Source of the DNA: Amycolatopsis sp. cg9
GTDB lineage: Bacteria; Actinomycetota; Actinomycetes; Mycobacteriales; Pseudonocardiaceae
Direction: 5' to 3'
NCBI RefSeq assembly: GCF_041346945.1
Contig: NZ_CP166850.1
Coordinates: forward strand, 3,596,001-3,660,000
DNA length: 64,000 nucleotides
Part shown: positions 1 to 64,000 of the stretch, piece by piece
Position numbering within the stretch: the first letter of the stretch is position 1
Layout of the letters: each line of letters starts with the position of its first letter
Program-made: the position numbers and the translations under genes
Notes under the pieces: model-generated
What the model saw: only the letters and a program-made list of their open reading frames with translations
Databases searched by the model: none
What the model was told of the DNA's origin: nothing

Positions 1-443
1 TCGCTGCTCCGCACCGGCGAAGCGCCCGGCGGGGCGTGCACCGCGAACCGGACGTCGAAGTGCCGCGTCGGCACGCCGAGCGAGCACGTGATCGGGTGGA
101 CGTCCAGGTGCACCGGCTCGGCGGAGATCCGCAGCCCCTCGATGCCCGACTCCTCGGTGGCCTCCCGCAGCGCGGCACCGGCCAGCGACGTGTCCGACGG
201 CTCGCAGTGCCCGCCGAGCTGCAGCCAGCGGCCGACGCGCGGGTGCAGCGTGAGCAGCACCCGCGTGCCGGTGTGGTCCAGCAGCACCGCCGACGCCGTG
301 AGGTGCCCGGCCGCGCACGAGCGTTGACAGCTGTCCTCTCGCGCCGCCAGGAAGCCGAGGAACGCCTGCCGCAGGGATTCCTGCGAAGGCTCAGCCGGCC
401 GCCACGAATCCAGCGTCTCGACGGCGTTCGCGTGCAGGGTCAC
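1..443 (-). CDS. NUDIX hydrolase, partial (3' end outside window)
   Basis: The 147 visible codons read as a NUDIX hydrolase of the actinobacterial ADP-ribose-pyrophosphatase-like type. The NUDIX box runs from [10 protein letters not shown] into REATEESGI, which fits the REUXEEXGU core; the upstream Glu of the canonical box is replaced by Thr, as I recall for this subfamily. Such enzymes hydrolyse nucleoside diphosphates linked to another moiety; the substrate here is unknown. The GTG start at 443 overlaps the fbiB stop (GTGA), so it is the last visible gene of the GNAT-fbiA-fbiB operon. The C-terminus lies beyond base 1. The family call is firm; a role in F420 metabolism is only suggested by the coupling. 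Confidence 0.85.
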
Positions 444-1777
444 AGCTCCAGCAACCCTTCGCCCGGCGAAACTTCCCCGCGCGGGGGCGGCGAGTCCAGC
501 GGGACGCCGATCGCGACCGAGCCCAGCGGCTGCCAGCGGTCGTCGAGGCCGAGGACGTCGCGGACGAGGTCCGCGGCGAAGATCGTCGACCCGATCCAGC
601 ACGAGCCGAGCCCTTCGGCGGCCAGCGCGACCAGCAGGCCCTGCACCGCGGCGCCGCCGGCCACGGTGAACATCGTCTTCTCGCAGTCGTTGCGGCGGTC
701 GTCGCGGTAGGTGTGGGCGCCGTCCGGCACCAGGAACGGGATGACGACTTCCGGCGCCCGGTACAGGATGTCGCCGCGGCTGAGCCGCTTCGCGATCTGC
801 TCCTCGGTGAACTCGTCGCCGGCCAGGTCGGCCCGCCACGATTCGCGCATGGCGTCGAGCAGCTTCTTGCGCGTTCCGCCGTCGCGCAGCCAGGCGAACC
901 GCACCGGGTGCGTGTGGTGCGGCGCGGGCGCGGTCAGCGCCGACCCCACCGCGCGCCGGATCGCCGCGGGATCCACCGGCTCGTCGGCGAACTGCCGCAC
1001 CGACCGCCGCGCCGGGACGGCTTCGCGGCGCCCCTGCGCGATGGCTTCGTTGGTGCCCAGCCGGAAGAGGTCCTCCGCCAGGGGCCGGATCAGGTTCCGC
1101 GCGGTCGAGCCGTCGTCGACGAGGTCCAGCCCGCGCACGACCGCGACCGGCGTCCCGCCCAGCTTGCCCTTGACCAGGTCGGCGGCCGCGGCCAGCTCGT
1201 CGGCCACGGCGACCTCGGTCACGGCGAGCTCGTTGCCCTGCCCGTCGATCTGCCCGCGGTAGGCGTGCAGCACGCGCAGCCCGGACGCGCCGATCGCGTT
1301 GTCGGTCTGCCCGACGCGCCAGGCGCGGCCCATCGTGTCGGTGACGACGACGGCGACCTCCACGCCGAGCCGTTCCCGCAGGCCGTTGCGCAGCGCCAGC
1401 GCGGAGGCGTCGGGATCGGCGGGCAGCAGCGCGACCTCGTCACCGGCGACGTTGGACGCGTCGATCCCGGACGCGGCCTGCACGATGCCCAGCGGGTTCT
1501 CGGTGATCACCGTGCGCGCGATCCGCGCGACCACCCGGACGGCTTCCTGCTCGACGAGCTTGCGGCGCTCGGCGTCGCGGGCCTCCGGGTCGGTGGGCAC
1601 GCGGACGAGCCTGCCCTCGGCCTTGGAGACGATCTTGCTGGTCACGACCAGGACGTCGCCCGAGCGCAGCCACGGCGCGGCCGCCACGATCGCGCCGGTC
1701 AGGTCGTCGCCCGGCCGGAACTCCGGCAGCCCGGGGACGGGCAGGATCTCCAGCTTCGGCGAAGCGTGGTCACTCAA
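440..1777 (-). CDS. fbiB: Bifunctional F420:L-glutamate ligase / dehydro-F420-0 reductase
   Basis: Two-domain FbiB of 445 aa. Residues about 1-245 are the CofE-type GTP-dependent ligase that adds glutamates to F420-0 (early motif [10 protein letters not shown], then [13 protein letters not shown]). Residues about 250-445 are an FMN-binding nitroreductase-fold domain starting near [13 protein letters not shown]; in actinobacteria this domain reduces dehydro-F420-0. I chose the TTG at 1777: it gives an N-terminus like mycobacterial FbiB and has GGAG six bases upstream. An in-frame ORF continues upstream to 1834 but overlaps fbiA more deeply. With the TTG start the overlap with fbiA is 8 bp, implying translational coupling. 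Length is normal for the fused family. Confidence 0.95.
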
Positions 1778-2759
1778 CAGGGGCTCCAGCGAGTTCGAGC
1801 GCGGCGCGGGCCATCGCCGCGGTCGCGTCCACATCGGACATCAGCAGCGGGACGTCGCGGACGGTCACGCCCGGCACGTCGGCCGTCTCGCCCTCGGCGA
1901 TCAGCCAGCCGTCGAGCACCCCGCCGTCCCGGCGAGAGCCGTAGTGGCGGCCGACCGCCTCGGCCGAGGTCTCGACGCCGATCGCGGTCAGGCACGCGTC
2001 GGCCATCCCGCGCAGCGCCTTGCCGCCGATGATCGGCGACACCCCGACGACACCCGCGGACGTCTTGCGCAGCGCGTCCCGGACCCCCGGCACGCCCAGC
2101 ACGGTGCCGACCGACACGACCGGGTTCGACGGCGCGAACAGCACCGCGTCGGCGTCCTTGAGGGCCTCGAGCACGCCGGGCGCGGGCTTGGCCTCGTCGG
2201 CGCCGACCGCGACGATCGAGTGCGCCTTCGGCTCGGCGCGGTAGCGCACCCACCACTCCTGGAAGTGGATGGCCTTCTGCTGGCCGTCCTGCTCCGGGTC
2301 GTCGATCACGACGTGCGTCTCGACGCGGTCGTCCGACATCGGCAGCAGCCGGACGCCGGGCTGCCAGCGGTCGCACAGGGCCTCGGTCACCGCCGAGAGC
2401 GGGTAGCCCGCGCGCAGCATCCGCGACCGGATGAGGTGGGTGGCGATGTCCTTGTCGCCGAGCCCGAACCAGTCCGGGTCGGCGCCGTAGGCCGCCAGCT
2501 CCTCCTTGACCACCCAGGTCTCGCCCGCGTGCCCCCAGCCGCGTTCCTTGTCGATCCCGCCGCCCAGGGTGTACATGCAGGTGTCCAGGTCGGGACAGAT
2601 CCGCAGCCCGTGCATCCAGACGTCGTCGCCGGTGTTGACCAGCGCCGTCACCTCGTGCTCCGAGTCCCCGGAACCTTCCGCCGGCATCCCCAGCGCCGCC
2701 TTGACACCCAGCAGGAAACGGGCCCCGCCCACTCCGCCGACCACTACCACGATCTTCAC
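1770..2759 (-). CDS. fbiA: Phosphoenolpyruvyl (2-phospholactyl) transferase to Fo
   Basis: CofD/FbiA of 329 aa, which transfers the phosphoenolpyruvyl or phospholactyl group from the guanylylated donor to Fo, making (dehydro-)F420-0 in the cytoplasm. The N-terminus [16 protein letters not shown] is the family's conserved nucleotide-binding start, which fixes the GTG at 2759. This GTG overlaps the stop of the upstream GNAT gene (GTGA), and the 3' end overlaps fbiB by 8 bp. Motifs such as NTGDD and SNPVVSVG fit the family. A longer ORF runs upstream through the GNAT gene in another frame and is not real. Confidence 0.96.
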
Positions 2760-3535
2760 GACGTCGAATCCTCGCACGAGCCGGGTGCGGGCACCCAGTA
2801 CCGGTATCTGTGGTGCGGGGCGCAGCCGAGCCCCGCGTAGAGCGCGAGCGCGCCCGAGTTCCCCTCCGCCACCTGCAACACCGCGCGGTCCGCTCCCTGT
2901 TCCACGCCCCAGGCTGCCAGTGCCGCCATCAGCGCGGACGCCAGCCCGCGCCGCCGGTGCTCCGGGCGCACGGCCAGGCGCCCGACGTGCAGCCAGCCGT
3001 CCACCAGCGCGCCGCGGACCGCGGCCGCCGTGACCCCGCCGTCGGTCACGACGCCGTAGCCGACCTTCCCGCCGGTCAGAACGGCCCGCGCGGCTTCGGT
3101 GCCGGCGTCCGACCCGAGCGCCAGCTCCCACCACCCCGCCGTCGCTTCGTCCCGCACTTTCACGTGAAAGTGCGCACCTGGGGGCCGCACTTTCACGTGA
3201 AAGTGCGGCTTCTCGAGCGGGGCGGTCAGGACGACGACCTCGTGGCCGGCGCCGTGCGTGGTGGCCGGGACCCAGCCGGAGGCGGCGATCGCGTGCTCGT
3301 TGGGGCTGTCGCGGACCACCTGGGCCATCGGCGGGATCCCCCGATCGTGGGCGAAGTCACACACCGCCCGCAGCGCCTCGGGCACCGGCCGGCCGGGGTC
3401 GCCGACGGCCAGGACGCTGTTGGCGCGCCCGGTGAACCCGTCCGCCCAGCGCAGGCGCCAGCCGCCCAAGCGCTCCTCGACCAACGGCGGCCATGCTCTG
3501 CTGCAGGTGATTTCGAGCGACTCGGGTGCGTTCAC
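2756..3535 (-). CDS. GNAT-family N-acetyltransferase carrying two in-frame palindromic repeats
   Basis: 259 aa; the C-terminal half has the acetyl-CoA-binding GNAT signature (VRPEHRRRGLASALMAAL) followed by GNSGALALYAGLG, as in RimI-like enzymes; the N-terminal half looks like a degenerate GNAT-like domain. Substrate unknown. It heads the F420 operon and overlaps fbiA by 4 bp. Between the halves sits the peptide FHVKVRPPGAHFHVKVR, encoded by two perfect copies of a 20-bp palindrome (3154-3173 and 3187-3206) 33 bp apart, so the frame is kept. The GTG start at 3535 has no clear Shine-Dalgarno sequence; CAATCT a few bases upstream could be a -10 box, so a leaderless mRNA is possible. Confidence 0.85.
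   Translation of the reverse strand: MNAPESLEITCSRAWPPLVEERLGGWRLRWADGFTGRANSVLAVGDPGRPVPEALRAVCDFAHDRGIPPMAQVVRDSPNEHAIAASGWVPATTHGAGHEVVVLTAPLEKPHFHVKVRPPGAHFHVKVRDEATAGWWELALGSDAGTEAARAVLTGGKVGYGVVTDGGVTAAAVRGALVDGWLHVGRLAVRPEHRRRGLASALMAALAAWGVEQGADRAVLQVAEGNSGALALYAGLGCAPHHRYRYWVPAPGSCEDSTS
3154..3206. repeat. Two copies of a 20-bp perfect palindrome inside the GNAT gene
   Basis: The 20-mer GCACTTTCACGTGAAAGTGC occurs at 3154-3173 and 3187-3206. Each copy is a perfect palindrome with a CACGTG centre. The second extends outward by CC/GG on either side. The period of 33 bp equals 11 codons. The same 20-mer recurs at 13972-13991 between genes. Confidence 0.95.
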
Positions 3536-3594
3536 CGCTAGATTGTGACCGAGGCGGTGAAAGTCGCGGAGCGGATATTCCCGAGGAGGTGGCC

Positions 3595-3768
3595 GTGGGC
3601 ATCCAGCGCAAGGACGAGCGGCACAACGAGAAGCTCGTCGACGAGATCTCCGAAGGGTTCAACCGGGCCGTGGGGGAGAAGAAGACCGAGGACGAGGCCC
3701 CCAAGCCGCGCTTCGTCATCACCGGCGACGCCCGGGCGACCCCGCCCCCGCGCCGCCGCGAGCGGTGA
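3595..3768 (+). CDS. Small charged protein of unknown function upstream of ferredoxin
   Basis: 57 aa, highly charged (VGIQRKDERHNEKLVDEISE at the start, proline/arginine-rich tail), with no signal peptide or membrane segment. The GTG at 3595 has an excellent AGGAGG five bases upstream, which decides the start over longer in-frame options. It is divergent from the GNAT gene and precedes fdxA in the same direction, but a hairpin separates the two. Conserved hypothetical type; I do not recognise a function. Confidence 0.75.
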   Translation: MGIQRKDERHNEKLVDEISEGFNRAVGEKKTEDEAPKPRFVITGDARATPPPRRRER

Positions 3769-3771
3769 GCT

Positions 3772-3788
3772 CCATACCCGGGGTATGG
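3772..3788. terminator. Hairpin CCATACCC-G-GGGTATGG
   Basis: A perfect 8-1-8 inverted repeat begins four bases after the stop of the small gene at 3595-3768 and before the fdxA promoter region. It has no T-tract, as is usual in high-GC actinomycetes. It could instead be an operator of the adjoining promoter. Confidence 0.5.
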
Positions 3789-3789
3789 C

Positions 3790-3805
3790 TAAGGCTTGCC
3801 TCACC
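3790..3805. promoter_or_regulatory. Candidate iron-box-like site upstream of fdxA
   Basis: TAAGGCTTGCCTCACC resembles the DtxR/IdeR/DmdR iron box (consensus TTAGGTTAGGCTCACCTAA); I count 13 matches over the 19-base window. It ends about 72 bp before the fdxA start. Weak similarity, no experimental basis. Confidence 0.3.
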
Positions 3806-3877
3806 AACCGAACGGGTGCCGATGCCGCGTAATGTCGGCACGGACTGGCTGTTTGCAGAGAAAAGCAGGAGTGCGCA

Positions 3878-4198
3878 GTGACCTACGTGATCGCCGAGCC
3901 CTGCGTCGACGTGCTCGACAAGGCGTGTATCGACGAGTGCCCCGTGGACTGCATCTACGAGGGCGAGCGGATGCTGTACATCCACCCGGACGAGTGCGTC
4001 GACTGCGGCGCCTGCGAGCCGGTCTGCCCGGTCGAGGCGATCTACTACGAGGACGACGTCCCGGACAACTGGTCGGACTACACCAAGGCCAACGTCGACT
4101 TCTTCGACGAGCTGGGCTCGCCCGGCGGCGCCTCCAAGGTGGGCAAGACGGCCAACGACCCGTCGTTCGTCAAGGCGCTGCCCCCGCAGGGCGAATGA
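3878..4198 (+). CDS. fdxA: 7Fe ferredoxin
   Basis: 106-aa seven-iron ferredoxin, a cytoplasmic electron carrier. Cys9, Cys17 and Cys50 should hold the 3Fe-4S cluster, and Cys21, Cys40, Cys43 and Cys46 the 4Fe-4S cluster; Cys25 is the extra cysteine of this family. The tail after residue 60 is the usual FdxA extension. GTG start at 3878. Its stop overlaps the dapC start (ATGA), the same pairing as fdxC-dapC in M. tuberculosis. A possible iron box lies upstream at 3790-3805. Confidence 0.95.
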   Translation: MTYVIAEPCVDVLDKACIDECPVDCIYEGERMLYIHPDECVDCGACEPVCPVEAIYYEDDVPDNWSDYTKANVDFFDELGSPGGASKVGKTANDPSFVKALPPQGE

Positions 4199-5286
4199 GC
4201 CCGGTCGCGCTGCCCGACTTCCCCTGGGATTCGCTCGCCGAGGTCAAGGCCACGGCGCAGGCGCATCCCGGCGGGGTCGTCGACCTTTCCATCGGCACCC
4301 CGGTCGACCCGGTCCCGGCCGGCATCCGCGACGCGCTGGCGTCGGTTTCGGAGATCCCCGGGTACCCGACCACGCACGGCATCCCGGCCCTGCGCGCGGC
4401 CGCCATCGCCGCGCTCGGCCGCCGTCACGGGGTGACGGGCATCGAGCCGGACGCCGTGCTCCCGACGATCGGGTCCAAGGAGGCCGTGGCCTGGCTGCCG
4501 CGCCTGCTCGGCTTCGGCGCCGGTGACCTCGTCGTCATCCCGGAGCTGGCGTACCCGACGTACGAGGTCGGGGCGCTGCTGGCGGGCGCGTCGATCCTGC
4601 GTGCCGACAGCACGGTCGCGCTCGGCCCGCAGAAGCCGTCGATGATCTGGCTGAACTCGCCGTCCAACCCGACCGGCAAGGTGCTCCCGGCCGAGCACCT
4701 GCGCAAGGTCGTCGAGTGGGCGCGCGAGCGGGACGTCATTGTGGTCTCCGACGAGTGCTACCTGGCGCTCGGCTGGGAGACCGAGCCGCTGTCGGTCCTG
4801 CACCCGGACGTCTCCGGCGGCCGGACCGACGGGCTGATCGCGGTGCACTCGCTGTCGAAGTCGGCGAACCTGGCCAGCTACCGCGCCGGGTTCCTGACCG
4901 GCGACCCCCGGCTGATCAAGCAGCTGCTCGACATCCGCAAGCACGCGGGCATGATCGTGCCGCGGCCGGTCCAGGAGGCGATGGTCGCCGCGCTGACCGA
5001 CGACGAGGCCCTCGAAGCCCAGCGCGGACGCTACGCGCGCCGCCGGCTCGTCCTGCGCAAGGCGTTGGAGGACAACGGCTTCCGCGTCGACCACTCCGAG
5101 GCCGGCCTGTACCTGTGGGCCACCCGGGACGAAGCCGCCGCCGCGACGGTCGAATGGCTGGCCCAGCGGGGCATCCTGGTCGCGCCCGGCACGTTCTACG
5201 GCCCGAAGGGCGGCAACCACGTCCGCGTCGCGCTGACCGCGACCGACGAGCGCATCGACGCCGCCGTGGAGCGGCTCACTCAGTAG
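4195..5286 (+). CDS. dapC: Succinyldiaminopimelate transaminase
   Basis: PLP-dependent class I/II aminotransferase of 363 aa, assigned to DapC, which transaminates N-succinyl-2-amino-6-ketopimelate in the succinylase route to meso-diaminopimelate and lysine. Visible motifs are NSPSNPTG (154-161), SDECY (about 185) and the Schiff-base lysine Lys222 in SLSKSANLASYR. The ATG overlaps the fdxA stop. dapD and dapE lie at 8.8-11.3 kb, so most of the succinylase branch is local, which supports the specific call. Its 3' end overlaps the convergent tetR gene by 7 bp. Confidence 0.93.
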   Translation: MSPVALPDFPWDSLAEVKATAQAHPGGVVDLSIGTPVDPVPAGIRDALASVSEIPGYPTTHGIPALRAAAIAALGRRHGVTGIEPDAVLPTIGSKEAVAWLPRLLGFGAGDLVVIPELAYPTYEVGALLAGASILRADSTVALGPQKPSMIWLNSPSNPTGKVLPAEHLRKVVEWARERDVIVVSDECYLALGWETEPLSVLHPDVSGGRTDGLIAVHSLSKSANLASYRAGFLTGDPRLIKQLLDIRKHAGMIVPRPVQEAMVAALTDDEALEAQRGRYARRRLVLRKALEDNGFRVDHSEAGLYLWATRDEAAAATVEWLAQRGILVAPGTFYGPKGGNHVRVALTATDERIDAAVERLTQ

Positions 5287-5897
5287 TCGCGGCCGGTCAG
5301 GCCCCGGTAGACGAACCGGGTCAGCAGCTCGATCGCTTCTTCGTCGGTCGGCGGTGTCCAGCCCGGCGGTGAGCCGTGCAGCCACGTGGCGGCGAACGAG
5401 TCGACGAGGTTGTACATCAGCATCCCGCAGCGGTCCGGCGTCGTGGGCAGCTTCAGCCCGGCGCGGGTGACGTGCGCGAGGTGGTCGTCGAGGTCGGCGG
5501 CCTGGGACGCGCCGAACTGCGCCAGCGTGCGCGCGAACGACTCGCTGACCATCGCCGCCTGGCGCAGGGCCAGCATCGTCGCGGCGTTGTCCCGGTAGAA
5601 GTCCCAGTACTGCTTGACGTGCCAGCGCACCGCCGCCGGGTCGCTGAAGTCGGTCAGGTGGTCCTCGCGCTCGGCGCTCTCGTCGCCGGACGCCGCGATG
5701 TCGGCCATGAGCGCTTCGAGCAGCTCTTCCTTGCCCGCGAAGTGGTTGTAGAACGACCCCGCGGCCCGGCCCGCCTCGGCGGTGATGTCGGTGATCTTGG
5801 TGTTCAGGTAGCCCTTGCGCGCGAAGACGCGCTTGGCGGCGGCCTTGAGCGCGCCCTCGGTCTCCGCGGCCTTCTCCTTGCGGCTCGTCGCCGTCAT
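5280..5897 (-). CDS. TetR-family transcriptional regulator
   Basis: 205 aa. The N-terminal TetR helix-turn-helix is at about residues 15-60 (ITDITAEAGRAAGSFYNHFAGKEELL); the rest is a helical ligand-binding domain. The ATG at 5897 has AGGGAGG just upstream; an in-frame GTG at 5915 is possible but less well placed. It is divergent from the flavin monooxygenase at 5979, and two 14-bp palindromes sit between them, so it most likely represses itself and the monooxygenase and is released by an aromatic ligand. The ligand is unknown. Confidence 0.92.
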   Translation of the reverse strand: MTATSRKEKAAETEGALKAAAKRVFARKGYLNTKITDITAEAGRAAGSFYNHFAGKEELLEALMADIAASGDESAEREDHLTDFSDPAAVRWHVKQYWDFYRDNAATMLALRQAAMVSESFARTLAQFGASQAADLDDHLAHVTRAGLKLPTTPDRCGMLMYNLVDSFAATWLHGSPPGWTPPTDEEAIELLTRFVYRGLTGRDY

Positions 5898-5936
5898 CGG
5901 CACCTCCCTTGACACGGGACGCTAGCAGCGCCATTC

Positions 5937-5965
5937 TGAATCCAGATTCACTGAATCACAATTCA
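5937..5965. promoter_or_regulatory. Probable TetR operator: two tandem 14-bp palindromes
   Basis: TGAATC-CA-GATTCA at 5937-5950 and TGAAT-CACA-ATTCA at 5952-5965 are both perfect inverted repeats, 15 bp centre to centre. They lie in the 81-bp gap between the divergent tetR gene and the monooxygenase gene, covering the likely promoters of both. Two palindromes of this spacing would suit two TetR dimers. Confidence 0.7.
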
Positions 5966-5978
5966 CTGGGAGGACGAC

Positions 5979-7385
5979 GTGGACACACGGGTGCTGATCG
6001 CGGGGGCGGGACCGACCGGGCTGACCCTGGCCATCGAGCTGGCGCGGCGCGACGTCGCCGTGCGGATCGTCGACAAGGCGGAGACGTACTTCGTCGGCTC
6101 GCGCGGCGACGGGATGCAGCCGCGGACGCTGGAGGTGTTCGAAGACCTGGGCGTGCTCGACGCCGTGCTGGCCGCGGGCATGGCCCCGGTGCCGATGAAG
6201 ATCCACCTCGGCGGCGAGGTGGTCGGCGAGCGGATGATGTTCGACCCGATCGAGCCGACGCCGTCGAAGCCGTACCCGACCGGCTGGTTCCTCGGCCAGT
6301 CGCAGACCGAGGGCATCCTGCGCGACCGGCTGGCCGAGTTCGGCGTGCGCGTCGAGCTGAACACCGGGCTGACCGGGTTCGAGCAGGACCCCGACGGCGT
6401 CACGGCCACGCTGAGCACGGGCGAGACCGTCCGGGCGGAGTTCCTCGTCGGCGCCGACGGCGGCAAGAGCTTCGTGCGCAAGACGCTGGGGATCGCGTTC
6501 GAGGGCACGACCGACGAGTCGATCCGGATGCTGCTCGGCGACGTCCGGGCGGAAGGGCTCGATCGCGCGTACGGCCACTGGTTCGCGACCCCGGACGAAC
6601 CGATGAACGGCATGATGTTCACCCCGCTGGCGGGCACCCCGCACTTCCAGTTCGGCGCCTCGCTCGGCGACGGCGAGACGGACGTCGAGACGGCGCTGCC
6701 CGCGGTCCAGGCGCGGCTCGACGTGCTGAGCGGCGGCACGGTCAAGCTGTCCGACCTGGCCTGGTCGACGGTCTGGCGGCCGAACGTCCGGCTCGCGGCC
6801 CGGTTCCGCGACGGCCGCGTGTTCCTGGCCGGCGACGCCGCGCACGTCCACCCGCCGACCGGTGGCCAGGGCCTCAACACCGGCGTCCAGGACGGCTACA
6901 ACCTGGGCTGGAAGCTCGCCGACGGCTCACCGGAGCTGCTCGACAGCTACGAGCCGGAGCGGCGGACGGTCGCGGCTCGCGTGCTCGGGGTCTCGACGGC
7001 GCTGCTGCAGAAGTACGTCGACGGCGACGAGGACGCCCACCACCGCGGCGAAGACACGCAGCAGCTGGACGTCGGCTACCGCGGCGGCCCGCTGTCCCCG
7101 GCGGGGACCGGTGCGCTGCGGCCGGGTGACCGGGCCCCGGACGCGCCGCTGGTCGACGCGAACGGCAAGCGGGTCCGGCTGTTCGAGCTGTTCCGCGGCC
7201 CGCACTCGACGGAGCTGGTGTTCGGCGACGGCGAGACGTCGGGGTACCGGATCCTGCCCGCGGGCAGCGCCCCCGCCCCGGACGCGCTGATCGACGAGGG
7301 CGGCCACGCGTACGCGGCTTACGAGGCTTCGGACGGGCGGCGGGTGCTCATCCGGCCGGACGGCTACGTCTGGTCGATCGCCTGA
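5979..7385 (+). CDS. FAD-dependent aromatic monooxygenase (class A)
   Basis: 468-aa group A flavoprotein monooxygenase, as in PHBH, RdmE or PgaE. The N-terminal dinucleotide fold is VLIAGAGPTGLTLAIEL, the FAD/NAD(P)H motif is VGADGGKSFVRK, and the second FAD motif is GDAAHVHPPTGGQGLN near residue 287. The last 90 or so residues form the thioredoxin-like C-terminal domain seen in rifampicin and polyketide hydroxylases. It should hydroxylate an aromatic substrate with NAD(P)H and O2. GTG start at 5979 with GGGAGGA upstream. No biosynthetic cluster surrounds it, so detoxification of an aromatic compound is plausible. Substrate not determinable. Confidence 0.9.
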   Translation: MDTRVLIAGAGPTGLTLAIELARRDVAVRIVDKAETYFVGSRGDGMQPRTLEVFEDLGVLDAVLAAGMAPVPMKIHLGGEVVGERMMFDPIEPTPSKPYPTGWFLGQSQTEGILRDRLAEFGVRVELNTGLTGFEQDPDGVTATLSTGETVRAEFLVGADGGKSFVRKTLGIAFEGTTDESIRMLLGDVRAEGLDRAYGHWFATPDEPMNGMMFTPLAGTPHFQFGASLGDGETDVETALPAVQARLDVLSGGTVKLSDLAWSTVWRPNVRLAARFRDGRVFLAGDAAHVHPPTGGQGLNTGVQDGYNLGWKLADGSPELLDSYEPERRTVAARVLGVSTALLQKYVDGDEDAHHRGEDTQQLDVGYRGGPLSPAGTGALRPGDRAPDAPLVDANGKRVRLFELFRGPHSTELVFGDGETSGYRILPAGSAPAPDALIDEGGHAYAAYEASDGRRVLIRPDGYVWSIA

Positions 7386-7562
7386 TCACGACATCCCGTT
7401 GTGCGTGGAGTTGTCGTAGGTGCCGTTCGGCTTGGCGCGGTACGGGTAGCGGCCGTGCTTCCGCCCGCGCCGCACCCGGCGGCCGGCGAGGACGCCGATG
7501 GTGAGGATGACCAGGACGAGCAGGACGACGCCGCCGATGGCCAGGGTCAGCGCGGTCGCCAT
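7386..7562 (-). CDS. Small single-pass membrane protein
   Basis: 58 aa. A hydrophobic helix spans residues 4-26 (ALTLAIGGVVLLVLVILTIG), followed by an Arg/Lys-rich stretch (RRVRRGRKHGRYPYR) and a polar tail, so a cytoplasmic C-terminus is expected. Its stop abuts the convergent monooxygenase stop with no gap. ATG at 7562. No recognised family. Codon use looks typical of the neighbours, which supports a real gene. Confidence 0.7.
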   Translation of the reverse strand: MATALTLAIGGVVLLVLVILTIGVLAGRRVRRGRKHGRYPYRAKPNGTYDNSTHNGMS

Positions 7563-7613
7563 CCCCCGAGCCTAGGGGCGCCGGCGCCGGTTTGGGGGCG
7601 GCCGAAATGCCAT

Positions 7614-7656
7614 GAAAGGGTCGTTCATGTCGTCAGGCGAGGTGAACGACCCTTTC
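7614..7656. terminator. Perfect 14-bp stem-loop downstream of the CHAD gene
   Basis: GAAAGGGTCGTTCA at 7614-7627 pairs exactly with TGAACGACCCTTTC at 7643-7656 across a 15-base loop. It lies in the 242-bp gap between the small membrane protein gene and the end of the CHAD gene. A second short imperfect hairpin, TGAATGACTCGTTCA, lies at about 7780-7795. Nothing else of note was seen in this gap. Confidence 0.65.
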
Positions 7657-7804
7657 CTGACGTGCAGGCAGCCGGGCCCGGCCGGCCCCGGCCCAAGCCG
7701 CCGTCGTGCGAGCTGCCGCGACTTTGCCGGGGATCGGCCGTGCGGACCCGACTTGGCCGGGCCCCGTCGTCGGAGGTCCTGAATGACTCGTTCAAGACCG
7801 CTGG

Positions 7805-8743
7805 TCAGGCGTGGAGGGCGCGGGCGGCGGTGTCGACGGCGGCCCAGGAAGCCCGCCAGGTCGCGCGGGCCTCGGCGCGGCGGGCCAGCTCGCGCTCGGC
7901 GATCCGGCCGGCGACGAAGCCGACCTCGCCGTCGGCCGACGCCAGCACCGAACGCATCCGCTCGGCCGCGACGACCGCGTCCTGGTGGTCGCCCAGCACG
8001 GTCTGGAAGTCCCGCGTCGCCTTGATCAGCACCTTGATCCGCTTCGCCCGCTTCTTCCTCGCCGACGTCTGGGCCAGCTCGGCGGCGTAGCGCAGCTTCT
8101 TGCCGTGGATGCGCAGGGCGTGCAGGTCGTCGTCCGGCGGGTCGGCGGGCAGCGCGCGGACGGCCTTGGCGAGCTTGCGGTGCGGCTTCGCCAGGCCGGC
8201 GACCAGGTCGTGGGGCTCCTCGGCCGCGGCGGCGGACGCCTCCCGGGCGCGGGTCAGCAGGCTGACCTCACGCAGCAGCGTCGAGTAGCGGGCGCTGGTC
8301 AGGGCCTGGGTCAGCCGCCGCTTCGCCGCCGCGCGCTCGGTGACGAACCGGGTCACCAAGCGGTGCCCGGCGGCCTGGTCGCGGACCTCGAAGTCGGCGA
8401 TGACCTCGCGCAGGTGCCCGATCAGGACGTCGTAGTCGCGCACCTCGCCGAGCGACTGCCCGAGCCAGCCCAGCTCCGCGCGCACCGGCTCGGCGCCGTC
8501 GCCGACCAGCCCGCCGGACAGCTTGAGCACGCTGCGCATCCGCCGCAGGGCGACGCGCATCTGGTGCAGGTCCTCGGGATCGGCGCCGGAGCGCGTGCCG
8601 GGTTCGTACGCGAGCAGCGCGCGGATCTCCCGGTCGAGCTTGGCCCGCACGTGGTGCCCGGCCGGATCGGCGGGCCCGGCTTCCACCGGTGCGTCGGGCA
8701 GGCCCAGCTCGGCCGGGGTGCGAGGCAACGATTCGGTGGTCAC
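7805..8743 (-). CDS. CHAD domain-containing protein
   Basis: 312-aa helical protein with the conserved-histidine CHAD fold (DLHQMRVALRRMRSVLKL near residue 60 and DLHALRIHGKKLRYAAEL near residue 206). CHAD domains bind inorganic polyphosphate, so a role at polyphosphate or in phosphate storage is likely. No CYTH domain is fused. GTG start at 8743. The gene is on the same strand as dapD, 28 bp downstream of it. Confidence 0.9.
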   Translation of the reverse strand: MTTESLPRTPAELGLPDAPVEAGPADPAGHHVRAKLDREIRALLAYEPGTRSGADPEDLHQMRVALRRMRSVLKLSGGLVGDGAEPVRAELGWLGQSLGEVRDYDVLIGHLREVIADFEVRDQAAGHRLVTRFVTERAAAKRRLTQALTSARYSTLLREVSLLTRAREASAAAAEEPHDLVAGLAKPHRKLAKAVRALPADPPDDDLHALRIHGKKLRYAAELAQTSARKKRAKRIKVLIKATRDFQTVLGDHQDAVVAAERMRSVLASADGEVGFVAGRIAERELARRAEARATWRASWAAVDTAARALHA

Positions 8744-8771
8744 CCCATGAATGGTAGGTGAATTCGCAGCC

Positions 8772-9755
8772 TCAGTCGTTGGCGTGCAGCATCGCGTTCA
8801 GCTCGACCCCGGTGCCCGTCCGCGGCACGACCTCGACCGCGCCGGTGCCCGAGTTGCGGCGGAACACCGCGCCGGAAATGCCGTTGAGCTCGCGGGCCTT
8901 CACGACCTTGCCGTCGACGACGACCTTCGTCCCCGCCGTCACGTACAGGCCGGCCTCGACGACCGAGTCGTCGCCCAGTGAGATGCCGATGCCGCCGTTC
9001 GCGCCGATCAGGCAGCGCTCGCCCAGCGAGATCGTCTCCTTGCCGCCGCCGGAGAGCGTGCCCATGATCGACGCGCCGCCGCCGACGTCCGAGCCGTCGC
9101 CGACGACCACGCCGGCCGAGATCCGGCCTTCGACCATGGACGCGCCGAGCGTGCCGGCGTTGAAGTTGACGAAGCCCTCGTGCATGACCGTGGTGCCGGA
9201 CGCCAGGTGGGCGCCGAGCCGGACGCGGTCCGCGTCGCCGATCCGGACCCCGGACGGCAGGACGTAGTCGACCATCCGCGGGAACTTGTCCACGCTGTAC
9301 ACGGTCACCGCGCCGCGCGCCCGCAGCCGCAGCCGCGTCTGCTCGAAGCCCTCGACCGGGCACGGGCCGTGGTTGGTCCACACGACGTTGGCCAGCAGGC
9401 CGAACATGCCGTCGAGGTTCTGGCCGTGCGGGCGGACCAGCCGGTGCGAGAGCAGGTGCAGCCGCAGGTACATGTCGTGCGTGTCGGCCGGGGCGTCGGC
9501 GAGCTTGCCGATCGTGGTCCGGACGGCGACGACCTCGACCCCTCGGTCGGTGTCCGGGCCGAGCAGCGCCGCGGCGGCCTCGCCGAGCAGCTCGGCGGCC
9601 TCCGCCGCGCTCAGGCGCTCGGTGCCGGGGGTGCCGCTCTCGACGAGCTTGGGCTGCGGGTACCAGGTGTCGAGGACCGTTCCGTCGGTCGCGACGGTGG
9701 CCAGCCCGACGCCGCTGGCGCCGGTCGTTTCGGGGTTCGGGCTCTGCTCGCTCAC
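8772..9755 (-). CDS. dapD: Tetrahydrodipicolinate N-succinyltransferase
   Basis: 327 aa, the actinobacterial DapD type. The C-terminal half is a left-handed beta-helix of hexapeptide repeats ([21 protein letters not shown]) that binds succinyl-CoA; the N-terminal half carries [15 protein letters not shown]. It forms N-succinyl-2-amino-6-ketopimelate, the substrate of DapC (gene at 4195). The GTG at 9755 ([12 protein letters not shown]) is the preferred start; the ORF continues 36 bp further upstream. dapE lies nearby in the opposite direction, as in M. tuberculosis Rv1201c/Rv1202. Confidence 0.95.
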
Positions 9756-9783
9756 GGCCCTCACCGTAGTGGAGTGACGCGGA

Positions 9784-10212
9784 TCAACCACTCGTGGGCC
9801 GGGCGTCTACCTGCCCCTTCAGGCCCGAAAGCGCGGCGGCGACGTCGACCAGCGCCTGCGTGCAGGGGCCGCCCGCGTCCGGCACGGTGGTGCAGCCCGC
9901 GCTCCGGAACGACTTCACGGCGGTGTCGAGCTTGTCGGCTTCGGCGACCAGCTGCGGGTCGCGGTCGTTCGCGCGCTTGCGGGCCGCGCCCGGCACGTTG
10001 CCGACCTCCGTGACGTACTTCTCACAGCCCTTCGGCAGCTGGGTGCGTGGGCTCGCGTAGCACTGGTCGGCGGTCAGCGCGTCGAGCTTCGTCGGGAGCG
10101 CGTCCGGGCCCGGCTCGCCGCCCTGCTTGGGCGTCGGGCCGGCCTCGCTGCCGCAGCCGGACAGGACGAGGACCAGCAACGCGCCGCCCACGGCGACTCC
10201 GAACCTACGCAC
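9784..10212 (-). CDS. Small secreted lipoprotein
   Basis: 142 aa. A type II signal peptide ends in the lipobox LSGC with Cys20. The mature part has four further cysteines ([13 protein letters not shown] and [11 protein letters not shown]), possibly two disulfides. GTG start at 10212. Between dapD and dapE and divergent from dapE by 23 bp. Family not recognised. It should sit on the outer face of the membrane. Confidence 0.8.
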
Positions 10213-10235
10213 GTCCCCACGGTAGCGTGCGTGGC

Positions 10236-11306
10236 ATGAGCCTCGACCTGCACGCCGATCCCGTCGACCTGACCGCGGCCCTCGTGGACGTCTTCAGCGT
10301 GTCCGGTTCGGAGGCCGAGCTCGCGACGCTGGTGCAGGGCGCGCTCCAGGAGCAGGCGCCGCACCTGGAGGTCGTCCGCAACGGCGACGCCGTCCTGGCG
10401 CGCACGAACCTCGGCCGCGGCTCGCGGGTCGTGCTCGCCGGGCACCTGGACACCGTGCCGGAGAACGGCAACTTCCCGTCGCGGCGCGAAGGCACCGGCG
10501 ACGACGAGGTCCTGCACGGCCTCGGCACGGTCGACATGAAGGGCGGCGACGCCGTCTTCCTGCACCTGGCTGCGACGCTGACGGCGCCGAAGCACGACGT
10601 CACCTTCGTGTTCTACGACAACGAAGAGGTCGAGGCGGTCAAGAACGGCCTCGGCCGGATCGAGCGCGAGCTGCCGGAGTGGCTGGCGGGCGACCTGGCG
10701 ATCGTCGGCGAGCCGTCGAACGGCGTCATCGAGGCCGGCTGCCAGGGCACCATGCGCGTCGAACTGCGGTTTTCCGGGAAGCGCGCGCACACGGCACGGG
10801 CGTGGATGGGGGAGAACGCGATCCACGCGCTCGCCGGGCCGCTGCGGCGGCTGGCCGAGTACGAGCCGCGGATCGTCGACATCGACGGCCTGACCTACCG
10901 CGAAGGCCTCCAGGCGACGTCGGTCACCGGCGGCGTCGCGGGCAACGTCGTCCCGGACGCGGCGGTCCTGACGGTGAACCACCGCTTCGCCCCGGACCGC
11001 TCGCCGGAAGCGGCCGAGCGTCACCTGCGCGAGGTGTTCGACGGGTACGAACTGTCCGTTGTGGACCTGTCGCCGGGCGCGCTCCCGGGCCTGTCGGCCC
11101 CGGCGGCCGCGGAACTGGTGACAGCGGCGGGCGGCCGCGCGGCGGCGAAGCTCGGCTGGACGGACGTGGCCCGCTTCGCGGCGCTCGGCATGCCGGCGGT
11201 GAACTTCGGCCCGGGCGACCCGACGCTGGCGCACACGAAGCAGGAGAACGTCCGGACGGCGGAGATCCGGCAGGTGGCGGACGTGCTCCGCAAGTTCCTG
11301 GGCTAG
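10236..11306 (+). CDS. dapE: Succinyl-diaminopimelate desuccinylase
   Basis: 356-aa M20-family zinc amidohydrolase that releases succinate from N-succinyl-LL-diaminopimelate. Metal-ligand regions are [12 protein letters not shown] (first His/Asp), the bridging Asp in [11 protein letters not shown], Glu-Glu in [11 protein letters not shown], and the late [19 protein letters not shown] at 10236. It completes the local set dapC-dapD-dapE. Its stop touches the convergent gene at 11303. Confidence 0.95.
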
Positions 11307-11770
11307 GCGTCGGCTTTGTAGAGGCCGACCACGTGTTCGCGGCTGACGCCGGTTTCCGGGTACCCCAGGTCCTTGCGCGCGGCGAGGATGAAGTCCGCGT
11401 ACAGCTGCCACATGTCGGCCCCCGGGTCACCGGGACCTTGCTTGAACCTGCGGAAAGCGGCGATCGCTTCGTCGGACCCGTAGATGAGCACCCAGGTCGA
11501 GAAGCTGCGGAGGCGGTGGAGGGCTTCTTCCGCATCGGTGCCCACCGGGGGTGCTTCTGTCAGGAGCTTCTGGAACGTCGTCAGCATGGGCTCGTACATT
11601 TCGTGCTTCTTGCTGTGGACGCGTTCCTCGAGGTCGCGCACCTGCTGAGCCTTGATCTCGGCGCGGCGAGCGCTTTTCGAAGCCCGGCTCGCGATGATCG
11701 CCGCGTTGACGGCCGCTACCGCGGGTACGCCCGCGGCGACGATCGTGACCCACCAGTCTGGACTCGACAC
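11303..11770 (-). CDS. Membrane-anchored hypothetical protein with coiled-coil region
   Basis: 155 aa. The N-terminal hydrophobic stretch ([21 protein letters not shown]) is followed by a charged helical region ([20 protein letters not shown]) and a soluble domain. The GTG at 11770 is chosen because AGGAG lies seven bases upstream; the open frame continues far upstream but without coding character. Function not recognised. The region just upstream is rich in short palindromes (11783-11850). Confidence 0.7.
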
Positions 11771-11782
11771 GGAGAAGCTCCT

Positions 11783-11850
11783 CACTTTCGGCGGTTGGAC
11801 TACGACGTAGTCGGAGCGTGCCGAGCGCGTGTTACCGAAAGTGATCACTT
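11783..11850. promoter_or_regulatory. Cluster of inverted repeats upstream of the gene at 11303-11770
   Basis: CACTTTCGG (11783-11791) is mirrored by CCGAAAGTG (11835-11843). Inside lies the 6-3-6 palindrome GACTAC-GAC-GTAGTC (11798-11812). The perfect 12-mer AAGTGATCACTT spans 11839-11850. The cluster covers the promoter region of the minus-strand gene. The regulator is unknown. Confidence 0.45.
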
Positions 11851-11996
11851 GTCGCTGTTCGTGTCTTCGGGACTTGTGGCCGTCGTCACACCCGCGGGTC
11901 CTGAGCTGCGGTGACGCAGCGTCGCCACAGGTCACCGCAACTTTTCGCGGTTCCCGCCCGTATCCACAAGTGAAGCCGCGCACCCGGGGAGGACTC

Positions 11997-12806
11997 ATGC
12001 CCAAAACCGCTGGACGAGCCGCGGTTGCCGCCGTGCTCGCCGTGGTGGTGGCCGGGGTGCTCACCGCCTGTGAGCAGCAGCCGGTGGCCGCGCCCGCGGC
12101 CGGGCCGATCCTCACCGCCATCGGGGAGGCCACCGCCCTGCCGCCGCCGCCCGACGAGGCGGCGGTGCCCGTGACGCAGGCCGCGCCCGCCGAGGTCGCC
12201 ATCACCTTCCCGCGGACCGGGTCCGGGCAGTGGATGTTCACCCCCGGCAGTGACGAAGTCGCCGGCACCCAAGGGCGCCTGATGCGGTACCGGATCGCGC
12301 TCGAGACCGACATCGACGGCGTCGGGCCCGCCGACTTCGCGAAGAAGATCCGCGGCATCCTCGGCGACTCCCGCGGCTGGACCGCCGGCGGGCAGTGGCG
12401 GCTGCAGCAGGTCGGGCCGGCCGACAGCGCCGACTTCACGATCTACCTGGCCACCCCCGCCAGCCGCGACAAGCTGTGCGGCGGGACCGCGGACAGCTAC
12501 ACGTCCTGCCGCAACGGCAGCAACGTCGTGCTCAACGTCGCCCGCTGGGCCAACGCCGTGCCGAACTACGGGGCCCCGCTCGACGTCTACCGCCAGTACA
12601 TGGTCACGCACGAGACCGGGCACCGGCTCGGCCAGGGCCACGAGCTGTGCCCCGGCCCGGGAAAGCCGGCGCCGGTGATGGAGCAGCAGACGCTCGGGCT
12701 GCACGGCTGCGTCCCGAACCCCTGGCCCTTCCCGGACGGCGGCGGCCGCGAATACGCCGGCCCGCCGGGGGAGTACGACGACCCCATCCCGGCGGGCGAC
12801 TCCTGA
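11997..12806 (+). CDS. DUF3152-type lipoprotein with metalloprotease-like zinc motif
   Basis: 269 aa. A type II signal peptide ends in LTAC with Cys25. After a Pro/Ala-rich linker the C-terminal domain (about 95-260) matches the actinobacterial DUF3152 family. It contains HETGHRLGQGH at 205-215, which fits the HExxHxxGxxH zinc signature of metzincin-like peptidases. Cysteines before and after it could form disulfides. Protease activity is an inference from the motif. ATG at 11997, preceded by GGGGAGGA. Ends two bases before the convergent chitinase stop. Confidence 0.8.
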   Translation: MPKTAGRAAVAAVLAVVVAGVLTACEQQPVAAPAAGPILTAIGEATALPPPPDEAAVPVTQAAPAEVAITFPRTGSGQWMFTPGSDEVAGTQGRLMRYRIALETDIDGVGPADFAKKIRGILGDSRGWTAGGQWRLQQVGPADSADFTIYLATPASRDKLCGGTADSYTSCRNGSNVVLNVARWANAVPNYGAPLDVYRQYMVTHETGHRLGQGHELCPGPGKPAPVMEQQTLGLHGCVPNPWPFPDGGGREYAGPPGEYDDPIPAGDS

Positions 12807-12807
12807 A

Positions 12808-13860
12808 CTACCGGCCCTGCAGGGACTTGACGTTGTCGCCGAAGGTCCAGCCCTTCGAGCCGTCCCAGTTGATCGACCAGTCCATCAGGCCCTTGAGGCC
12901 TGGAACCGACCGCCACGCCTGGGAAACCAGGCTCGGCGACATGTACCCGCCGCCCGCGCCGGGCTGCGCCGGCAACCCCGGCACCTGCTTGTCGTACGGG
13001 ACGCGAATCGTCGTGCCCTGCACCACAAGACCGTTGTTCAGGCACTGCGTCTGCACGGTGAAGCCCTGCACGGTCCCGGCCTGGTACGAATCGCCGGCGC
13101 AGCCGTACATGGATCCGTTGTAGTACTGCATGTTCAGCCACCACAGCCGGCCGTTGTCCGCGTACTTCTTGATGATCGGCAGGTACGCGCCCCAGATCGA
13201 GCCGTAGGTGATGCTGCCGCCGGTCACGTACGCGGTCTCGGGCGCCATCGTGAGGCCGAAGCCCGCCGGCATCTGCGCGAGCACGCCGTCGATGATGCGG
13301 ACCAGGTTCGACTGCGACGCCGACAGTGTCTTGATGTTCCCGCTGCCGGTCAGCCCGGTCTCGATGTCGATGTCGATCCCGTCGAAGTTGTACTGCTTCA
13401 GGATCGGCACGACCGTGGCGACGAACTTGTCCGCCACCGCCGACGACGAGAGGTCGATACCGGCCGCCGCACCGCCGATGGACATCAGGATCGTCGCGCC
13501 CGCGGCCTTCGCCGCGCACATCTCGGTGGGCGTCGACACCTTCACGCCGGCGTCCATCCCGTTCTCCCACAGCACCGTGCCGTCGGAGCGGATCACCGGG
13601 AAGGCGGCGTTGATGACGTTGTAGCCGTGCTGGGCCATGCGGCTGTCGGTGATCGGGACCCAGCCCATTCCGGGGTGGACGCCGTTCGCGGCGCCGTCCC
13701 AGTTCTCCCAGTACCCCTGGAGGACCTTGCCCGCGGGCCGCGGTTTCACCGCGCACGTGTCGGCCTGCACCGCCCCCTGCGCGGGGGCCGGCACGAGCAG
13801 CGGGACGGCCAGCGCCGCTGCCAGAAGGGTTCCGAACAGGCGGGTAAAGCGACCGGACAT
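12808..13860 (-). CDS. Secreted GH18 chitinase
   Basis: 350 aa with a signal peptide (residues 1-30, cleavage near APAQGA). The single catalytic GH18 domain starts at VLQGYWENWDG; the active-site motif DGIDIDIE spans 160-167, with Glu167 as acid/base. Further conserved parts are LMSIGG, MAPETAYVTGG, MQYYNG and the terminal GLMDWSINWD. No chitin-binding module is present. The ATG at 13860 has GGGAA upstream; an alternative ATG at 13872 is in frame. A DasR-like site lies 87 bp upstream, so induction by chitin-derived aminosugars is likely. Confidence 0.93.
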   Translation of the reverse strand: MSGRFTRLFGTLLAAALAVPLLVPAPAQGAVQADTCAVKPRPAGKVLQGYWENWDGAANGVHPGMGWVPITDSRMAQHGYNVINAAFPVIRSDGTVLWENGMDAGVKVSTPTEMCAAKAAGATILMSIGGAAAGIDLSSSAVADKFVATVVPILKQYNFDGIDIDIETGLTGSGNIKTLSASQSNLVRIIDGVLAQMPAGFGLTMAPETAYVTGGSITYGSIWGAYLPIIKKYADNGRLWWLNMQYYNGSMYGCAGDSYQAGTVQGFTVQTQCLNNGLVVQGTTIRVPYDKQVPGLPAQPGAGGGYMSPSLVSQAWRSVPGLKGLMDWSINWDGSKGWTFGDNVKSLQGR

Positions 13861-13946
13861 ACCGATTCCCATCGTCGTTGAGGGCGAACGCGGCGTGTCC
13901 AGCCAACATAAGCGCCGCGGGGAACCGGTGACTACCTACGAACGGG

Positions 13947-13958
13947 TGGTCTAGACAA
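13947..13958. promoter_or_regulatory. DasR-responsive (dre-like) site upstream of the chitinase
   Basis: TGGTCTAGACAA matches 11 of 12 bases of the palindromic dre core TGGTCTAGACCA bound by the GntR-family regulator DasR, which controls chitin and N-acetylglucosamine genes in streptomycetes. It is 87 bp upstream of the chitinase start. DasR itself is not in the window. Confidence 0.7.
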
Positions 13959-13964
13959 ATTTGG

Positions 13965-13998
13965 GAGGGCGGCACTTTCACGTGAAAGTGCCGCCCTC
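13965..13998. terminator. 34-bp perfect palindrome, probable terminator of the M28 peptidase gene
   Basis: The 17-base arms starting at GAGGGCGGCACTTTCAC are exactly complementary around a CACGTG centre. The inner 20 bases (13972-13991) are identical to the palindrome found twice in the GNAT gene. It lies four bases after the M28 peptidase stop (14003) and upstream of the chitinase promoter, so it may stop transcription from the peptidase gene. Confidence 0.75.
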
Positions 13999-14002
13999 GG
14001 GG

Positions 14003-17957
<3,955 letters not shown>

Positions 17958-18280
17958 CGAGGTCAACCTTTCATGAAGGCAGAATCGTGGTCCGGTAAGG
18001 GAAAGAGGGGAGACGTGTCCGGCGGGTCAACACGAGGTATGCGTCCGGACGCATCCGAGTAAAGGATCAGCGGATCTGGGCGTCAATGCGCCGAACGGAC
18101 CAACGCCGCGTTCCGGATTCTCGGATCAATTCGTACAAAGCCCGCCGCAGCAGGGGATTCACGGTGTGTTCCGTGCCGGAACGACTTTCGTAGGGATTGT
18201 CCCCGACACCATCCGAACGCCGGACGATCTCGATCATCGGGAATCGTTAGTGCTGCAAAGGAAAACGTTGTCGTGCCTGC
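17958..18280. other. 323-bp intergenic region upstream of the first M4 protease gene
   Basis: It holds the promoter and palindrome at 18039-18086 and the 12-mer GACTTTCGTAGG (18183-18194), which is also found upstream of the second M4 gene. The inverted repeat GTTCCG-GCA-CGGAAC is near 18168-18182. A 56-codon reading frame (18067-18237) is present but judged spurious. Confidence 0.6.
18039..18086 (-). promoter_or_regulatory. Promoter and operator-like palindrome of the first M4 gene
   Basis: On the minus strand TTGACG (18086-18081) is followed after 17 bp by TTTACT (18063-18058), a plausible housekeeping-sigma promoter. Directly downstream, at the expected transcription start, is the perfect 16-bp palindrome ATGCGTCCGGACGCAT (18039-18054). 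The arrangement recurs at the second M4 gene. Confidence 0.6.
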
Positions 18281-19546
18281 TCAGTCGGCTTCCGCGCCCA
18301 GCGCGATGAGGCCGTCGCGCAGCACGTCCGCCGCCTCCGCCTGCTTCCCGGTCTCGCCGAGCAGCTCGCTCAACGGCCGCAGCGCGCGCACCAGCACCCC
18401 GCGTGCGCCCAAGCCGGTGGCCAGCTCGACGGCGGCGCGCAGGTCCTCGGCCGCGCGCCGGGCGTCCCCGCGGGCCCTGGCCAGCGAACCCAGCTGCAGC
18501 CGCAGTTCCGCGGCCAGCGCCGTGCCCGCCACGACCGAAGGGCGGACCTGGTCGAGCAGCGTGGCCGCCGTCTCCAGCCGGCCCGCCGCCAGGTATTCGG
18601 CGGCGAGCTCGACGGTGATCGCCGGGACGTCGTCCGGCCACGCCGTCTCCCGCGCCGCGCCGAGGTCGGCCAGCGCGCCCTCGACGTCGCCCGCGCGGCC
18701 GCGGACCCGGGCCCTGGCCAGCAGGCAGTGCGCCATCGCCGGGTGCAGGGCCCGCTCCTGCATGAGGTCGTAGGCCGCGGCGACCGACGCGGCCGCGTCG
18801 GCGAACCGGTCGGCCGCCAGGTGGCTGCGGCACACCTCGACGTGGCTGCGGGTCAGCTCGGCCAGCACCGCGGGACCGCCCCGGGTGAGCCGCAGCGCCG
18901 AATCCGCGTACTCCGACGCCCGCTCCAGGTCGCCCTGGCGCAGGTGCCGCTCGGCCAGGCAGGCCCGCAGGGTGAGCAGCATCGACGGCTGCGGGTAGCC
19001 GTCGCGCAGCAGCTCCGCGTGGCAGGTTTCCAGCAGGTGCAAGGAATACTGCGATTCGCCCCAGCCGCTGAGCACCGCCGCGCGCAGCGGCACGACCATC
19101 GCGCGCACCGGCGGCGGCTCGCCCGACAACGCCGATTCGGCCTCCGCGACGTACTTGGTGCGGACGTCGCCCGTCGAGTACCCGGCCAGCCACAGCAGCG
19201 CGATCCCGGCCTGCCGCGGCCGGTCGAGGCGTTCGGCGTGCCGGCGGATCCGCTGCATGCGGGGCGCCGCGCGGCGGACGTCGCCGGCCAGGAACCGCTC
19301 CGCCGTCTCGATCAGGTCGAGGTCGAGTTCGAGCAGCTCGCGCGGGGAGCGGCCGCCGAGCAGCTCGTCGGGGTCGACGGCGAGCTGCCGGGCGAAGAAC
19401 CGCAGCGCGTCGCCCGAGGGCGTCCGCGCGCCGGTTTCGACCGACGACACGTAGGCCGCGGAGTACTGCGGCCCGGCGAGCTGGCGCTGCGTGAGCCCGC
19501 GTTCGGTGCGCAGCTCACGCAGGCGTTCGCCGACGCTCTCGCTCAC
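18281..19546 (-). CDS. XRE-family HTH regulator with TPR domain (first copy)
   Basis: 421 aa. An N-terminal XRE helix-turn-helix (residues about 8-62, LRTERGLTQRQLAG then VSSVETGARTPSGDAL) is followed by a long all-helical tetratricopeptide-like array to the end. Such proteins resemble RRNPP peptide-sensing regulators, but actinomycete relatives may respond to other signals. It lies directly upstream of, and codirectional with, the first M4 protease gene and is homologous to the regulator at 21913. Control of the adjacent protease is an inference from the repeated arrangement. Confidence 0.88.
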   Translation of the reverse strand: MSESVGERLRELRTERGLTQRQLAGPQYSAAYVSSVETGARTPSGDALRFFARQLAVDPDELLGGRSPRELLELDLDLIETAERFLAGDVRRAAPRMQRIRRHAERLDRPRQAGIALLWLAGYSTGDVRTKYVAEAESALSGEPPPVRAMVVPLRAAVLSGWGESQYSLHLLETCHAELLRDGYPQPSMLLTLRACLAERHLRQGDLERASEYADSALRLTRGGPAVLAELTRSHVEVCRSHLAADRFADAAASVAAAYDLMQERALHPAMAHCLLARARVRGRAGDVEGALADLGAARETAWPDDVPAITVELAAEYLAAGRLETAATLLDQVRPSVVAGTALAAELRLQLGSLARARGDARRAAEDLRAAVELATGLGARGVLVRALRPLSELLGETGKQAEAADVLRDGLIALGAEAD

Positions 19547-19625
19547 TCAGGTGCCTTTCCGCCGTGGACGTTCCAGGGTAGGCCGCGCGGTGGCGGGGGA
19601 GTCGCCCGCCACCGCGCGACCGGGA

Positions 19626-21656
19626 TCAGCAGGTGCCGCTGTCGCTCCACACGGCCCACGAGGTGGGCGCGCCGGGCTCGGCACCGGTCGAGTACCACAG
19701 GGACGTCCACTTGTGACCGTTGTGGCCGACGACGTCGTTGGGCACGTACGCCTTCGCCACGTCCCACTCGGCGAGGCCGTCGCAGCCGGTCGGCGGGGTG
19801 CCGGTGCCGACGGTCAGCGAGAACTGCGCGCTGTGGTCGGCGTCGGGCCCGTCGCCGGAGACCGTCACCTGGCTGGTGCCCTGCGGCGTGCTCGCCGAGG
19901 TGGTGATGGTCAGCGTGGCGGTGCCGCCGGACTGGACGCTCGCCGGGCTGATCGTCGCCTTCGCGCCCTCGGGCAGGCCGCTGGCCAGCAGCTGGACGGT
20001 CTGGGCGGTGCCCGACGTCACCCGGGTGGTGATGGTCGTGGTCGCCGTCTGTCCGGGCTGGACGGACGCCGAGGTCGGCGACAGCGTCAGCGAGTAGTCG
20101 TTGCCGGCCGGCGGCTGGCCGCTGCACGTCGGCTCACCGCTGACCGCGGGGACGCTCACCGCGTCCCAGGCGGCCTTGGTGGAGTTGAACTCGGTGCAGC
20201 TGCCGGGGAACAGCGCGATCGCCGCTTCCAGCGTGGCCTTGCGGGCCGCGCGGTGGTTCCACGACGACGTCTTCTTCAGCAGGCCGTTGTAGAAGATCTT
20301 GCCGGCCTTCTGGATGCCGACGCCGGTGACGCTCGAGTTGTTGCACGTCGGGCTGGTCGGCCCGCCGGACCCGTTGCTGCCCTGGGAAAGCAGGTAGAAC
20401 CAGTGGTTCTGCGGGCCGGCCGCCGCGTGCACCTCGGTGCTCGGGATCGACGACGAGTAGCAGTTCGGGTCGCCGATCTGGCCCGGGTTGTACATGTAGC
20501 GGATCGGGCCCTGGCCGACCAGGTTGACGCCTTCGCCGACGGTGAAGTCCGGGGTGTCGACCGGGTTGTTGGCGTAGTACTCGGTCAGCGCGCCGAAGAT
20601 GTCGCCGGTGGACTCGTTGAGGCCGCCGTTCTCGTTGCCGGAACCCGCGCCGCCCGGGGTGGTCTGGAAGATGGCGTGCCCGTACTCGTGGCCGACGACG
20701 TCCATCGGGGTCGCCTGGCGGCGGTTGTCCTGCGAGTGCCCGAAGTGCGTCGACGAGCCGTCCCAGTAGGCGTTGACGTCGTTGAGGCCGACGCTCGCGC
20801 GGAAGCCGCCGCCGGCCCCGTCGATGCCGTTGCGGCCGAGCCAGTCGTTGAGCATCTTCCACTCGGTCTGGACGCTGTAGAGCGTGTCGACGCAGCCGGT
20901 TTCGAGGTCGGTGCCGGAGCCGTTGCCCCAGCTGTTGCTGCTCTTGGTGAAGATCGAGCCGCCCTCGCGGCCGCAGGCGATGCCGCGGCGGGCCGGGTCG
21001 GTCATCGAGTAGGAGCTGCCGGAGCCGGACGTGTCGATCGAGACCGTCCCGGCGTAGTACGAGTTGCCGGTGCCCGCCTCGCGGACGTCGTCCCGGGTGT
21101 CGAGGACGGCGCCGGTCGCGCTGTCGACGAAGACGTGCAGCTTGGTCGGGTGGCCGCCGGTGCGGCCGCTGACGACCACCTCGTAGGCGAGCTTGGGGGC
21201 GTCCCCGGCCAGCACGACCAGCTTCGGCGTCTCGGTCTTGTCCACTGTGGACACCTTGGCCGTTGCGATCTTGGCCGCCTGCGCGGCGTTCAGCGTGGCC
21301 TGGGTGCCGACGGTGATCGGCGCGGTTGCGGCGGCTTCGGTGCCGCGGACGCGCCCGGCCCCGTCGGCGACGACGACCGCGTCCCCGCCGACGACCGGCA
21401 GGCCGTGGTAGGTGCGCTGGTAGGAGGCGAAGTAGAGCCCGCCGCCACCCGGGGTGACCCCGGTGCGGACGAAGGCCTCCCCGGCGCCCTTGGCGAGCCG
21501 GTCGGCGCCACTGAGGGCGGCCTGGTCGGCGGCTCGCGCGGCGAGCGCCTCGGGTGGGGTGGCGACGGGAGGTGCGGAGGCGGCGGCCGGGATCACCGGC
21601 ACCGCGAAACTCAGGGCCAGGCCGGCGATCGCCGCCAGCCCTCGTGGGGATCTCAT
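19626..21656 (-). CDS. Secreted M4 metalloprotease with chitin-binding-type C-terminal module
   Basis: 676 aa. Signal peptide to about residue 27, FTP/PepSY propeptide, M4 catalytic domain with HEYGH and NESTGDIFGAL, Ig-like linker (about 520-620), then a short aromatic-rich module (EWDVAKAYVPNDVVGHNGHK, YSTGAEPGAPTSW) of the CBM5/12 chitin-binding type in place of a P domain. The core is closely similar to the first M4 protease, pointing to tandem duplication with replacement of the C-terminal module. The binding module suggests action on chitin-containing surfaces. ATG at 21656 just after GGAAAGGTTCCCC. Confidence 0.94.
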   Translation of the reverse strand: MRSPRGLAAIAGLALSFAVPVIPAAASAPPVATPPEALAARAADQAALSGADRLAKGAGEAFVRTGVTPGGGGLYFASYQRTYHGLPVVGGDAVVVADGAGRVRGTEAAATAPITVGTQATLNAAQAAKIATAKVSTVDKTETPKLVVLAGDAPKLAYEVVVSGRTGGHPTKLHVFVDSATGAVLDTRDDVREAGTGNSYYAGTVSIDTSGSGSSYSMTDPARRGIACGREGGSIFTKSSNSWGNGSGTDLETGCVDTLYSVQTEWKMLNDWLGRNGIDGAGGGFRASVGLNDVNAYWDGSSTHFGHSQDNRRQATPMDVVGHEYGHAIFQTTPGGAGSGNENGGLNESTGDIFGALTEYYANNPVDTPDFTVGEGVNLVGQGPIRYMYNPGQIGDPNCYSSSIPSTEVHAAAGPQNHWFYLLSQGSNGSGGPTSPTCNNSSVTGVGIQKAGKIFYNGLLKKTSSWNHRAARKATLEAAIALFPGSCTEFNSTKAAWDAVSVPAVSGEPTCSGQPPAGNDYSLTLSPTSASVQPGQTATTTITTRVTSGTAQTVQLLASGLPEGAKATISPASVQSGGTATLTITTSASTPQGTSQVTVSGDGPDADHSAQFSLTVGTGTPPTGCDGLAEWDVAKAYVPNDVVGHNGHKWTSLWYSTGAEPGAPTSWAVWSDSGTC

Positions 21657-21716
21657 GGGGAACCTTTCCGGGGACCGTGGGGAGTGTGTCCGCCGGAATA
21701 ACTGCTGTTATTGCGC

Positions 21717-21758
21717 CGGACGCGTCCGAGTAAAGGGTTCCGGTCGTGCGCCGGTCAA
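21717..21758 (-). promoter_or_regulatory. Promoter and operator-like palindrome of the second M4 gene
   Basis: On the minus strand TTGACC (21758-21753) and TTTACT (21734-21729) are 18 bp apart. The perfect palindrome CGGACGCGTCCG (21717-21728) follows immediately. It shares CGGACGCRTCCGAGTAAAGG with the first M4 promoter (18046-18065). The 12-mer GACTTTCGTAGG also recurs upstream (21857-21868), 140 bp away compared with 137 bp in the first copy. Confidence 0.6.
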
Positions 21759-21882
21759 TGGGCCGGATGGCGTAGTGGTGGCCGGGGAAGATCGCGGCGT
21801 TCGGGGCAAAACCGCAGGAAACGGCAGGGGTGCGGACTGGTCTGAACCAATTCACAGACTTTCGTAGGAATTTGGTTCCGGT

Positions 21883-21908
21883 CCGGACCACCGAGACCGG
21901 TGGTCCGG
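21883..21908. terminator. 11-bp stem-loop after the second XRE-TPR gene
   Basis: CCGGACCACCG (21883-21893) pairs perfectly with CGGTGGTCCGG (21898-21908) around an AGAC loop, starting four bases past the regulator stop. It probably separates regulator and protease transcripts. Just beyond it, GAACCAATTC and a bulged copy GAACCAAATTC form an imperfect inverted repeat enclosing the conserved 12-mer. Confidence 0.7.
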
Positions 21909-21912
21909 CGAA

Positions 21913-23187
21913 TCAGCCTTCGGTGCCCGCCGCCGAATCGAGGCCGCGGCGGTAGGCCTCGATGGCCTCGGCCAGATGACCACGTTGTCGGAGCGCGTCG
22001 CCGAGCCGCAACGACGTCGAGACCGCCGCCCCGTGCAGGGAAGCCCCCCGCTGGATCTCCGCCGCTTCGCGCAGCAGCCGGATCGCCGTCTCCGGGTCGC
22101 CCTGGGCCAGTGCGATCTGCCCGCGCAGGCCGGTCGCCTCGCCCAGCGCCTCGACGTCGCGGGCCAGCAGCGGCCAGACTTCCGAAACCAGTGCCGCCGC
22201 TTCGTCGGGCGCGCCCTGGCGGAGGCGGACCTCGGCCAGCTCGACCGTCGCGCCGGCCAGGCCTTCGTCGGAACCGATCGCCGCCAGCTGGTCGCGCGCC
22301 TCCGTCAGCTCCGAGCGGGCTTCGGTGAGCCGGCCCAACCGCCGCAGGAGGTAGCCGCGGGCCCAGCGGCAGCGGGCCGCGTCGCGGTCGAAGCCCACCG
22401 ACGCGAACAGCCGGCACGCCTCCGTCAGGTCTCGCAGCGCCCGGTCCGCGCGCCCGATCGCCTGCCACACCTGCGATGCCTGGCGGTGGAAGCGCGCCAC
22501 GAAGTCCGGCCGGGTGGCCGCGCGCGCCAGGCGCCGTCCGTCCTCGGCCGCGCGGCGGGCGCGGTGCAGGCCGCCCATCTCCATCAGCGGGTGGATCAAC
22601 GCGCTGAGCAGGCACAGCTCCGCGTCCGGGTCGGCCGGTCCCGAAGCCAGCTCGGCCTCGACGCGCGCGATCGCCGTGCCCGCGTCACCGCTCAGGTACC
22701 GGCAGCCGGACCAGCGGTGCACGATCATCGCCCGCAGCCACGGCGGCGCCGCGCCCGCCAGCTCCTCCGCGTGCTCCAGCTCCGCCTGCGCACCGGCGAC
22801 GTCGAAGAGCTGCCACTTCACCTCGGCCCGGCAGAACCGCGCGTAGCACTCGACGTCGTCGAGGTGGTAGCCGGCGGCCTGCTTCGCCACGGCGGCGAAC
22901 CGCGTCTCCGCGTCGGCGACGCGGCCCTGCTCCAGGTCGCGGTAGCCCTCGTCCAGCGATGCGTGCAGCTCGTCCGCGACACCCGAGGGCCGGCCGAACC
23001 GCAGCTCGTCGACGGTCAGCCCGAAGCGTTCGGCCAGGTAGGCCAGCATCTCGCCGGACGGCGGCCTGCTGCCGGTCTCGACCTTCGCCAGGAAGCCGCG
23101 GTCGTAGCCGGGCTCGGCGAGCTCGCGCTGGGTCCACCCACGGTCGGTGCGCAACCGCCGGATCCGCGCGCCGAGCGGTTCGGTCAT
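21913..23187 (-). CDS. XRE-family HTH regulator with TPR domain (second copy)
   Basis: 424 aa. An N-terminal XRE helix-turn-helix (LRTDRGWTQRELAE then AKVETGSRPPSGEML) is followed by a TPR-like helical repeat domain. Homologous to the regulator at 18281 and placed the same way, directly upstream of an M4 protease gene. The ATG at 23187 gives an N-terminus matching the other copy; GGGGAG lies only two bases upstream, so a start further upstream in the same frame (for example 23202) cannot be excluded. It is divergent from the GH9 gene. Confidence 0.87.
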   Translation of the reverse strand: MTEPLGARIRRLRTDRGWTQRELAEPGYDRGFLAKVETGSRPPSGEMLAYLAERFGLTVDELRFGRPSGVADELHASLDEGYRDLEQGRVADAETRFAAVAKQAAGYHLDDVECYARFCRAEVKWQLFDVAGAQAELEHAEELAGAAPPWLRAMIVHRWSGCRYLSGDAGTAIARVEAELASGPADPDAELCLLSALIHPLMEMGGLHRARRAAEDGRRLARAATRPDFVARFHRQASQVWQAIGRADRALRDLTEACRLFASVGFDRDAARCRWARGYLLRRLGRLTEARSELTEARDQLAAIGSDEGLAGATVELAEVRLRQGAPDEAAALVSEVWPLLARDVEALGEATGLRGQIALAQGDPETAIRLLREAAEIQRGASLHGAAVSTSLRLGDALRQRGHLAEAIEAYRRGLDSAAGTEG

Positions 23188-23278
23188 CTCCCCACGGTAG
23201 GTCATCGGCGCCGCCGTCGCGGAAACGGACATATTGACGCCCCGGCCGCCGCCAGGCTAGCGTTCGGGCGACATTAAA

Positions 23279-23293
23279 TAGGAAACTTTCCTA
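23279..23293. promoter_or_regulatory. Palindromic operator-like site upstream of the GH9 gene
   Basis: TAGGAAA-C-TTTCCTA is a perfect 7-1-7 inverted repeat 18 bp before the GH9 start, in an AT-rich stretch that probably contains the promoter. It resembles AGGAAA/TTTCCT palindromes I recall upstream of actinomycete chitosanase and other polysaccharide-hydrolase genes controlled by ROK-family repressors. The regulator assignment is tentative. Confidence 0.55.
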
Positions 23294-23311
23294 ACAAAGC
23301 GGAGGCCGATC

Positions 23312-25144
23312 ATGCGCCTGCTTCCCCTCGCGACGGCGGCCGCGCTCGCCGTGCCCCTCGCCGCCGCCCCGGCCGAGGCCGCAACCCCGGCTGAGGTGCG
23401 CGTCGACCAAGTCGGCTACGCGCTGGGGGAGGCGAAGCACGCGTACCTGCTCGGGGGCGCGCCGGGGACGTTCACCGTCGTCGACGAGCGCGGGCACCCC
23501 GTCCGGAAGGGGCGCACCGGCCCGAGCCTTGGCGCCTGGAACGCCCGTTACCCGGCGGTGTTCGACCTCGATCTGTCCACTCTGGACCGGCCGGGCACCT
23601 ACCGGGTCGAGGCCGCGGGCGCGACGTCGCCGCCGTTCCGGATCGACACCGCGAGCCGGCTGTTCCGGCCGCTCGTGCGCGCCACCACCGAGTTCTTCCA
23701 AGCCCAGCGCGACGGCCACGACGTCATCCCCGGCCGCCTCGACCGCAAGCCGTCGCACCTGGCCGACCGGACGGCGACCGTCTACGCGGAGCCGAAGTTC
23801 GCCGGCGAGGGCGGCGACGAAATCGTCGAACCGCTGAAGCCCCAGGGCGGCCCGGTCGACGTCGAAGGCGGCTGGGTCGACGCCGGCGACTTCGTGAAGT
23901 TCACGTCCAACACCGCGTACTCGCTGGCCGAACTGGGTTTCGTGCTGCGCGAGGACCCCGACCCGGTGCTGGCGAAGGAGGTCCGGTTCGGCCTCGACTG
24001 GCTCGACAAGGTGTGGGACGGCCGGACCAAGACCCTCTACGCTCAGGTCGGCATCGGCACCGGCAGCGAGGAGTTCGGCTTCCTCGGCGACCACGACGTC
24101 TGGCGCAACCCGCAGGACGACGACGCGCTCGACGTCGGGCCCGGCGACCCGGCCTACTTCGTCAAGCACCGCCCGGTGTTCCCGGCCGGTCCGGCGGGCG
24201 CGCCGCTGTCGCCGAACCTCGCCGGCCGCGTCGCCGCGGCGTTCGCGCTCGGCGCGCAGGTGTACGCGCACCGCGACCCGCGGCTCGCCCGCCACTACCT
24301 GGCCGAAGCCGCGGCGGTGTTCGGCCAGGCCAAGACGGCCGGTGTCGGCGAGCTCGTCACCGCATTCCCGCACGCCTACTACCCGGAGTCGTCCTGGGAA
24401 GATGACCTGGAGCTGGGCGCGACGCAGCTCGCCCTCGCCGCCCGGGCGGTGAAGGACCCGCGCGCGACCGGCTGGGCCCGCGACGCGGCGAAGTGGGCGA
24501 AGGCGTACATCGGCAGCGGCGACACCAGCACGTTGAACCTCTACGACACCAGCGCGCTCGCCCACGCCGACCTCGCCGGCCTGCTGCGCACCGGCGTCCC
24601 CGGCGCCGCGCTCGGCGCCGGGGAACTGGCCGCGGACCTGCGGCGCCAGCTCGACTCCGGCGTCGAGGCGGCGAAGAAGAGTCCATTCCGGACAGCAGTC
24701 GCCGTCACCGACTTCGACGCCGCCGGCAAGAGCTTCGGCTTCGCCGCCACCGCGCGGCTCTACCAGCGCGTCACCGGCGACACCCGCTACGCCGCGTTCG
24801 GCGCGCGGCAACGGGACTTCACCCTAGGGGCCAACGCCTGGGGCGTCTCGCTGGTGGTCGGTGTCGGCACCACGTCGCCGCGGTGCCCCCACCACCAGGC
24901 CGCGAACCTCGCCGGCCCGTCGAAGGTGCTCCACGGCGCGGTCGTGAACGGCCCGAACGGCGCGGACAACTTCGCCGACCTGCCGTTCCCCGCGGGAGCC
25001 AGGGAGTGCACCCGTCCGTATGAATCCTTCGACGGGCAGGGAAGCCGCTACGCCGACGACTTGAGTTCATGGCCCAGCAACGAGCCGGCCATCGACTTCA
25101 CCTCGACGGCGCTCTTGGCGTTCTCGCTGGCGGGCAGGCCGTAG
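23312..25144 (+). CDS. Secreted GH9 endoglucanase-like glycoside hydrolase
   Basis: 610 aa. Signal peptide to about residue 23. An N-terminal Ig-like CelD_N domain (about 25-110) precedes the GH9 (alpha/alpha)6 barrel. The catalytic aspartates lie in GGWVDAGDFVKF (Asp190, Asp193) and the proton donor is Glu591 in SNEPAIDF near the C-terminus; PRCPHHQ is the conserved histidine loop. It should cleave beta-1,4-glucans, or related glucosamine-containing substrates, outside the cell. No carbohydrate-binding module is present. ATG at 23312 after AAGCGGAGG. Last member of the secreted-hydrolase block. Confidence 0.92.
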   Translation: MRLLPLATAAALAVPLAAAPAEAATPAEVRVDQVGYALGEAKHAYLLGGAPGTFTVVDERGHPVRKGRTGPSLGAWNARYPAVFDLDLSTLDRPGTYRVEAAGATSPPFRIDTASRLFRPLVRATTEFFQAQRDGHDVIPGRLDRKPSHLADRTATVYAEPKFAGEGGDEIVEPLKPQGGPVDVEGGWVDAGDFVKFTSNTAYSLAELGFVLREDPDPVLAKEVRFGLDWLDKVWDGRTKTLYAQVGIGTGSEEFGFLGDHDVWRNPQDDDALDVGPGDPAYFVKHRPVFPAGPAGAPLSPNLAGRVAAAFALGAQVYAHRDPRLARHYLAEAAAVFGQAKTAGVGELVTAFPHAYYPESSWEDDLELGATQLALAARAVKDPRATGWARDAAKWAKAYIGSGDTSTLNLYDTSALAHADLAGLLRTGVPGAALGAGELAADLRRQLDSGVEAAKKSPFRTAVAVTDFDAAGKSFGFAATARLYQRVTGDTRYAAFGARQRDFTLGANAWGVSLVVGVGTTSPRCPHHQAANLAGPSKVLHGAVVNGPNGADNFADLPFPAGARECTRPYESFDGQGSRYADDLSSWPSNEPAIDFTSTALLAFSLAGRP

Positions 25145-25153
25145 CATGGGGAA

Positions 25154-25939
25154 GTGAGCGATCAGTCTGAATGGCCGGACGGCCAGTACCCCGAACGCCC
25201 GGTGGAGCGGCACAAGGGCCCGGTCGTGCTGCGCCGCGACCGCCGCGACCAGGGCAGCACCACCGACCAGCGGCTCCTGGATTCGCGTGGCCCGAGCGAC
25301 TGGGTGCACACCGACCCGTGGCGCGTCCTGCGCATCCAGGCCGAGTTCGTCGAGGGGTTCGGCGCGCTCGCCGAGGTCCCGCGCGCGGTCACGGTGTTCG
25401 GCTCGGCCCGCACCAAGCGCGACAACCCGGAGTACGAGCTCGGCCGCAAGATCGGCGGCGCACTGGCCAACGCGGGCTTCGCCGTGATGACCGGCGGCGG
25501 GCCGGGCGCGATGGAGGCGGTCAACCGCGGCGCGGCCGAGGCCGGCGGCTTCTCCGTCGGGCTCGGCATCGAGCTGCCGTTCGAGCAGGGCCTGAACCCG
25601 TGGGTAGACCTCGGCGTCAACTTCCGGTACTTCTTCGCCCGCAAGACGATGTTCATCAAGTATTCGCAGGCCTTCATCTGCCTGCCCGGCGGCTTCGGCA
25701 CGCTCGACGAGCTGTTCGAGGCGCTGACGCTGGTGCAGACCAAGAAGGTCACGAAGTTCCCGGTGGTGCTGTTCGGCAGCGACTACTGGGGCGGCCTCTA
25801 CGACTGGATCGCCAAGACCGTGCAGGCCGAGGGCAAGATCAGCCCGCACGACCTCGACCTGCTGCACGTCACCGACGACATCGACGACGCCGTCCGCGTG
25901 GTCCAGGAGTCCTACCAGGCTTGGGAGGACACCCACTGA
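25154..25939 (+). CDS. LOG family protein (TIGR00730), long form
   Basis: 261 aa, a Rossmann-fold LOG/lysine-decarboxylase-like protein. The motifs GGGPGAMEAVNRG and PGGFGTLDE are those of cytokinin riboside 5'-monophosphate phosphoribohydrolases. It has an extra N-terminal segment of about 70 residues compared with short LOG proteins. GTG at 25154, ten bases after the GH9 gene. Its stop overlaps the next LOG gene (TGATG), so the paralogues are coupled. Nucleotide N-glycosidase activity is likely; the substrate is unproven. Confidence 0.9.
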   Translation: MSDQSEWPDGQYPERPVERHKGPVVLRRDRRDQGSTTDQRLLDSRGPSDWVHTDPWRVLRIQAEFVEGFGALAEVPRAVTVFGSARTKRDNPEYELGRKIGGALANAGFAVMTGGGPGAMEAVNRGAAEAGGFSVGLGIELPFEQGLNPWVDLGVNFRYFFARKTMFIKYSQAFICLPGGFGTLDELFEALTLVQTKKVTKFPVVLFGSDYWGGLYDWIAKTVQAEGKISPHDLDLLHVTDDIDDAVRVVQESYQAWEDTH

Positions 25940-26523
25940 TGAGCCGGATCTGCGTGTTCTGCGGCTCCTCCATGGGGTTCTCGCCGCGCTACGCCGAGCA
26001 GGCGGCGGCGCTCGGCAAGCTGCTGGCCCAGCGCGGCATCGGGCTGGTCTACGGCGGCGCGAGCGTCGGCACGATGGGCGTGGTCGCCGACGCGGCCCTC
26101 GCGGCGGGTGGCGAAGTGATCGGGGTGATCCCGGAGGCGCTGTCGAGCGTCGAGATCTCCCACGCCGGCCTGTCCGAGCTGCACGTCGTGGCGGACATGC
26201 ACGAGCGCAAGGCCAAGATGGCGGCCCTGTCCGACGGCTTCCTGGCGCTGCCGGGCGGCGCGGGCACCCTGGAGGAGCTGTTCGAGGTCTGGACGTGGGC
26301 CCAGCTGGGCCTGCACGGCAAGCCGATCGGCCTGGTCGACGTGGACGGCTACTACGGCCCGCTGCTCGCCTTCGCCGACCACATGGTGACCGAAGGGTTC
26401 GTCAAGCCGGAGTACCGGCAGCTCCTGATGGCCGACGCCGACGCGGCGGTGCTGCTGGACCGGTTCGAGACCTACGTTCCCCCGGCCCCGCCGAAGTGGG
26501 CCAAGGAACCGCCGGGCATCTGA
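25939..26523 (+). CDS. LOG family protein (TIGR00730), short form
   Basis: 194 aa. It starts ICVFCGSSMGFSPRYAE, with YGGASVGTMGVVADAAL and the catalytic PGGAGTLEE motif. This is the Rv1205-type LOG phosphoribohydrolase that releases cytokinin-like free bases from riboside monophosphates. The ATG overlaps the stop of the upstream LOG gene. It marks the return to the conserved backbone after the hydrolase block. Confidence 0.93.
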   Translation: MSRICVFCGSSMGFSPRYAEQAAALGKLLAQRGIGLVYGGASVGTMGVVADAALAAGGEVIGVIPEALSSVEISHAGLSELHVVADMHERKAKMAALSDGFLALPGGAGTLEELFEVWTWAQLGLHGKPIGLVDVDGYYGPLLAFADHMVTEGFVKPEYRQLLMADADAAVLLDRFETYVPPAPPKWAKEPPGI

Positions 26524-26538
26524 CGCCGGGGCCCGGCG

Positions 26539-27213
26539 TCAGGCGACCCCTTCGCTCGGCCGCTTGTGGTAGGTGTCCACGTACTCCTGGCCCGAGATCT
26601 CCAGGATCGCGTACATCACCTCGTCGGTGACCGACCGGCGGATCGCCGGCGCGTAGTCCTGGCCCTCGTAGCGCGAGAAGTCCAGTGGCTTGCCGAACGT
26701 GATGGAGATCTTCGCGGGCCGGGGGATCTTCGCGCCCTTCGGCTGGAGGTGCTCGGTGCCGGTCAGCGCGACCGGCACCACCTTCGCGCCGGTCGCCAGC
26801 GCCAGGGCCGCGACGCCGGTGTGGCCGCGGTGCAGCCGGCCGTCCAGCGACCGGGTGCCCTCCGGGTAGATCGCGAAGACGCCGCCCGCGTCGAGGACCT
26901 TGCGGGCCGCTTCGAGCGCGGCGAGCCCGGCCTGGGCGTTGCCGCGCTCGACCGGGACGTAGCCGAGGCCGCCGAGGAAGCCGGCCAGCGCCTTGCCCTT
27001 GAGGCCCTTGCCGACGAAGTACTCCGCCTTGCCGAGGAACTTGACCTGCCGCGGCGTCGTGAACGTGATCACGCCGGTGTCGAGCGCAGCCCGGTGGTTG
27101 GCCGCCAGCAGCACCGGGCCCGTGGCGGGCACGTTCTCCACGCCGTGCACCTCGGGCCGGTACAGCGCCCTGGCCAGCGGCCCCAGCACGAAGCGGACAA
27201 GCTGCGCGATCAA
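26539..27213 (-). CDS. plsC: 1-acyl-sn-glycerol-3-phosphate acyltransferase
   Basis: 224-aa PlsC-family acyltransferase. NHRAALD gives the catalytic NHx4D motif (His40, Asp45), and YPEGTRS is the glycerophosphate-binding motif. An N-terminal hydrophobic segment suggests membrane association. It would acylate lysophosphatidate in phospholipid synthesis, though the acceptor may differ. The start is TTG at 27213, supported by AGGAGG five bases upstream. Divergent from gpgS with a 33-bp gap. Confidence 0.9.
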   Translation of the reverse strand: MIAQLVRFVLGPLARALYRPEVHGVENVPATGPVLLAANHRAALDTGVITFTTPRQVKFLGKAEYFVGKGLKGKALAGFLGGLGYVPVERGNAQAGLAALEAARKVLDAGGVFAIYPEGTRSLDGRLHRGHTGVAALALATGAKVVPVALTGTEHLQPKGAKIPRPAKISITFGKPLDFSRYEGQDYAPAIRRSVTDEVMYAILEISGQEYVDTYHKRPSEGVA

Positions 27214-27246
27214 GTGGTCCTCCTCCTCGGTGGCGGTGACACCAGC

Positions 27247-28167
27247 ATGGCACGATCGTTACTCGTGAGTTGGTTCGAGCGGCGTACGTGGCAGGAGCCC
27301 GGTTGGACGCCCGAGGACATCGTGACCGCGAAGGGTGACCGCACGGTTTCCGTCGTGCTACCGGCCCTCGACGAGGAGCGGACCGTGGGTGCCGTCGTCG
27401 CGTCGGTCCGCCCCCTGGTCGGTTCGGTCGTCGACGAGCTCGTCGTCGTGGACTCGGGTTCCACGGACGCGACGGTCGAAACCGCCGAGGCCGCGGGCGC
27501 CCGGGTGGTCCGCCGCGAGGACGTGCTGCCGGACCTGCCGCCGGTCCCCGGCAAGGGCGAGGTGCTGTGGCGCTCGCTGGCCGCCACCAGCGGCGACCTC
27601 GTCGTCTTCCTCGACTCCGACCTGGTCGACCCGGACCCGGCGTTCGTGCCGTCGCTGCTCGGGCCGCTGGTCACCGAGCCCGGTGTGCACCTGGTCAAGG
27701 GCTTCTACCGCCGCCCGCTGCGGCTGGAGAGCAGCGGCGGCGGGCGCGTCACCGAGCTGCTGGCGCGGCCGGTGCTCTCGGCGCTGCGCCCCGCGCTCGG
27801 CGGGCTGGTCCAGCCCCTCGGCGGCGAGTACGCGGGCACCCGCGAGTTCCTCGAATCGGTGCCGTTCGCCGCCGGGTACGGCGTCGAGATCGGGCTGCTC
27901 CTCGACGCCGAGGCGCGCTACGGCCTCGACGGGCTCGCCCAGGTCAACCTCGGCGTCCGCAAGCACCGGAACCGGTCGCTGCCCCAGCTGGGCGTGATGT
28001 CCCGGCAGATACTGGGCACGGCGCTGGAGCGCTGCGGGGTCCCGGCCGCCGACGCGCCGTTCACGCAGTTCGTCCAGGTCGACGAGGAGTGGCTGCCGGA
28101 CGTCACGGACGTCCGGGTCGCCGATCGGCCGCCGATGCGGGAAGTGCTCGCCCGTCCTCGAGGGTGA
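27247..28167 (+). CDS. gpgS: Glucosyl-3-phosphoglycerate synthase
   Basis: 306-aa GT81 glycosyltransferase, colinear with M. tuberculosis GpgS (Rv1208): SVVLPALDEERTV, VDSGSTDATVE, GKGEVLWRSLA, FLDSDLVDPDP (metal-binding DSD) and the late VNLGVRKHRNRSLPQLG. It makes glucosyl-3-phosphoglycerate, precursor of methylglucose lipopolysaccharides. ATG at 27247 or GTG at 27265 are both possible; neither has a clear Shine-Dalgarno sequence. Its 3' end overlaps the convergent cydC by 65 bp. Confidence 0.93.
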   Translation: MARSLLVSWFERRTWQEPGWTPEDIVTAKGDRTVSVVLPALDEERTVGAVVASVRPLVGSVVDELVVVDSGSTDATVETAEAAGARVVRREDVLPDLPPVPGKGEVLWRSLAATSGDLVVFLDSDLVDPDPAFVPSLLGPLVTEPGVHLVKGFYRRPLRLESSGGGRVTELLARPVLSALRPALGGLVQPLGGEYAGTREFLESVPFAAGYGVEIGLLLDAEARYGLDGLAQVNLGVRKHRNRSLPQLGVMSRQILGTALERCGVPAADAPFTQFVQVDEEWLPDVTDVRVADRPPMREVLARPRG

Positions 28168-29725
28168 GGACCTCGTCGAAGCCGTCCAGGTGCTCGGGCC
28201 GGTGGGTGACCAGGACGACCGTGCCCTTCGCGTGCGCGAGGACGTTCTTGAGGACGGCGTCGCCGTGCGCGGGGTCGAGACCTTCGACGGGCTCGTCGAG
28301 CACCAGGACCGGCGGGGCCGCCAGGACCGCGCGGGCCAGGACCAGCCGCTGCCGCTGACCGCCGGAGAGGGCGTCGCCGTCCGGGCCGGTCGCGCGGTCG
28401 AGGCCCAGGTCGAACCCGGCGACCGCGCAGGCTTCCCGCAGCTCGTCGTCGGTGGCGGCCGGCTTCGCGAGCAGGAGGTTCTCGCGGACGGTCGTGGAGA
28501 AGACGTGCGCGTCGGCTTCGGCGCCCGAGATGACCTTCGACAGGTCCGCGTATTCGCCGAGCGGGTGGCCGTCGAGGAGCACGCGGCCTTCGGTGGGGGT
28601 CCGGCTGCCGAGCAGCAGGCGGAGCAGCGTCGTCTTGCCGGCGCCGCTGGGGCCGAGGATCCCGACGCGCCTGCCGGGCGGCAGGTCGAGGTCGACGTGC
28701 TGCAGCGCCGGGGCTCGGCCCGGGTGGCGGACGCCGGCGTTTTCGAGCCTGAAGTGTCCTTTTTCCGGCGTCCGGGTGCCCTTCGGCGTGGGCGGCTGGG
28801 CCAGGACGGCCCGCACCCGGGCGGCCGACGCGCGGATTTCCGGCACCCGCCGGGCGGCGCCGATCAGCGGGAGGACGACCTCGAAGCTCGTCATGGCGGC
28901 CAGGGTGAGCGCGGCGGTCCAGGGCACGGAGGCGTCGGCCAGCAGCGCGACGGCGACGGTGGTGCCCAGCTGGACGAGCACCCCGGCGGCGCCGAGCAGC
29001 GCGGACGTGCCCGAGGTGGCCCGCTCGCCGTCGGCGATCTCGCCGGCGACACCGGTCGCCCGCGCCCGGTGCTCGGCCAGCGCACCGGCGGCGACGAGCT
29101 CCCGGTGCCCGGTGACGAGCTCGACCGCGCGCTCGGCCAGTTCGGCCCGCTTCGGGGCGCTTTCGGCCGCGGCCCGTGCGGTGGCGCGGACGACCAGCCA
29201 GGGGAGCACCCCACCCGCGACGACCAGCCCGGCGGCGAGCGCGACGGCGGCGCTCACGGAGGCGGTGGCCGTGACGGCGACGGCGGCGCTCCCCACGAGC
29301 GCGGCGACCCCCGCGGGCAGCAGCCACCGCAGGACCGCGTCCTGCAGCGCGTCCACATCGGACACGAGCCGGGTGACGAGGTCGCCGCCGGAGTACCGCG
29401 AACCGGGCGCGAGGGCCTGGTAGACGCGGGTGCGCAGGCCCCCGAGCCACCGCAGGACGACTTCGTGCCCGGCGAGGCGCTCGGCGTACCGGAGCCCACC
29501 CCGGAGCAGCGCGAGCGTCCGCACCCCGACGATGGCGAGGGTCAGCGCCCCGAGCGGCGGCCGTTCGGCGGCGCGCAGCAACAGCCAGGCGGCGGTGGCC
29601 ATGAGCGCGAGGGCGGCGAGTTCGGCCCCGGCACCGAGGAGGGCGGCGCGGACGAGGCGCATGGTGTCCTTTGTGGACACAGCCCAGATCGTCCTTTTGC
29701 CCGGAGTCGTGACGGCGCGGTTCAC
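28103..29725 (-). CDS. cydC: Cytochrome bd assembly ABC transporter, CydC subunit
   Basis: 540-aa half-transporter. Six membrane helices occupy about residues 20-310, and the ABC domain has Walker A GPSGAGKTT, signature LSGGQRQR and Walker B VLVLDEP. With CydD it exports glutathione/cysteine-type thiols or handles haem for cytochrome bd assembly. GTG at 29725 with GGAGG upstream. In the bd operon its start normally follows cydD at once; here 121 bp containing a palindromic repeat separate them, bounded by a 17-bp direct repeat. The last 65 bp overlap gpgS convergently. Confidence 0.93.
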   Translation of the reverse strand: MNRAVTTPGKRTIWAVSTKDTMRLVRAALLGAGAELAALALMATAAWLLLRAAERPPLGALTLAIVGVRTLALLRGGLRYAERLAGHEVVLRWLGGLRTRVYQALAPGSRYSGGDLVTRLVSDVDALQDAVLRWLLPAGVAALVGSAAVAVTATASVSAAVALAAGLVVAGGVLPWLVVRATARAAAESAPKRAELAERAVELVTGHRELVAAGALAEHRARATGVAGEIADGERATSGTSALLGAAGVLVQLGTTVAVALLADASVPWTAALTLAAMTSFEVVLPLIGAARRVPEIRASAARVRAVLAQPPTPKGTRTPEKGHFRLENAGVRHPGRAPALQHVDLDLPPGRRVGILGPSGAGKTTLLRLLLGSRTPTEGRVLLDGHPLGEYADLSKVISGAEADAHVFSTTVRENLLLAKPAATDDELREACAVAGFDLGLDRATGPDGDALSGGQRQRLVLARAVLAAPPVLVLDEPVEGLDPAHGDAVLKNVLAHAKGTVVLVTHRPEHLDGFDEVLTLEDGRALPASAADRRPGRP

Positions 29726-29863
29726 GCGGTCACCTCCGGCAGCCCAAGCGCCCCAATGTGGCGTTGGTTGCGTTCAACGCACCGAACGCCACATTGGGTG
29801 CGCTGGACGCACCGAACGCCACATTGGGGCGCTCGGGTCGTGTGGCTCACGCGGTCACCTCCG
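29722..29863. repeat. 17-bp direct repeats flanking the palindromic element at the cydD/cydC junction
   Basis: TCACGCGGTCACCTCCG occurs at 29722-29738 (start and Shine-Dalgarno of cydC) and again at 29847-29863 (last codons and stop of cydD). The two copies are 125 bp apart and enclose the modular palindromic element. Removing one copy plus the element would recreate a cydD-cydC junction with a GTGA overlap. Confidence 0.9.
29745..29839. repeat. Modular palindromic repeat element, copy 1
   Basis: Forward arm CCCAATGTGGCGTT (29752-29765) and two inverted arms AACGCCACATTGGG (29785-29798 and 29815-29828). Between arm 1 and arm 2 lies TGCGTTCAACGCA; between arm 2 and arm 3 lies TGCGCTGGACGCA; both are themselves palindromic. 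The outer arms pair over 18 bp including flanking GCGC. Flanks CAAGCGCC and GCTCGGGT resemble those of the second copy at 45284. Confidence 0.92.
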
Positions 29864-31409
29864 TGCGGATCCGGCCGTCGCGGAGTTCGACCACCCGGTC
29901 GGCCAGTGCCAGCAGCGCCGGTCGGTGGGCGACGAGCACCGCGGTGCGGTCGGGCAGCAGCCGCCGGGTCGCCGAGAGCACCGTCTCTTCCGTCCGGGAG
30001 TCCAGCCTGGTCGTCGGCTCGTCGAGCAACAGCAGACCCGCCGACGTCCGGGCGAGTGCCCGTGCCAGGCCGACCCGCTGTCGCTGGCCTGCCGACAGGC
30101 CTTCGCCCAGCTCGCCCACCTGGGTCGCGTAGCCCGCGGGCAGGCCCGCCGCCACGGAGTCCAAGGCCGCGGCGCGGGCGGCGGCCGGGACGTCCGCGGA
30201 CGGCAGGCCCAGCGCGACGTTCTCCGCCAGCGTCCCGCGGAACAGCGTCGGCCGCTGGGGCACCCAGGCCACCTCGGCGAGCCAGTCGGCGGGCGACAGC
30301 GATCGCAGGTCGACCCCGTCGACGAGCACCCGCCCCGACGACGGCGGCACGAACCCCAGCAGCACCGCCAGCAGCGTGCTCTTCCCGGACCCGCTCGGCC
30401 CCACCACGGCGATCCGCGCGCCCGCGGGCACCGTCAAGTCCACTTCGGACAACGCCGGAACGCCGTCGTGGCAGACCGAAACCCGTTCCAGGACCAGCGA
30501 AGGCGCGCCCCGGCGCCGGGTGGCCGTCGCCGACCGGGGGGACACCACCGGTGCCGCGAGGGCCTCCCGCAGCGCCGTCAAGCCCTCGGCCGCCGCGTGG
30601 AACTTCGCGCCCGCCGCGCGCAGCGGCAGGTAGGCCTCCGGGGCGAGCACGAGCACCAGCATCGCCGTCCGGGCGTCGAGGCCGCCGTCCAGGAGGCGGA
30701 AGCCGATCGGCACCGCGACCAGCGCCACCGACATCGTCGCCACCAGCTCCAGCACCAGCGCCGAAAGGAACGCGATCCGCAGCGTCTTCATCGTCGCATC
30801 GGCGTGCGCGGCGGCCATCGACCGGACCGTCGACGCCTGTGCCGCCGCCCGGCCGAACAGCCGGAGCGTCCCCAGTCCCCGCACCACGTCGAGGAAGTGG
30901 CCGCCCAGCTCGGTCAGCAGCGACCACTGCCGCTCGGTGCGCGTCGCGGTGTGCTTGCCGACCAGGATCGCGAAGACCGGGATCAGCGGCAGCGTCGCCG
31001 TGACGACCAGCGCCGACACCAGGTCCGTCGTGAACAGCCGCACGATCACCGCGGCCGGCACCACCACCGACACGACCAGGGATGGCAGGTACCCGGTCAG
31101 GTAGCCGTCCGTGGCGTCGACCCCGCGCGTCACCTGCGTGGCGACGACGCCCGCGCGGTCGGCGCGGGACTCGAGCAACCGGCGGCGCAGACCGTCGCGC
31201 ACCGAGGCCGCGAACCGTCCACTCAGGACGCCGTGGCCCCACGAGAGCAGTACTCGCGCGGCGATCGCGACGACCAGGACCAGTGGGACACCGTCACCGG
31301 TGAGCAGCGTGGCGAGGCCTTCGGCCTGCAGGAGCACCGACGCGGCGGTGCACACCCCGAGCGCGGCCAGCACGGCCAGGTAGCGCCGGAGTCCGGGCAG
31401 AGCGGGCAC
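29847..31409 (-). CDS. cydD: Cytochrome bd assembly ABC transporter, CydD subunit
   Basis: 520-aa half-transporter with about six membrane helices (roughly 10-300) and an ABC domain: Walker A GPSGSGKST, a signature reading LSAGQRQR (Ala replaces the first Gly) and Walker B LLLLDEP. Partner of CydC. GTG at 31409, ten bases downstream of cydB. The C-terminal codons RTEVTA and the stop lie in the direct repeat that recurs at the cydC start. Confidence 0.93.
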   Translation of the reverse strand: MPALPGLRRYLAVLAALGVCTAASVLLQAEGLATLLTGDGVPLVLVVAIAARVLLSWGHGVLSGRFAASVRDGLRRRLLESRADRAGVVATQVTRGVDATDGYLTGYLPSLVVSVVVPAAVIVRLFTTDLVSALVVTATLPLIPVFAILVGKHTATRTERQWSLLTELGGHFLDVVRGLGTLRLFGRAAAQASTVRSMAAAHADATMKTLRIAFLSALVLELVATMSVALVAVPIGFRLLDGGLDARTAMLVLVLAPEAYLPLRAAGAKFHAAAEGLTALREALAAPVVSPRSATATRRRGAPSLVLERVSVCHDGVPALSEVDLTVPAGARIAVVGPSGSGKSTLLAVLLGFVPPSSGRVLVDGVDLRSLSPADWLAEVAWVPQRPTLFRGTLAENVALGLPSADVPAAARAAALDSVAAGLPAGYATQVGELGEGLSAGQRQRVGLARALARTSAGLLLLDEPTTRLDSRTEETVLSATRRLLPDRTAVLVAHRPALLALADRVVELRDGRIRTEVTA

Positions 31410-31419
31410 GGCGTTCCCC

Positions 31420-32406
31420 CTAGAAGTGCAGCAGCGAGCGCTGGTCGACGGGGTGGCGGTGGGCGCGCCAGGTCAGCCACTGCACGACCAGCAGCACCAG
31501 CAGCGACGGCGGCGCGAACCAGGCCAGCACCGCGAACGTTCCCGGTGCCGTCGCCGCCTGCTCGACCGTCAGCGCGTAGCCGGGCGAGACCAGCACCGCG
31601 GGGAACCTCAGCGTGCCGGCCAGCAGGGCCGGGCAGGCGGACAGCACCATGGAGCCGAGCAGCGCGACCCGGTAGCGCTTCGCGGAAATCCCGAGCCGGG
31701 TGACGGCGAGGGCGGCGAACGCCAGCACCGCGACACCCACGCCGAGCGCGGTCACGCCGTCGAGCGCGAAGGCGCCCCACCCCGTCGCGATCACGAGGAA
31801 CGCGAGCACGGGCGCGGTGAAGGCGCGGGCCAGCCGCACCGCGCGCCCGGTCAGCTCGGCCGGGGCGCGCACCGCGAGGAACGCCGCGCCCTGCAAGGCG
31901 AACAGGGCGACGAACCCGAGTCCCCACAACACGGCGTACGGGCTGAAGAGCGCGAGGACGTCACCGGACGGCGAGCCGTCGGCGGCCAGCGGCAGTCCGG
32001 TCACGAGGTTGCCGAGGAACAGGCCCCACGACAGCGCCGTGACCAGCGCGCCGCCGACGATGCCCGCGGTCCAGGCACCGCGCCGCGCGTCCGGGCGGCG
32101 GCTGCGCAGCTGCATCGACGCCGTGAACGTGACCAGGCCGAGCAGCAGCGTCACGACCAGGACGTAGGCCCCGGCGAACACCTTGCCCTCCAGGTGCGGG
32201 AACGCGCCGAACAGCAGTCCGACCGCCGCGACCAGCCACACCTCGTTGGCCAGGAAGAACGGGCCGAGCGCGCCGAGCGTCTGGCGCCTTCGCCGCTCGC
32301 CGGTTTCGAAGGCGGGCAGGAGCAGGCCGACGCCGTAGTCGTAGCCCGCGAGCGCGAAGTACCCGCAGGTCAGCAGGCCGAGCACGCACCACCAGAAGGT
32401 CGCCAC
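31420..32406 (-). CDS. cydB: Cytochrome bd oxidase subunit II
   Basis: 328-aa integral membrane protein with about nine helices. The N-terminus WWCVLGLLTCGYFALAGYDYGVG and EVWLVAAVGLLFGAFP are typical of CydB. It pairs with CydA in the quinol-oxidising terminal oxidase complex of the cytoplasmic membrane. ATG at 32406, three bases after the cydA stop. Confidence 0.93.
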   Translation of the reverse strand: MATFWWCVLGLLTCGYFALAGYDYGVGLLLPAFETGERRRRQTLGALGPFFLANEVWLVAAVGLLFGAFPHLEGKVFAGAYVLVVTLLLGLVTFTASMQLRSRRPDARRGAWTAGIVGGALVTALSWGLFLGNLVTGLPLAADGSPSGDVLALFSPYAVLWGLGFVALFALQGAAFLAVRAPAELTGRAVRLARAFTAPVLAFLVIATGWGAFALDGVTALGVGVAVLAFAALAVTRLGISAKRYRVALLGSMVLSACPALLAGTLRFPAVLVSPGYALTVEQAATAPGTFAVLAWFAPPSLLVLLVVQWLTWRAHRHPVDQRSLLHF

Positions 32407-32409
32407 CGG

Positions 32410-33570
32410 TCAGACTCCGCTCAGGACGGGCTGCCCGGCGGGCTCGTCGACCGGGTCCGGGCCGAGCTTGGCGACCCGCGCCATGAGCACCCAGTCGGCC
32501 ACCGCGAGCGCGGCGAACAGCAGTGAGAAAGCGATGAAGGAGAACAGGATCTGGCCCGCCGGGACGTCCGCGACGGCGTCGGCGGTGCGCAGCTTCCCCC
32601 AGACCAGCCAGGGCTGGCGGCCGAGCTCGCGCACCAGCCAGCCCATGATCGAGGCGAGGAACGGCAGCGGGATCGCCGCGACCATCAGGTAGTGCAGGAA
32701 CCGGGCCTTGGTGAGCCAGTTCCGGAACAGCAGCAGCGTGCCCAGCAGCGAGCAGAGCAGCATCGCGAACGCGATCATGATCATCAGGCCCAGCGGGAGC
32801 CCGACCGCGCCCGTCTTGAGCTTGTCGGGCTGGTACTTCGCGAGCTCCCCGAACTGCGCGAAGCCCTGGTTGATCACGAAGATCGAGCCGATCAGCGCCG
32901 TGACCACGCCGAGGCGCATCGAGCGGCGGAAGAACCCGACCTCGGTGGTGCGCTTGAGGAAGTGGTAAGCGCTGACGCCGACCACGAAGAACCCGCCGGT
33001 CACCAGCGCGGCGCCGACGACGTGCGGCAGCGACGCGATCAGCGCCGGGTTCGAGAACAGCGCGCCGAAGTCGTCGAGGTGCAGGGTGCCGCCCTCGAGC
33101 CGGCTGCCGACCGGGTTCTGCAGGAACGAGTTGGCCAGCATGATGAACAGCGCCGACGCGTACGCGGTCAGCGTGACCAGCCAGATCAGCGCCAGGTGCG
33201 GCCACTTGCCGAGCCGCCCGAAGCCGAAGATCCACAGGCCGAGGAAGGTCGACTCCAGGAAGAACGCGACCAGCGTCTCAATGGCCAGCGGCGCGCCGAA
33301 GACGTCGCCCGCGAATGCGGAAAGGCCGGTCCACGTCAGCCCGAACTGGAATTCCATCACGATTCCGGTGACGATCCCCAGCGCGTAGTTGATCACGTAT
33401 AAGCGACCCCAGAAGCGGGTCATCCGCAGCAGTTCGGGCTTGCCGCCGACCGCCGCGCGCGTCTGCATCACGGCCACCATCGTGACCAACCCCAGCGTGA
33501 GCAGCACGAACAGGAAGTGGAACGAAGTCGTCGTCGCGAACTGGAGTCTCGCGACCGGGAGTGCGTCCAT
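32410..33570 (-). CDS. cydA: Cytochrome bd oxidase subunit I, short form lacking the Q-loop
   Basis: 386 aa against about 480-520 for common CydA. Present: haem-ligand helix SFHFLFVLLTLG, EFQFG, the paired glutamates in LAIETLVAFFLES, PHVVGAALVTGG (second haem histidine) and GRQPW near the C-terminus. After KYQPDKLKTG the protein passes almost directly into the next helix (LGLMIMIAFAML), so most of the periplasmic Q-loop is missing and the KLAAIE-type quinol motif is reduced to DKLKTG. The Met ligand of helix 7 seems kept, while the usual Arg two residues before it is Met. ATG at 33570. Confidence 0.9.
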   Translation of the reverse strand: MDALPVARLQFATTTSFHFLFVLLTLGLVTMVAVMQTRAAVGGKPELLRMTRFWGRLYVINYALGIVTGIVMEFQFGLTWTGLSAFAGDVFGAPLAIETLVAFFLESTFLGLWIFGFGRLGKWPHLALIWLVTLTAYASALFIMLANSFLQNPVGSRLEGGTLHLDDFGALFSNPALIASLPHVVGAALVTGGFFVVGVSAYHFLKRTTEVGFFRRSMRLGVVTALIGSIFVINQGFAQFGELAKYQPDKLKTGAVGLPLGLMIMIAFAMLLCSLLGTLLLFRNWLTKARFLHYLMVAAIPLPFLASIMGWLVRELGRQPWLVWGKLRTADAVADVPAGQILFSFIAFSLLFAALAVADWVLMARVAKLGPDPVDEPAGQPVLSGV

Positions 33571-33710
33571 GGCGCCCGACTATATACGTAGGCTGTCTAC
33601 ATGTAGCCACCAAATCCATGAGATCCGGGTCATCTCCGGGAAATCCCCGGGTGTGCCCCCTGCGTCCGGCCAATAGCCTCTCCGGGGTGGGATGCGTAGA
33701 CTGCGTACCT

Positions 33711-34028
33711 ATGAAGGCGGACACCTTGCGCGGGCACCTCGACGCGTTGCTGCTGGCGGTGCTCGACGGCCGGAAGCTCCACGGCTACGCGATCATCGAG
33801 GCGCTCCAGCTGCGCAGCGACGGCGCGCTCGACCTGCCGACCGGCACGGTCTACCCGGCGCTGCGCCGGCTCGAGCGGGCCGGCTGGCTGGCCAGCGAGT
33901 GGGACGTCGTCTCCGGTCGCAAGCGGCGCACCTACCGGCTCACCCGCTCCGGCCAGCAGGCCCTGGCCGCCGAACGCGCCGAGTGGCGGGAGTTCACGAC
34001 GGTCATCGGGGGAGTGCTGGGGGCATGA
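33711..34028 (+). CDS. PadR-family transcriptional regulator
   Basis: 105-aa winged-helix PadR protein: LLLAVLDGRKLHGYAIIEAL, TGTVYPALRRLERAGWL and RKRRTYRLTRSGQQAL cover the whole DNA-binding domain and the start of the dimerisation helix. ATG at 33711. Its stop overlaps the next gene (ATGA). PadR genes followed by a permease-prefix-domain membrane protein are a common pairing, the regulator controlling its own operon. Divergent from cydA. Confidence 0.92.
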   Translation: MKADTLRGHLDALLLAVLDGRKLHGYAIIEALQLRSDGALDLPTGTVYPALRRLERAGWLASEWDVVSGRKRRTYRLTRSGQQALAAERAEWREFTTVIGGVLGA

Positions 34029-34693
34029 TCGACGAGTACCTGGGGGACCTCGACCGCAGGCTGCACGGCTGCGGCCGGTTCAAGGCCGACCTGCTGGAAG
34101 AGGCCCGCGACGGCCTGCACGACGCCGCCGACGCGTACCGCGCGGGCGGCTGGAGCGACGAGGACGCCGAGCGCCGCGCGGTCGCCGACTTCGGCCCGGC
34201 GGCCGTCGTCGCCCGCGACTACCAGGCCGAGCTCGGCATGCTCAGCGGCGTCCGGACGCTGTGGAAGCTCGTCATCGGCGTCCCGGCGATGCAGATCGCG
34301 TGGGACTACGCCCGGATCCTCACCTTCGGCGAATGGACGAGGATCTCGACGCCGACGCCGGAGTGGTACAAGGTCGTCACGCACGTCACCCACGGCGCGG
34401 TGTTCGTCGTGCCGGTGATCGGCGTGCTCGCGCTGCTCGGCATCCGCTGGCTGAGCCGGCGCCTCGACGGGTCCGGGCTCGCGCGGTTCTGCGGCATCCT
34501 CATCGCGCTCGCGGTCGGCGTCAACCTGGCCTCGGTCGGGCTGCTGATCGGCGCGACCGGGTTCGTGGACGCGTCACGGCTGTTCTTGAGCGTCCCGTGC
34601 GCGGTGCTGATGGTCGCCTGGGTGCTGCTTTCGCTGCGGCTCGTCGTGCTCGCGAGACGATCCTGGGGTGGGTATGCCACGATCGTCGCGTGA
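34025..34693 (+). CDS. Permease-prefix (HAAS) domain membrane protein
   Basis: 222 aa. The N-terminal helical HAAS-type domain (residues 1-75: DEYLGDLDRRLHGCGRFKAD, AERRAVADFGPAAVVARDYQ) is followed by about four membrane helices (from residue 120 on). Coupled at both ends: ATGA with padR, GTGA with the next gene. Likely a regulated membrane protein; function unknown. Confidence 0.85.
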   Translation: MIDEYLGDLDRRLHGCGRFKADLLEEARDGLHDAADAYRAGGWSDEDAERRAVADFGPAAVVARDYQAELGMLSGVRTLWKLVIGVPAMQIAWDYARILTFGEWTRISTPTPEWYKVVTHVTHGAVFVVPVIGVLALLGIRWLSRRLDGSGLARFCGILIALAVGVNLASVGLLIGATGFVDASRLFLSVPCAVLMVAWVLLSLRLVVLARRSWGGYATIVA

Positions 34694-35013
34694 CGACCGC
34701 GCTGATCTACCTCGTAGTCATGCTGCTGGTGGCCGCCGTGGTGTTCCTGCTGGCCGCCGTGGTCTTCGGCCGGGGTGAGGAGCTCGCCCCGCTGCCGCCG
34801 GGCAGCTCGCCGACGCGGCTGCCCGCCGAGGACATCACCGGCGAGGACCTGACCGAGGTCCGCTTCCAGCTGGTGCTGCGCGGCTACAAGATGTCCGAAG
34901 TGGACTGGGTGCTGCGGCGCCTCGGCGTCGAGCTCGACGAGCTGCGCGCCCGGGTCGCCGAGCTGGAGCAGCGCGAGCGCGAGCGGGAGAGTTCGCCCGA
35001 AGGCGCCCAGTGA
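34690..35013 (+). CDS. Membrane-anchored DivIVA-domain protein
   Basis: 107 aa. One N-terminal membrane helix (IYLVVMLLVAAVVFLLAAV), then a short DivIVA-like motif (VRFQLVLRGYKMSEVDWVLR) and a coiled coil (LDELRARVAELEQRERERE). It occupies the place of M. tuberculosis Rv1209, between gpgS and tag. Possibly linked to polar growth. GTG start overlapping the upstream stop by GTGA. Confidence 0.85.
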   Translation: MTTALIYLVVMLLVAAVVFLLAAVVFGRGEELAPLPPGSSPTRLPAEDITGEDLTEVRFQLVLRGYKMSEVDWVLRRLGVELDELRARVAELEQRERERESSPEGAQ

Positions 35014-35468
35014 CGGATCTGATCCTGTCGGTCGACGTGCGCGCGCCGGCCGGGACGACCTGGCTCGCGCTCACCGACTGGACGCGCCAGGGCGAGTGGA
35101 TGCTCGGCACCGAGGTCGAGGTCGTCGAGGGCAACGGCCGCAGCGTCGGGTCGCGCCTGCAGGCGTTCACCGGCGTGGCCGGCATCGGGTTCACGGACGA
35201 GATGGAGATCACGAGCTGGGAGCCGCCGGTGCGGTGCGCGGTCCGGCACCTCGGGAGCGTCGTGCAGGGCACCGGCGTGTTCCAGGTGGTGCCGAAGGGC
35301 GCGACGCGCTCGACGTTCGTCTGGGCCGAGCACCTGCGCCTGCCGTTCGGGCCGCTGGGCCGGCTCGGCTGGCCGGTGGTGCGGCCGGCGTTCGCGCTGG
35401 GCGTGCGCCAGTCGCTGCGGCGGTTCGCCCGGTTCGCGGAGGACTATTCGGTGGGTGGGGATGACTGA
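35010..35468 (+). CDS. SRPBCC (START-like) family protein
   Basis: 152 aa with the polyketide-cyclase/START fold pattern: ILSVDVRAPAGTTWLALTDW, a central beta-sheet, and a C-terminal helix ending FARFAEDYS. Probably binds a hydrophobic ligand; the function is not predictable. GTG start overlapping the previous stop; its stop overlaps the tag gene by 8 bp, so padR through tag may be one transcript. Confidence 0.85.
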   Translation: MTDLILSVDVRAPAGTTWLALTDWTRQGEWMLGTEVEVVEGNGRSVGSRLQAFTGVAGIGFTDEMEITSWEPPVRCAVRHLGSVVQGTGVFQVVPKGATRSTFVWAEHLRLPFGPLGRLGWPVVRPAFALGVRQSLRRFARFAEDYSVGGDD

Positions 35469-36024
35469 GCTGTTCGGCACCGACGGCGTCCCGCGGTGCA
35501 GCTGGGGCAATTCGGCCCCGGACTACGTGGCCTACCACGACGAGGAGTGGGGCGTGCCGCTCCACGGCCAGGACGAGCTGTACGAGCGGCTGTGCCTCGA
35601 GTCGTTCCAGTCGGGGCTCTCGTGGATCACGATCCTGCGCAAGCGCGAGAACTTCCGGAAGGCGTTCAAGCGGTTCAAGCCGGCGAAGGTGGCGAAGTTC
35701 GGCGACGCCGACGTCGAGCGGCTGATGCAGGACGCGTCGATCGTGCGGAACCGGGCCAAGATCCTGGCCGCGATCAAGAACGCGCAGGCGATCGCTTCGC
35801 TGGACACCCCGCTGGACGACCTGCTGTGGTCGTTCGCGCCCTCGTCGCACAAGCGGCCGGCGACGATGGCCGACGTCCCGGCCATCACCGACGAGTCCAA
35901 GGCGATGGCCAAGGAACTGAAGAAGCGCGGCTTCGTCTTCCTCGGCCCGACCACGTGCTACGCGCTGATGCAGGCCACCGGCATGGTCGACGACCACGTC
36001 GAGGGCTGCTTCCGGGCCGCGTGA
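35461..36024 (+). CDS. tag: DNA-3-methyladenine glycosylase I
   Basis: 187 aa Tag enzyme that removes 3-methyladenine from alkylated DNA. Conserved features: CSWGNSAPDYVAYHDEEWG (zinc Cys and substrate-pocket residues), FQSGLSWITILRKRENFR, and the C-terminal GPTTCYALMQATGMVDDH with the remaining zinc ligands. ATG at 35461 preferred; GTG at 35455 is in frame. Counterpart of Rv1210. Confidence 0.96.
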   Translation: MTELFGTDGVPRCSWGNSAPDYVAYHDEEWGVPLHGQDELYERLCLESFQSGLSWITILRKRENFRKAFKRFKPAKVAKFGDADVERLMQDASIVRNRAKILAAIKNAQAIASLDTPLDDLLWSFAPSSHKRPATMADVPAITDESKAMAKELKKRGFVFLGPTTCYALMQATGMVDDHVEGCFRAA

Positions 36025-36043
36025 CCCGGAAGCAGCCCGGCGC

Positions 36044-36838
36044 TCACTTGCCCTGGAAGGCGGGCTTGCGCTTGCCGACGAAGGCCTCGACGGCCTCGGT
36101 GTGGTCGGCGGTCGCGCCGAGCGCGGTCTGGGCGGCGTCCTCGGCCTCGAGGGCCTCGTCGAACGTCGACTGCGCGGCCAGGTTGAGCACGCCCTTGATC
36201 TTCGCGTAGGCCACCGTCGGCCCGGCCGCGAGCTTCGCCGCGACCGCCTGGGCCCGCGCCGGCAGCTCCTCGTCCGGCACGACCTCGCCGACCAGGCCGA
36301 GGCGCAGCGCCTCCGCCGCGTCGACGGTCCGGGCCAGCAGCATCAGCTCGGCGGCGCGGCCGTAGCCGACCAGCCGCTGCAGCGTCCACGACGCACCCGA
36401 GTCCGGGCCGAGCCCGACGTTGGCGAAGGCCATCAGGAACGACGACGATTCGGCGGCGATCCGCAGGTCACTGGCATAGGCGAAGGCGGCCCCGGCGCCG
36501 GCGGCGGTGCCGTTGATCGCGGCGATCACCGGCTTCTCCATCGACACGATCGCCTGGACGATCGGGTTGTAGTGCTCCTTCACCGTGTGTAGCGGGGCGG
36601 GGTCACCCGCCTGGAGCAGCCCGACGTGCTCCTTCAGATCCTGGCCGGCGCAGAACGCCTTGCCGGACCCGGTCAGCACGACCGCGCGGACGGTTTCGTC
36701 GCCGGACGCCTCGCGCAGCGCCGCGAGCAGTGCTTCCTTCAGCTCGACGGTCAGCGAGTTGTACGCCTGCGGCCGGTTGAGGGTCAGCGTGCGGACCCCG
36801 TCGGCGTCGGCGGTCAACAGGACGTCGGATGTGGTCAC
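36044..36838 (-). CDS. Enoyl-CoA hydratase/isomerase family protein
   Basis: 264-aa crotonase-fold enzyme: LNRPQAYNSLT, oxyanion-hole segments AFCAGQDLKEH and INGTAAGAGAAFAYASDLRI, and a catalytic region NVGLGPDSGASWTL, in which Asp takes the position often held by Glu, as in PaaG-type isomerases. Fatty-acid or phenylacetate degradation is possible. GTG at 36838 is set by AGGAG five bases upstream. Divergent from the DUF3117 gene. Confidence 0.9.
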   Translation of the reverse strand: MTTSDVLLTADADGVRTLTLNRPQAYNSLTVELKEALLAALREASGDETVRAVVLTGSGKAFCAGQDLKEHVGLLQAGDPAPLHTVKEHYNPIVQAIVSMEKPVIAAINGTAAGAGAAFAYASDLRIAAESSSFLMAFANVGLGPDSGASWTLQRLVGYGRAAELMLLARTVDAAEALRLGLVGEVVPDEELPARAQAVAAKLAAGPTVAYAKIKGVLNLAAQSTFDEALEAEDAAQTALGATADHTEAVEAFVGKRKPAFQGK

Positions 36839-37036
36839 GTCATCTCCTTGCGCGGAAAACTTCGGTCGGCCGAGAGTCTTCCACCTCCCCCGGGCCGCAT
36901 ACCAGCACCGATACGGCGGCAAAAGATCGGTCCGCTGATGCGCCCGGCCGCTGATGAGGGACAATGGACACCAGACCCGGCTGGCTTTCACGCGAGCGCG
37001 ACCCGGGCGCGCCGGTTGAGACGGAGGGAGCACGCT

Positions 37037-37204
37037 ATGGCGGCCATGAAGCCCCGGACCGGAGATGGTCCCCTCGAAGTGACTAAGGAGGGGCGGGGCC
37101 TCGTGATGCGCGTACCGCTCGAGGGTGGTGGGCGACTCGTCGTCGAACTCTCCGCGGAAGAAGCGAAGGACCTCGGCGCCGCTTTGGCGGAGGTCACCGG
37201 CTAG
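37037..37204 (+). CDS. DUF3117 small conserved protein
   Basis: 55 aa, nearly identical in plan to M. tuberculosis Rv1211: MAAMKPRTGDGPLEVTKEGR with a C-terminal EEAKDLGAALAEVTG. Single DUF3117 domain, cytoplasmic, function unknown but strongly conserved in actinobacteria. ATG at 37037 with GGAGGGAG upstream. A hairpin terminator follows. The preceding 198-bp gap (36839-37036) should hold divergent promoters, but I see no clear motif. Confidence 0.93.
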   Translation: MAAMKPRTGDGPLEVTKEGRGLVMRVPLEGGGRLVVELSAEEAKDLGAALAEVTG

Positions 37205-37235
37205 CAAGCCTCCCTCGAACCGTCCTTCCGTCGCA

Positions 37236-37261
37236 CCCCGGTCTCCCTTCGGAGGCCGGGG
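37236..37261. terminator. Stem-loop after the DUF3117 gene
   Basis: CCCCGGTCTCC (37236-37246) pairs with GGAGGCCGGGG (37251-37261) through ten Watson-Crick pairs and one T-G wobble around a CTTC loop, between the DUF3117 stop and pepA. Confidence 0.75.
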
Positions 37262-37294
37262 TCGCGGTTCCTCAGCGCCCGGAGGTTGCTCACT

Positions 37295-38749
37295 GTGCGT
37301 AATCCGCTACCCCCCGTTCCGACCAGTCTGCTCGACATCGAGGTAACGGCGGAGCTCCGCCGCGGCACCCCGACGGCCCGGCTCGTGACCGCGCCCGCGG
37401 ACGACGTCGAGTCCGAGCCGCTCGAGGTCGGCGGCATCCGGATCACCGGCAAGGCGGGCGACGTGCAGACGATCCCCGGCGACGGTCCCCGCTGGGTGGC
37501 GGGCCTCGGCGACGGCGAGCCGAAGCAGTACCGCAAGACCGGCGCGGCGCTGGTCCGCGCGGTGAAGGCGGCGTTGGCCGAGGACCTCGACAACGGCGGC
37601 AAGGCATTCCGCGCGGTGCAGGTTGCGCTGCCGGAAGAGGCGTCCGGCGAGCACGTGACCGAGCTGGCGCTCGGGCTGTTCCTGGGCGGGTACCGCTTCA
37701 AGGTGTCCGGCGAGGACCCGAAGCCGTCGGTGCGGACGGTGCGGCTGGTGACCGCGGACCCGGCCGTCGGCGAGCTGGTCGCCCGCGCTTCGGCGTTGGC
37801 GGCGGCGACGGCGCTGACCCGCGACCTGGCGAACACGCCGTCGAACGTGAAGAGCCCGGCGTGGCTGGCGGACACGGCGGCGAAGGTGGCCGGCCCGGGG
37901 GTCGAGGTGACGATCCGGGACGAGAAGTGGCTGGCGACGCAGGGCTTCGGCGGCGTCGTGGCGGTCGGCGGCGGCTCGGCCCGCCCGCCCCGCCTGATCG
38001 AGATGGCCTACAAGCCTTCGGGGGCTTCTCGCCATCTGCTGCTGGTCGGCAAGGGCATCACGTTCGACACCGGCGGCCTGTCCATCAAGCCGGCCGACGG
38101 CATGCACCTGATGCGCACGGACATGGCGGGCGGCGCGGCGGTGATCGCGGCCACCCGAGCGATCGCGGCCCTGGGCCTCCCGGTGCGCGTGACGGCGCTG
38201 GTGCCCGCGGCGGAGAACCACGTGTCGGGCTCGTCGTACCGGCCCGGCGACATCGTCCGCCACTACGGCGGCAAGACGACCGAGGTCTCGAACACGGACG
38301 CGGAGGGCCGCATGGTCCTGGCGGACGCGCTGGCCTACGGCATCCGCAAGTTCAGCCCGGACTACGTCGTCGACGCGGCGACCCTGACGGGGGCGATGAA
38401 GGTCTCGCTGGGCCTGCGAACGGGCGGGTTGTTCGCTTCGGATTCTTCGCTGGCCACCGCGGTGATCGAGGCGGGCGCGCGCGTGGGCGAGGCGTGGTGG
38501 CGCATGCCGCTGGTCGAGGACTACGCGGAGAACGTCCGCGGCGAGTTCGGCGACGTCCGGCAGACGCCGGGCGGCCCGGGCAGCATCACGGCGGCGTTGT
38601 TCCTGCGCGAGTTCACATCGGGGCTGCCGTGGGCGCACCTGGACATCGCGGGCCCGGCGCGGTCGGAGAAGAACTACGACGAGGTGGTCCCGGGGGCGAC
38701 GGGCTTCGCGGCGCGGACCCTGGTGGAGCTGGCCGCGTCGCTGGGTTGA
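37295..38749 (+). CDS. pepA: Leucyl (cytosol) aminopeptidase, M17
   Basis: 484 aa. The C-terminal catalytic domain has the di-metal lysine/aspartate region GKGITFDTGGLSIKPADGMH, the MRTDMAGGAAV segment and the signature NTDAEGRMVLADAL. The N-terminal domain is the usual poorly conserved M17 half. Cytoplasmic peptide turnover. GTG at 37295 is nine bases after GGAGG; a TTG at 37286 directly abuts that site and is less likely. The last 76 bp overlap the convergent LysR gene. Confidence 0.95.
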   Translation: MRNPLPPVPTSLLDIEVTAELRRGTPTARLVTAPADDVESEPLEVGGIRITGKAGDVQTIPGDGPRWVAGLGDGEPKQYRKTGAALVRAVKAALAEDLDNGGKAFRAVQVALPEEASGEHVTELALGLFLGGYRFKVSGEDPKPSVRTVRLVTADPAVGELVARASALAAATALTRDLANTPSNVKSPAWLADTAAKVAGPGVEVTIRDEKWLATQGFGGVVAVGGGSARPPRLIEMAYKPSGASRHLLLVGKGITFDTGGLSIKPADGMHLMRTDMAGGAAVIAATRAIAALGLPVRVTALVPAAENHVSGSSYRPGDIVRHYGGKTTEVSNTDAEGRMVLADALAYGIRKFSPDYVVDAATLTGAMKVSLGLRTGGLFASDSSLATAVIEAGARVGEAWWRMPLVEDYAENVRGEFGDVRQTPGGPGSITAALFLREFTSGLPWAHLDIAGPARSEKNYDEVVPGATGFAARTLVELAASLG

Positions 38750-39663
38750 GGGGCGGAGACCCCGGTCAGCACATGGTCGCGGAAACCCGTCACCGCCGGG
38801 GTCATCGGCTCCTCCGCCCGCCAAGCCAGGCCGATCGTCCGGTACGGCCGCGGCGACAGCGGCACTTCCGCCACCCCCGCCGGGCTGCCCGGGCCGAACC
38901 GCGGTAGCAGTGCCACCCCCAGGCCCGCCGCCACCAGGCCGCGGACCGTGTCCGACTCCTGGCCCTCGAACGCGATCCGCGGCGTGAAGCCCGCCTCCGC
39001 GCAGAGCTCGTCCGTCAGGGTCCGCACGCCGTAGCCCTGCTCCAGCAGCACGAACTCCTCGTCGGCCAGCTCCGACACCCGCACCGACCGGCGCTCGGCC
39101 AGGGGGTGGCCGGCCGGGACCGACAGCAGGATCTCCTCGTCCACCAGGCCCGCCGAGGCCAGCGACGGCACCCCCGACGGCAGCGGCGCCAGCAGCGCCA
39201 GGTCCAGCTCGCCGGCCACCAGGCGGTCGACCATCTCCTGCCGCGAGCCCTGGACCAGCGTGAACCGCACCCCCGGGTGTCGCGCCCGGTGACCGCGCAG
39301 CAACGACGGGACCAGTGACCGGCCGAGCAGGTGCAGGAACCCGAGCACCACGTGCCCCGACTCCGGTGACACCTCCTCCCGTGCCAGCCGGACGCCGGTG
39401 TCGAGCACCGCGAGGCCGCGCTCCGCCGCCTCCGCCAGCAGGTCCGCCGCGCGCGTGAGGCGGATGCCGCGGCCGTCCGGGACCGTCAGCGGTGCGCCCA
39501 GCGCGTCCGCCAGCGCCGCGAGCCGGCGGCTGACCGTCGGCTGCGGGACGCCCAGCAGCTCGGCCGCGCGTGTGACGTTCCTCGTCTTCCGCAGGGCGGC
39601 CAGCAGCGGCAGGTGGGGCGCGACCTGCGCCGACAGCGAGTCATACGTCACCGCATGAATCAT
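38674..39663 (-). CDS. LysR-family transcriptional regulator
   Basis: 329 aa. N-terminal winged HTH (LRKTRNVTRAAELLGVPQPTVSRRL) and a periplasmic-binding-protein-like effector domain (from about residue 95). It is divergent from an MFS efflux gene, the usual arrangement for activation by LysR. ATG at 39663; an internal GTG (VTYDSLSA) is possible. The C-terminal tail beyond GFRDHVL runs antisense through the end of pepA, giving a 76-bp convergent overlap. Confidence 0.9.
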   Translation of the reverse strand: MIHAVTYDSLSAQVAPHLPLLAALRKTRNVTRAAELLGVPQPTVSRRLAALADALGAPLTVPDGRGIRLTRAADLLAEAAERGLAVLDTGVRLAREEVSPESGHVVLGFLHLLGRSLVPSLLRGHRARHPGVRFTLVQGSRQEMVDRLVAGELDLALLAPLPSGVPSLASAGLVDEEILLSVPAGHPLAERRSVRVSELADEEFVLLEQGYGVRTLTDELCAEAGFTPRIAFEGQESDTVRGLVAAGLGVALLPRFGPGSPAGVAEVPLSPRPYRTIGLAWRAEEPMTPAVTGFRDHVLTGVSAPQPSDAASSTRVRAAKPVAPGTTSS

Positions 39664-39665
39664 GC
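39653..39665. promoter_or_regulatory. Palindrome GCATGA-A-TCATGC at the LysR start
   Basis: A perfect 6-1-6 inverted repeat overlaps the LysR initiation codon and faces the MFS promoter region (39664-39713). It could be the autoregulatory site of the LysR protein; no stronger T-N11-A box was identified. Confidence 0.35.
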
Positions 39666-39713
39666 CAGGTGAACGCATTGGACGTATTGGTTAGCTCTGC
39701 TTACTTTCAGGTC

Positions 39714-40898
39714 GTGACTTCCACGCGCCGAGTCAAGACCGCCGTCGCCGCGGCCGGGATCTCCTCCTTCGCCCTGCTCTACGCCCCGCAGCCGGTGCTG
39801 CCGCAGCTCGCCGCGCAATACCACCTCGACCCCGGGGGAGCGGCGCTCGCGGTCAGCGTCGCGACCGGCGCGCTCGCCATCGCCGTGCTGCCGATCGCGG
39901 CGCTGTCCGAAGTGGTCGGACGGCGGCCGGTGATCCTGACGTCGGTCATCGCGTCGGTCGTGTTCGGCCTGCTGCTGCCCCTGATGCCGACGTACCCGGC
40001 GCTGCTCGTCCTGCGGGCGCTGCAGGGGATCGCGATCGCCGGCTTCCCCGGCGTCGCGGCCGCCTACCTGGCCGAACGCCTGGGCCGCGCGGGCGTCGCC
40101 GCCGCGGTCGGCGCCATGATCGCCGGCAACACGATCGGCGGCATGCTCGGCAGGCTGGCCAGCGGGTTCACCGCGGGCCCGCTCGGCTGGCGCGGCGCGC
40201 TGTACGTCGTCGCGGGGGTGGGCGCGGTGTGCTCGGCGATCACCGTCGTGACGCTGCCGCCGGGGACCCGCCCGCGCGGGAACGTGCAGCTCCGCGCGGT
40301 CGCCCAGGGCCTGGTCACGGCGTTGGGCAAGCCGGTGCTGCTCGCGCAGTACGCGGTCGCGCTGCTCGCGATGGGCTCGTTCGTCGCGCTCTACAACGCC
40401 GCCGGCTTCCGCCTGACCGGTGACCCGCTCGACCTGTCCCCGGCGATCGCGTCGCTGGTGTTCCTGGCCTACGCGACCGGCTCGGTGTCGTCGGCCGCGG
40501 CCGGCCGGCTGGTCGCCCGGGTCGGCCGCCGCCGCGCGCTCGTCGGCGCCCTGCTGCTGACGGCCGCCGGCGCGGCGCTGACCCTGCCCGACTCACTGCC
40601 GCTGGTCATCGCGGGGTTCTTGGTGCTGACCTGCGCGTTCTTCGCCGCGCACGCGGTCGCGAACGGCTGGGCGGCGGCCGACGCCCCCGAGAACGCGCGC
40701 GGCCAGGTCGGCGGCATGTACACGGCGACGTACTACCTGGGCAGCAGCGTCGGCGGCGCGGCGGGCGCGTGGGTCTACGGCCACGAGGGCTGGCCGTGGC
40801 TGATCGCACTGGTGGTGGTGTGGCTCCTGCTGGCGGTCGCGGCGGTCGCCGCCGGGACGCGGGTGCGCGCGGTGCGGCGGGAGCTCGTGGCGAGCTGA
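39714..40898 (+). CDS. MFS transporter (efflux type, 12 helices)
   Basis: 394 aa with about 12 membrane helices. The loop 2-3 region ALSEVVGRRPVILTS and LLVLRALQGIAIAGFPGVAA fit the YnfM/arabinose-efflux group of DHA1 permeases. The substrate is not predictable. The GTG at 39714 (VTSTRRVKTAV) gives a normal N-terminus; the frame stays open to 39669. Paired divergently with the LysR gene. Confidence 0.88.
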   Translation: MTSTRRVKTAVAAAGISSFALLYAPQPVLPQLAAQYHLDPGGAALAVSVATGALAIAVLPIAALSEVVGRRPVILTSVIASVVFGLLLPLMPTYPALLVLRALQGIAIAGFPGVAAAYLAERLGRAGVAAAVGAMIAGNTIGGMLGRLASGFTAGPLGWRGALYVVAGVGAVCSAITVVTLPPGTRPRGNVQLRAVAQGLVTALGKPVLLAQYAVALLAMGSFVALYNAAGFRLTGDPLDLSPAIASLVFLAYATGSVSSAAAGRLVARVGRRRALVGALLLTAAGAALTLPDSLPLVIAGFLVLTCAFFAAHAVANGWAAADAPENARGQVGGMYTATYYLGSSVGGAAGAWVYGHEGWPWLIALVVVWLLLAVAAVAAGTRVRAVRRELVAS

Positions 40899-40986
40899 GT
40901 CGGAGCGGCAGGGATTCGGCGCCCCGGCGGTACCCTCCGCGGAAAGCGAGTTGTCCGCAGGCTCGCGAGGGCTGTGGCGAGCTGAG

Positions 40987-41631
40987 TCAGATCGCCGCCG
41001 CGACCAGCAGGCCGCCGCCCACCGGGAGCAGGGCCGGGACCAGGCGGTCGTCTTCGCGGAACGCTCGCGCCACCTCGCGCAGCGCCAGCGTCTCCGGGTC
41101 CCGGTGCGACGGGTCGATCACCCGGCCGCCCGCCAGCACGTTGTGGAACGCGATGATCCCGCCCCGCCGCAGCAGCGAAACGCCCAGCTCGTAGCACCCG
41201 GGGTACTCGATGTGCGCGGAATCGACGAACACCAGGTCGTACCCGCCCGGCGTGAGCCGCTGCAGCACGTCCAGGGCGCGGCCGATGATCAGCCGCGTGC
41301 GGCCCGGTGCGTAGCCGGCCTCGCGGAACGTCGCGCGCGCGGCCCGCTGGTACTCCGGCTCGACGTCGATCGAGGTCAGGATGCCGTCGGGGGCCATGCC
41401 GCGCAGCAGGCTCAGCCCGCTGACGCCGGCGCCCGTGCCGACCTCGACGACCGCCTTCGCCCGCAGCGTCGCGGCCAGGAAGCGCAGCGTCGCGCCCGCA
41501 CCCGCGCTGAGCGGGACGCAGCCCAGGTCCTCGGCCCGTGCCCGCGCCGAAGACAGCACCTCGTCGTCGGGCAGGTACCCGTCGACGAACCCGGAATCGG
41601 CCGGTGCGGCCGCAGGGGTGGGCGTGTTCAC
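40987..41631 (-). CDS. SAM-dependent O-methyltransferase
   Basis: 214 aa, class I O-methyltransferase similar to M. tuberculosis Rv1220c. The SAM-binding motif is VVEVGTGAGVSGLSLL, with the acidic ILTSIDVEPEYQ strand and YDLVFVDSAH (metal Asp). It acts on an unknown small molecule. GTG at 41631. Located next to sigE, as in mycobacteria. Confidence 0.92.
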   Translation of the reverse strand: MNTPTPAAAPADSGFVDGYLPDDEVLSSARARAEDLGCVPLSAGAGATLRFLAATLRAKAVVEVGTGAGVSGLSLLRGMAPDGILTSIDVEPEYQRAARATFREAGYAPGRTRLIIGRALDVLQRLTPGGYDLVFVDSAHIEYPGCYELGVSLLRRGGIIAFHNVLAGGRVIDPSHRDPETLALREVARAFREDDRLVPALLPVGGGLLVAAAI

Positions 41632-41768
41632 GCACGGAGGTTAGCGTTGGTTGTCGATAAATCCTCGCAGGCTCCCTGGTAAGCACCCGGGAAGAACTTC
41701 TCAGCCTGCTCTCAGTCCAGTCTCACTAGAACCATAAGGAACCCCGACAGACTGAAATCCGGACACAC

Positions 41769-41795
41769 GGGAACACCGTGGCGACAGCCCGCGTT
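41769..41795 (+). promoter_or_regulatory. ECF-type promoter upstream of sigE
   Basis: GGGAACA followed by a 16-bp spacer and CGTT matches the mycobacterial SigE/SigH-like ECF promoter pattern (GGAAC then CGTT). It ends about 27 bp before the chosen ATG, which suits autoregulation. Sequence match only. Confidence 0.55.
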
Positions 41796-41821
41796 GGGTG
41801 GAGCAGACAGGAGAGACGCAG

Positions 41822-42433
41822 ATGGAGGTGCCTGCTCCCGCGATGCAGAACGCCGTTGCCGATGCCGGGGCTCAGCCGGTGACCCTGGACGAAGCGGCCT
41901 GGACGCCGCCGTCCTGGGACGAGGTCGTGCGCGAACACGGCGACCGGGTCTACCGGCTCGCCTACCGCCTGACCGGCAACACCCACGACGCCGAGGACCT
42001 TACGCAGGAGACCTTCATCCGGGTCTTCCGCTCGCTCGCGTCGTACAAGCCGGGCACGTTCGAGGGCTGGCTGCACCGGATCACCACCAACCTCTTCCTG
42101 GACATGGCCCGCCGCCGCTCGCGCGTGCGGATGGAAGGCCTGCCCGAGGACACCGACCGCATCGTGGGCGACGACCCGAGCCCCGAGCAGGTCTATTCGG
42201 ACACCCACCTGGACCCGGACCTGCAGGCGGCGCTCGACGAGCTGCCCCCGGAGTTCCGCGCCGCGGTCGTGCTGTGCGACGTCGAAGGCCTGTCGTACGA
42301 GGAGATCGGCGCGACCCTCGGTGTCAAGCTGGGCACCGTCCGCAGCCGGATCCACCGCGGCCGCCAGGCGCTGCGCGCGTCGCTCGAGCGACGGCGCGCT
42401 TACGCACCGGAGTCTGCGAAGGTGTCGGTATGA
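41822..42433 (+). CDS. sigE: ECF RNA polymerase sigma factor SigE
   Basis: 203 aa. Sigma region 2 spans about 35-105 ([39 protein letters not shown]) and region 4 about 135-190 ([35 protein letters not shown]). Surface-stress sigma factor. The ATG at 41822 has AGGAG seven bases upstream; a GTG at 41798 is in frame. The stop overlaps the anti-sigma gene by ATGA. The order sigE-rseA-htrA-tatB is the same as in M. tuberculosis. Confidence 0.94.
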
Positions 42434-43083
42434 CCGCACCGCGAGGCTGGGGACTCCCCGAGTCGCACCTTCTCCCGGACGTCGTCGTGGCGTTCGTCGA
42501 CGGCGAGCTTTCGCACGGCGCCCGCGACCGCGCGGCGTCGCACATCACGCGCTGCCAGGCGTGCGCGGCGGAGGTCCGCGCCCAGCGGCAGACGGTCGAC
42601 ACGATCCGGCACGCCGGTGCCCCGTCGATGTCGGCGGGGTTCCTCGCGAGCCTGCAGTCGATCCCGCAGCACACCGAGCTGCCGGGCACCCCGGACAACC
42701 TGGCGATCACGGCCGACGGCCAGCTCGTCGCCGTCCAGCGCCCCGACCGGGTCGCGGGCCTGCGTGACGCCGGCGTGCTGGGCGGTGTGGCCCCGTTGGG
42801 ATCATCGGCTCCGCTGGGCCAGTCGCCGAACGTCCTCGGTGGTGGCCGGTTCAAGCGCCGGGCCGCGCAGGGCGCCGGGGTCGTCGTGTCCGGGCTGGTG
42901 CTGAGCGCACTGGCTCTGGTCGGGACGTCCGCGGACGGTGACGGCGGCCCCGAGCAGGGTGGCGGCGCACCGCAGCCGGCGAACCTGCTCCCGGCCCAGC
43001 TGGCGGTGCCACCCCAGCCGAAGCCGGCACCGACCTCGACCCCGGTGAGCTCACCGGCGGCGGTTCCGGCCGGGATCCGCTGA
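42430..43083 (+). CDS. rseA: Anti-sigma-E factor with zinc-binding domain
   Basis: 217 aa. The N-terminal ZAS domain has the H-x3-C-x2-C motif (His38, Cys42, Cys45). A hydrophobic stretch near 150-167 ([16 protein letters not shown]) is probably a membrane anchor, followed by a Pro-rich extracytoplasmic tail. It should hold SigE until redox or envelope stress. Coupled to sigE by a 4-bp overlap. Confidence 0.92.
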
Positions 43084-43093
43084 ACTGCTTGAC

Positions 43094-43131
43094 CGAGGCC
43101 GCTCCGAGGAAACCCTCGAGGCGGCCTTCGT
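43094..43131. terminator. Stem-loop after rseA
   Basis: AGGCCGCTCCGAGG and CCTCGAGGCGGCCT form a 14-bp stem with two mismatches around an AAAC-type loop, about 13 bp after the rseA stop. It separates sigE-rseA from htrA. Confidence 0.65.
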
Positions 43132-43263
43132 CGTGTTCGGAGGCGAGTCACCCCTCCTGGCGCGGCCCAAGAAACAGCCACTTCACCGGCGGACCGGCAG
43201 ACTCGGAGCACTGGGCTTGGGTATCGTCACGCCCAGCCACCTGATCTTCTTCTGCACCGGGGA

Positions 43264-44781
43264 ATGATGACCGAGCCGAACGTGAATCCCGAGCAGCCCG
43301 GCGCGCCTGATGCCGACCGGCTGGGTCCGCGGCCGCTCGCGCGGCCCGCCGTCGATCCCGCCCAGGCCGCCGTGTTCGGCCGGCCGCAGGGCGTCGACGG
43401 GGCGTTCGACAAGCTCTACACCCCGCAGCGGGCCAACGGCGTCAACCTCGCGCCGCCCGCGCCCGAGTCGCTCGCCGAAGCCTTCCGGCGGCCGCCCGGG
43501 GCCGAGGGGGTGCTGCTCGAACGGCCGCGCGAAGCCACCGGTGAGCCGAAGGAAGCCGATCCGCCGCTGTGGAACAGCACGAGCGACCCGTGGCGCGATC
43601 CGGGCGCCGGCGCCGTGCTGGCCGGGCCCGCCGTGCCCGCCGAGGACGAGGAAAAGCCCGCCAAGCGGCCGCCGGGGGCGCTGCTCAGCCTGCCCGAGGT
43701 GCTCTTCGGACGGCGCGTGCAGCCGAAGGCGCTGGCCCTGCTCGGGGTCGTCGCGCTGCTCATCGGCGCGGTCGGCGGCCTCGTCGGCTGGTGGGTCGGC
43801 GACACCGGCACCGAGCTCACCGGGTCCGCGACGATCTCGGAAGCCGAGGCCGCCAAGGAACGCCCGGCCGGTTCGGTCGCCGAGATCGCCAAGCGCGTCG
43901 CGCCCGCCGTCGTTTCGCTCGAGGTCTTCAAGCCGGGCGCCGAATCCGGCGAGCAGGGCTCCGGCGTGATGATCGACCCGCAGGGCTACATCCTCACCAA
44001 CGAGCACGTCATCGCCTCCGCCGCCGCGGACCAGGGCGTCAAGGTCACCGCGATCTTCGTCGACGGCACCCGCACCGAGGCCAAGCTCGTCGGCGCCGAC
44101 CAGAAGACCGACCTCGCCGTCGTGAAGGTGAACGTCACCAACCCGACCGTGCTGCAGATCGGCAAGTCCGCGGACCTGCAGGTCGGCGACACCGTGATGG
44201 CGATCGGCTCGCCGCTCGCGCTGCAGAACTCCGTCACCGCGGGCATCGTCAGCGCGCTGAACCGGCCGATCACCGCGGGCGGCGACAGCGGCGCCCCGCC
44301 GGTCACCTACGAGGCCATCCAGACCGACGCCGCGATCAACCACGGCAACTCGGGCGGCGCGCTCGTCGACTCCACCGGCGCGCTCGTCGGCATCAACTCG
44401 TCGATCCGCTCGTCCAGCGCGGACGGCGGCAGCATCGGCATCGGCTTCGCCATCCCGAGCGACTACGCGATCAAGATCGCGAAGGCGCTGATCAAGGACG
44501 GCAAGGTCCAGCACGCGGACATCGGCATCAACGCGTCGTCGACGGTCGCCGGCTCGTCCACGATGGGCGCCCAGGTCAAGAACGTCGCCCCCGGCGGCCC
44601 GGCCGCGAACGCGGGCATCAAGGAGGGCGACGTGATCACGAAGATCGGCAACCGGCTGGTTCGCGACTCCGCGGAACTGACGGTCGCGGTCCGCGCGCAC
44701 GACGTCGGCGAAGTGGTCCCGGTGTCGCTGGCCCGCGACGGCGCGAGCTTCGTCGTGGACGTAACCCTGGCTTCCGACTGA
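43264..44781 (+). CDS. htrA: HtrA/DegP-like membrane serine protease
   Basis: 505 aa. Pro-rich cytoplasmic N-terminus of about 150 residues, one membrane helix (ALALLGVVALLIGAVGGLVG), a trypsin-like domain with catalytic His248 (TNEHVI), Asp283 (TDLAVV) and Ser363 (HGNSGGAL), and a C-terminal PDZ domain (about 410-500). Envelope quality-control protease, the Rv1223 counterpart. The start is one of two adjacent ATGs after GGGGA. It lies 180 bp after rseA, beyond a terminator. Confidence 0.95.
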   Translation: MMTEPNVNPEQPGAPDADRLGPRPLARPAVDPAQAAVFGRPQGVDGAFDKLYTPQRANGVNLAPPAPESLAEAFRRPPGAEGVLLERPREATGEPKEADPPLWNSTSDPWRDPGAGAVLAGPAVPAEDEEKPAKRPPGALLSLPEVLFGRRVQPKALALLGVVALLIGAVGGLVGWWVGDTGTELTGSATISEAEAAKERPAGSVAEIAKRVAPAVVSLEVFKPGAESGEQGSGVMIDPQGYILTNEHVIASAAADQGVKVTAIFVDGTRTEAKLVGADQKTDLAVVKVNVTNPTVLQIGKSADLQVGDTVMAIGSPLALQNSVTAGIVSALNRPITAGGDSGAPPVTYEAIQTDAAINHGNSGGALVDSTGALVGINSSIRSSSADGGSIGIGFAIPSDYAIKIAKALIKDGKVQHADIGINASSTVAGSSTMGAQVKNVAPGGPAANAGIKEGDVITKIGNRLVRDSAELTVAVRAHDVGEVVPVSLARDGASFVVDVTLASD

Positions 44782-44859
44782 GTTCCCGTGTTCGGCCTGC
44801 CGGCGCACGGCGGGCTGCGGGTACCCTGGGCGGGTAGGTTCAGCTGCGGAGGTTGACTG

Positions 44860-45270
44860 GTGTTCGACAGCGTCGGGTGGGGCGAAATCCTCGTCCTCAT
44901 CATCGCCGGTCTCTTCATCCTCGGCCCGGAACGCCTCCCCGAGGCGGCCTCCTGGCTGGCGAAGAGCGTGAAGAAGGTCCGCGACTTCGCGACCGGCGCC
45001 CGTGAGCAGCTGCGCGAGGAAATGGGCCCGGAGTTCGACCAGCTCCGCAAACCCCTCGAAGACCTGCGCGGCCTGCGCAACTTCGACCCCAAGCGCGTGG
45101 TGACGCAGCACCTGTTCGACGGCGACGCGGACCCGCTGGGCCTGAAGGGCATCACGAACGGCACCAACGGGACGAACGGGTCCAACGGCACGACGGTCGG
45201 TCAGACCCAGTCCCAGCCGGAACCGTTGAAGCCGGGCGAGCGCCCGCCGATCGACCCCGACGCCACGTAG
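44860..45270 (+). CDS. tatB: Sec-independent protein translocase subunit TatB
   Basis: 136 aa. N-terminal membrane helix [19 protein letters not shown] with the Tat hinge, an amphipathic helix ([20 protein letters not shown]) and a low-complexity tail ([13 protein letters not shown]). Part of the Tat exporter of folded proteins. GTG at 44860 after GGAGG. A palindromic repeat element follows before the convergent mrp stop. Confidence 0.94.
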
Positions 45271-45283
45271 CCCGCCACTTCTC

Positions 45284-45377
45284 AAGCGCCCCAATGTGGC
45301 GTTCGGTGCGCTGGACGCACCGAACGCCACATTGGGTGCGTTCAACGCACCCAACGCCACATTGGGGTGTTCGGGTC
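45284..45377. repeat. Modular palindromic repeat element, copy 2
   Basis: Forward arm CCCAATGTGGCGTT (45290-45303) and inverted arms AACGCCACATTGGG (45323-45336 and 45353-45366). The inner modules are in the opposite order to copy 1: TGCGCTGGACGCA first, TGCGTTCAACGCA second. Flanks CAAGCGCC and GTTCGGGTC match copy 1. It fills the tatB-mrp convergent gap and reaches the mrp stop codon, so it may also act as a terminator. Confidence 0.92.
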
Positions 45378-46530
45378 AGCGGCCGGCCGGGGTCACGTTC
45401 AGCATCATCCCCGCCAGGCCGCGCGCCCGGACCGAGAGCTTCTTCGCGACGTCGTTCAGCACCACCGACGCCGGTGCTTCCGGCTCGGACAGCACGATCG
45501 GCGTGCCCGCGTCGCCCTGGGCGACCACCCGGGGGTCCATCGGGACCTGGCCGAGCAGCGGCACCTCGGAGCCGATCGACTTCGTCAGCGAGTCGGCCAC
45601 CGTCTGGCCGCCGCCGGCGCCGAAGATCTCCAGGCGGGAGCCGTCGGCCTGCTCCAGCCACGACATGTTCTCGATGACGCCCGCCACGCGCTGGCGCGTC
45701 TGCAGCGCGATCGCCCCGGCGCGCTCGGCCACCTCGGCCGCCGCCTGCTGGGGGGTGGTGACCACCAGGATCTCCGCGTTCGGGATCAGCTGGGCCACCG
45801 AGATCGCGATGTCGCCGGTGCCCGGCGGCAGGTCCAGCAGCAGGATGTCCAGGTCGCCCCAGAACACGTCCGCCAGGAACTGCTGCAGCGCGCGGTGCAG
45901 CATCGGGCCGCGCCACACCACCGGCGTGTTGCCCGGGGTGAACATGCCGATCGAGATCACCTTCACGCCGTGGGACTGCGGCGGCATGATCATCGTGTCG
46001 ACCTTGGTCGGCTTCTCGCGCGCGCCCAGCATGCGGGGGATCGAGTGGCCGTAGATGTCGGCGTCCACGACACCCACCGAAAGGCCGCGGGCGGCCATCG
46101 ACGCCGCCAGGTTCACCGTGACCGACGACTTGCCGACGCCGCCCTTGCCCGAGGCCACGCAGTACACGCGGGTCATCGAGCCCGGCTGCGCGAACGGGAT
46201 CACCGGCTCCGCCGCGTCCCCGCGGAGGGACTTGCGCAGCTCGGAGCGCTGCTCGTCACTCATGACGTCCAGCTCGACGCGCACGTCCACGACGCCCGGG
46301 AGCTTCGCGACGGCTTCCTTCGTGTCGTTGGTCAGCGTCGCCTTCAGCGGGCAGCCCGCGACCGTCAGGTAGATCCCGACCGTCACGACGCCGTCGTCGC
46401 CGACGACCACGTCCTTGACCATCCCCAGGTCCGTGATGGGTTTCCGGATCTCCGGGTCTTGCACGCTCTTCAGCGCGCTGCGGACGTCGTCGACGCTGGG
46501 GAGCTGCTGAGTACTGGTCACCCCGTCCAT
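45376..46530 (-). CDS. mrp: Iron-sulfur cluster carrier Mrp/ApbC
   Basis: 384 aa. An N-terminal MIP18/DUF59 domain (about 10-85) is fused to the ParA-like P-loop ATPase (GKGGVGKSS at 128-136; DADIYGHS; LLLDLPPGTGD). It delivers 4Fe-4S clusters to apoproteins. ATG at 46530, with a GTG nine bases downstream as alternative. The usual C-terminal CxxC pair is not visible in the translation, as in some actinobacterial Mrp proteins. Corresponds to Rv1229c. Confidence 0.93.
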   Translation of the reverse strand: MDGVTSTQQLPSVDDVRSALKSVQDPEIRKPITDLGMVKDVVVGDDGVVTVGIYLTVAGCPLKATLTNDTKEAVAKLPGVVDVRVELDVMSDEQRSELRKSLRGDAAEPVIPFAQPGSMTRVYCVASGKGGVGKSSVTVNLAASMAARGLSVGVVDADIYGHSIPRMLGAREKPTKVDTMIMPPQSHGVKVISIGMFTPGNTPVVWRGPMLHRALQQFLADVFWGDLDILLLDLPPGTGDIAISVAQLIPNAEILVVTTPQQAAAEVAERAGAIALQTRQRVAGVIENMSWLEQADGSRLEIFGAGGGQTVADSLTKSIGSEVPLLGQVPMDPRVVAQGDAGTPIVLSEPEAPASVVLNDVAKKLSVRARGLAGMMLNVTPAGR

Positions 46531-46531
46531 G

Positions 46532-47041
46532 TTACGAGCCGGTAGGACTCCGGTCCGCCTTGGCCTTCCGCGGCTTCACCGCGAGGTCCTCCCGGAGCCG
46601 GTCCAGTTCGCTGCGCAGGTAGTCCCGGGTGGCCACCTCGCCGACCGCCAGCCGCAGCGCCGCCAGCTCCCTGGCCAGGTATTCGGTGTCGGCTTTCGTC
46701 TGCAGGGCCCGGTTCCGGTCCTCCTCCAGGGAGACGCGGTCGCGGTCGTCCTGGCGGTTCTGCGCGAGCAGGATCAACGGCGCCGCGTACGCCGCCTGCG
46801 TCGAAAAGGCCAGGTTGAGCAGGATGAACGGGTACGGGTCCCACTGCAGCGAGACCGCGGCCAGGTTCAGCACGATCCAGACGATCACGATCATCGTCTG
46901 CCAGAACAGGTACTTCCCGGTGCCGAGGAACCGCGCCAGCCGCTCGGACAGCCGGCCGAAGGTGTCCGGGTCGATGTTCAGCCTGAACCGGTTCTGGCCG
47001 CGGGGCTGGTCGAGCCGCCGTCCCGGCGTCAGCTCAGGCAC
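46532..47041 (-). CDS. DUF1003 membrane protein
   Basis: 169 aa. Two membrane helices (about 48-92: FWQTMIVIVWIVLNLAAVSL and PFILLNLAFSTQAAYAAPLI) and a charged coiled-coil tail (DRDRVSLEEDRNRALQTKAD onward) form the DUF1003 plan. GTG at 47041, overlapping the upstream CBS/MgtE-N gene by 8 bp. The function is unknown; coupling to a magnesium-sensor-like protein is suggestive. Confidence 0.9.
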   Translation of the reverse strand: MPELTPGRRLDQPRGQNRFRLNIDPDTFGRLSERLARFLGTGKYLFWQTMIVIVWIVLNLAAVSLQWDPYPFILLNLAFSTQAAYAAPLILLAQNRQDDRDRVSLEEDRNRALQTKADTEYLARELAALRLAVGEVATRDYLRSELDRLREDLAVKPRKAKADRSPTGS

Positions 47042-48311
47042 GGTGTTCCTCCATGGAGTCGTGCAGCCCGGTCTCGCGCCAGTCCTCGGGCAGCAGGTGG
47101 TCGAGGACGTCGTCGACGGTCACCGCGCCGATCAGGTGGTCCTCGGTGTCGATGACCGGCCCGCAGGTCAGGTTGTAGGCCGCGAAGTACCGCGTGACCT
47201 CGGCCAGCGAGGCGCCCGGTTTCAGCGGTGGCAGCCCGGTGTCGACGGCGCTGGCCACGAGCTCCGCCGGCGGTTCGCGCAGGAGCCGCTGGAAGTGGAC
47301 GACGCCGACGTAGCGCCCGGTCGGCGTCGCGGTCGGCGGGCGGCAGACGAACACCATGCTGGCCAGCGCCGGGGGCAGCTCGGGGTTGCGGATGTGGGCG
47401 AGCGCCTCGGCGATCGTCGTGTCCGGGGTGAGCACCACCGGCTCCGGCGTCATCAGACCGCCCGCGGTGTCCGACGAGTACTCCAGCAGCCGCTTGACCG
47501 GCGCGGACTCCTCGGGCTCCATCAGCTCGAGCAGCCGGCTCTGGTCGGCCGGGGCGAGCTCGGCCAGCAGGTCGGCCGCGTCGTCGGGGTTCATCGCCTC
47601 CAGGACGTCGGCGGCGCGCTCCTCGGCCAGGTACGCCAGCAGCTCCTTCTGGTCGTCGTCCGGCAGCTCTTCGATGACGTCGGCGAGGCGCTCGTCGTCC
47701 ATCGCGTCGGCGACCTCGTGGCGGCGCTTGAGCGGCAGGTCGCGCACGGTCGCGGCGATGTCGGCCGGGCGCATGGTGTCGAACAGCATGAGCAGCTGGC
47801 CGGCGCCCTGGGGCTGCGCGCCGAGGTCGGCCAGGCCCAGCCCGGAGACCTCCGACCACGGCAGCACCTGCATCGCCGCGCGGCGGCGGCCCAGCCCGCC
47901 CCGCCGCTCCCGGATGGCCAGCTTGGCCAGCACCCAGTCGCGCGTGCGGGTCGGCTCCATCCCGGCGTCGACGACGGTGATGCGGGTGCCGGACGCGGTG
48001 AGCGCGGCGTGCGCGTCGAGCAGCTGGCCGAGCACCAGGACCTCGTTGGGCCGCTGGACGAACTGGCGCATGTTCACCGAGCCGGTGGCGAGCGTCACGG
48101 CGGTCGGTTCGATCCCGGTGACCCGCAGCATCGGCACGAAGACGCGCCGCCGCGTGCTCAGCTCGACGACCAGCCCGAGGATCCGCGGCGGCTGCGCGTC
48201 GAGCCGCAGCCCGGCCACCAGGTCGCGGACCCGGCCGATCGACTCGCCGTCCGGCCCGAACACGGGCAGACCGGACAGCTGAGCTGCGAAAACCCTGTTG
48301 ACCGCGGCCAT
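47034..48311 (-). CDS. PRC-barrel, MgtE N-terminal and CBS domain protein
   Basis: 425 aa. An N-terminal PRC-barrel-like repeat region (about 15-160), an MgtE intracellular helical domain (about 165-290: KRRHEVADAMDDERLADVIE, LAELAPADQSRLLELMEPEE) and a pair of CBS domains (about 290-415, MTPEPVVLTPDTTI). There is no transport domain, so it is a soluble sensor-like protein, the Rv1232c counterpart. Magnesium or nucleotide sensing is inferred from the domains. Confidence 0.92.
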   Translation of the reverse strand: MAAVNRVFAAQLSGLPVFGPDGESIGRVRDLVAGLRLDAQPPRILGLVVELSTRRRVFVPMLRVTGIEPTAVTLATGSVNMRQFVQRPNEVLVLGQLLDAHAALTASGTRITVVDAGMEPTRTRDWVLAKLAIRERRGGLGRRRAAMQVLPWSEVSGLGLADLGAQPQGAGQLLMLFDTMRPADIAATVRDLPLKRRHEVADAMDDERLADVIEELPDDDQKELLAYLAEERAADVLEAMNPDDAADLLAELAPADQSRLLELMEPEESAPVKRLLEYSSDTAGGLMTPEPVVLTPDTTIAEALAHIRNPELPPALASMVFVCRPPTATPTGRYVGVVHFQRLLREPPAELVASAVDTGLPPLKPGASLAEVTRYFAAYNLTCGPVIDTEDHLIGAVTVDDVLDHLLPEDWRETGLHDSMEEHRA

Positions 48312-48321
48312 GCCGCTGACA

Positions 48322-49230
48322 CTATCGGCTGGCTGCCCAGACAGCGATTTCCGGCACTGTGACGAACGCCGGGTCGTCGCTCTCCTCGCCGGTCTCGGCG
48401 AACTCCTCGACCAGCCAGATCCAGTTCTGCACGGCTCGCACGAGCGTCCAGGCGCGCGCCTTCGAGGCGTCCAGCTCGTGCGAGGCGACGATCAGCGCGA
48501 ACCGTTCGTCCAGTGTGGACTCGGTGAAGCGGTTCCAGAACAACGGGATGACGCCCCACTCGAGGTCGCCGGCGAGCGGTTTCGGGTCGATGACCAGCCA
48601 CGGCTCGCGCGTGCCCGCGAGGACGTTCTCGAAGTGCAGGTCCTCGTTCACCAGCAGGTCACCCGCCGACGGCCCGAGTTCGCGGCAGATCGCGACGGCG
48701 TCGTCGACCAGCCGCTTCTCGAACGGCTCGCCGAGTTCGGCCCAGCGGCGGGGGAGCTCTTCGGCGAGGATCCCGGCTTCGGTGCGCAGCCGCCGCCGCA
48801 TCGACGACGGCGCGGGGACGGCGAGGCGCCGCGCCAGCCCGCCGACGAGCGGGATCGCCTCGGTCAGCGGGAGGTCGTCCAGGGTGCGGGCCGCGTCGAG
48901 CCGTTCGAGCAGCAGGACGCCGTCGGCGGGCGCGGAGTCCAGCAGCAGCACCGCACCCCGACCGGCCCATGTGGACAGTGCGAGCGGCTCGTCGGCCGAC
49001 TCTTCGTCGCGCCAGCCGAGCTTCAGCACCACCGGCGTGCCGTCGGGAAGGCGCGCGGGCTGCGCCACGCCGACGTAGCCGTGCATCGCCTCGCCCTCGA
49101 ACGTCAGGCCCCACTCGCGCGCGTACCGGGCGGCGAGCCGGGGCAGGTCCGCCAGCCACGGGACGGCTTCCGGGCCGAGCACCCGGGGCGCGCGGGCGGC
49201 GAACAGGGGAGGCACGCGAAGGTCGGTCAC
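48322..49230 (-). CDS. Aminoglycoside/hydroxyurea phosphotransferase-like kinase
   Basis: 302 aa, APH(6)/hydroxyurea phosphotransferase family: nucleotide-binding PVVLKLGWRDEE, catalytic LLVNEDLHFENVLAG and metal-binding WLVIDPKPLAGDLEWGVIP. Related enzymes inactivate streptomycin or hydroxyurea, but chromosomal members often act on unknown metabolites, so resistance should not be assumed. GTG at 49230; the ORF extends upstream without coding character. Confidence 0.88.
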   Translation of the reverse strand: MTDLRVPPLFAARAPRVLGPEAVPWLADLPRLAARYAREWGLTFEGEAMHGYVGVAQPARLPDGTPVVLKLGWRDEESADEPLALSTWAGRGAVLLLDSAPADGVLLLERLDAARTLDDLPLTEAIPLVGGLARRLAVPAPSSMRRRLRTEAGILAEELPRRWAELGEPFEKRLVDDAVAICRELGPSAGDLLVNEDLHFENVLAGTREPWLVIDPKPLAGDLEWGVIPLFWNRFTESTLDERFALIVASHELDASKARAWTLVRAVQNWIWLVEEFAETGEESDDPAFVTVPEIAVWAASR

Positions 49231-49325
49231 CACCCCAGCCTGGCAGTCCCGTCCAGCGCGTTTCGTCATGGTCGTGGCGGGCGTACGCTGGGATTTCAGG
49301 GGAAAACGCAACCCCGGGAGCAGTC

Positions 49326-50177
49326 ATGGTGGTGGAGATCCTCAGCGCCGTCGTCGTCGCGGGAGGGGCTTGGCTCGCGGCCAGCTTGCGCGTGGTGAAG
49401 CAGTACGAACGCGGGCTCGTGTTCCGGTTCGGCCGGGTGCGGGCGAAGGTCCGGGAGCCGGGGCTGGCGGTGCTGGTGCCGTTCGCGGACCGGATCCAGA
49501 AGGTCAACATGCAGATCATCACCATGCCGATCCCCGCCCAGGACGGCATCACCCGCGACAACGTCACCGTCCGGGTCGACGCGGTCGTCTACTTCAAGGT
49601 CATCGACCCGGTGGTCGCGGCGGTCAACGTGCAGGACTACCGGTCGGCGGTGGGCCAGGTCGCGCAGACGTCGCTGCGCTCGATCATCGGCAAGAGCGAC
49701 CTCGACGACCTGCTCTCCAACCGCGAACGCCTCAACGAGGGCCTGGAGCTGATGATCGACAGCCCCGCGCTGGACTGGGGCATCCACATCGACCGCGTCG
49801 AGATCAAGGACGTCGCGCTGCCGGAGGCGATGAAGCGCTCGATGTCGCGGCAGGCCGAGGCGGAGCGGGAACGGCGCGCGCGCGTCATCTCCGCCGACGG
49901 CGAGCTGCAGGCGTCGCACAAGCTCGCGCAGGCCGCGGCGACGATGGCCGACACCCCTTCGGCGCTGCAGCTGCGGCTGCTGGAGACCGTCGTGCAGGTG
50001 TCGGCGGAGAAGAACTCGACGCTGGTGCTGCCGTTCCCGGTGGAGCTGCTGCGGTTCCTGGACGCCCAGACGCCGAAGCCCGCGCCGGCCGAACCGCCGG
50101 CCGAGGCGAAGCCGGAGGTGAACGGCCACGCGACCCCGGCACCGCGCAGCCCGGGCGACGCGGTGCTGCCGGACTAG
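49326..50177 (+). CDS. SPFH/stomatin-like (slipin) membrane protein
   Basis: 283 aa. One N-terminal membrane helix (EILSAVVVAGGAWLAA), the SPFH domain (about 25-190: YERGLVFRFGRV, DNVTVRVDAVVYFKV) and a helical region with EAERERRARVISADGELQAS. No NfeD partner gene is adjacent. Likely a membrane-microdomain scaffold. ATG at 49326. The 3' end overlaps the convergent DUF4190-like gene by 4 bp. Confidence 0.92.
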   Translation: MVVEILSAVVVAGGAWLAASLRVVKQYERGLVFRFGRVRAKVREPGLAVLVPFADRIQKVNMQIITMPIPAQDGITRDNVTVRVDAVVYFKVIDPVVAAVNVQDYRSAVGQVAQTSLRSIIGKSDLDDLLSNRERLNEGLELMIDSPALDWGIHIDRVEIKDVALPEAMKRSMSRQAEAERERRARVISADGELQASHKLAQAAATMADTPSALQLRLLETVVQVSAEKNSTLVLPFPVELLRFLDAQTPKPAPAEPPAEAKPEVNGHATPAPRSPGDAVLPD

Positions 50178-50833
50178 GTCAGCTGCCCGTTCGCGCTCAG
50201 GACGATGAAGGTGGTGAAGAACCCGACCCAGAGCGCGATGACGACGTAGCCGACGATCACGGCGGCCGTGGCCAGGCCGCGGCCGCCCGCTTCGCCGCGG
50301 TTCGTCTTGCTCAGCGCGATGTGGCCCATGACCAGCCCGGCGATCGCGGTGACGCCGGAGCAGAAGCCGAGGATCGAGCAGACCAGGGCGCCGATCGCCA
50401 GCGCGTTGTCCTGCCCGCGGGCGACGGCCCCGTACGGCTGTGGGTACTGCGGCGGCGTCACGTACGACCGGTACTGCGGGTACGGCTGCTGCGGGTAGGC
50501 GGGCGGCGCGTACACCGGCTGCGGCTGGCCCGGAGCGGCGTACGGCGTGCCGGGGATGTGCGCGGCCGGCGTTTCGAACGAGCCGGGCGGCAGCGGGCCG
50601 GGCTGCTCCGCAGCGACGGCAGGCTCGGCCGCGTCCGCGGCCGGGCCGGGCTCGGTCGTCGTGCCGGTCTCGGTGGCCGGGCCGGCGACGGTGGTGTCCG
50701 CGATCGTGGCGTCGCCGGCCGGCGGGTCGTAGGACTCCGGCTCGTAGGACGCCGGTTCGGCGGCCGGCGGCGGGTCGTAGGCCACGGTCGGGTCGGCGGC
50801 CGGACGGTCCTTGTCCCCGGACGGGTCGGTCAT
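50174..50833 (-). CDS. DUF4190-like membrane protein with long Pro-rich N-terminus
   Basis: 219 aa. The disordered acidic/Pro/Tyr-rich N-terminal 140 residues (many PPAYPQQPYPQY-type segments) are followed by two membrane helices (ALAIGALVCSILGFCSGVTA; AAVIVGYVVIALWVGFFTTF), the DUF4190 plan. It is a paralogue of the next gene (50868), with the same two-helix core. Function unknown. Confidence 0.85.
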   Translation of the reverse strand: MTDPSGDKDRPAADPTVAYDPPPAAEPASYEPESYDPPAGDATIADTTVAGPATETGTTTEPGPAADAAEPAVAAEQPGPLPPGSFETPAAHIPGTPYAAPGQPQPVYAPPAYPQQPYPQYRSYVTPPQYPQPYGAVARGQDNALAIGALVCSILGFCSGVTAIAGLVMGHIALSKTNRGEAGGRGLATAAVIVGYVVIALWVGFFTTFIVLSANGQLT

Positions 50834-50867
50834 GACGGGTCCCCTCGGTGCGTGCGGGAAGCCAAGG

Positions 50868-51218
50868 CTAGCGCCAGCCGTTGAGCGCGCCGATGCCGAT
50901 GAACAGGGCGAGCAGGCCGATGTTCAGCGCGATCGAGGCGTAACCGATGATGATCCCCGCCAGCGCGAGGCCCTGCCCTTCGGCGACGCCGCGCTTGGCC
51001 TTGCCGTAGGCGATGTGGCCCATGATGATGCCCGCGATCCCCACGACGAAGCACAGGACGAGGCCGAGGATCGAGCAGACCAGCGACCCGACCGCGAGGC
51101 CCGAGCCCTCCACCGGGCGCTGCATCCCGCCCGGGTAGCCGGGGTACTGCGGGTAGCCGGGCTGCTGGTAGCCGTACTGCTGACCGTACGGGTTGTTCGG
51201 GTCCTGCGGATAAGTCAT
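50868..51218 (-). CDS. DUF4190-like membrane protein
   Basis: 116 aa. Tyr/Gln/Pro-rich N-terminus (NPYGQQYGYQQPGYPQYPGY) followed by two membrane helices (VGSLVCSILGLVLCFVVGIA and GIIIGYASIALNIGLLALFI). ATG at 51218 with GAGGGGAG upstream decides the start. The core resembles the gene at 50174, indicating a tandem duplication. Function unknown. Confidence 0.87.
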   Translation of the reverse strand: MTYPQDPNNPYGQQYGYQQPGYPQYPGYPGGMQRPVEGSGLAVGSLVCSILGLVLCFVVGIAGIIMGHIAYGKAKRGVAEGQGLALAGIIIGYASIALNIGLLALFIGIGALNGWR

Positions 51219-51349
51219 GGTGCTCCCCTCCGCGCCGCACTCTACGGCGGGAATCGTGAGCGCCCTCATAGCAGGGTCCGGCTTTTCGGGTCATACTCAC
51301 CGGTAACCCAGCGCCGGGAGCGGCGTCGTATTCCGGAAAGGGAGCCGTG

Positions 51350-52546
51350 ATGGCCCGTCTCGCCCAGACCGCCGGCCTCACCGACGTGCAGTCGGAGATC
51401 CTCGCGACCGTCCGCCAGTTCGTGGACAAGGAGGTCATCCCGCACGCCCAGGAGCTCGAGCACTCCGACACCTACCCGGCGGACATCGTCGAGGGCATGA
51501 AGGAGATGGGCCTGTTCGGGATCACGATCCCGGAGGAGTACGGCGGGCTCGGCGAGTCACTGCTGACGTACGCGCTGGTCGTCGAGGAGATCGCGCGGGG
51601 CTGGATGAGCGTGTCCGGCGTGATCAACACCCACTTCATCGTGGCGCACATGATCTCCCGCCACGGCACCGAAGCGCAGAAGCAGCACTTCCTGCCGCGC
51701 ATGGCGACCGGCGAGGTCCGCGGCTCGTTCTCGATGTCGGAGCCGGACCTCGGCTCGGACGTCGCCGCGATCAAGACCAAGGCGAAGAAGACCGGCGACG
51801 GTTACGTCATCGACGGCTCGAAGATGTGGCTGACCAACGGCGGCTCGTCGAACCTGATCGCGCTGCTCGTCAAGACCGACGAAGGGGCCGAGAAGGCCCA
51901 CCAGAACCTGACCACGTTCCTGGTCGAGAAGCCGGAGGGCTTCGGCGAGGTGGCGCCCGGCCTGACCATCCCCGGCAAGATCGACAAGATGGGCTACAAG
52001 GGCGTCGACACGACCGAAGCGGTCTTCGACGGCTTCGGGATCGGTGCGGACATGGTCCTCGGCGAGGCGCCGGGCAAGGGCTTCGCGTACATGATGGACG
52101 GTGTCGAGGTCGGCCGCGTGAACGTCGCGGCGCGGGCGTGCGGCATCGCGATCCGCGCGTTCGAGCTCGCGGTGGAGTACGCCCAGCAGCGCAAGACGTT
52201 CGGCAAGGCGATCGCCGAGCACCAGGCCGTGGCGTTCAAGCTGGCCGAGATGGCGACGAAGGTCGAGGCCGCCCACCTGATGATGGTGAACGCGGCGCGC
52301 CTGAAGGATTCGGGCGAGCGCAACGACGTCGAGGCCGGGATGGCGAAGCTGATCGCTTCGGAGTACTGCGCGGAGGTCACGCAGGACGCGTTCCGCATCC
52401 ACGGCGGGTACGGGTACTCGAAGGAGTACGAGATCGAGCGCCTGATGCGCGAGGCGCCGTTCCTGCTGATCGGCGAGGGGACGAGCGAGATCCAGAAGAC
52501 CATCATCAGCCGCGGCCTGCTGCGGGAGTACAAGTCCCGCTCCTGA
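51350..52546 (+). CDS. Acyl-CoA dehydrogenase
   Basis: 398-aa FAD-dependent acyl-CoA dehydrogenase: FSMSEPDLGSDVAAIKTKAK (FAD-contact motif), YVIDGSKMWLTNGG, RKTFGKAIAEHQAVAFKLAE, and the C-terminal FRIHGGYGYSKEYEIERLMR with IGEGTSEIQ. Glu in the last motif is a plausible catalytic base for short/branched-chain substrates. It introduces the alpha-beta double bond in acyl-CoA. ATG at 51350 after AAGGGAG. A CACTTT-type hairpin follows the stop. Confidence 0.93.
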   Translation: MARLAQTAGLTDVQSEILATVRQFVDKEVIPHAQELEHSDTYPADIVEGMKEMGLFGITIPEEYGGLGESLLTYALVVEEIARGWMSVSGVINTHFIVAHMISRHGTEAQKQHFLPRMATGEVRGSFSMSEPDLGSDVAAIKTKAKKTGDGYVIDGSKMWLTNGGSSNLIALLVKTDEGAEKAHQNLTTFLVEKPEGFGEVAPGLTIPGKIDKMGYKGVDTTEAVFDGFGIGADMVLGEAPGKGFAYMMDGVEVGRVNVAARACGIAIRAFELAVEYAQQRKTFGKAIAEHQAVAFKLAEMATKVEAAHLMMVNAARLKDSGERNDVEAGMAKLIASEYCAEVTQDAFRIHGGYGYSKEYEIERLMREAPFLLIGEGTSEIQKTIISRGLLREYKSRS

Positions 52547-52552
52547 GGCCGC

Positions 52553-52571
52553 CACTTTCCCAGGGAAAGTG
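52553..52571. terminator. Hairpin CACTTTCCC-A-GGGAAAGTG
   Basis: A perfect 9-1-9 inverted repeat starting seven bases after the acyl-CoA dehydrogenase stop. The outer seven bases of each arm (CACTTTC/GAAAGTG) are the same as those of the palindrome at 3154, 3187 and 13972. Confidence 0.75.
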
Positions 52572-52679
52572 CGAAACGACTTGTCGACATGGGAAGTGTC
52601 CGGCCTTTCGGGGTAAGCGGCTCGCACGGTCCGGGCGTTCTTGACAAGATGGACGCCCGAGACCACGAGTGCGCAGGTG

Positions 52680-53195
52680 ATGATGGTGAGTAGTCCCTTC
52701 GGCGGGAACCGGGCGCCCGGCAACCTGCCACGGCTGCCGACCCCGCCGACCGGCTGGCCGATCGGGTCGTACGCGACCTACGGCGAGGCGCAGCAGGCCG
52801 TCGACTTCCTCGCGGACAGCGAGTTCTCCGTCTCCGACGTCACCATCGTCGGCGTCGACCTGATGCTCGTCGAACGCGTCATCGGGAAGCTGTCCTGGGG
52901 GCGCGTGCTCGGCACCGGCGCGGTGTCCGGCGCCTGGTTCGGCCTGTTCGCCGGGCTGCTGCTCGGGCTGTTCGTCAACCAGGGGTTCGCGCTGCAGCTG
53001 CTCACCGGGCTGGTGCTCGGCGTGCTGTCCGGGCTGATGTTCGCCGCCATCGGGTACAGCATGTCGCGGGGGCGGCGGGACTTCTCCTCGGCGAGCCAGC
53101 TCGTCGCCGGCCGGTACGACGTGCTGTGCCAGCCGCGTTCCGCCGAGCAGGGGCGCGAATTGCTCGCCAAGCTCGCGCTCAAACCGAACCCCTAG
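52680..53195 (+). CDS. General stress protein-like membrane protein
   Basis: 171 aa. An N-terminal GSP17M-like alpha/beta domain (SYATYGEAQQAVDFLADSEF, VSDVTIVGVDLM) is followed by two membrane helices (GAVSGAWFGLFAGLLLGLFV and LLTGLVLGVLSGLMFAAIGY). It sits where Rv1234 lies in M. tuberculosis, just before lpqY-sugABC. The start is one of two adjacent ATGs at 52680/52683. Function unknown. Confidence 0.87.
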   Translation: MMVSSPFGGNRAPGNLPRLPTPPTGWPIGSYATYGEAQQAVDFLADSEFSVSDVTIVGVDLMLVERVIGKLSWGRVLGTGAVSGAWFGLFAGLLLGLFVNQGFALQLLTGLVLGVLSGLMFAAIGYSMSRGRRDFSSASQLVAGRYDVLCQPRSAEQGRELLAKLALKPNP

Positions 53196-53235
53196 CCGCC
53201 AACCCCTAGAACTGCGCCTCTACCAGCGAAAAATC

Positions 53236-53264
53236 ACGATTCGGCGCGCGGTGGGCTGAATCGT
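53236..53264. promoter_or_regulatory. Inverted repeat ACGATTC-N15-GAATCGT upstream of lpqY
   Basis: Two perfect 7-base arms (53236-53242, 53258-53264) in the 255-bp gap before lpqY. A possible regulator site; the protein is unknown. Confidence 0.35.
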
Positions 53265-53406
53265 TACCGATACTGCTTGCGGGGTGTGATCGCCCGGCAT
53301 AAGTTGTCCGACACCAGTCGGGCGGCCTCGCCCAACCAGCGCGGCGGCCCGAGCACTAGCACGTCGGGGTGCTGGCGCGGTTCGCCTCATCGCGTCGCGG
53401 TGCCCA

Positions 53407-53426
53407 CCGGGTACCGCGGTAACCGG
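53407..53426. promoter_or_regulatory. 20-bp near-perfect palindrome just upstream of lpqY
   Basis: CCGGGTACCGCGGTAACCGG is a palindrome in 18 of 20 positions, centred about 34 bp before the lpqY ATG. Its position and CG centre resemble LacI/GalR-type operators of sugar-uptake operons, so repression lifted by a trehalose-derived signal is a reasonable guess. Confidence 0.5.
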
Positions 53427-53450
53427 CGTGCACGCGGGTGAGGAGGCCTT

Positions 53451-54773
53451 ATGGGGAAGAGGATCGGCGCGGGCGAACGGGGACGCTCGCCCGGCCGTGC
53501 CGCGGTCCTGCTGGGGGCAGGGGCATTGGTGACCGGTCTGCTGGCCGGTTGCGGATCGGGCGGTGGACTGAAGATCAACGTCTACTACGCGCCCGAAGAC
53601 AGCTTCCAGAAAGTCGTCGACAACTGCAACCAGGCGGCGAACGGCCGCTACGAAATCGTCTACAACAAGACGCAGCGCGCCGCGGACGACCAGCGCCTGC
53701 AGATGGCCCGGCGGCTCGCCGCCGGGGACACCTCGATGGACGTCCTCGGTCTCGACGTGACCTGGGTTTCGGAGTTCGCCGAAGCCGGCTGGGTCGACGA
53801 GTGGACCGGTGCGGCCAAGGCCGAGGCGTCGCAGGGCGTCCTGCAGGGGCCGCTGGAAACGGCGACCCACAACGGGAAGCTCTACGCGGCTCCGAAGAAC
53901 ACGAACGTCCAGCTGCTCTGGTACGACGACCGGATCACCCCGACCCCGCCGAAGACGTGGGACGAGATGATCCAGGAGGCGAAGGAGCTCAAGGCGCAGG
54001 GCAAGCCGTACGACATCGGTTTCCCCGGCGCGCAGTTCGAAGGGCTGGTCGTCTTCTACAACAGCCTCGTCGCGTCGATGGGCGGGCACATCCTGTCCGA
54101 CGACGGCAAGTCCGTGGTGATGGACGACGGCGCGGTCAAGGCGCTCGAACTGCTCAAGACGCTGTCCTCGAGCGGGATCACCGACCCGTCGCTGTCCAAC
54201 TCGAAGGAGGACCAGGTCCGGCAGGCGTTCCAGCGCGGTGACGCCGCGTTCCAGCTGAACTGGCCCTTCGTCTACCCGGCCTACGCCAAGGAGAAGCCGC
54301 AGGACCTCTCCCACTTCAAGTGGACGGTCTACCCCGAAGCGGTGCCCGGCACGCCGGCCAAGACCACCATCGGCGGGTTCAACCTCGCGGTCAGCTCGCT
54401 TTCGCAGCACAAGCCGGAAGCGTTCGAAGCGGCCCTGTGCCTGCGCAACCCGGAGAACCAGAAGTTCTCCGCGATCAACGACGGCGTGCCGCCGACCATC
54501 GAATCGGTGTACCACAACGACACGCCGCTCGACGCGGCCAAGCCGGCGAGCGACGACAACCCGAACATGGCGATCAAGTACCCGATGCGCGACTCGATCC
54601 TCGAGGCGCTGAAGGACGCCGCCGTGCGGCCGCTCACCCCGGCGTACCAGAACCTGTCGACGGTGATGTCGAAGCTGCTTTCACCGCCGGCCGAAATCGA
54701 TCCGAAGGCCACCGCGGACAAGCTGCGGGAACAGCTCAGTGACGCGCTTCAGTCGAAGGGAGTGGTCCCGTGA
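53451..54773 (+). CDS. lpqY: Trehalose ABC transporter substrate-binding lipoprotein
   Basis: 440 aa, type II signal peptide with lipobox LAGC (Cys34), then a two-lobed family 1 solute-binding fold. Corresponds to M. tuberculosis LpqY, which captures trehalose released from mycolate metabolism or the environment. ATG at 53451 with GAGGAGG upstream. Heads the lpqY-sugA-sugB-sugC operon, all overlapping or closely spaced. The sugar is assigned from synteny rather than from visible pocket residues. Confidence 0.9.
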   Translation: MGKRIGAGERGRSPGRAAVLLGAGALVTGLLAGCGSGGGLKINVYYAPEDSFQKVVDNCNQAANGRYEIVYNKTQRAADDQRLQMARRLAAGDTSMDVLGLDVTWVSEFAEAGWVDEWTGAAKAEASQGVLQGPLETATHNGKLYAAPKNTNVQLLWYDDRITPTPPKTWDEMIQEAKELKAQGKPYDIGFPGAQFEGLVVFYNSLVASMGGHILSDDGKSVVMDDGAVKALELLKTLSSSGITDPSLSNSKEDQVRQAFQRGDAAFQLNWPFVYPAYAKEKPQDLSHFKWTVYPEAVPGTPAKTTIGGFNLAVSSLSQHKPEAFEAALCLRNPENQKFSAINDGVPPTIESVYHNDTPLDAAKPASDDNPNMAIKYPMRDSILEALKDAAVRPLTPAYQNLSTVMSKLLSPPAEIDPKATADKLREQLSDALQSKGVVP

Positions 54774-55741
54774 CCGTTCAGGACTCGACCCCGGCCGACG
54801 CCGCCGGGGCCACCGTCGCCAAGGAGGCGACGTCCCACAAGAAGGGCAAACCCGCGCTCTCCGAAGGGAAGAAGGCCGAACGACGGCTCGGGCTCTGGCT
54901 GTGCGCGCCCGCGTTCGTCGTGATGATCGCGGTCACCGGCTACCCGATCCTCTACTCGATCTGGCTGTCGCTGCAGCGGTACGACCTCCGGTTCCCGGCG
55001 CAGCAGGAGTTCGTCGGCTTCGACAACTACGGGGCCGTGCTGTCCAATTCGTACTGGTGGACCGCGTTCGGCACCACGATGTTCCTCACCGTGGTGTCGG
55101 TGGCGATCGAGTTCGTCCTCGGCATGGCGCTGGCGCTGGTGATGCACCGGACGCTCGTCGGACGCGGGCTGGTGCGCACGGTCGCGCTGATCCCGTACGG
55201 CATCGTCACGGTCGTCGCGGCGTTCTCGTGGTACTACGCGTGGACGCCGAAGACCGGCTACCTGGCGAACTGGCTGGCCGCCGACGGCGCACCGCTCACC
55301 GAGCAGTGGCCGTCGCTGTTCATCATCATCGGCGCCGAGGTGTGGAAGACCACGCCGTTCATGGCGCTGCTGCTGATGGCCGGCCTGGCCCTGGTGCCGG
55401 ACGACCTGCTCAAGGCCGCCGCGATGGACGGCGCCAGCGCGTGGCAGCGGTTCACCAAGGTGATGCTGCCGGTGATGAAGCCGGCGATCCTGGTGGCGCT
55501 GCTGTTCCGCACACTGGACGCGTTCCGCATCTTCGACAACATCTACGTGCTCACCTCGGGCGCGCAGGACACCGGGTCGGTTTCCATGCAGACCTACAAC
55601 AACCTGGTCAAGGGGCTCAACCTCGGGATCGGATCGACGATGGCGGTGCTGATCTTCCTCACGGTCGCGATCATCGCCTTCATCTTCATCAAGGTGTTCG
55701 GCACGGCCGCGCCGGGCACGGACGACGGGGGTAAGCGCTGA
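54770..55741 (+). CDS. sugA: Trehalose ABC transporter permease SugA
   Basis: 323 aa, MalF-like permease: Lys-rich cytoplasmic N-terminus, about six membrane helices, and the EAA loop ([20 protein letters not shown]) that docks the ATPase. GTG at 54770 overlaps the lpqY stop by 4 bp; its stop overlaps the sugB ATG (TGATG). Confidence 0.92.
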
Positions 55742-56580
55742 TGGTGATGGGAACCGTCACGACGGGCCGCAAGGTCAGGTGGGGCCTGGTCGACATCCTC
55801 GTGCTGGTGTTCGCGCTGGTGCCGGTGCTCTGGGTGGTTTCGCTGTCGTTCAAGACCAAGGACACGCTGACCGACGGGAACTTCATCCCGCGGTCGTGGA
55901 CCTGGCAGAACTACGCGGACATCTTCCAGACGTCGGAGTTCCTGCTGGCGCTGGTGAACTCCATCGGCATCGCGATCATCTCGACGGTGATCGCGGTGGT
56001 GCTGGGCACGATGGCCGCGTACGCGATCGCGCGGCTGGAGTTCCCCGGCAAGCAGCTGCTGGTCGGGCTCTCGCTGCTGATCGCGATGTTCCCGCAGGTG
56101 TCGCTGGTGACGCCGCTGTTCAACATCGAGCGGAACCTGGCGCTGTTCGACACGTGGCCGGGGCTGATCCTGCCCTACATCACGTTCGCGCTGCCGCTGT
56201 CGATCTACACGCTGTCGGCGTTCTTCCGGGAAATCCCGTGGGAGCTGGAAAAAGCGGCGAAGATGGACGGCGCGACGCCGGCCCAGGCCTTCCGGAAGGT
56301 GATCGCGCCGCTGGCCGCGCCGGGCGTGTTCACCACGGCGATCCTGGTGTTCATCTTCTGCTGGAACGACTTCCTGTTCGCCATCTCGCTGACGTCGACC
56401 ACGGCGTCGCGCACGGTACCGGCGGCACTGTCGTTCTTCACCGGGTCCTCGCAGTTCGAGGACCCGACCGGGCAGGTGAGCGCGGCGGCGGTCGTGATCA
56501 CCATCCCGATCATTGTGTTCGTGTTGTTCTTCCAGCGTCGCATCGTGGCGGGGCTGACCTCCGGTGCGGTGAAGGGGTAG
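55741..56580 (+). CDS. sugB: Trehalose ABC transporter permease SugB
   Basis: 279 aa, MalG-like permease with six membrane helices and the EAA loop ([20 protein letters not shown]). Forms the membrane channel with SugA. The ATG at 55741 overlaps the sugA stop; a second in-frame ATG lies six bases further. Confidence 0.92.
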
Positions 56581-56584
56581 CGCT

Positions 56585-57766
56585 ATGGCAGAGATCGTGC
56601 TCGACAAGGTGTCGAAGAAGTACCCCGACGGCGCCCTCGCAGTGTCCGAAGTGGACATCACCATCGCCGACGGCGAGTTCATCATCCTGGTCGGCCCGTC
56701 CGGCTGCGGGAAGTCGACGACGCTGAACATGGTTGCCGGCCTGGAGGACATCTCCTCGGGCGAGCTGCGCATCGACGGCAAGCGCGTCAACGAGAAGGCC
56801 CCGAAGGACCGGGACATCGCGATGGTGTTCCAGTCCTACGCGCTCTACCCGCACATGAGCGTCCGGGAGAACATGGCCTTCCCGCTGCGACTGGCCAAAG
56901 TGGACGACAAGACGGTGCGGGCGAAGGTCGAAGAGGCGGCGACGATCCTCGACCTGACCGCGCACCTGGACCGCAAGCCGGCCAACCTCTCCGGTGGCCA
57001 GCGCCAGCGCGTCGCGATGGGCCGGGCGATCGTCCGGAACCCGAAGGCGTTCCTGATGGACGAGCCGCTGTCCAACCTGGACGCCAAGCTGCGCGGCCAG
57101 ATGCGGACGTCGGTGTCGAAGATCCAGAAGCAGCTCGGCACCACGACGCTGTACGTGACGCACGACCAGACCGAAGCCATGACACTGGGCGACCGGGTCG
57201 TGGTGCTGCGGGCCGGGTACGTGCAGCAGATCGGCTCGCCGCAGTTCCTCTACGACAACCCGGCGAACCTGTTCGTGGCCGGGTTCATCGGCTCGCCGTC
57301 GATGAACTTCGTCCCGGCGACGCTGGAGAACAACGAGCTGCGCAGCGCACTGGGCACGACGCCGCTGACCGACCGCGTCCGCCGGCTGGTGGAGCGGGCC
57401 GACGCCCCGCGTGAGCTGATCGTCGGCATCCGGCCGGAGCACTTCGAGGACGCGGCACTGGTGGAGGCCGGTCAGAAGTCCGGCGGCGCCACCTTCACCG
57501 CGCACATCGACGTGCTCGAGTCGATGGGGTCGGAGAAGTTCGCCCACTTCACGCTGGAGGGCGAAACGGCGACCTCCGAGGAACTGGCGGAACTGGCCGC
57601 GGACAGCGGTTCGTCCGACGTCCCGGGCGGCGAATCCCAGGTCGTGGCCCGCCTGTCGGCCGAGTCGTCCGCGGCGGAGAACGCGGACCTCGAGGTCTGG
57701 TACGACGCGGACAAGATCAAGCTGTTCGACCCCTCGAACGGCAAGAACCTGACGTACGAGGACTGA
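56585..57766 (+). CDS. sugC: Trehalose ABC transporter ATPase SugC
   Basis: 393 aa, MalK-type ATPase: Walker A GPSGCGKST (37-45), Q-loop FQSYALYPHM, signature LSGGQRQRV, Walker B FLMDEPLSNLD, then C-terminal TOBE regulatory domains. Within the TOBE region is an acidic Ser/Ala/Glu-rich insert (SEELAELAADSGSSDVPGGE). Energises LpqY-SugAB uptake. Four bases after sugB. A very strong stem-loop follows the stop. Confidence 0.94.
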   Translation: MAEIVLDKVSKKYPDGALAVSEVDITIADGEFIILVGPSGCGKSTTLNMVAGLEDISSGELRIDGKRVNEKAPKDRDIAMVFQSYALYPHMSVRENMAFPLRLAKVDDKTVRAKVEEAATILDLTAHLDRKPANLSGGQRQRVAMGRAIVRNPKAFLMDEPLSNLDAKLRGQMRTSVSKIQKQLGTTTLYVTHDQTEAMTLGDRVVVLRAGYVQQIGSPQFLYDNPANLFVAGFIGSPSMNFVPATLENNELRSALGTTPLTDRVRRLVERADAPRELIVGIRPEHFEDAALVEAGQKSGGATFTAHIDVLESMGSEKFAHFTLEGETATSEELAELAADSGSSDVPGGESQVVARLSAESSAAENADLEVWYDADKIKLFDPSNGKNLTYED

Positions 57767-57780
57767 GCCGCCGGTGGTTC

Positions 57781-57827
57781 GTGAAGGCCACCTCGAGGAA
57801 CGAGAAGTTCCTCGAGGTGGCCTTCAC
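57781..57827. terminator. 21-bp perfect stem-loop after sugC
   Basis: A 21-base arm at 57781-57801 (beginning GTGAAGGCCACCTCGAGG) is exactly complementary to 57807-57827 around a GAGAA loop. It lies 14 bases after the sugC stop and seven before the convergent lipoprotein stop, so it can end transcription from both sides. Confidence 0.9.
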
Positions 57828-57833
57828 GGCGTT

Positions 57834-58736
57834 TCAGGGGGTCGGCAGGCGCGGGAAGATCGACGTCGCCGCCGTGCGGGCCAGTGCGCACGTGGCGTCG
57901 TTCGCCGTGCCCGCCGTCTCCACCACGCTGATCTCCGCCAGCTCGCGGCGGCCCGGCAGGCCCGGGGCCGGCTGGGTGGTGTCGACCAGGCAGAACGCGC
58001 CCGCGGTCCGGACCCGGGCCGGGCGGCCGCCGAGGGTTTCCGGTGGGGTGGCGGCCGGCGTCGTCTCCACCGTCAGCTTGAGGCTGACCTTGCCGCGGAT
58101 GCAGCTGTGCCCGGACAGGCCGGTCGTCGGCTTGCTGCCCGGGCCCGCGGCGCCGTCGAGGTCGTGGTTGTCGAGCAGCACGCACGGCGCCACCCGCCCC
58201 CACGACCGGTCCGGGAACGTCAGCCGGCCGACCTTGCCCGCGGTGACGGCGGTCAGGACCGAGCCGATGGTCGCGTCCGCGACGCCGCAGCGGCCGGCCT
58301 GGTCGGTGCCGGTGTCGGTGACCGACAGGTCGAGCCGGTTGCCGTCGGCGAAGGTGATCGCGCGGGTGCACGCGCTGCGGTCGTTGAACATCGACTGCTG
58401 GATCGCCACGCCGTCGGGCACCGGGCCGGCGTAGGCGTAGGGCTTGAGGTTCGGATCGGAGTCGAACGCCAGCGGCCCGAGCTGGATCGCCTGCGCGCCG
58501 CGGGCGGCCTGGCAGGTCTCGAACGTCGGCACGGCGACCGCGCCGGGCGCCACTTCGGCCACGTTCAGGAGGCTGCAGAAGTCGATCGTGCCGAAGTCGC
58601 CGAGCGCGGTGGACGTCGTCAGCGGCGACGGGCCGGACCGGTCGGGCGCCGCCTGCGTCGTCGAGCACGCCGCCGTGAGCAGGGCGCAGAACATCGCGAC
58701 GGCCAAGCTTTTCGCACGGGGGTACACGGGGTGCAA
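57834..58736 (-). CDS. Secreted lipoprotein of unknown function
   Basis: 300 aa from the TTG at 58736, or 297 from the GTG at 58727; neither start has a clear ribosome site. Type II signal peptide with lipobox TAAC (Cys24). The mature part has paired cysteines (FCSLL...CQAAR, CTRAI, CGVAD, CVLL, CIRG, CLVD, CALA) and begins with a segment like DUF3558 lipoproteins of Pseudonocardiales (FGTIDFCSLLNVAEVAPGAV). Function unknown. It converges on sugC. Confidence 0.8.
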   Translation of the reverse strand: MHPVYPRAKSLAVAMFCALLTAACSTTQAAPDRSGPSPLTTSTALGDFGTIDFCSLLNVAEVAPGAVAVPTFETCQAARGAQAIQLGPLAFDSDPNLKPYAYAGPVPDGVAIQQSMFNDRSACTRAITFADGNRLDLSVTDTGTDQAGRCGVADATIGSVLTAVTAGKVGRLTFPDRSWGRVAPCVLLDNHDLDGAAGPGSKPTTGLSGHSCIRGKVSLKLTVETTPAATPPETLGGRPARVRTAGAFCLVDTTQPAPGLPGRRELAEISVVETAGTANDATCALARTAATSIFPRLPTP

Positions 58737-58979
58737 GTATCACCACATCGGCCGGAAAAACCAGCCCTGACGGGGACATCTCTCAGTATTTCCGGTACCG
58801 CGGGCGGCGAACCCGCAGTTCAGGCGATTTCCGGCCGGGCGGCCGGGTTTTGCCGGGCTCACGAATGTTTTTCGGCTTTACCGTCCCCTAAGGGAGCGGT
58901 CCTTCCCGCGAGCGATGCGGCGGCGGGTCCTCCGGTGGTGAACTGGGTTCATCGGAACTTCGAGGAAAAGGAAACGACG

Positions 58980-59174
58980 ATGAGCGCACCGGTCACCCGG
59001 CGACTGTCCCGCCCGCACCACGGCCGCATGATCGGCGGCGTCTGCGCCGGCTTGGCGCAGCGGTGGGGCATGAAGCCCGGCACGGTCCGGCTGCTGGCCG
59101 TGCTGTCCTGCCTGCTGCCCGGCCCGCAGTTCGTGGCCTACCTGGTCCTGTGGGCGGTCATCCCGTCCGAGTGA
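58980..59174 (+). CDS. Small PspC-domain membrane protein
   Basis: 64 aa. Almost the whole protein is a PspC domain: RMIGGVCAGLAQRWGMKPGT followed by a hydrophobic stretch (LLAVLSCLLPGPQFVAYLVLW). Probably an inner-membrane stress protein. ATG at 58980 after GGAAAAGGAAACG. The 243-bp gap upstream (58737-58979) contains no further motif I can support. Confidence 0.88.
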   Translation: MSAPVTRRLSRPHHGRMIGGVCAGLAQRWGMKPGTVRLLAVLSCLLPGPQFVAYLVLWAVIPSE

Positions 59175-59193
59175 TCGCCGCTACCCTGCGACG

Positions 59194-60966
59194 GTGCGGT
59201 GGGACGGGGCGCTTCGCGAATTGCTCGAAGGCGAGCCGACGCTGGGTTTCCTGCACCTGGCGGACGCGCTCCGGCCGGCACCGGGGGAGTGGCTGCCGGC
59301 CGCGTCGGACGCGCTGCCGGAGCTGCTGCGGCACGTCGAGGACCGGCGAGCCCCGATGCGCCCCGAAGTGCTTTTCGTCGTCGAGGAGGTCGCCCGCGCC
59401 GCCCGCGCCGCGACGCCGGACGAGCGCTGGCCCGCTGTCTGGGCGGCGGCGGTCCCGAGGCTGACCGCCCTGCTCGACGATCCGGCCGCCGAGGTCCGGC
59501 GAGCGGCCGCGCTGGTGCCGGCGGCCGATGGCGCGGCGCTGCTCGACCGCTTCGGGCGGGAACGCACCGATGCCGTCCGCGTCGGGCTCGTCGTCGCGAT
59601 CGCCGAGCAGGGCGGCGAGAGCGTGCTGCCGTGGCTGGCCGAGCGGGCCGCCGAAGCCGTGCTCACCCTCGCCGCGCTGACGTCGATCGCCCGGATCACC
59701 GGCGAAGCCCCGGTGGACCGGCTCATCGGAGCGCTGCGTGGCGACCTGTCCGCATACGAAGGCCTGCACGGCTTTCACGAGCCGGCGCACGTCCTGGAGT
59801 GGGCGGTCGCGCCCCTGGCGCCGGGGCCGCGGGCGGCGGTGCTGCTCGCGCTGACCACGCACCCGCCGCTGCACGCCGCGGTGTTCGACGTCGCCTTCGC
59901 GCTCGTCTCCGCCCGGCGATCGGTGACCGGGGCGCTGGTCCCGGTGTTCGGGCGGTTGCTGGAAACGGCGGAGCGGGGCCGGGCCGCCGCGGTGCTCGCG
60001 TCCGTGGCACCGGCGTCGGCCGCGTACGCCGACCGGCTGTTCGCGCTGACGGAGGACGACTCCCCGGCGGAGCAGCTCGGCGCGTACGTCGTCGCCGAGG
60101 TCCGGGACGTGGCGTTGTGGGCGCTGCTGCGGCTGCGGGATCGCCGCGCGGTGGCGCCGCAGCTGGCCCGGATCCCCGACCGGGTGCGGGCAGCACAGCT
60201 CGCCGTCAACGGGGCCTGGCACCTGACGCCGCTGGGGCAGGCGCCGCTGCTGCGCGAGCTGTTCGGCGGTGTTCCGGAGTTCGCCGCCGAGATCCTGCCG
60301 TGGCTCGGCGACCTCTTGCGGCACCCGGCGGACGCGCCGACCGTGCTCCAGGTGACGCGCTTGCTGACGGCGTGGGGCCCGGTGGCCGCTCCGGCGGCGC
60401 ACTACCTGATCCCGCACCTGGGTTCGGCCGACCCGCGAGTCGTGGAATGGTGCGCCGACGCGCTCGGGGCGCTGGGCGCCGGCGACGAGCGGGTGCTGAG
60501 CGAGGCCGCGCACCGCGCGGAGCTGCCGTGGGCGGCCCGCAGTGCGGCTGCGACCACGTTGGCTCTCCTCGGCGGCGATCCGGCGGCCGCCGACGACCTC
60601 CTGGCCGAAGGTCTCGCCCGCCGCGAACCGGCGGCGGTCCGGCGCCTGGCCTCCCTCGGTCCGGCGGCAGCGCACCACGCGCCCGCGCTGCGGCAGTTCG
60701 ACGGCGAAGAAGTGGCGGTCGCCTGCGCGCTCGCGTGGCTGACGGGAGACGTCGAGGCCCTGCTCACGGAAGCGGCGCGAGGGACGGCCGAGGCCGTGCG
60801 GACGCTCGCCGAGCTGGGTCCGCTCCCCGCGGCGGCGGCCCCGGTGCTGCGCGGCCTGCTGGCTAGGGACGAGCGGCTGTCGTCGCCGGGCGGGTGGCGC
60901 GGGATCGTCGAGGACGACGCGATCCGCGGGGACGCTGCCCGGGCCTTGGCGAACTGCGTGGACTGA
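59194..60966 (+). CDS. HEAT-repeat protein
   Basis: 590 aa, all-helical and rich in Ala, Leu and Arg, with many degenerate HEAT-like repeats (for example PRLTALLDDPAAEVRRAAAL and LGSADPRVVEWCADALGALG). No signal peptide or enzyme motif. Such scaffolds bind proteins or nucleic acids; the partner is unknown. GTG at 59194. Ends three bases before the convergent tetR stop. Confidence 0.85.
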   Translation: MRWDGALRELLEGEPTLGFLHLADALRPAPGEWLPAASDALPELLRHVEDRRAPMRPEVLFVVEEVARAARAATPDERWPAVWAAAVPRLTALLDDPAAEVRRAAALVPAADGAALLDRFGRERTDAVRVGLVVAIAEQGGESVLPWLAERAAEAVLTLAALTSIARITGEAPVDRLIGALRGDLSAYEGLHGFHEPAHVLEWAVAPLAPGPRAAVLLALTTHPPLHAAVFDVAFALVSARRSVTGALVPVFGRLLETAERGRAAAVLASVAPASAAYADRLFALTEDDSPAEQLGAYVVAEVRDVALWALLRLRDRRAVAPQLARIPDRVRAAQLAVNGAWHLTPLGQAPLLRELFGGVPEFAAEILPWLGDLLRHPADAPTVLQVTRLLTAWGPVAAPAAHYLIPHLGSADPRVVEWCADALGALGAGDERVLSEAAHRAELPWAARSAAATTLALLGGDPAAADDLLAEGLARREPAAVRRLASLGPAAAHHAPALRQFDGEEVAVACALAWLTGDVEALLTEAARGTAEAVRTLAELGPLPAAAAPVLRGLLARDERLSSPGGWRGIVEDDAIRGDAARALANCVD

Positions 60967-60969
60967 GCC

Positions 60970-61635
60970 TCAGGGGCGCCAGCAGGACATGGCCTCGTCG
61001 ACCTCGTCCACCCCGAGCGGCGGGCGGGGCAGCTTCGACGGCTTGCCGGGCTCGGCGCGCAGGCCGTCGAGCAGCATCGCGAGGCAGCGGCGCCACAGGT
61101 CCGGCTCCACCGCGGACGTGAACTCGATCACCGAGCCGATCATCATGTGCAGGAGCGGGGTGTCCGTCGGGGAGAAGTCGGCGCGCAGGCCGCCCGCCTC
61201 CTTTGCTCGTTCGACGAGCTGTGTGATCAACGGCACCAGGCGGGCTTTTTCCTCCGCGACGTGCTCGTGGCCGAACTTGTTGGACAGCATGATCTCGCGC
61301 AGCCCGCGGTCGCCCGAGTGAAGCTCGATCGACTTCCAGGTGAAGTCCACGAACGCCTGCCACGCGTCGTCGGCCTTCAGCGCTTTCTCCGCGAGGTCGC
61401 CGATTTCCTCCATGCGCTCGGCGAACATGGCCTCGACCAGGTGTTCCTTGCTGGGGAACCGGCGGTAGACCGTGCCGACGCCGAGGCCGGCGTGGTGCGC
61501 GATGTCGTCCAGCGTGGCTTCGAGCCCGCGCTGGCCGAACACCACGCGGGCCGACGCCAGGATGCGACGGCGGTTGAGTTCAGCGTCACGCCGCAGCGGC
61601 CGCGCCGGTGCGGCGGGACCAGCGTCCCGTGCCAT
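60970..61635 (-). CDS. TetR-family transcriptional regulator
   Basis: 221 aa. N-terminal HTH (ILASARVVFGQRGLEATLDD, IAHHAGLGVGTVYRRFPSKE) and a TetR C-terminal domain. Divergent from a 14-helix MFS efflux gene, so the usual role is repression of the pump. ATG at 61635 with no clear Shine-Dalgarno sequence. The 120-bp gap contains GACCAGTC next to the start codon, a possible but weak half-operator. Confidence 0.92.
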   Translation of the reverse strand: MARDAGPAAPARPLRRDAELNRRRILASARVVFGQRGLEATLDDIAHHAGLGVGTVYRRFPSKEHLVEAMFAERMEEIGDLAEKALKADDAWQAFVDFTWKSIELHSGDRGLREIMLSNKFGHEHVAEEKARLVPLITQLVERAKEAGGLRADFSPTDTPLLHMMIGSVIEFTSAVEPDLWRRCLAMLLDGLRAEPGKPSKLPRPPLGVDEVDEAMSCWRP

Positions 61636-61755
61636 ACCGACCAGTCTAACGCGTCAAGTAGAGGCGCCGTCTCCGGTTTGTGTGTACCTTGGGTCGCGTA
61701 AGGGGAGATACCTACTCCACATAGCTTCCTGATCACTCCCAGTGAGGGGACACCC

Positions 61756-63255
61756 ATGTCCGAATCCACTCTCGCCGTCGCGCCGCCGGGGGACGCGCGC
61801 GCCGCCGAGAACCCCCACCACAGCCGGCGGTGGCTGATCCTGGTGATGATCGGCATCGCGCAGCTGATGGTCGTGCTGGACGCGACCGTCGTGAACATCG
61901 CGCTGCCGTCGGCCCAGGTCGACCTGGGGTTCTCGAACGACGCGCGCCAGTGGGTCGTCACCGCGTACGCGCTCGCGTTCGGCAGCCTGCTGCTGCTCGG
62001 CGGACGGCTCGCCGACCTCTTCGGCCGCAAGAACGCGTTCCTGGTCGGCCTCGCCGGCTTCGCCGCGGTGTCCGCGCTCGGGGGCGCGGCCGCCAACATC
62101 GAGATGCTGCTGATCGCGCGCGCCGCGCAGGGTGTGTTCGGCGCGCTGCTCGCGCCCGCCGCGCTTTCGCTGCTGACCACGACGTTCACCGACCCGAAGG
62201 AGCGCGGCCGCGCGTTCGGCGTCTTCGGCGCCATCGGCGGTGGCGGTGCGGCGATCGGCCTGCTGCTCGGCGGCGTGCTGACCGAGTACCTCGACTGGCG
62301 CTGGTGCATGTTCGTCAACATCATCTTCGCCGTCGTGGCCTTCGTGGGCGGCTCGTTCCTGCTGCGCCGCCAGGAGGCCGGCGGCCCGCGCCCGAAGCTC
62401 GACCTGCCCGGCACGATCACCGCGTCGGCCGGTCTGTTCGCCCTGGTCTACGGCTTCGCGAACGCCGAGTCGGACTCGTGGTCCGCCGTGTCGGTGTGGG
62501 GCTTCCTCGCCGCCGGCGTCGTGCTGCTGGGCGTGTTCGTGTGGCTGCAGCAGCGCGTTTCGCACCCGCTGCTCCCGCTGCGCGTGCTGCTCGACCGCAA
62601 CCGCGGCGGCTCGTACCTGGCGATGTTCCTGCTCGCCATCGGCATGTTCGCGATCTTCCTGTTCCTGACGTTCTACGTGCAGCAGAACCTGAAGTTCACG
62701 CCGATCGAGAGCGGCGTCGGCTTCCTGCCGATGGTCGCGACGCTGATGCTGTCCGCGACGACGGCGACCGCCGTGCTGCTGCCGCGCTTCGGCCCGCGCC
62801 CGCTCGTCCCGACCGGCATGGCGATCGCCGCCGTCGGCCTGTTCTGGCTGAGCGGCATCGGCCTCGACAGCACCTACACCTCCGGCGTGCTCGGCCCGCT
62901 CCTGGTGATGGGCTTCGGCATCGGCCTGGCGATGGCGCCGTCGATGAGCGTCGCGACCTTCGGGGTCGAGGCGCACGACGCGGGCGTCGCGTCGGCCGCG
63001 GTCAACACGATGCAGCAGGTCGGCGGTTCGATCGGCACGGCGCTGCTCTCGACGCTGGCCGGCAACGCGGCGACGGCGTACCTCGCGGGCAAGGTCCCGA
63101 CCCCGCAGCTGGCGGCCGAGGCGTCGATCGAGAGCTACACGACGGCGTTCACCTGGGCGGCCGTGATCTTCGCGGTCGGCGCGGTGCTCAGCGGCCTGCT
63201 GCTGCGCCCGGGCGTCCCGAAGGGCGAAGCCGCTCCCGGCGCCGTCCACATGTAG
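61756..63255 (+). CDS. MFS drug exporter, DHA2 (14-helix) family
   Basis: 499 aa with about 14 membrane helices. The DHA2 motif C-like segment near the N-terminus (LMVVLDATVVNIALPSAQVD) and motif A GGRLADLFGRKN are present. Likely proton-driven export of a hydrophobic or cationic compound, under control of the adjacent TetR protein. ATG at 61756 with GAGGGGA upstream. A bidirectional terminator follows. Confidence 0.92.
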   Translation: MSESTLAVAPPGDARAAENPHHSRRWLILVMIGIAQLMVVLDATVVNIALPSAQVDLGFSNDARQWVVTAYALAFGSLLLLGGRLADLFGRKNAFLVGLAGFAAVSALGGAAANIEMLLIARAAQGVFGALLAPAALSLLTTTFTDPKERGRAFGVFGAIGGGGAAIGLLLGGVLTEYLDWRWCMFVNIIFAVVAFVGGSFLLRRQEAGGPRPKLDLPGTITASAGLFALVYGFANAESDSWSAVSVWGFLAAGVVLLGVFVWLQQRVSHPLLPLRVLLDRNRGGSYLAMFLLAIGMFAIFLFLTFYVQQNLKFTPIESGVGFLPMVATLMLSATTATAVLLPRFGPRPLVPTGMAIAAVGLFWLSGIGLDSTYTSGVLGPLLVMGFGIGLAMAPSMSVATFGVEAHDAGVASAAVNTMQQVGGSIGTALLSTLAGNAATAYLAGKVPTPQLAAEASIESYTTAFTWAAVIFAVGAVLSGLLLRPGVPKGEAAPGAVHM

Positions 63256-63260
63256 GACCC

Positions 63261-63294
63261 CGCCGGAGCGGGCCTTCGGGGGCCCGCTCCGGCG
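63261..63294. terminator. 14-bp bidirectional stem-loop
   Basis: CGCCGGAGCGGGCC (63261-63274) pairs perfectly with GGCCCGCTCCGGCG (63281-63294) around TTCGGG, between the converging stops of the MFS and response-regulator genes. Confidence 0.88.
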
Positions 63295-63296
63295 CG

Positions 63297-63953
63297 TCAG
63301 GCGACCAGGCCGTGGCGGTAGGCGTAGACGACCGCCTGGACGCGGTCGCGGAGGTCGAGCTTGGTGAGGATCCGGGAGACGAAGGTCTTCACGGTTTCCG
63401 GGCTGATGAAGAGCTTCGCGGCGATTTCGGCGTTCGAAAGGCCGTCCGCGATCAGGCGGAGGACCTCCAGCTCGCGGGGCGTCAGCGGGTGGTCGGGCGC
63501 GGTGCCGGCGGGCCGGATCCGGGCAGCGTGCCGTCCCACCAGCCGGCGCGTCACCTCCGGGTCGAGCAGCGCCGCGCCGGTGGCCACGGTCCGGATCCCG
63601 TGCAGCAGCTGCTCCGGCGGCGCGTCCTTGAGCAGGAACCCGCTCGCGCCCGCGCGCAGGGCCTCGTAGACGTACTCGTCGAGGTTGAACGTCGTCAGCA
63701 CGAGCACCTTGACCGGGTGCGCGACGCCGGGCCCGGCCAGCAGGCGGGTGGCTTCGATGCCGTCGAGCACCGGCATGCGCACGTCCATCACCACGACGTC
63801 CGGGCGCAGCCGGCCGGCGAGCTCGACCGCGGCCCGCCCGTCCCCGCACTCGCCCGCCACCTCGAAGTCCGGTTGCGCGCCGATGATCGTCACCAGTCCG
63901 GTGCGGATCAGCATCTGGTCGTCGCAGACCAGGACCCGGATCGGCGCGGTCAC
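63297..63953 (-). CDS. NarL/LuxR-family response regulator
   Basis: 218 aa. Receiver domain with acidic pocket Asp11-Asp12 and phospho-acceptor Asp57 (VVVMDVRMP), and a C-terminal LuxR HTH (LTPRELEVLRLIADGLSNAE then SPETVKTFVSRILTKL). GTG at 63953 overlaps the upstream histidine-kinase stop by GTGA, so the pair is cotranscribed. Target genes unknown. Confidence 0.95.
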   Translation of the reverse strand: MTAPIRVLVCDDQMLIRTGLVTIIGAQPDFEVAGECGDGRAAVELAGRLRPDVVVMDVRMPVLDGIEATRLLAGPGVAHPVKVLVLTTFNLDEYVYEALRAGASGFLLKDAPPEQLLHGIRTVATGAALLDPEVTRRLVGRHAARIRPAGTAPDHPLTPRELEVLRLIADGLSNAEIAAKLFISPETVKTFVSRILTKLDLRDRVQAVVYAYRHGLVA

Positions 63954-64000
63954 GGGCGGTTCCCGGTGGGGATCCGAGCGCGCACGACGAACCCGGTGCC
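63950..64000 (-). CDS. Sensor histidine kinase, C-terminal fragment only
   Basis: The last 16 codons before the stop read GTGFVVRARIPTGNRP, typical of the end of the HATPase domain of NarL-partner (HisKA_3) kinases. The remainder lies past the window end. The 4-bp overlap with the response-regulator start supports this. Confidence 0.75.
   Translation of the reverse strand, partial: GTGFVVRARIPTGNRP

What the first reader, a model, noticed from the sequence alone, without database searches (positions are those of the whole stretch)
29722..29863. Palindromic element flanked by a 17-bp duplication exactly at the cydD/cydC stop-start junction
TCACGCGGTCACCTCCG at 29722-29738 holds the cydC start and ribosome site; the same 17 bases at 29847-29863 hold the cydD end and stop. 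Deleting one copy plus the insert restores a GTGA-coupled cydD-cydC junction. This looks like an insertion with target-site duplication that left both genes intact but uncoupled them. No transposase is encoded, so the element would have to be moved in trans or arise by a replication error.
Basis: partly seen in the sequence, partly recalled or inferred. Interest (0 to 1): 0.75.

Follow-up and report, generated by a model that had tools for sequence, protein, structure and literature searches.

The report
Mobile hairpin repeat between cydD and cydC
The insert between two genes of an Amycolatopsis soil bacterium is one copy of a hairpin-shaped repeat found about a hundred times in its genome, mostly right behind genes and sometimes inside them in frame, and its middle piece tends to point with the direction of DNA replication.

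Summary
In detail: the 17-mer is at both stated places, and 25 of 51 junctions compared carry a 54-nt allele without the insert. The insert is not unique. It is one copy of a dispersed modular palindrome: 322 exact cores in this Amycolatopsis genome, 0 for the reversed control, a second copy in the window at 45289-45367. All 86 copies catalogued read F(n)R(m), mostly three 17-bp arms with 13-bp spacers. Most sit just behind stop codons; 13 lie inside genes, all in one peptide frame, including 9 of 15 KS-AT linkers found in one polyketide region. Sites are occupied or empty among relatives. Long flanking duplication is rare (5 of 86), varies in length, and one relative has a duplicated junction without the element, so a classical target-site duplication is not shown. 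No Y1/RAYT transposase was found in 80 Amycolatopsis genomes. The middle arm follows replication direction in three genomes (58/80, 53/82, 45/68). Best reading: an undescribed REP/RPE-like mobile hairpin, remodelled by template switching; its mover is unknown.

The parts
29743..29837 (.). Copy 1 of the repeat: palindrome with conserved ends; core CCCAATG..CATTGGG 29752-29828, plan F R R on the + strand
29752..29768 (+). Arm 1 (forward, GGT variant after the core)
29769..29781 (.). Spacer 1, TGCGTTCAACGCA
   Evidence: read
29782..29798 (-). Arm 2 (middle, reverse): the arm whose direction is biased by replication across copies
29799..29811 (.). Spacer 2, TGCGCTGGACGCA
   Evidence: read
29812..29828 (-). 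Arm 3 (reverse, CGG variant)
29722..29738 (.). 17-mer copy with the cydC GTG start (GTGA on the minus strand at 29722-29725)
29847..29863 (.). 17-mer copy with the cydD end and TGA stop
29689..29718 (-). 30 bases near the cydC start that the 54-nt allele of relatives lacks
   Evidence: aligned by eye
28103..29725 (-). cydC ORF, 540 aa (name as given by the finding; no family search of mine)
   Evidence: start uncertain, chose 29680
29847..31409 (-). cydD ORF, 520 aa (name as given by the finding)
45289..45367 (.). Copy 2 of the repeat, plan F R R, between convergent genes (TAG 45268-45270; reverse-strand stop 45376-45378)

Best explanation
The insert is a copy of an undescribed, high-copy, mobile hairpin repeat of Amycolatopsis. 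Shown here: a modular palindrome (17-bp arms in the order F..F R..R, 13-bp near-palindromic spacers, conserved ends); roughly a hundred copies in this genome; sites occupied in some species and empty in others; most intergenic copies directly behind a stop codon; intragenic copies read in one peptide frame; the middle arm pointing with the replication fork more often than chance in three genomes. Inferred: copies spread through a hairpin or single-strand intermediate handled by an enzyme not identified here, into breaks of varying stagger or into freshly duplicated DNA. Only insertions that keep both neighbours survive, so at overlapping stop/start or stop/stop junctions survivors often carry a duplication that supplies the second stop, ribosome site or start. 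After insertion, polymerase template switching within the palindrome equalises arms, changes arm number and flips the middle module; unequal switching on the two strands would give the replication bias. At cydD-cydC the likely effect is to turn tight translational coupling into two separately started genes with a strong hairpin between them that may lower or end cydC transcription (not tested).
For: Copy number with zero in the reversed control. One plan in 86 of 86 catalogued copies and sharp borders. Empty alleles at cydD-cydC in 25 of 51 loci, 16 distinct sequences, and occupied/empty differences at 28 traced sites. Stops within 20 bp on both sides at 27 of 38 convergent sites and on the stop side at 23 of 30 tandem sites. 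13 of 13 called intragenic copies open in one frame. Fork-direction bias 58/80, 53/82, 45/68 with the origin placed by parS-like sites and, in this genome, parB, a ParA-like gene, rsmG and yidC beside them. Orthologous copies differ in direction in 9 of 22 comparisons (by hand). Template switching is reported to homogenise arms and invert spacers (PMC8604942, passages).
Against: No mover was identified; only one transposase family was searched for. Direction differences at orthologous sites could be independent insertions or replacements, not flips. The bias is not significant within convergent sites alone (p 0.089) and is weaker outside tandem sites (33 of 50, p 0.033); shared sites make the three genomes not independent. 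Duplication at some sites may have come before the element (G092). No RNA or protein data.
Confidence: 0.6

Rival explanations
1. Ordinary MITE moved in trans by a DDE transposase; the 17 bp are its target-site duplication.
For: Inverted ends and real empty sites; 108 bp between the two 17-mers is about the size of an element with slightly longer ends.
Against: Only 5 of 86 flank pairs carry a long repeat above control; lengths vary; G069 lacks the duplication. No transposon carrying these ends was seen: all 86 copies have both ends within 150 bp, though a search for distant end pairs was not made.
Confidence: 0.15
2. Duplication first: the junction was tandemly duplicated by slippage, and a hairpin later landed in the spare copy.
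For: G092 has a duplicated junction without any arm (L103). At 81747 and 113084 the duplicated stop lies some distance from the element.
Against: At cydD-cydC the copies lie close to the element in both the window and A. eburnea. It does not explain how the hairpin spreads; it can combine with the best explanation.
Confidence: 0.25
3. Not mobile DNA but host terminators or protein-binding sites kept alike by selection or gene conversion.
For: Strong hairpins behind stops; 17 of 51 element-free orthologous sites hold another inverted repeat, 0 of 51 coding stretches do.
Against: In-frame copies inside genes; 34 of 51 element-free sites have no strong inverted repeat; no T-run follows the hairpin at the two window copies. 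A terminator role may still be gained after insertion.
Confidence: 0.1
4. REP-type repeat moved by a RAYT (Y1) transposase.
For: High copy number, palindromes, location behind genes as reported for REPs (PMC3733652, passages).
Against: PF01797 not found in 80 of 80 genus genomes, control rings in 5 of 14 genomes; no GTAG at the element ends.
Confidence: 0.03

Closest known systems
Rickettsia palindromic elements (RPE)
   Same: Palindromic repeats inserted in frame in genes of unrelated function, each family giving a conserved peptide (PMC10969869, passages)
   Different: Most copies here are between genes (73 of 86, one of those a frameshifted PKS copy); modular arms; no CGTC at the element ends; different phylum
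REP / REPIN elements with RAYT
   Same: High copy, hairpin, close behind stop codons (PMC3733652, passages)
   Different: No GTAG end; no Y1 transposase found in the genus sample
BOX, RUP and SPRITE repeats of pneumococcus
   Same: BOX has a middle module in varying copy number; SPRITE sits at gene 3' ends and resembles a terminator (PMC3049150, passages)
   Different: GC-rich, middle module in either direction with a fork-linked bias, no U-rich tract at the window copies; sequence relation not tested
MITEs
   Same: Short, inverted ends, no coding of a mover, dispersed
   Different: No partner transposon and no constant duplication found here
Template switching between inverted-repeat arms
   Same: Arm homogenisation and spacer inversion, affected by fork direction (PMC8604942, passages); strand bias in E. 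coli (PMC7202029, passages)
   Different: A mutation process, not an element; the reported spacer changes are a few bases in yeast genes

Membership tests
REP/RAYT (REPIN) | High-copy short palindrome mostly at gene 3' ends | tested here: met
REP/RAYT (REPIN) | GTAG at one end | tested here: not met
   listed bodies and borders end CCC[AG]AGC.. / ..GCT[TC]GGG
REP/RAYT (REPIN) | Y1 (RAYT) transposase in the genome | tested here: not met
   0 of 80 genus genomes; control 5 of 14
Rickettsia palindromic element | In-frame insertion in coding genes with a conserved peptide | tested here: met
   13 of 13 called intragenic copies in one frame; a 14th (10210973) shifts the frame
Rickettsia palindromic element | Mostly inside genes | tested here: not met
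   13 of 86 called inside genes
Rickettsia palindromic element | CGTC at one end (reported for R. conorii RPEs) | tested here: not met
   CGTC occurs in many spacers, not at the borders
Rickettsia palindromic element | Sequence relation to RPEs | not tested
   no RPE sequence was compared
MITE | Terminal inverted repeats | tested here: met
MITE | Target-site duplication of constant length | tested here: inconclusive
   5 of 86 with a long repeat above control; the 9 bp next to the element were skipped
MITE | Autonomous partner with the same ends | tested here: inconclusive
   none among 86 copies; distant end pairs not searched, about a quarter of the cores not fetched
BOX-type modular repeat | Middle module in varying number | tested here: met
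   2 to 5 arms; 3 against 5 arms at one site
BOX-type modular repeat | Sequence relation to BOX | not tested
   not compared
Intrinsic terminator / SPRITE | Stable hairpin behind a stop | tested here: met
Intrinsic terminator / SPRITE | U-rich tract after the hairpin | tested here: not met
   window copies only, by eye
Intrinsic terminator / SPRITE | RNA 3' ends at the element | not testable with these tools
   no transcript data

The most novel reading that the evidence does not exclude
A mobile hairpin family without a recognised transposase whose middle module behaves as a replication compass: template switching flips it in place until it points with the local fork, so the direction of many copies records replication direction. 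The same element is tolerated inside genes because its palindrome gives one harmless peptide whichever way it lies, which has let it settle in polyketide synthase linkers.
Probability: 0.35. Interest if true: 0.82.

Novelty: new variant of a known kind. Interest (0 to 1): 0.62.

Why it matters
It turns a local curiosity into a family amplified in one antibiotic-producing genus: a hairpin that spreads without a RAYT having been found, sits on tight gene junctions, and writes one peptide into polyketide synthase linkers. If the fork bias of the middle arm is due to flipping, the copies are a natural genome-wide record of template switching in palindromes that strain comparisons can test directly. 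The cydD-cydC copy shows how such an element can enter an overlapping stop/start and leave both genes open.

Tried and rejected
RAYT: searched, not found. A transposon with the same ends: none among the 86 copies. An IS5-like element in G069 beside arm remnants was looked at as a mover; it looks like an IS inside an element (its type is my reading, no family search). Viral carriage: 42 contigs with one 15-mer hit each, which looks like chance; they were not read further. Rfam: no match in the window. No tRNA in the window.

Duplication as a general property: dropped, which skips 9 bp next to the element and reaches 60 bp. It therefore misses the 15270 duplication, seen by eye.

Transcription as the cause of the bias: at 30 tandem sites 25 fit replication and 20 transcription; of 11 head-on sites 8 fit replication. 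Replication fits better, on small numbers.

Errors of mine: the protein was out of frame, so its tally (56 of 80) is not used; its 30 loci were used only after both junction anchors were found in each. Notes 43 and 46 contain slips (12 of 13 coding copies); one search shows 13 of 13 called copies in frame, and a fourteenth, called divergent, is frameshifted. One search used a strict pattern; A. eburnea's variant (P0003) was not counted. One search's output was cut; sites 10-17 were rerun. L290 was fetched and not analysed.

Full report
What was checked first. The two 17-mers, the palindrome and the ORF ends are where the finding puts them. The core AACGCCACATTGGG occurs six times in the window with up to two mismatches (all six exact), three at the finding and three at 45290-45366, against 0.27 expected from shuffles. 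The second copy lies between convergent genes, 10 and 0 bp from the two stops by my gene caller, with no flanking repeat above control.

A family. The window lies in a 10.6-Mb genome. The core has 161 forward and 161 reverse exact matches there; the pattern read backwards has none. Of 54 loci returned for cydD, 19 are named Amycolatopsis, the closest A. eburnea at 92% (which leaves out the window's own and very near records). I gathered 86 copies from three listings and fetched DNA. The listings need exact cores or ends and are capped, so the set is incomplete and says nothing about how diverged copies can be. The fetched G000 DNA holds 250 hits of a relaxed core against 322 exact cores genome-wide, so roughly 25 copies were not fetched.

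Anatomy. Along the + strand all 86 copies read F(n)R(m): +-- 41, ++- 35, +- 6, +++- 2, ++++- 1, +---- 1, with 30 bp between like arms and 33 at the turn. A unit is a 17-bp arm and a 13-bp near-palindromic spacer. Conservation fades about 9 bp outside the core. Of 76 three-arm copies, 72 have CGG after the core in one outer arm and GGT or GGG in the other; relative to that polarity the middle arm points either way equally, 37 to 35. The window copies fold as one long hairpin: -77.0 and -79.1 kcal/mol for the two strands of copy 1 (z -8.3 and -9.7), -70.5 and -67.5 for copy 2.

Where copies sit. Genes were called by a codon-model script of my own, so contexts are approximate: 38 convergent, 30 tandem, 13 inside genes, 5 divergent. 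At 27 of 38 convergent sites both stops are within 20 bp and at 36 at least one; at 23 of 30 tandem sites the stop side is within 20 bp, at 2 the start side. Published REPs have a similar 3'-end habit (PMC3733652, passages).

Inside genes. All 13 called intragenic copies are open and use the same element frame, PNVAFGASDA / PNATLGASDA, which the palindrome gives in either direction. In a 95-kb polyketide region, 9 of the 15 KS-AT linkers found by one motif hold a copy at the same point; in three more fetched stretches 2 of 9 do, and one further linker (10210973) holds a two-arm copy that shifts the frame. The other two intragenic copies are in what I read as a synthase linker (7741571) and in the proline-rich linker of a caspase-family protein (4484667; PF00656). 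Of the 120 listed relatives of that protein (of 2,599), 10 carry the peptide by a strict pattern, with two to five units by eye; A. eburnea carries a variant. Polyketide modules duplicate, so the 13 are not 13 independent events.

Presence and absence at cydD-cydC. I compared 51 of the 84 loci (L031-L051, L085-L114; the other 33 were left out as distant). 25 of 51 have a 54-nt junction without insert, 24 of these with one GGAGG..GTGA-type copy of the motif, near-identical rather than identical to the window's, and L114 with a different leader. Nine are repeats of the same sequence from the two collections, leaving 16 distinct. Four loci carry the element: the window's own genome, G069, A. eburnea (L044) and G051 (L088); the last two look the same and share a contig length with an A. 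eburnea record. One (G092) has a duplicated junction without element; 21 have other lengths. A. eburnea has five arms and the duplication. G069 has two arms by a two-mismatch pattern (one by the stricter pattern), no duplication, and 66 extra bases that read open in frame from the overlapping GTG (by eye).

Other sites. Orthologues of 28 sites were sought in three relatives. G051 is occupied at 15 and without arms at 11; G004 at 10 and 17; G069 at 2, with one arm at 2 and none at 23.

The duplication. With the 9 bp next to the element skipped, 5 of 86 flank pairs score 12 or more against about 0.1 expected from swapped flanks: 3625752 (this finding), 113084, 2338759, 3797647 and 81747. By eye, duplications that include a stop or a stop/start overlap are at 15270, 81747, 113084, 908658, 6365527 and 6621644, about 8 to 30 bp long and at varying distance from the element. 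The common thread is that they restore a needed stop or start, which points to selection among survivors; that is an inference. A constant short duplication next to the element is not excluded.

Other hairpins at the same sites. Of 51 element-free orthologous sites 17 hold another strong inverted repeat, some of a repeated kind such as GAATGACTCATTC, against 0 of 51 coding stretches. Gene ends in this genus may host several hairpin families.

Replication. parS-like sites cluster at 2.575 Mb beside parB, a ParA-like gene, rsmG and yidC, which places the origin. The middle arm points in the favoured sense in 58 of 80 asymmetric copies in G000, 53 of 82 in G057 and 45 of the 68 listed of 71 in G060 (p 7e-5, 0.011, 0.010; pooled 156 of 230, p 7e-8, not corrected for shared sites). 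The origin best fitting arm directions alone is at 2.55-2.80 Mb, 7.0-7.25 Mb and 2.45-2.70 Mb, near the parS clusters at 2.575, 7.328 and 2.380 Mb. Against this: within convergent sites alone the effect is not significant (p 0.089), and outside tandem sites it is 33 of 50 (p 0.033); without intragenic copies it is 50 of 69 (p 2e-4). In 22 comparisons of orthologous copies with three or more arms, 9 differ (by hand): two with only the middle arm changed (6907766 in G051, 4890984 in G004), one with ends swapped and middle unchanged, five as if the whole were turned, one unclear. These may be flips or fresh insertions. Template switching between inverted-repeat arms is reported to homogenise arms, invert spacers and depend on fork direction (PMC8604942, passages); strand bias is reported for E. 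coli quasipalindromes (PMC7202029, passages). PMC8794818 was seen only in a listing.

Who moves it. PF01797 was not found in 80 genus genomes, while 5 of 14 control genomes ring. The exact core is in 43 of 80 genus genomes, 1 to 518 matches; in 12 of 200 genomes drawn from the family, in 6 of 46 genera, with the 33-bp inverted pair in three genera other than Amycolatopsis; and in 0 of 16 genomes of other families of the order.

In print? The core 14-mer, in either direction, is in none of the 5.39 million open papers as text. Searches on palindromic or MITE-like repeats with Amycolatopsis, Pseudonocardiaceae or actinobacteria listed no title or abstract describing it. Most subscription papers and all supplements were out of reach.

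Verdict. The observation and the insertion reading stand; the target-site-duplication reading is weakened. This is a member of an undescribed mobile hairpin family that works like REP and RPE elements but fails tests for either. The fork-linked middle arm is the most surprising part and needs the direct tests listed.

Noticed in passing
L103 (G092), cydD-cydC junction: Tandemly duplicated junction (two GGAGGTGGCGGCGTGAAC copies) without any arm of the repeat.
   Followed up: partly
G000 C1 10210973 (L340): Two-arm copy in a KS-AT linker after which the polyketide frame changes; a broken module or a sequence error.
   Followed up: no
window 3152-3208 and 13965-13998: Hairpins that share CACTTTCACGTGAAAGTG, perhaps another repeat family.
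   Followed up: no
window 57780-57828 and 15645-15681: Hairpins that share CGTGAAGGCC..GGCCTTCACG, like one at an element-free site in G051.
   Followed up: no
element-free orthologous sites in G004, G051, G069: Other repeated palindromes, e.g. GAATGACTCATTC, at the place where G000 has the element.
   Followed up: partly
L291 3168-4070 (G069): IS5-like insertion sequence beside remnants of an element arm at the site orthologous to 1256185.
   Followed up: partly
caspase-family protein at G000 C1 4484667 (L334) and relatives P0005, P0007, P0020, P0022, P0023, P0026, P0034, P0037, P0055: Element-coded peptide in the proline-rich linker with a varying number of units between species.
   Followed up: partly
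window 29689-29718: 30 bases near the cydC start that the relatives' 54-nt allele lacks; origin unknown.
   Followed up: no
G114, G151, G251, G122: Low-copy occurrences of the core with the same 33-bp inverted spacing in three other genera of the family.
   Followed up: no
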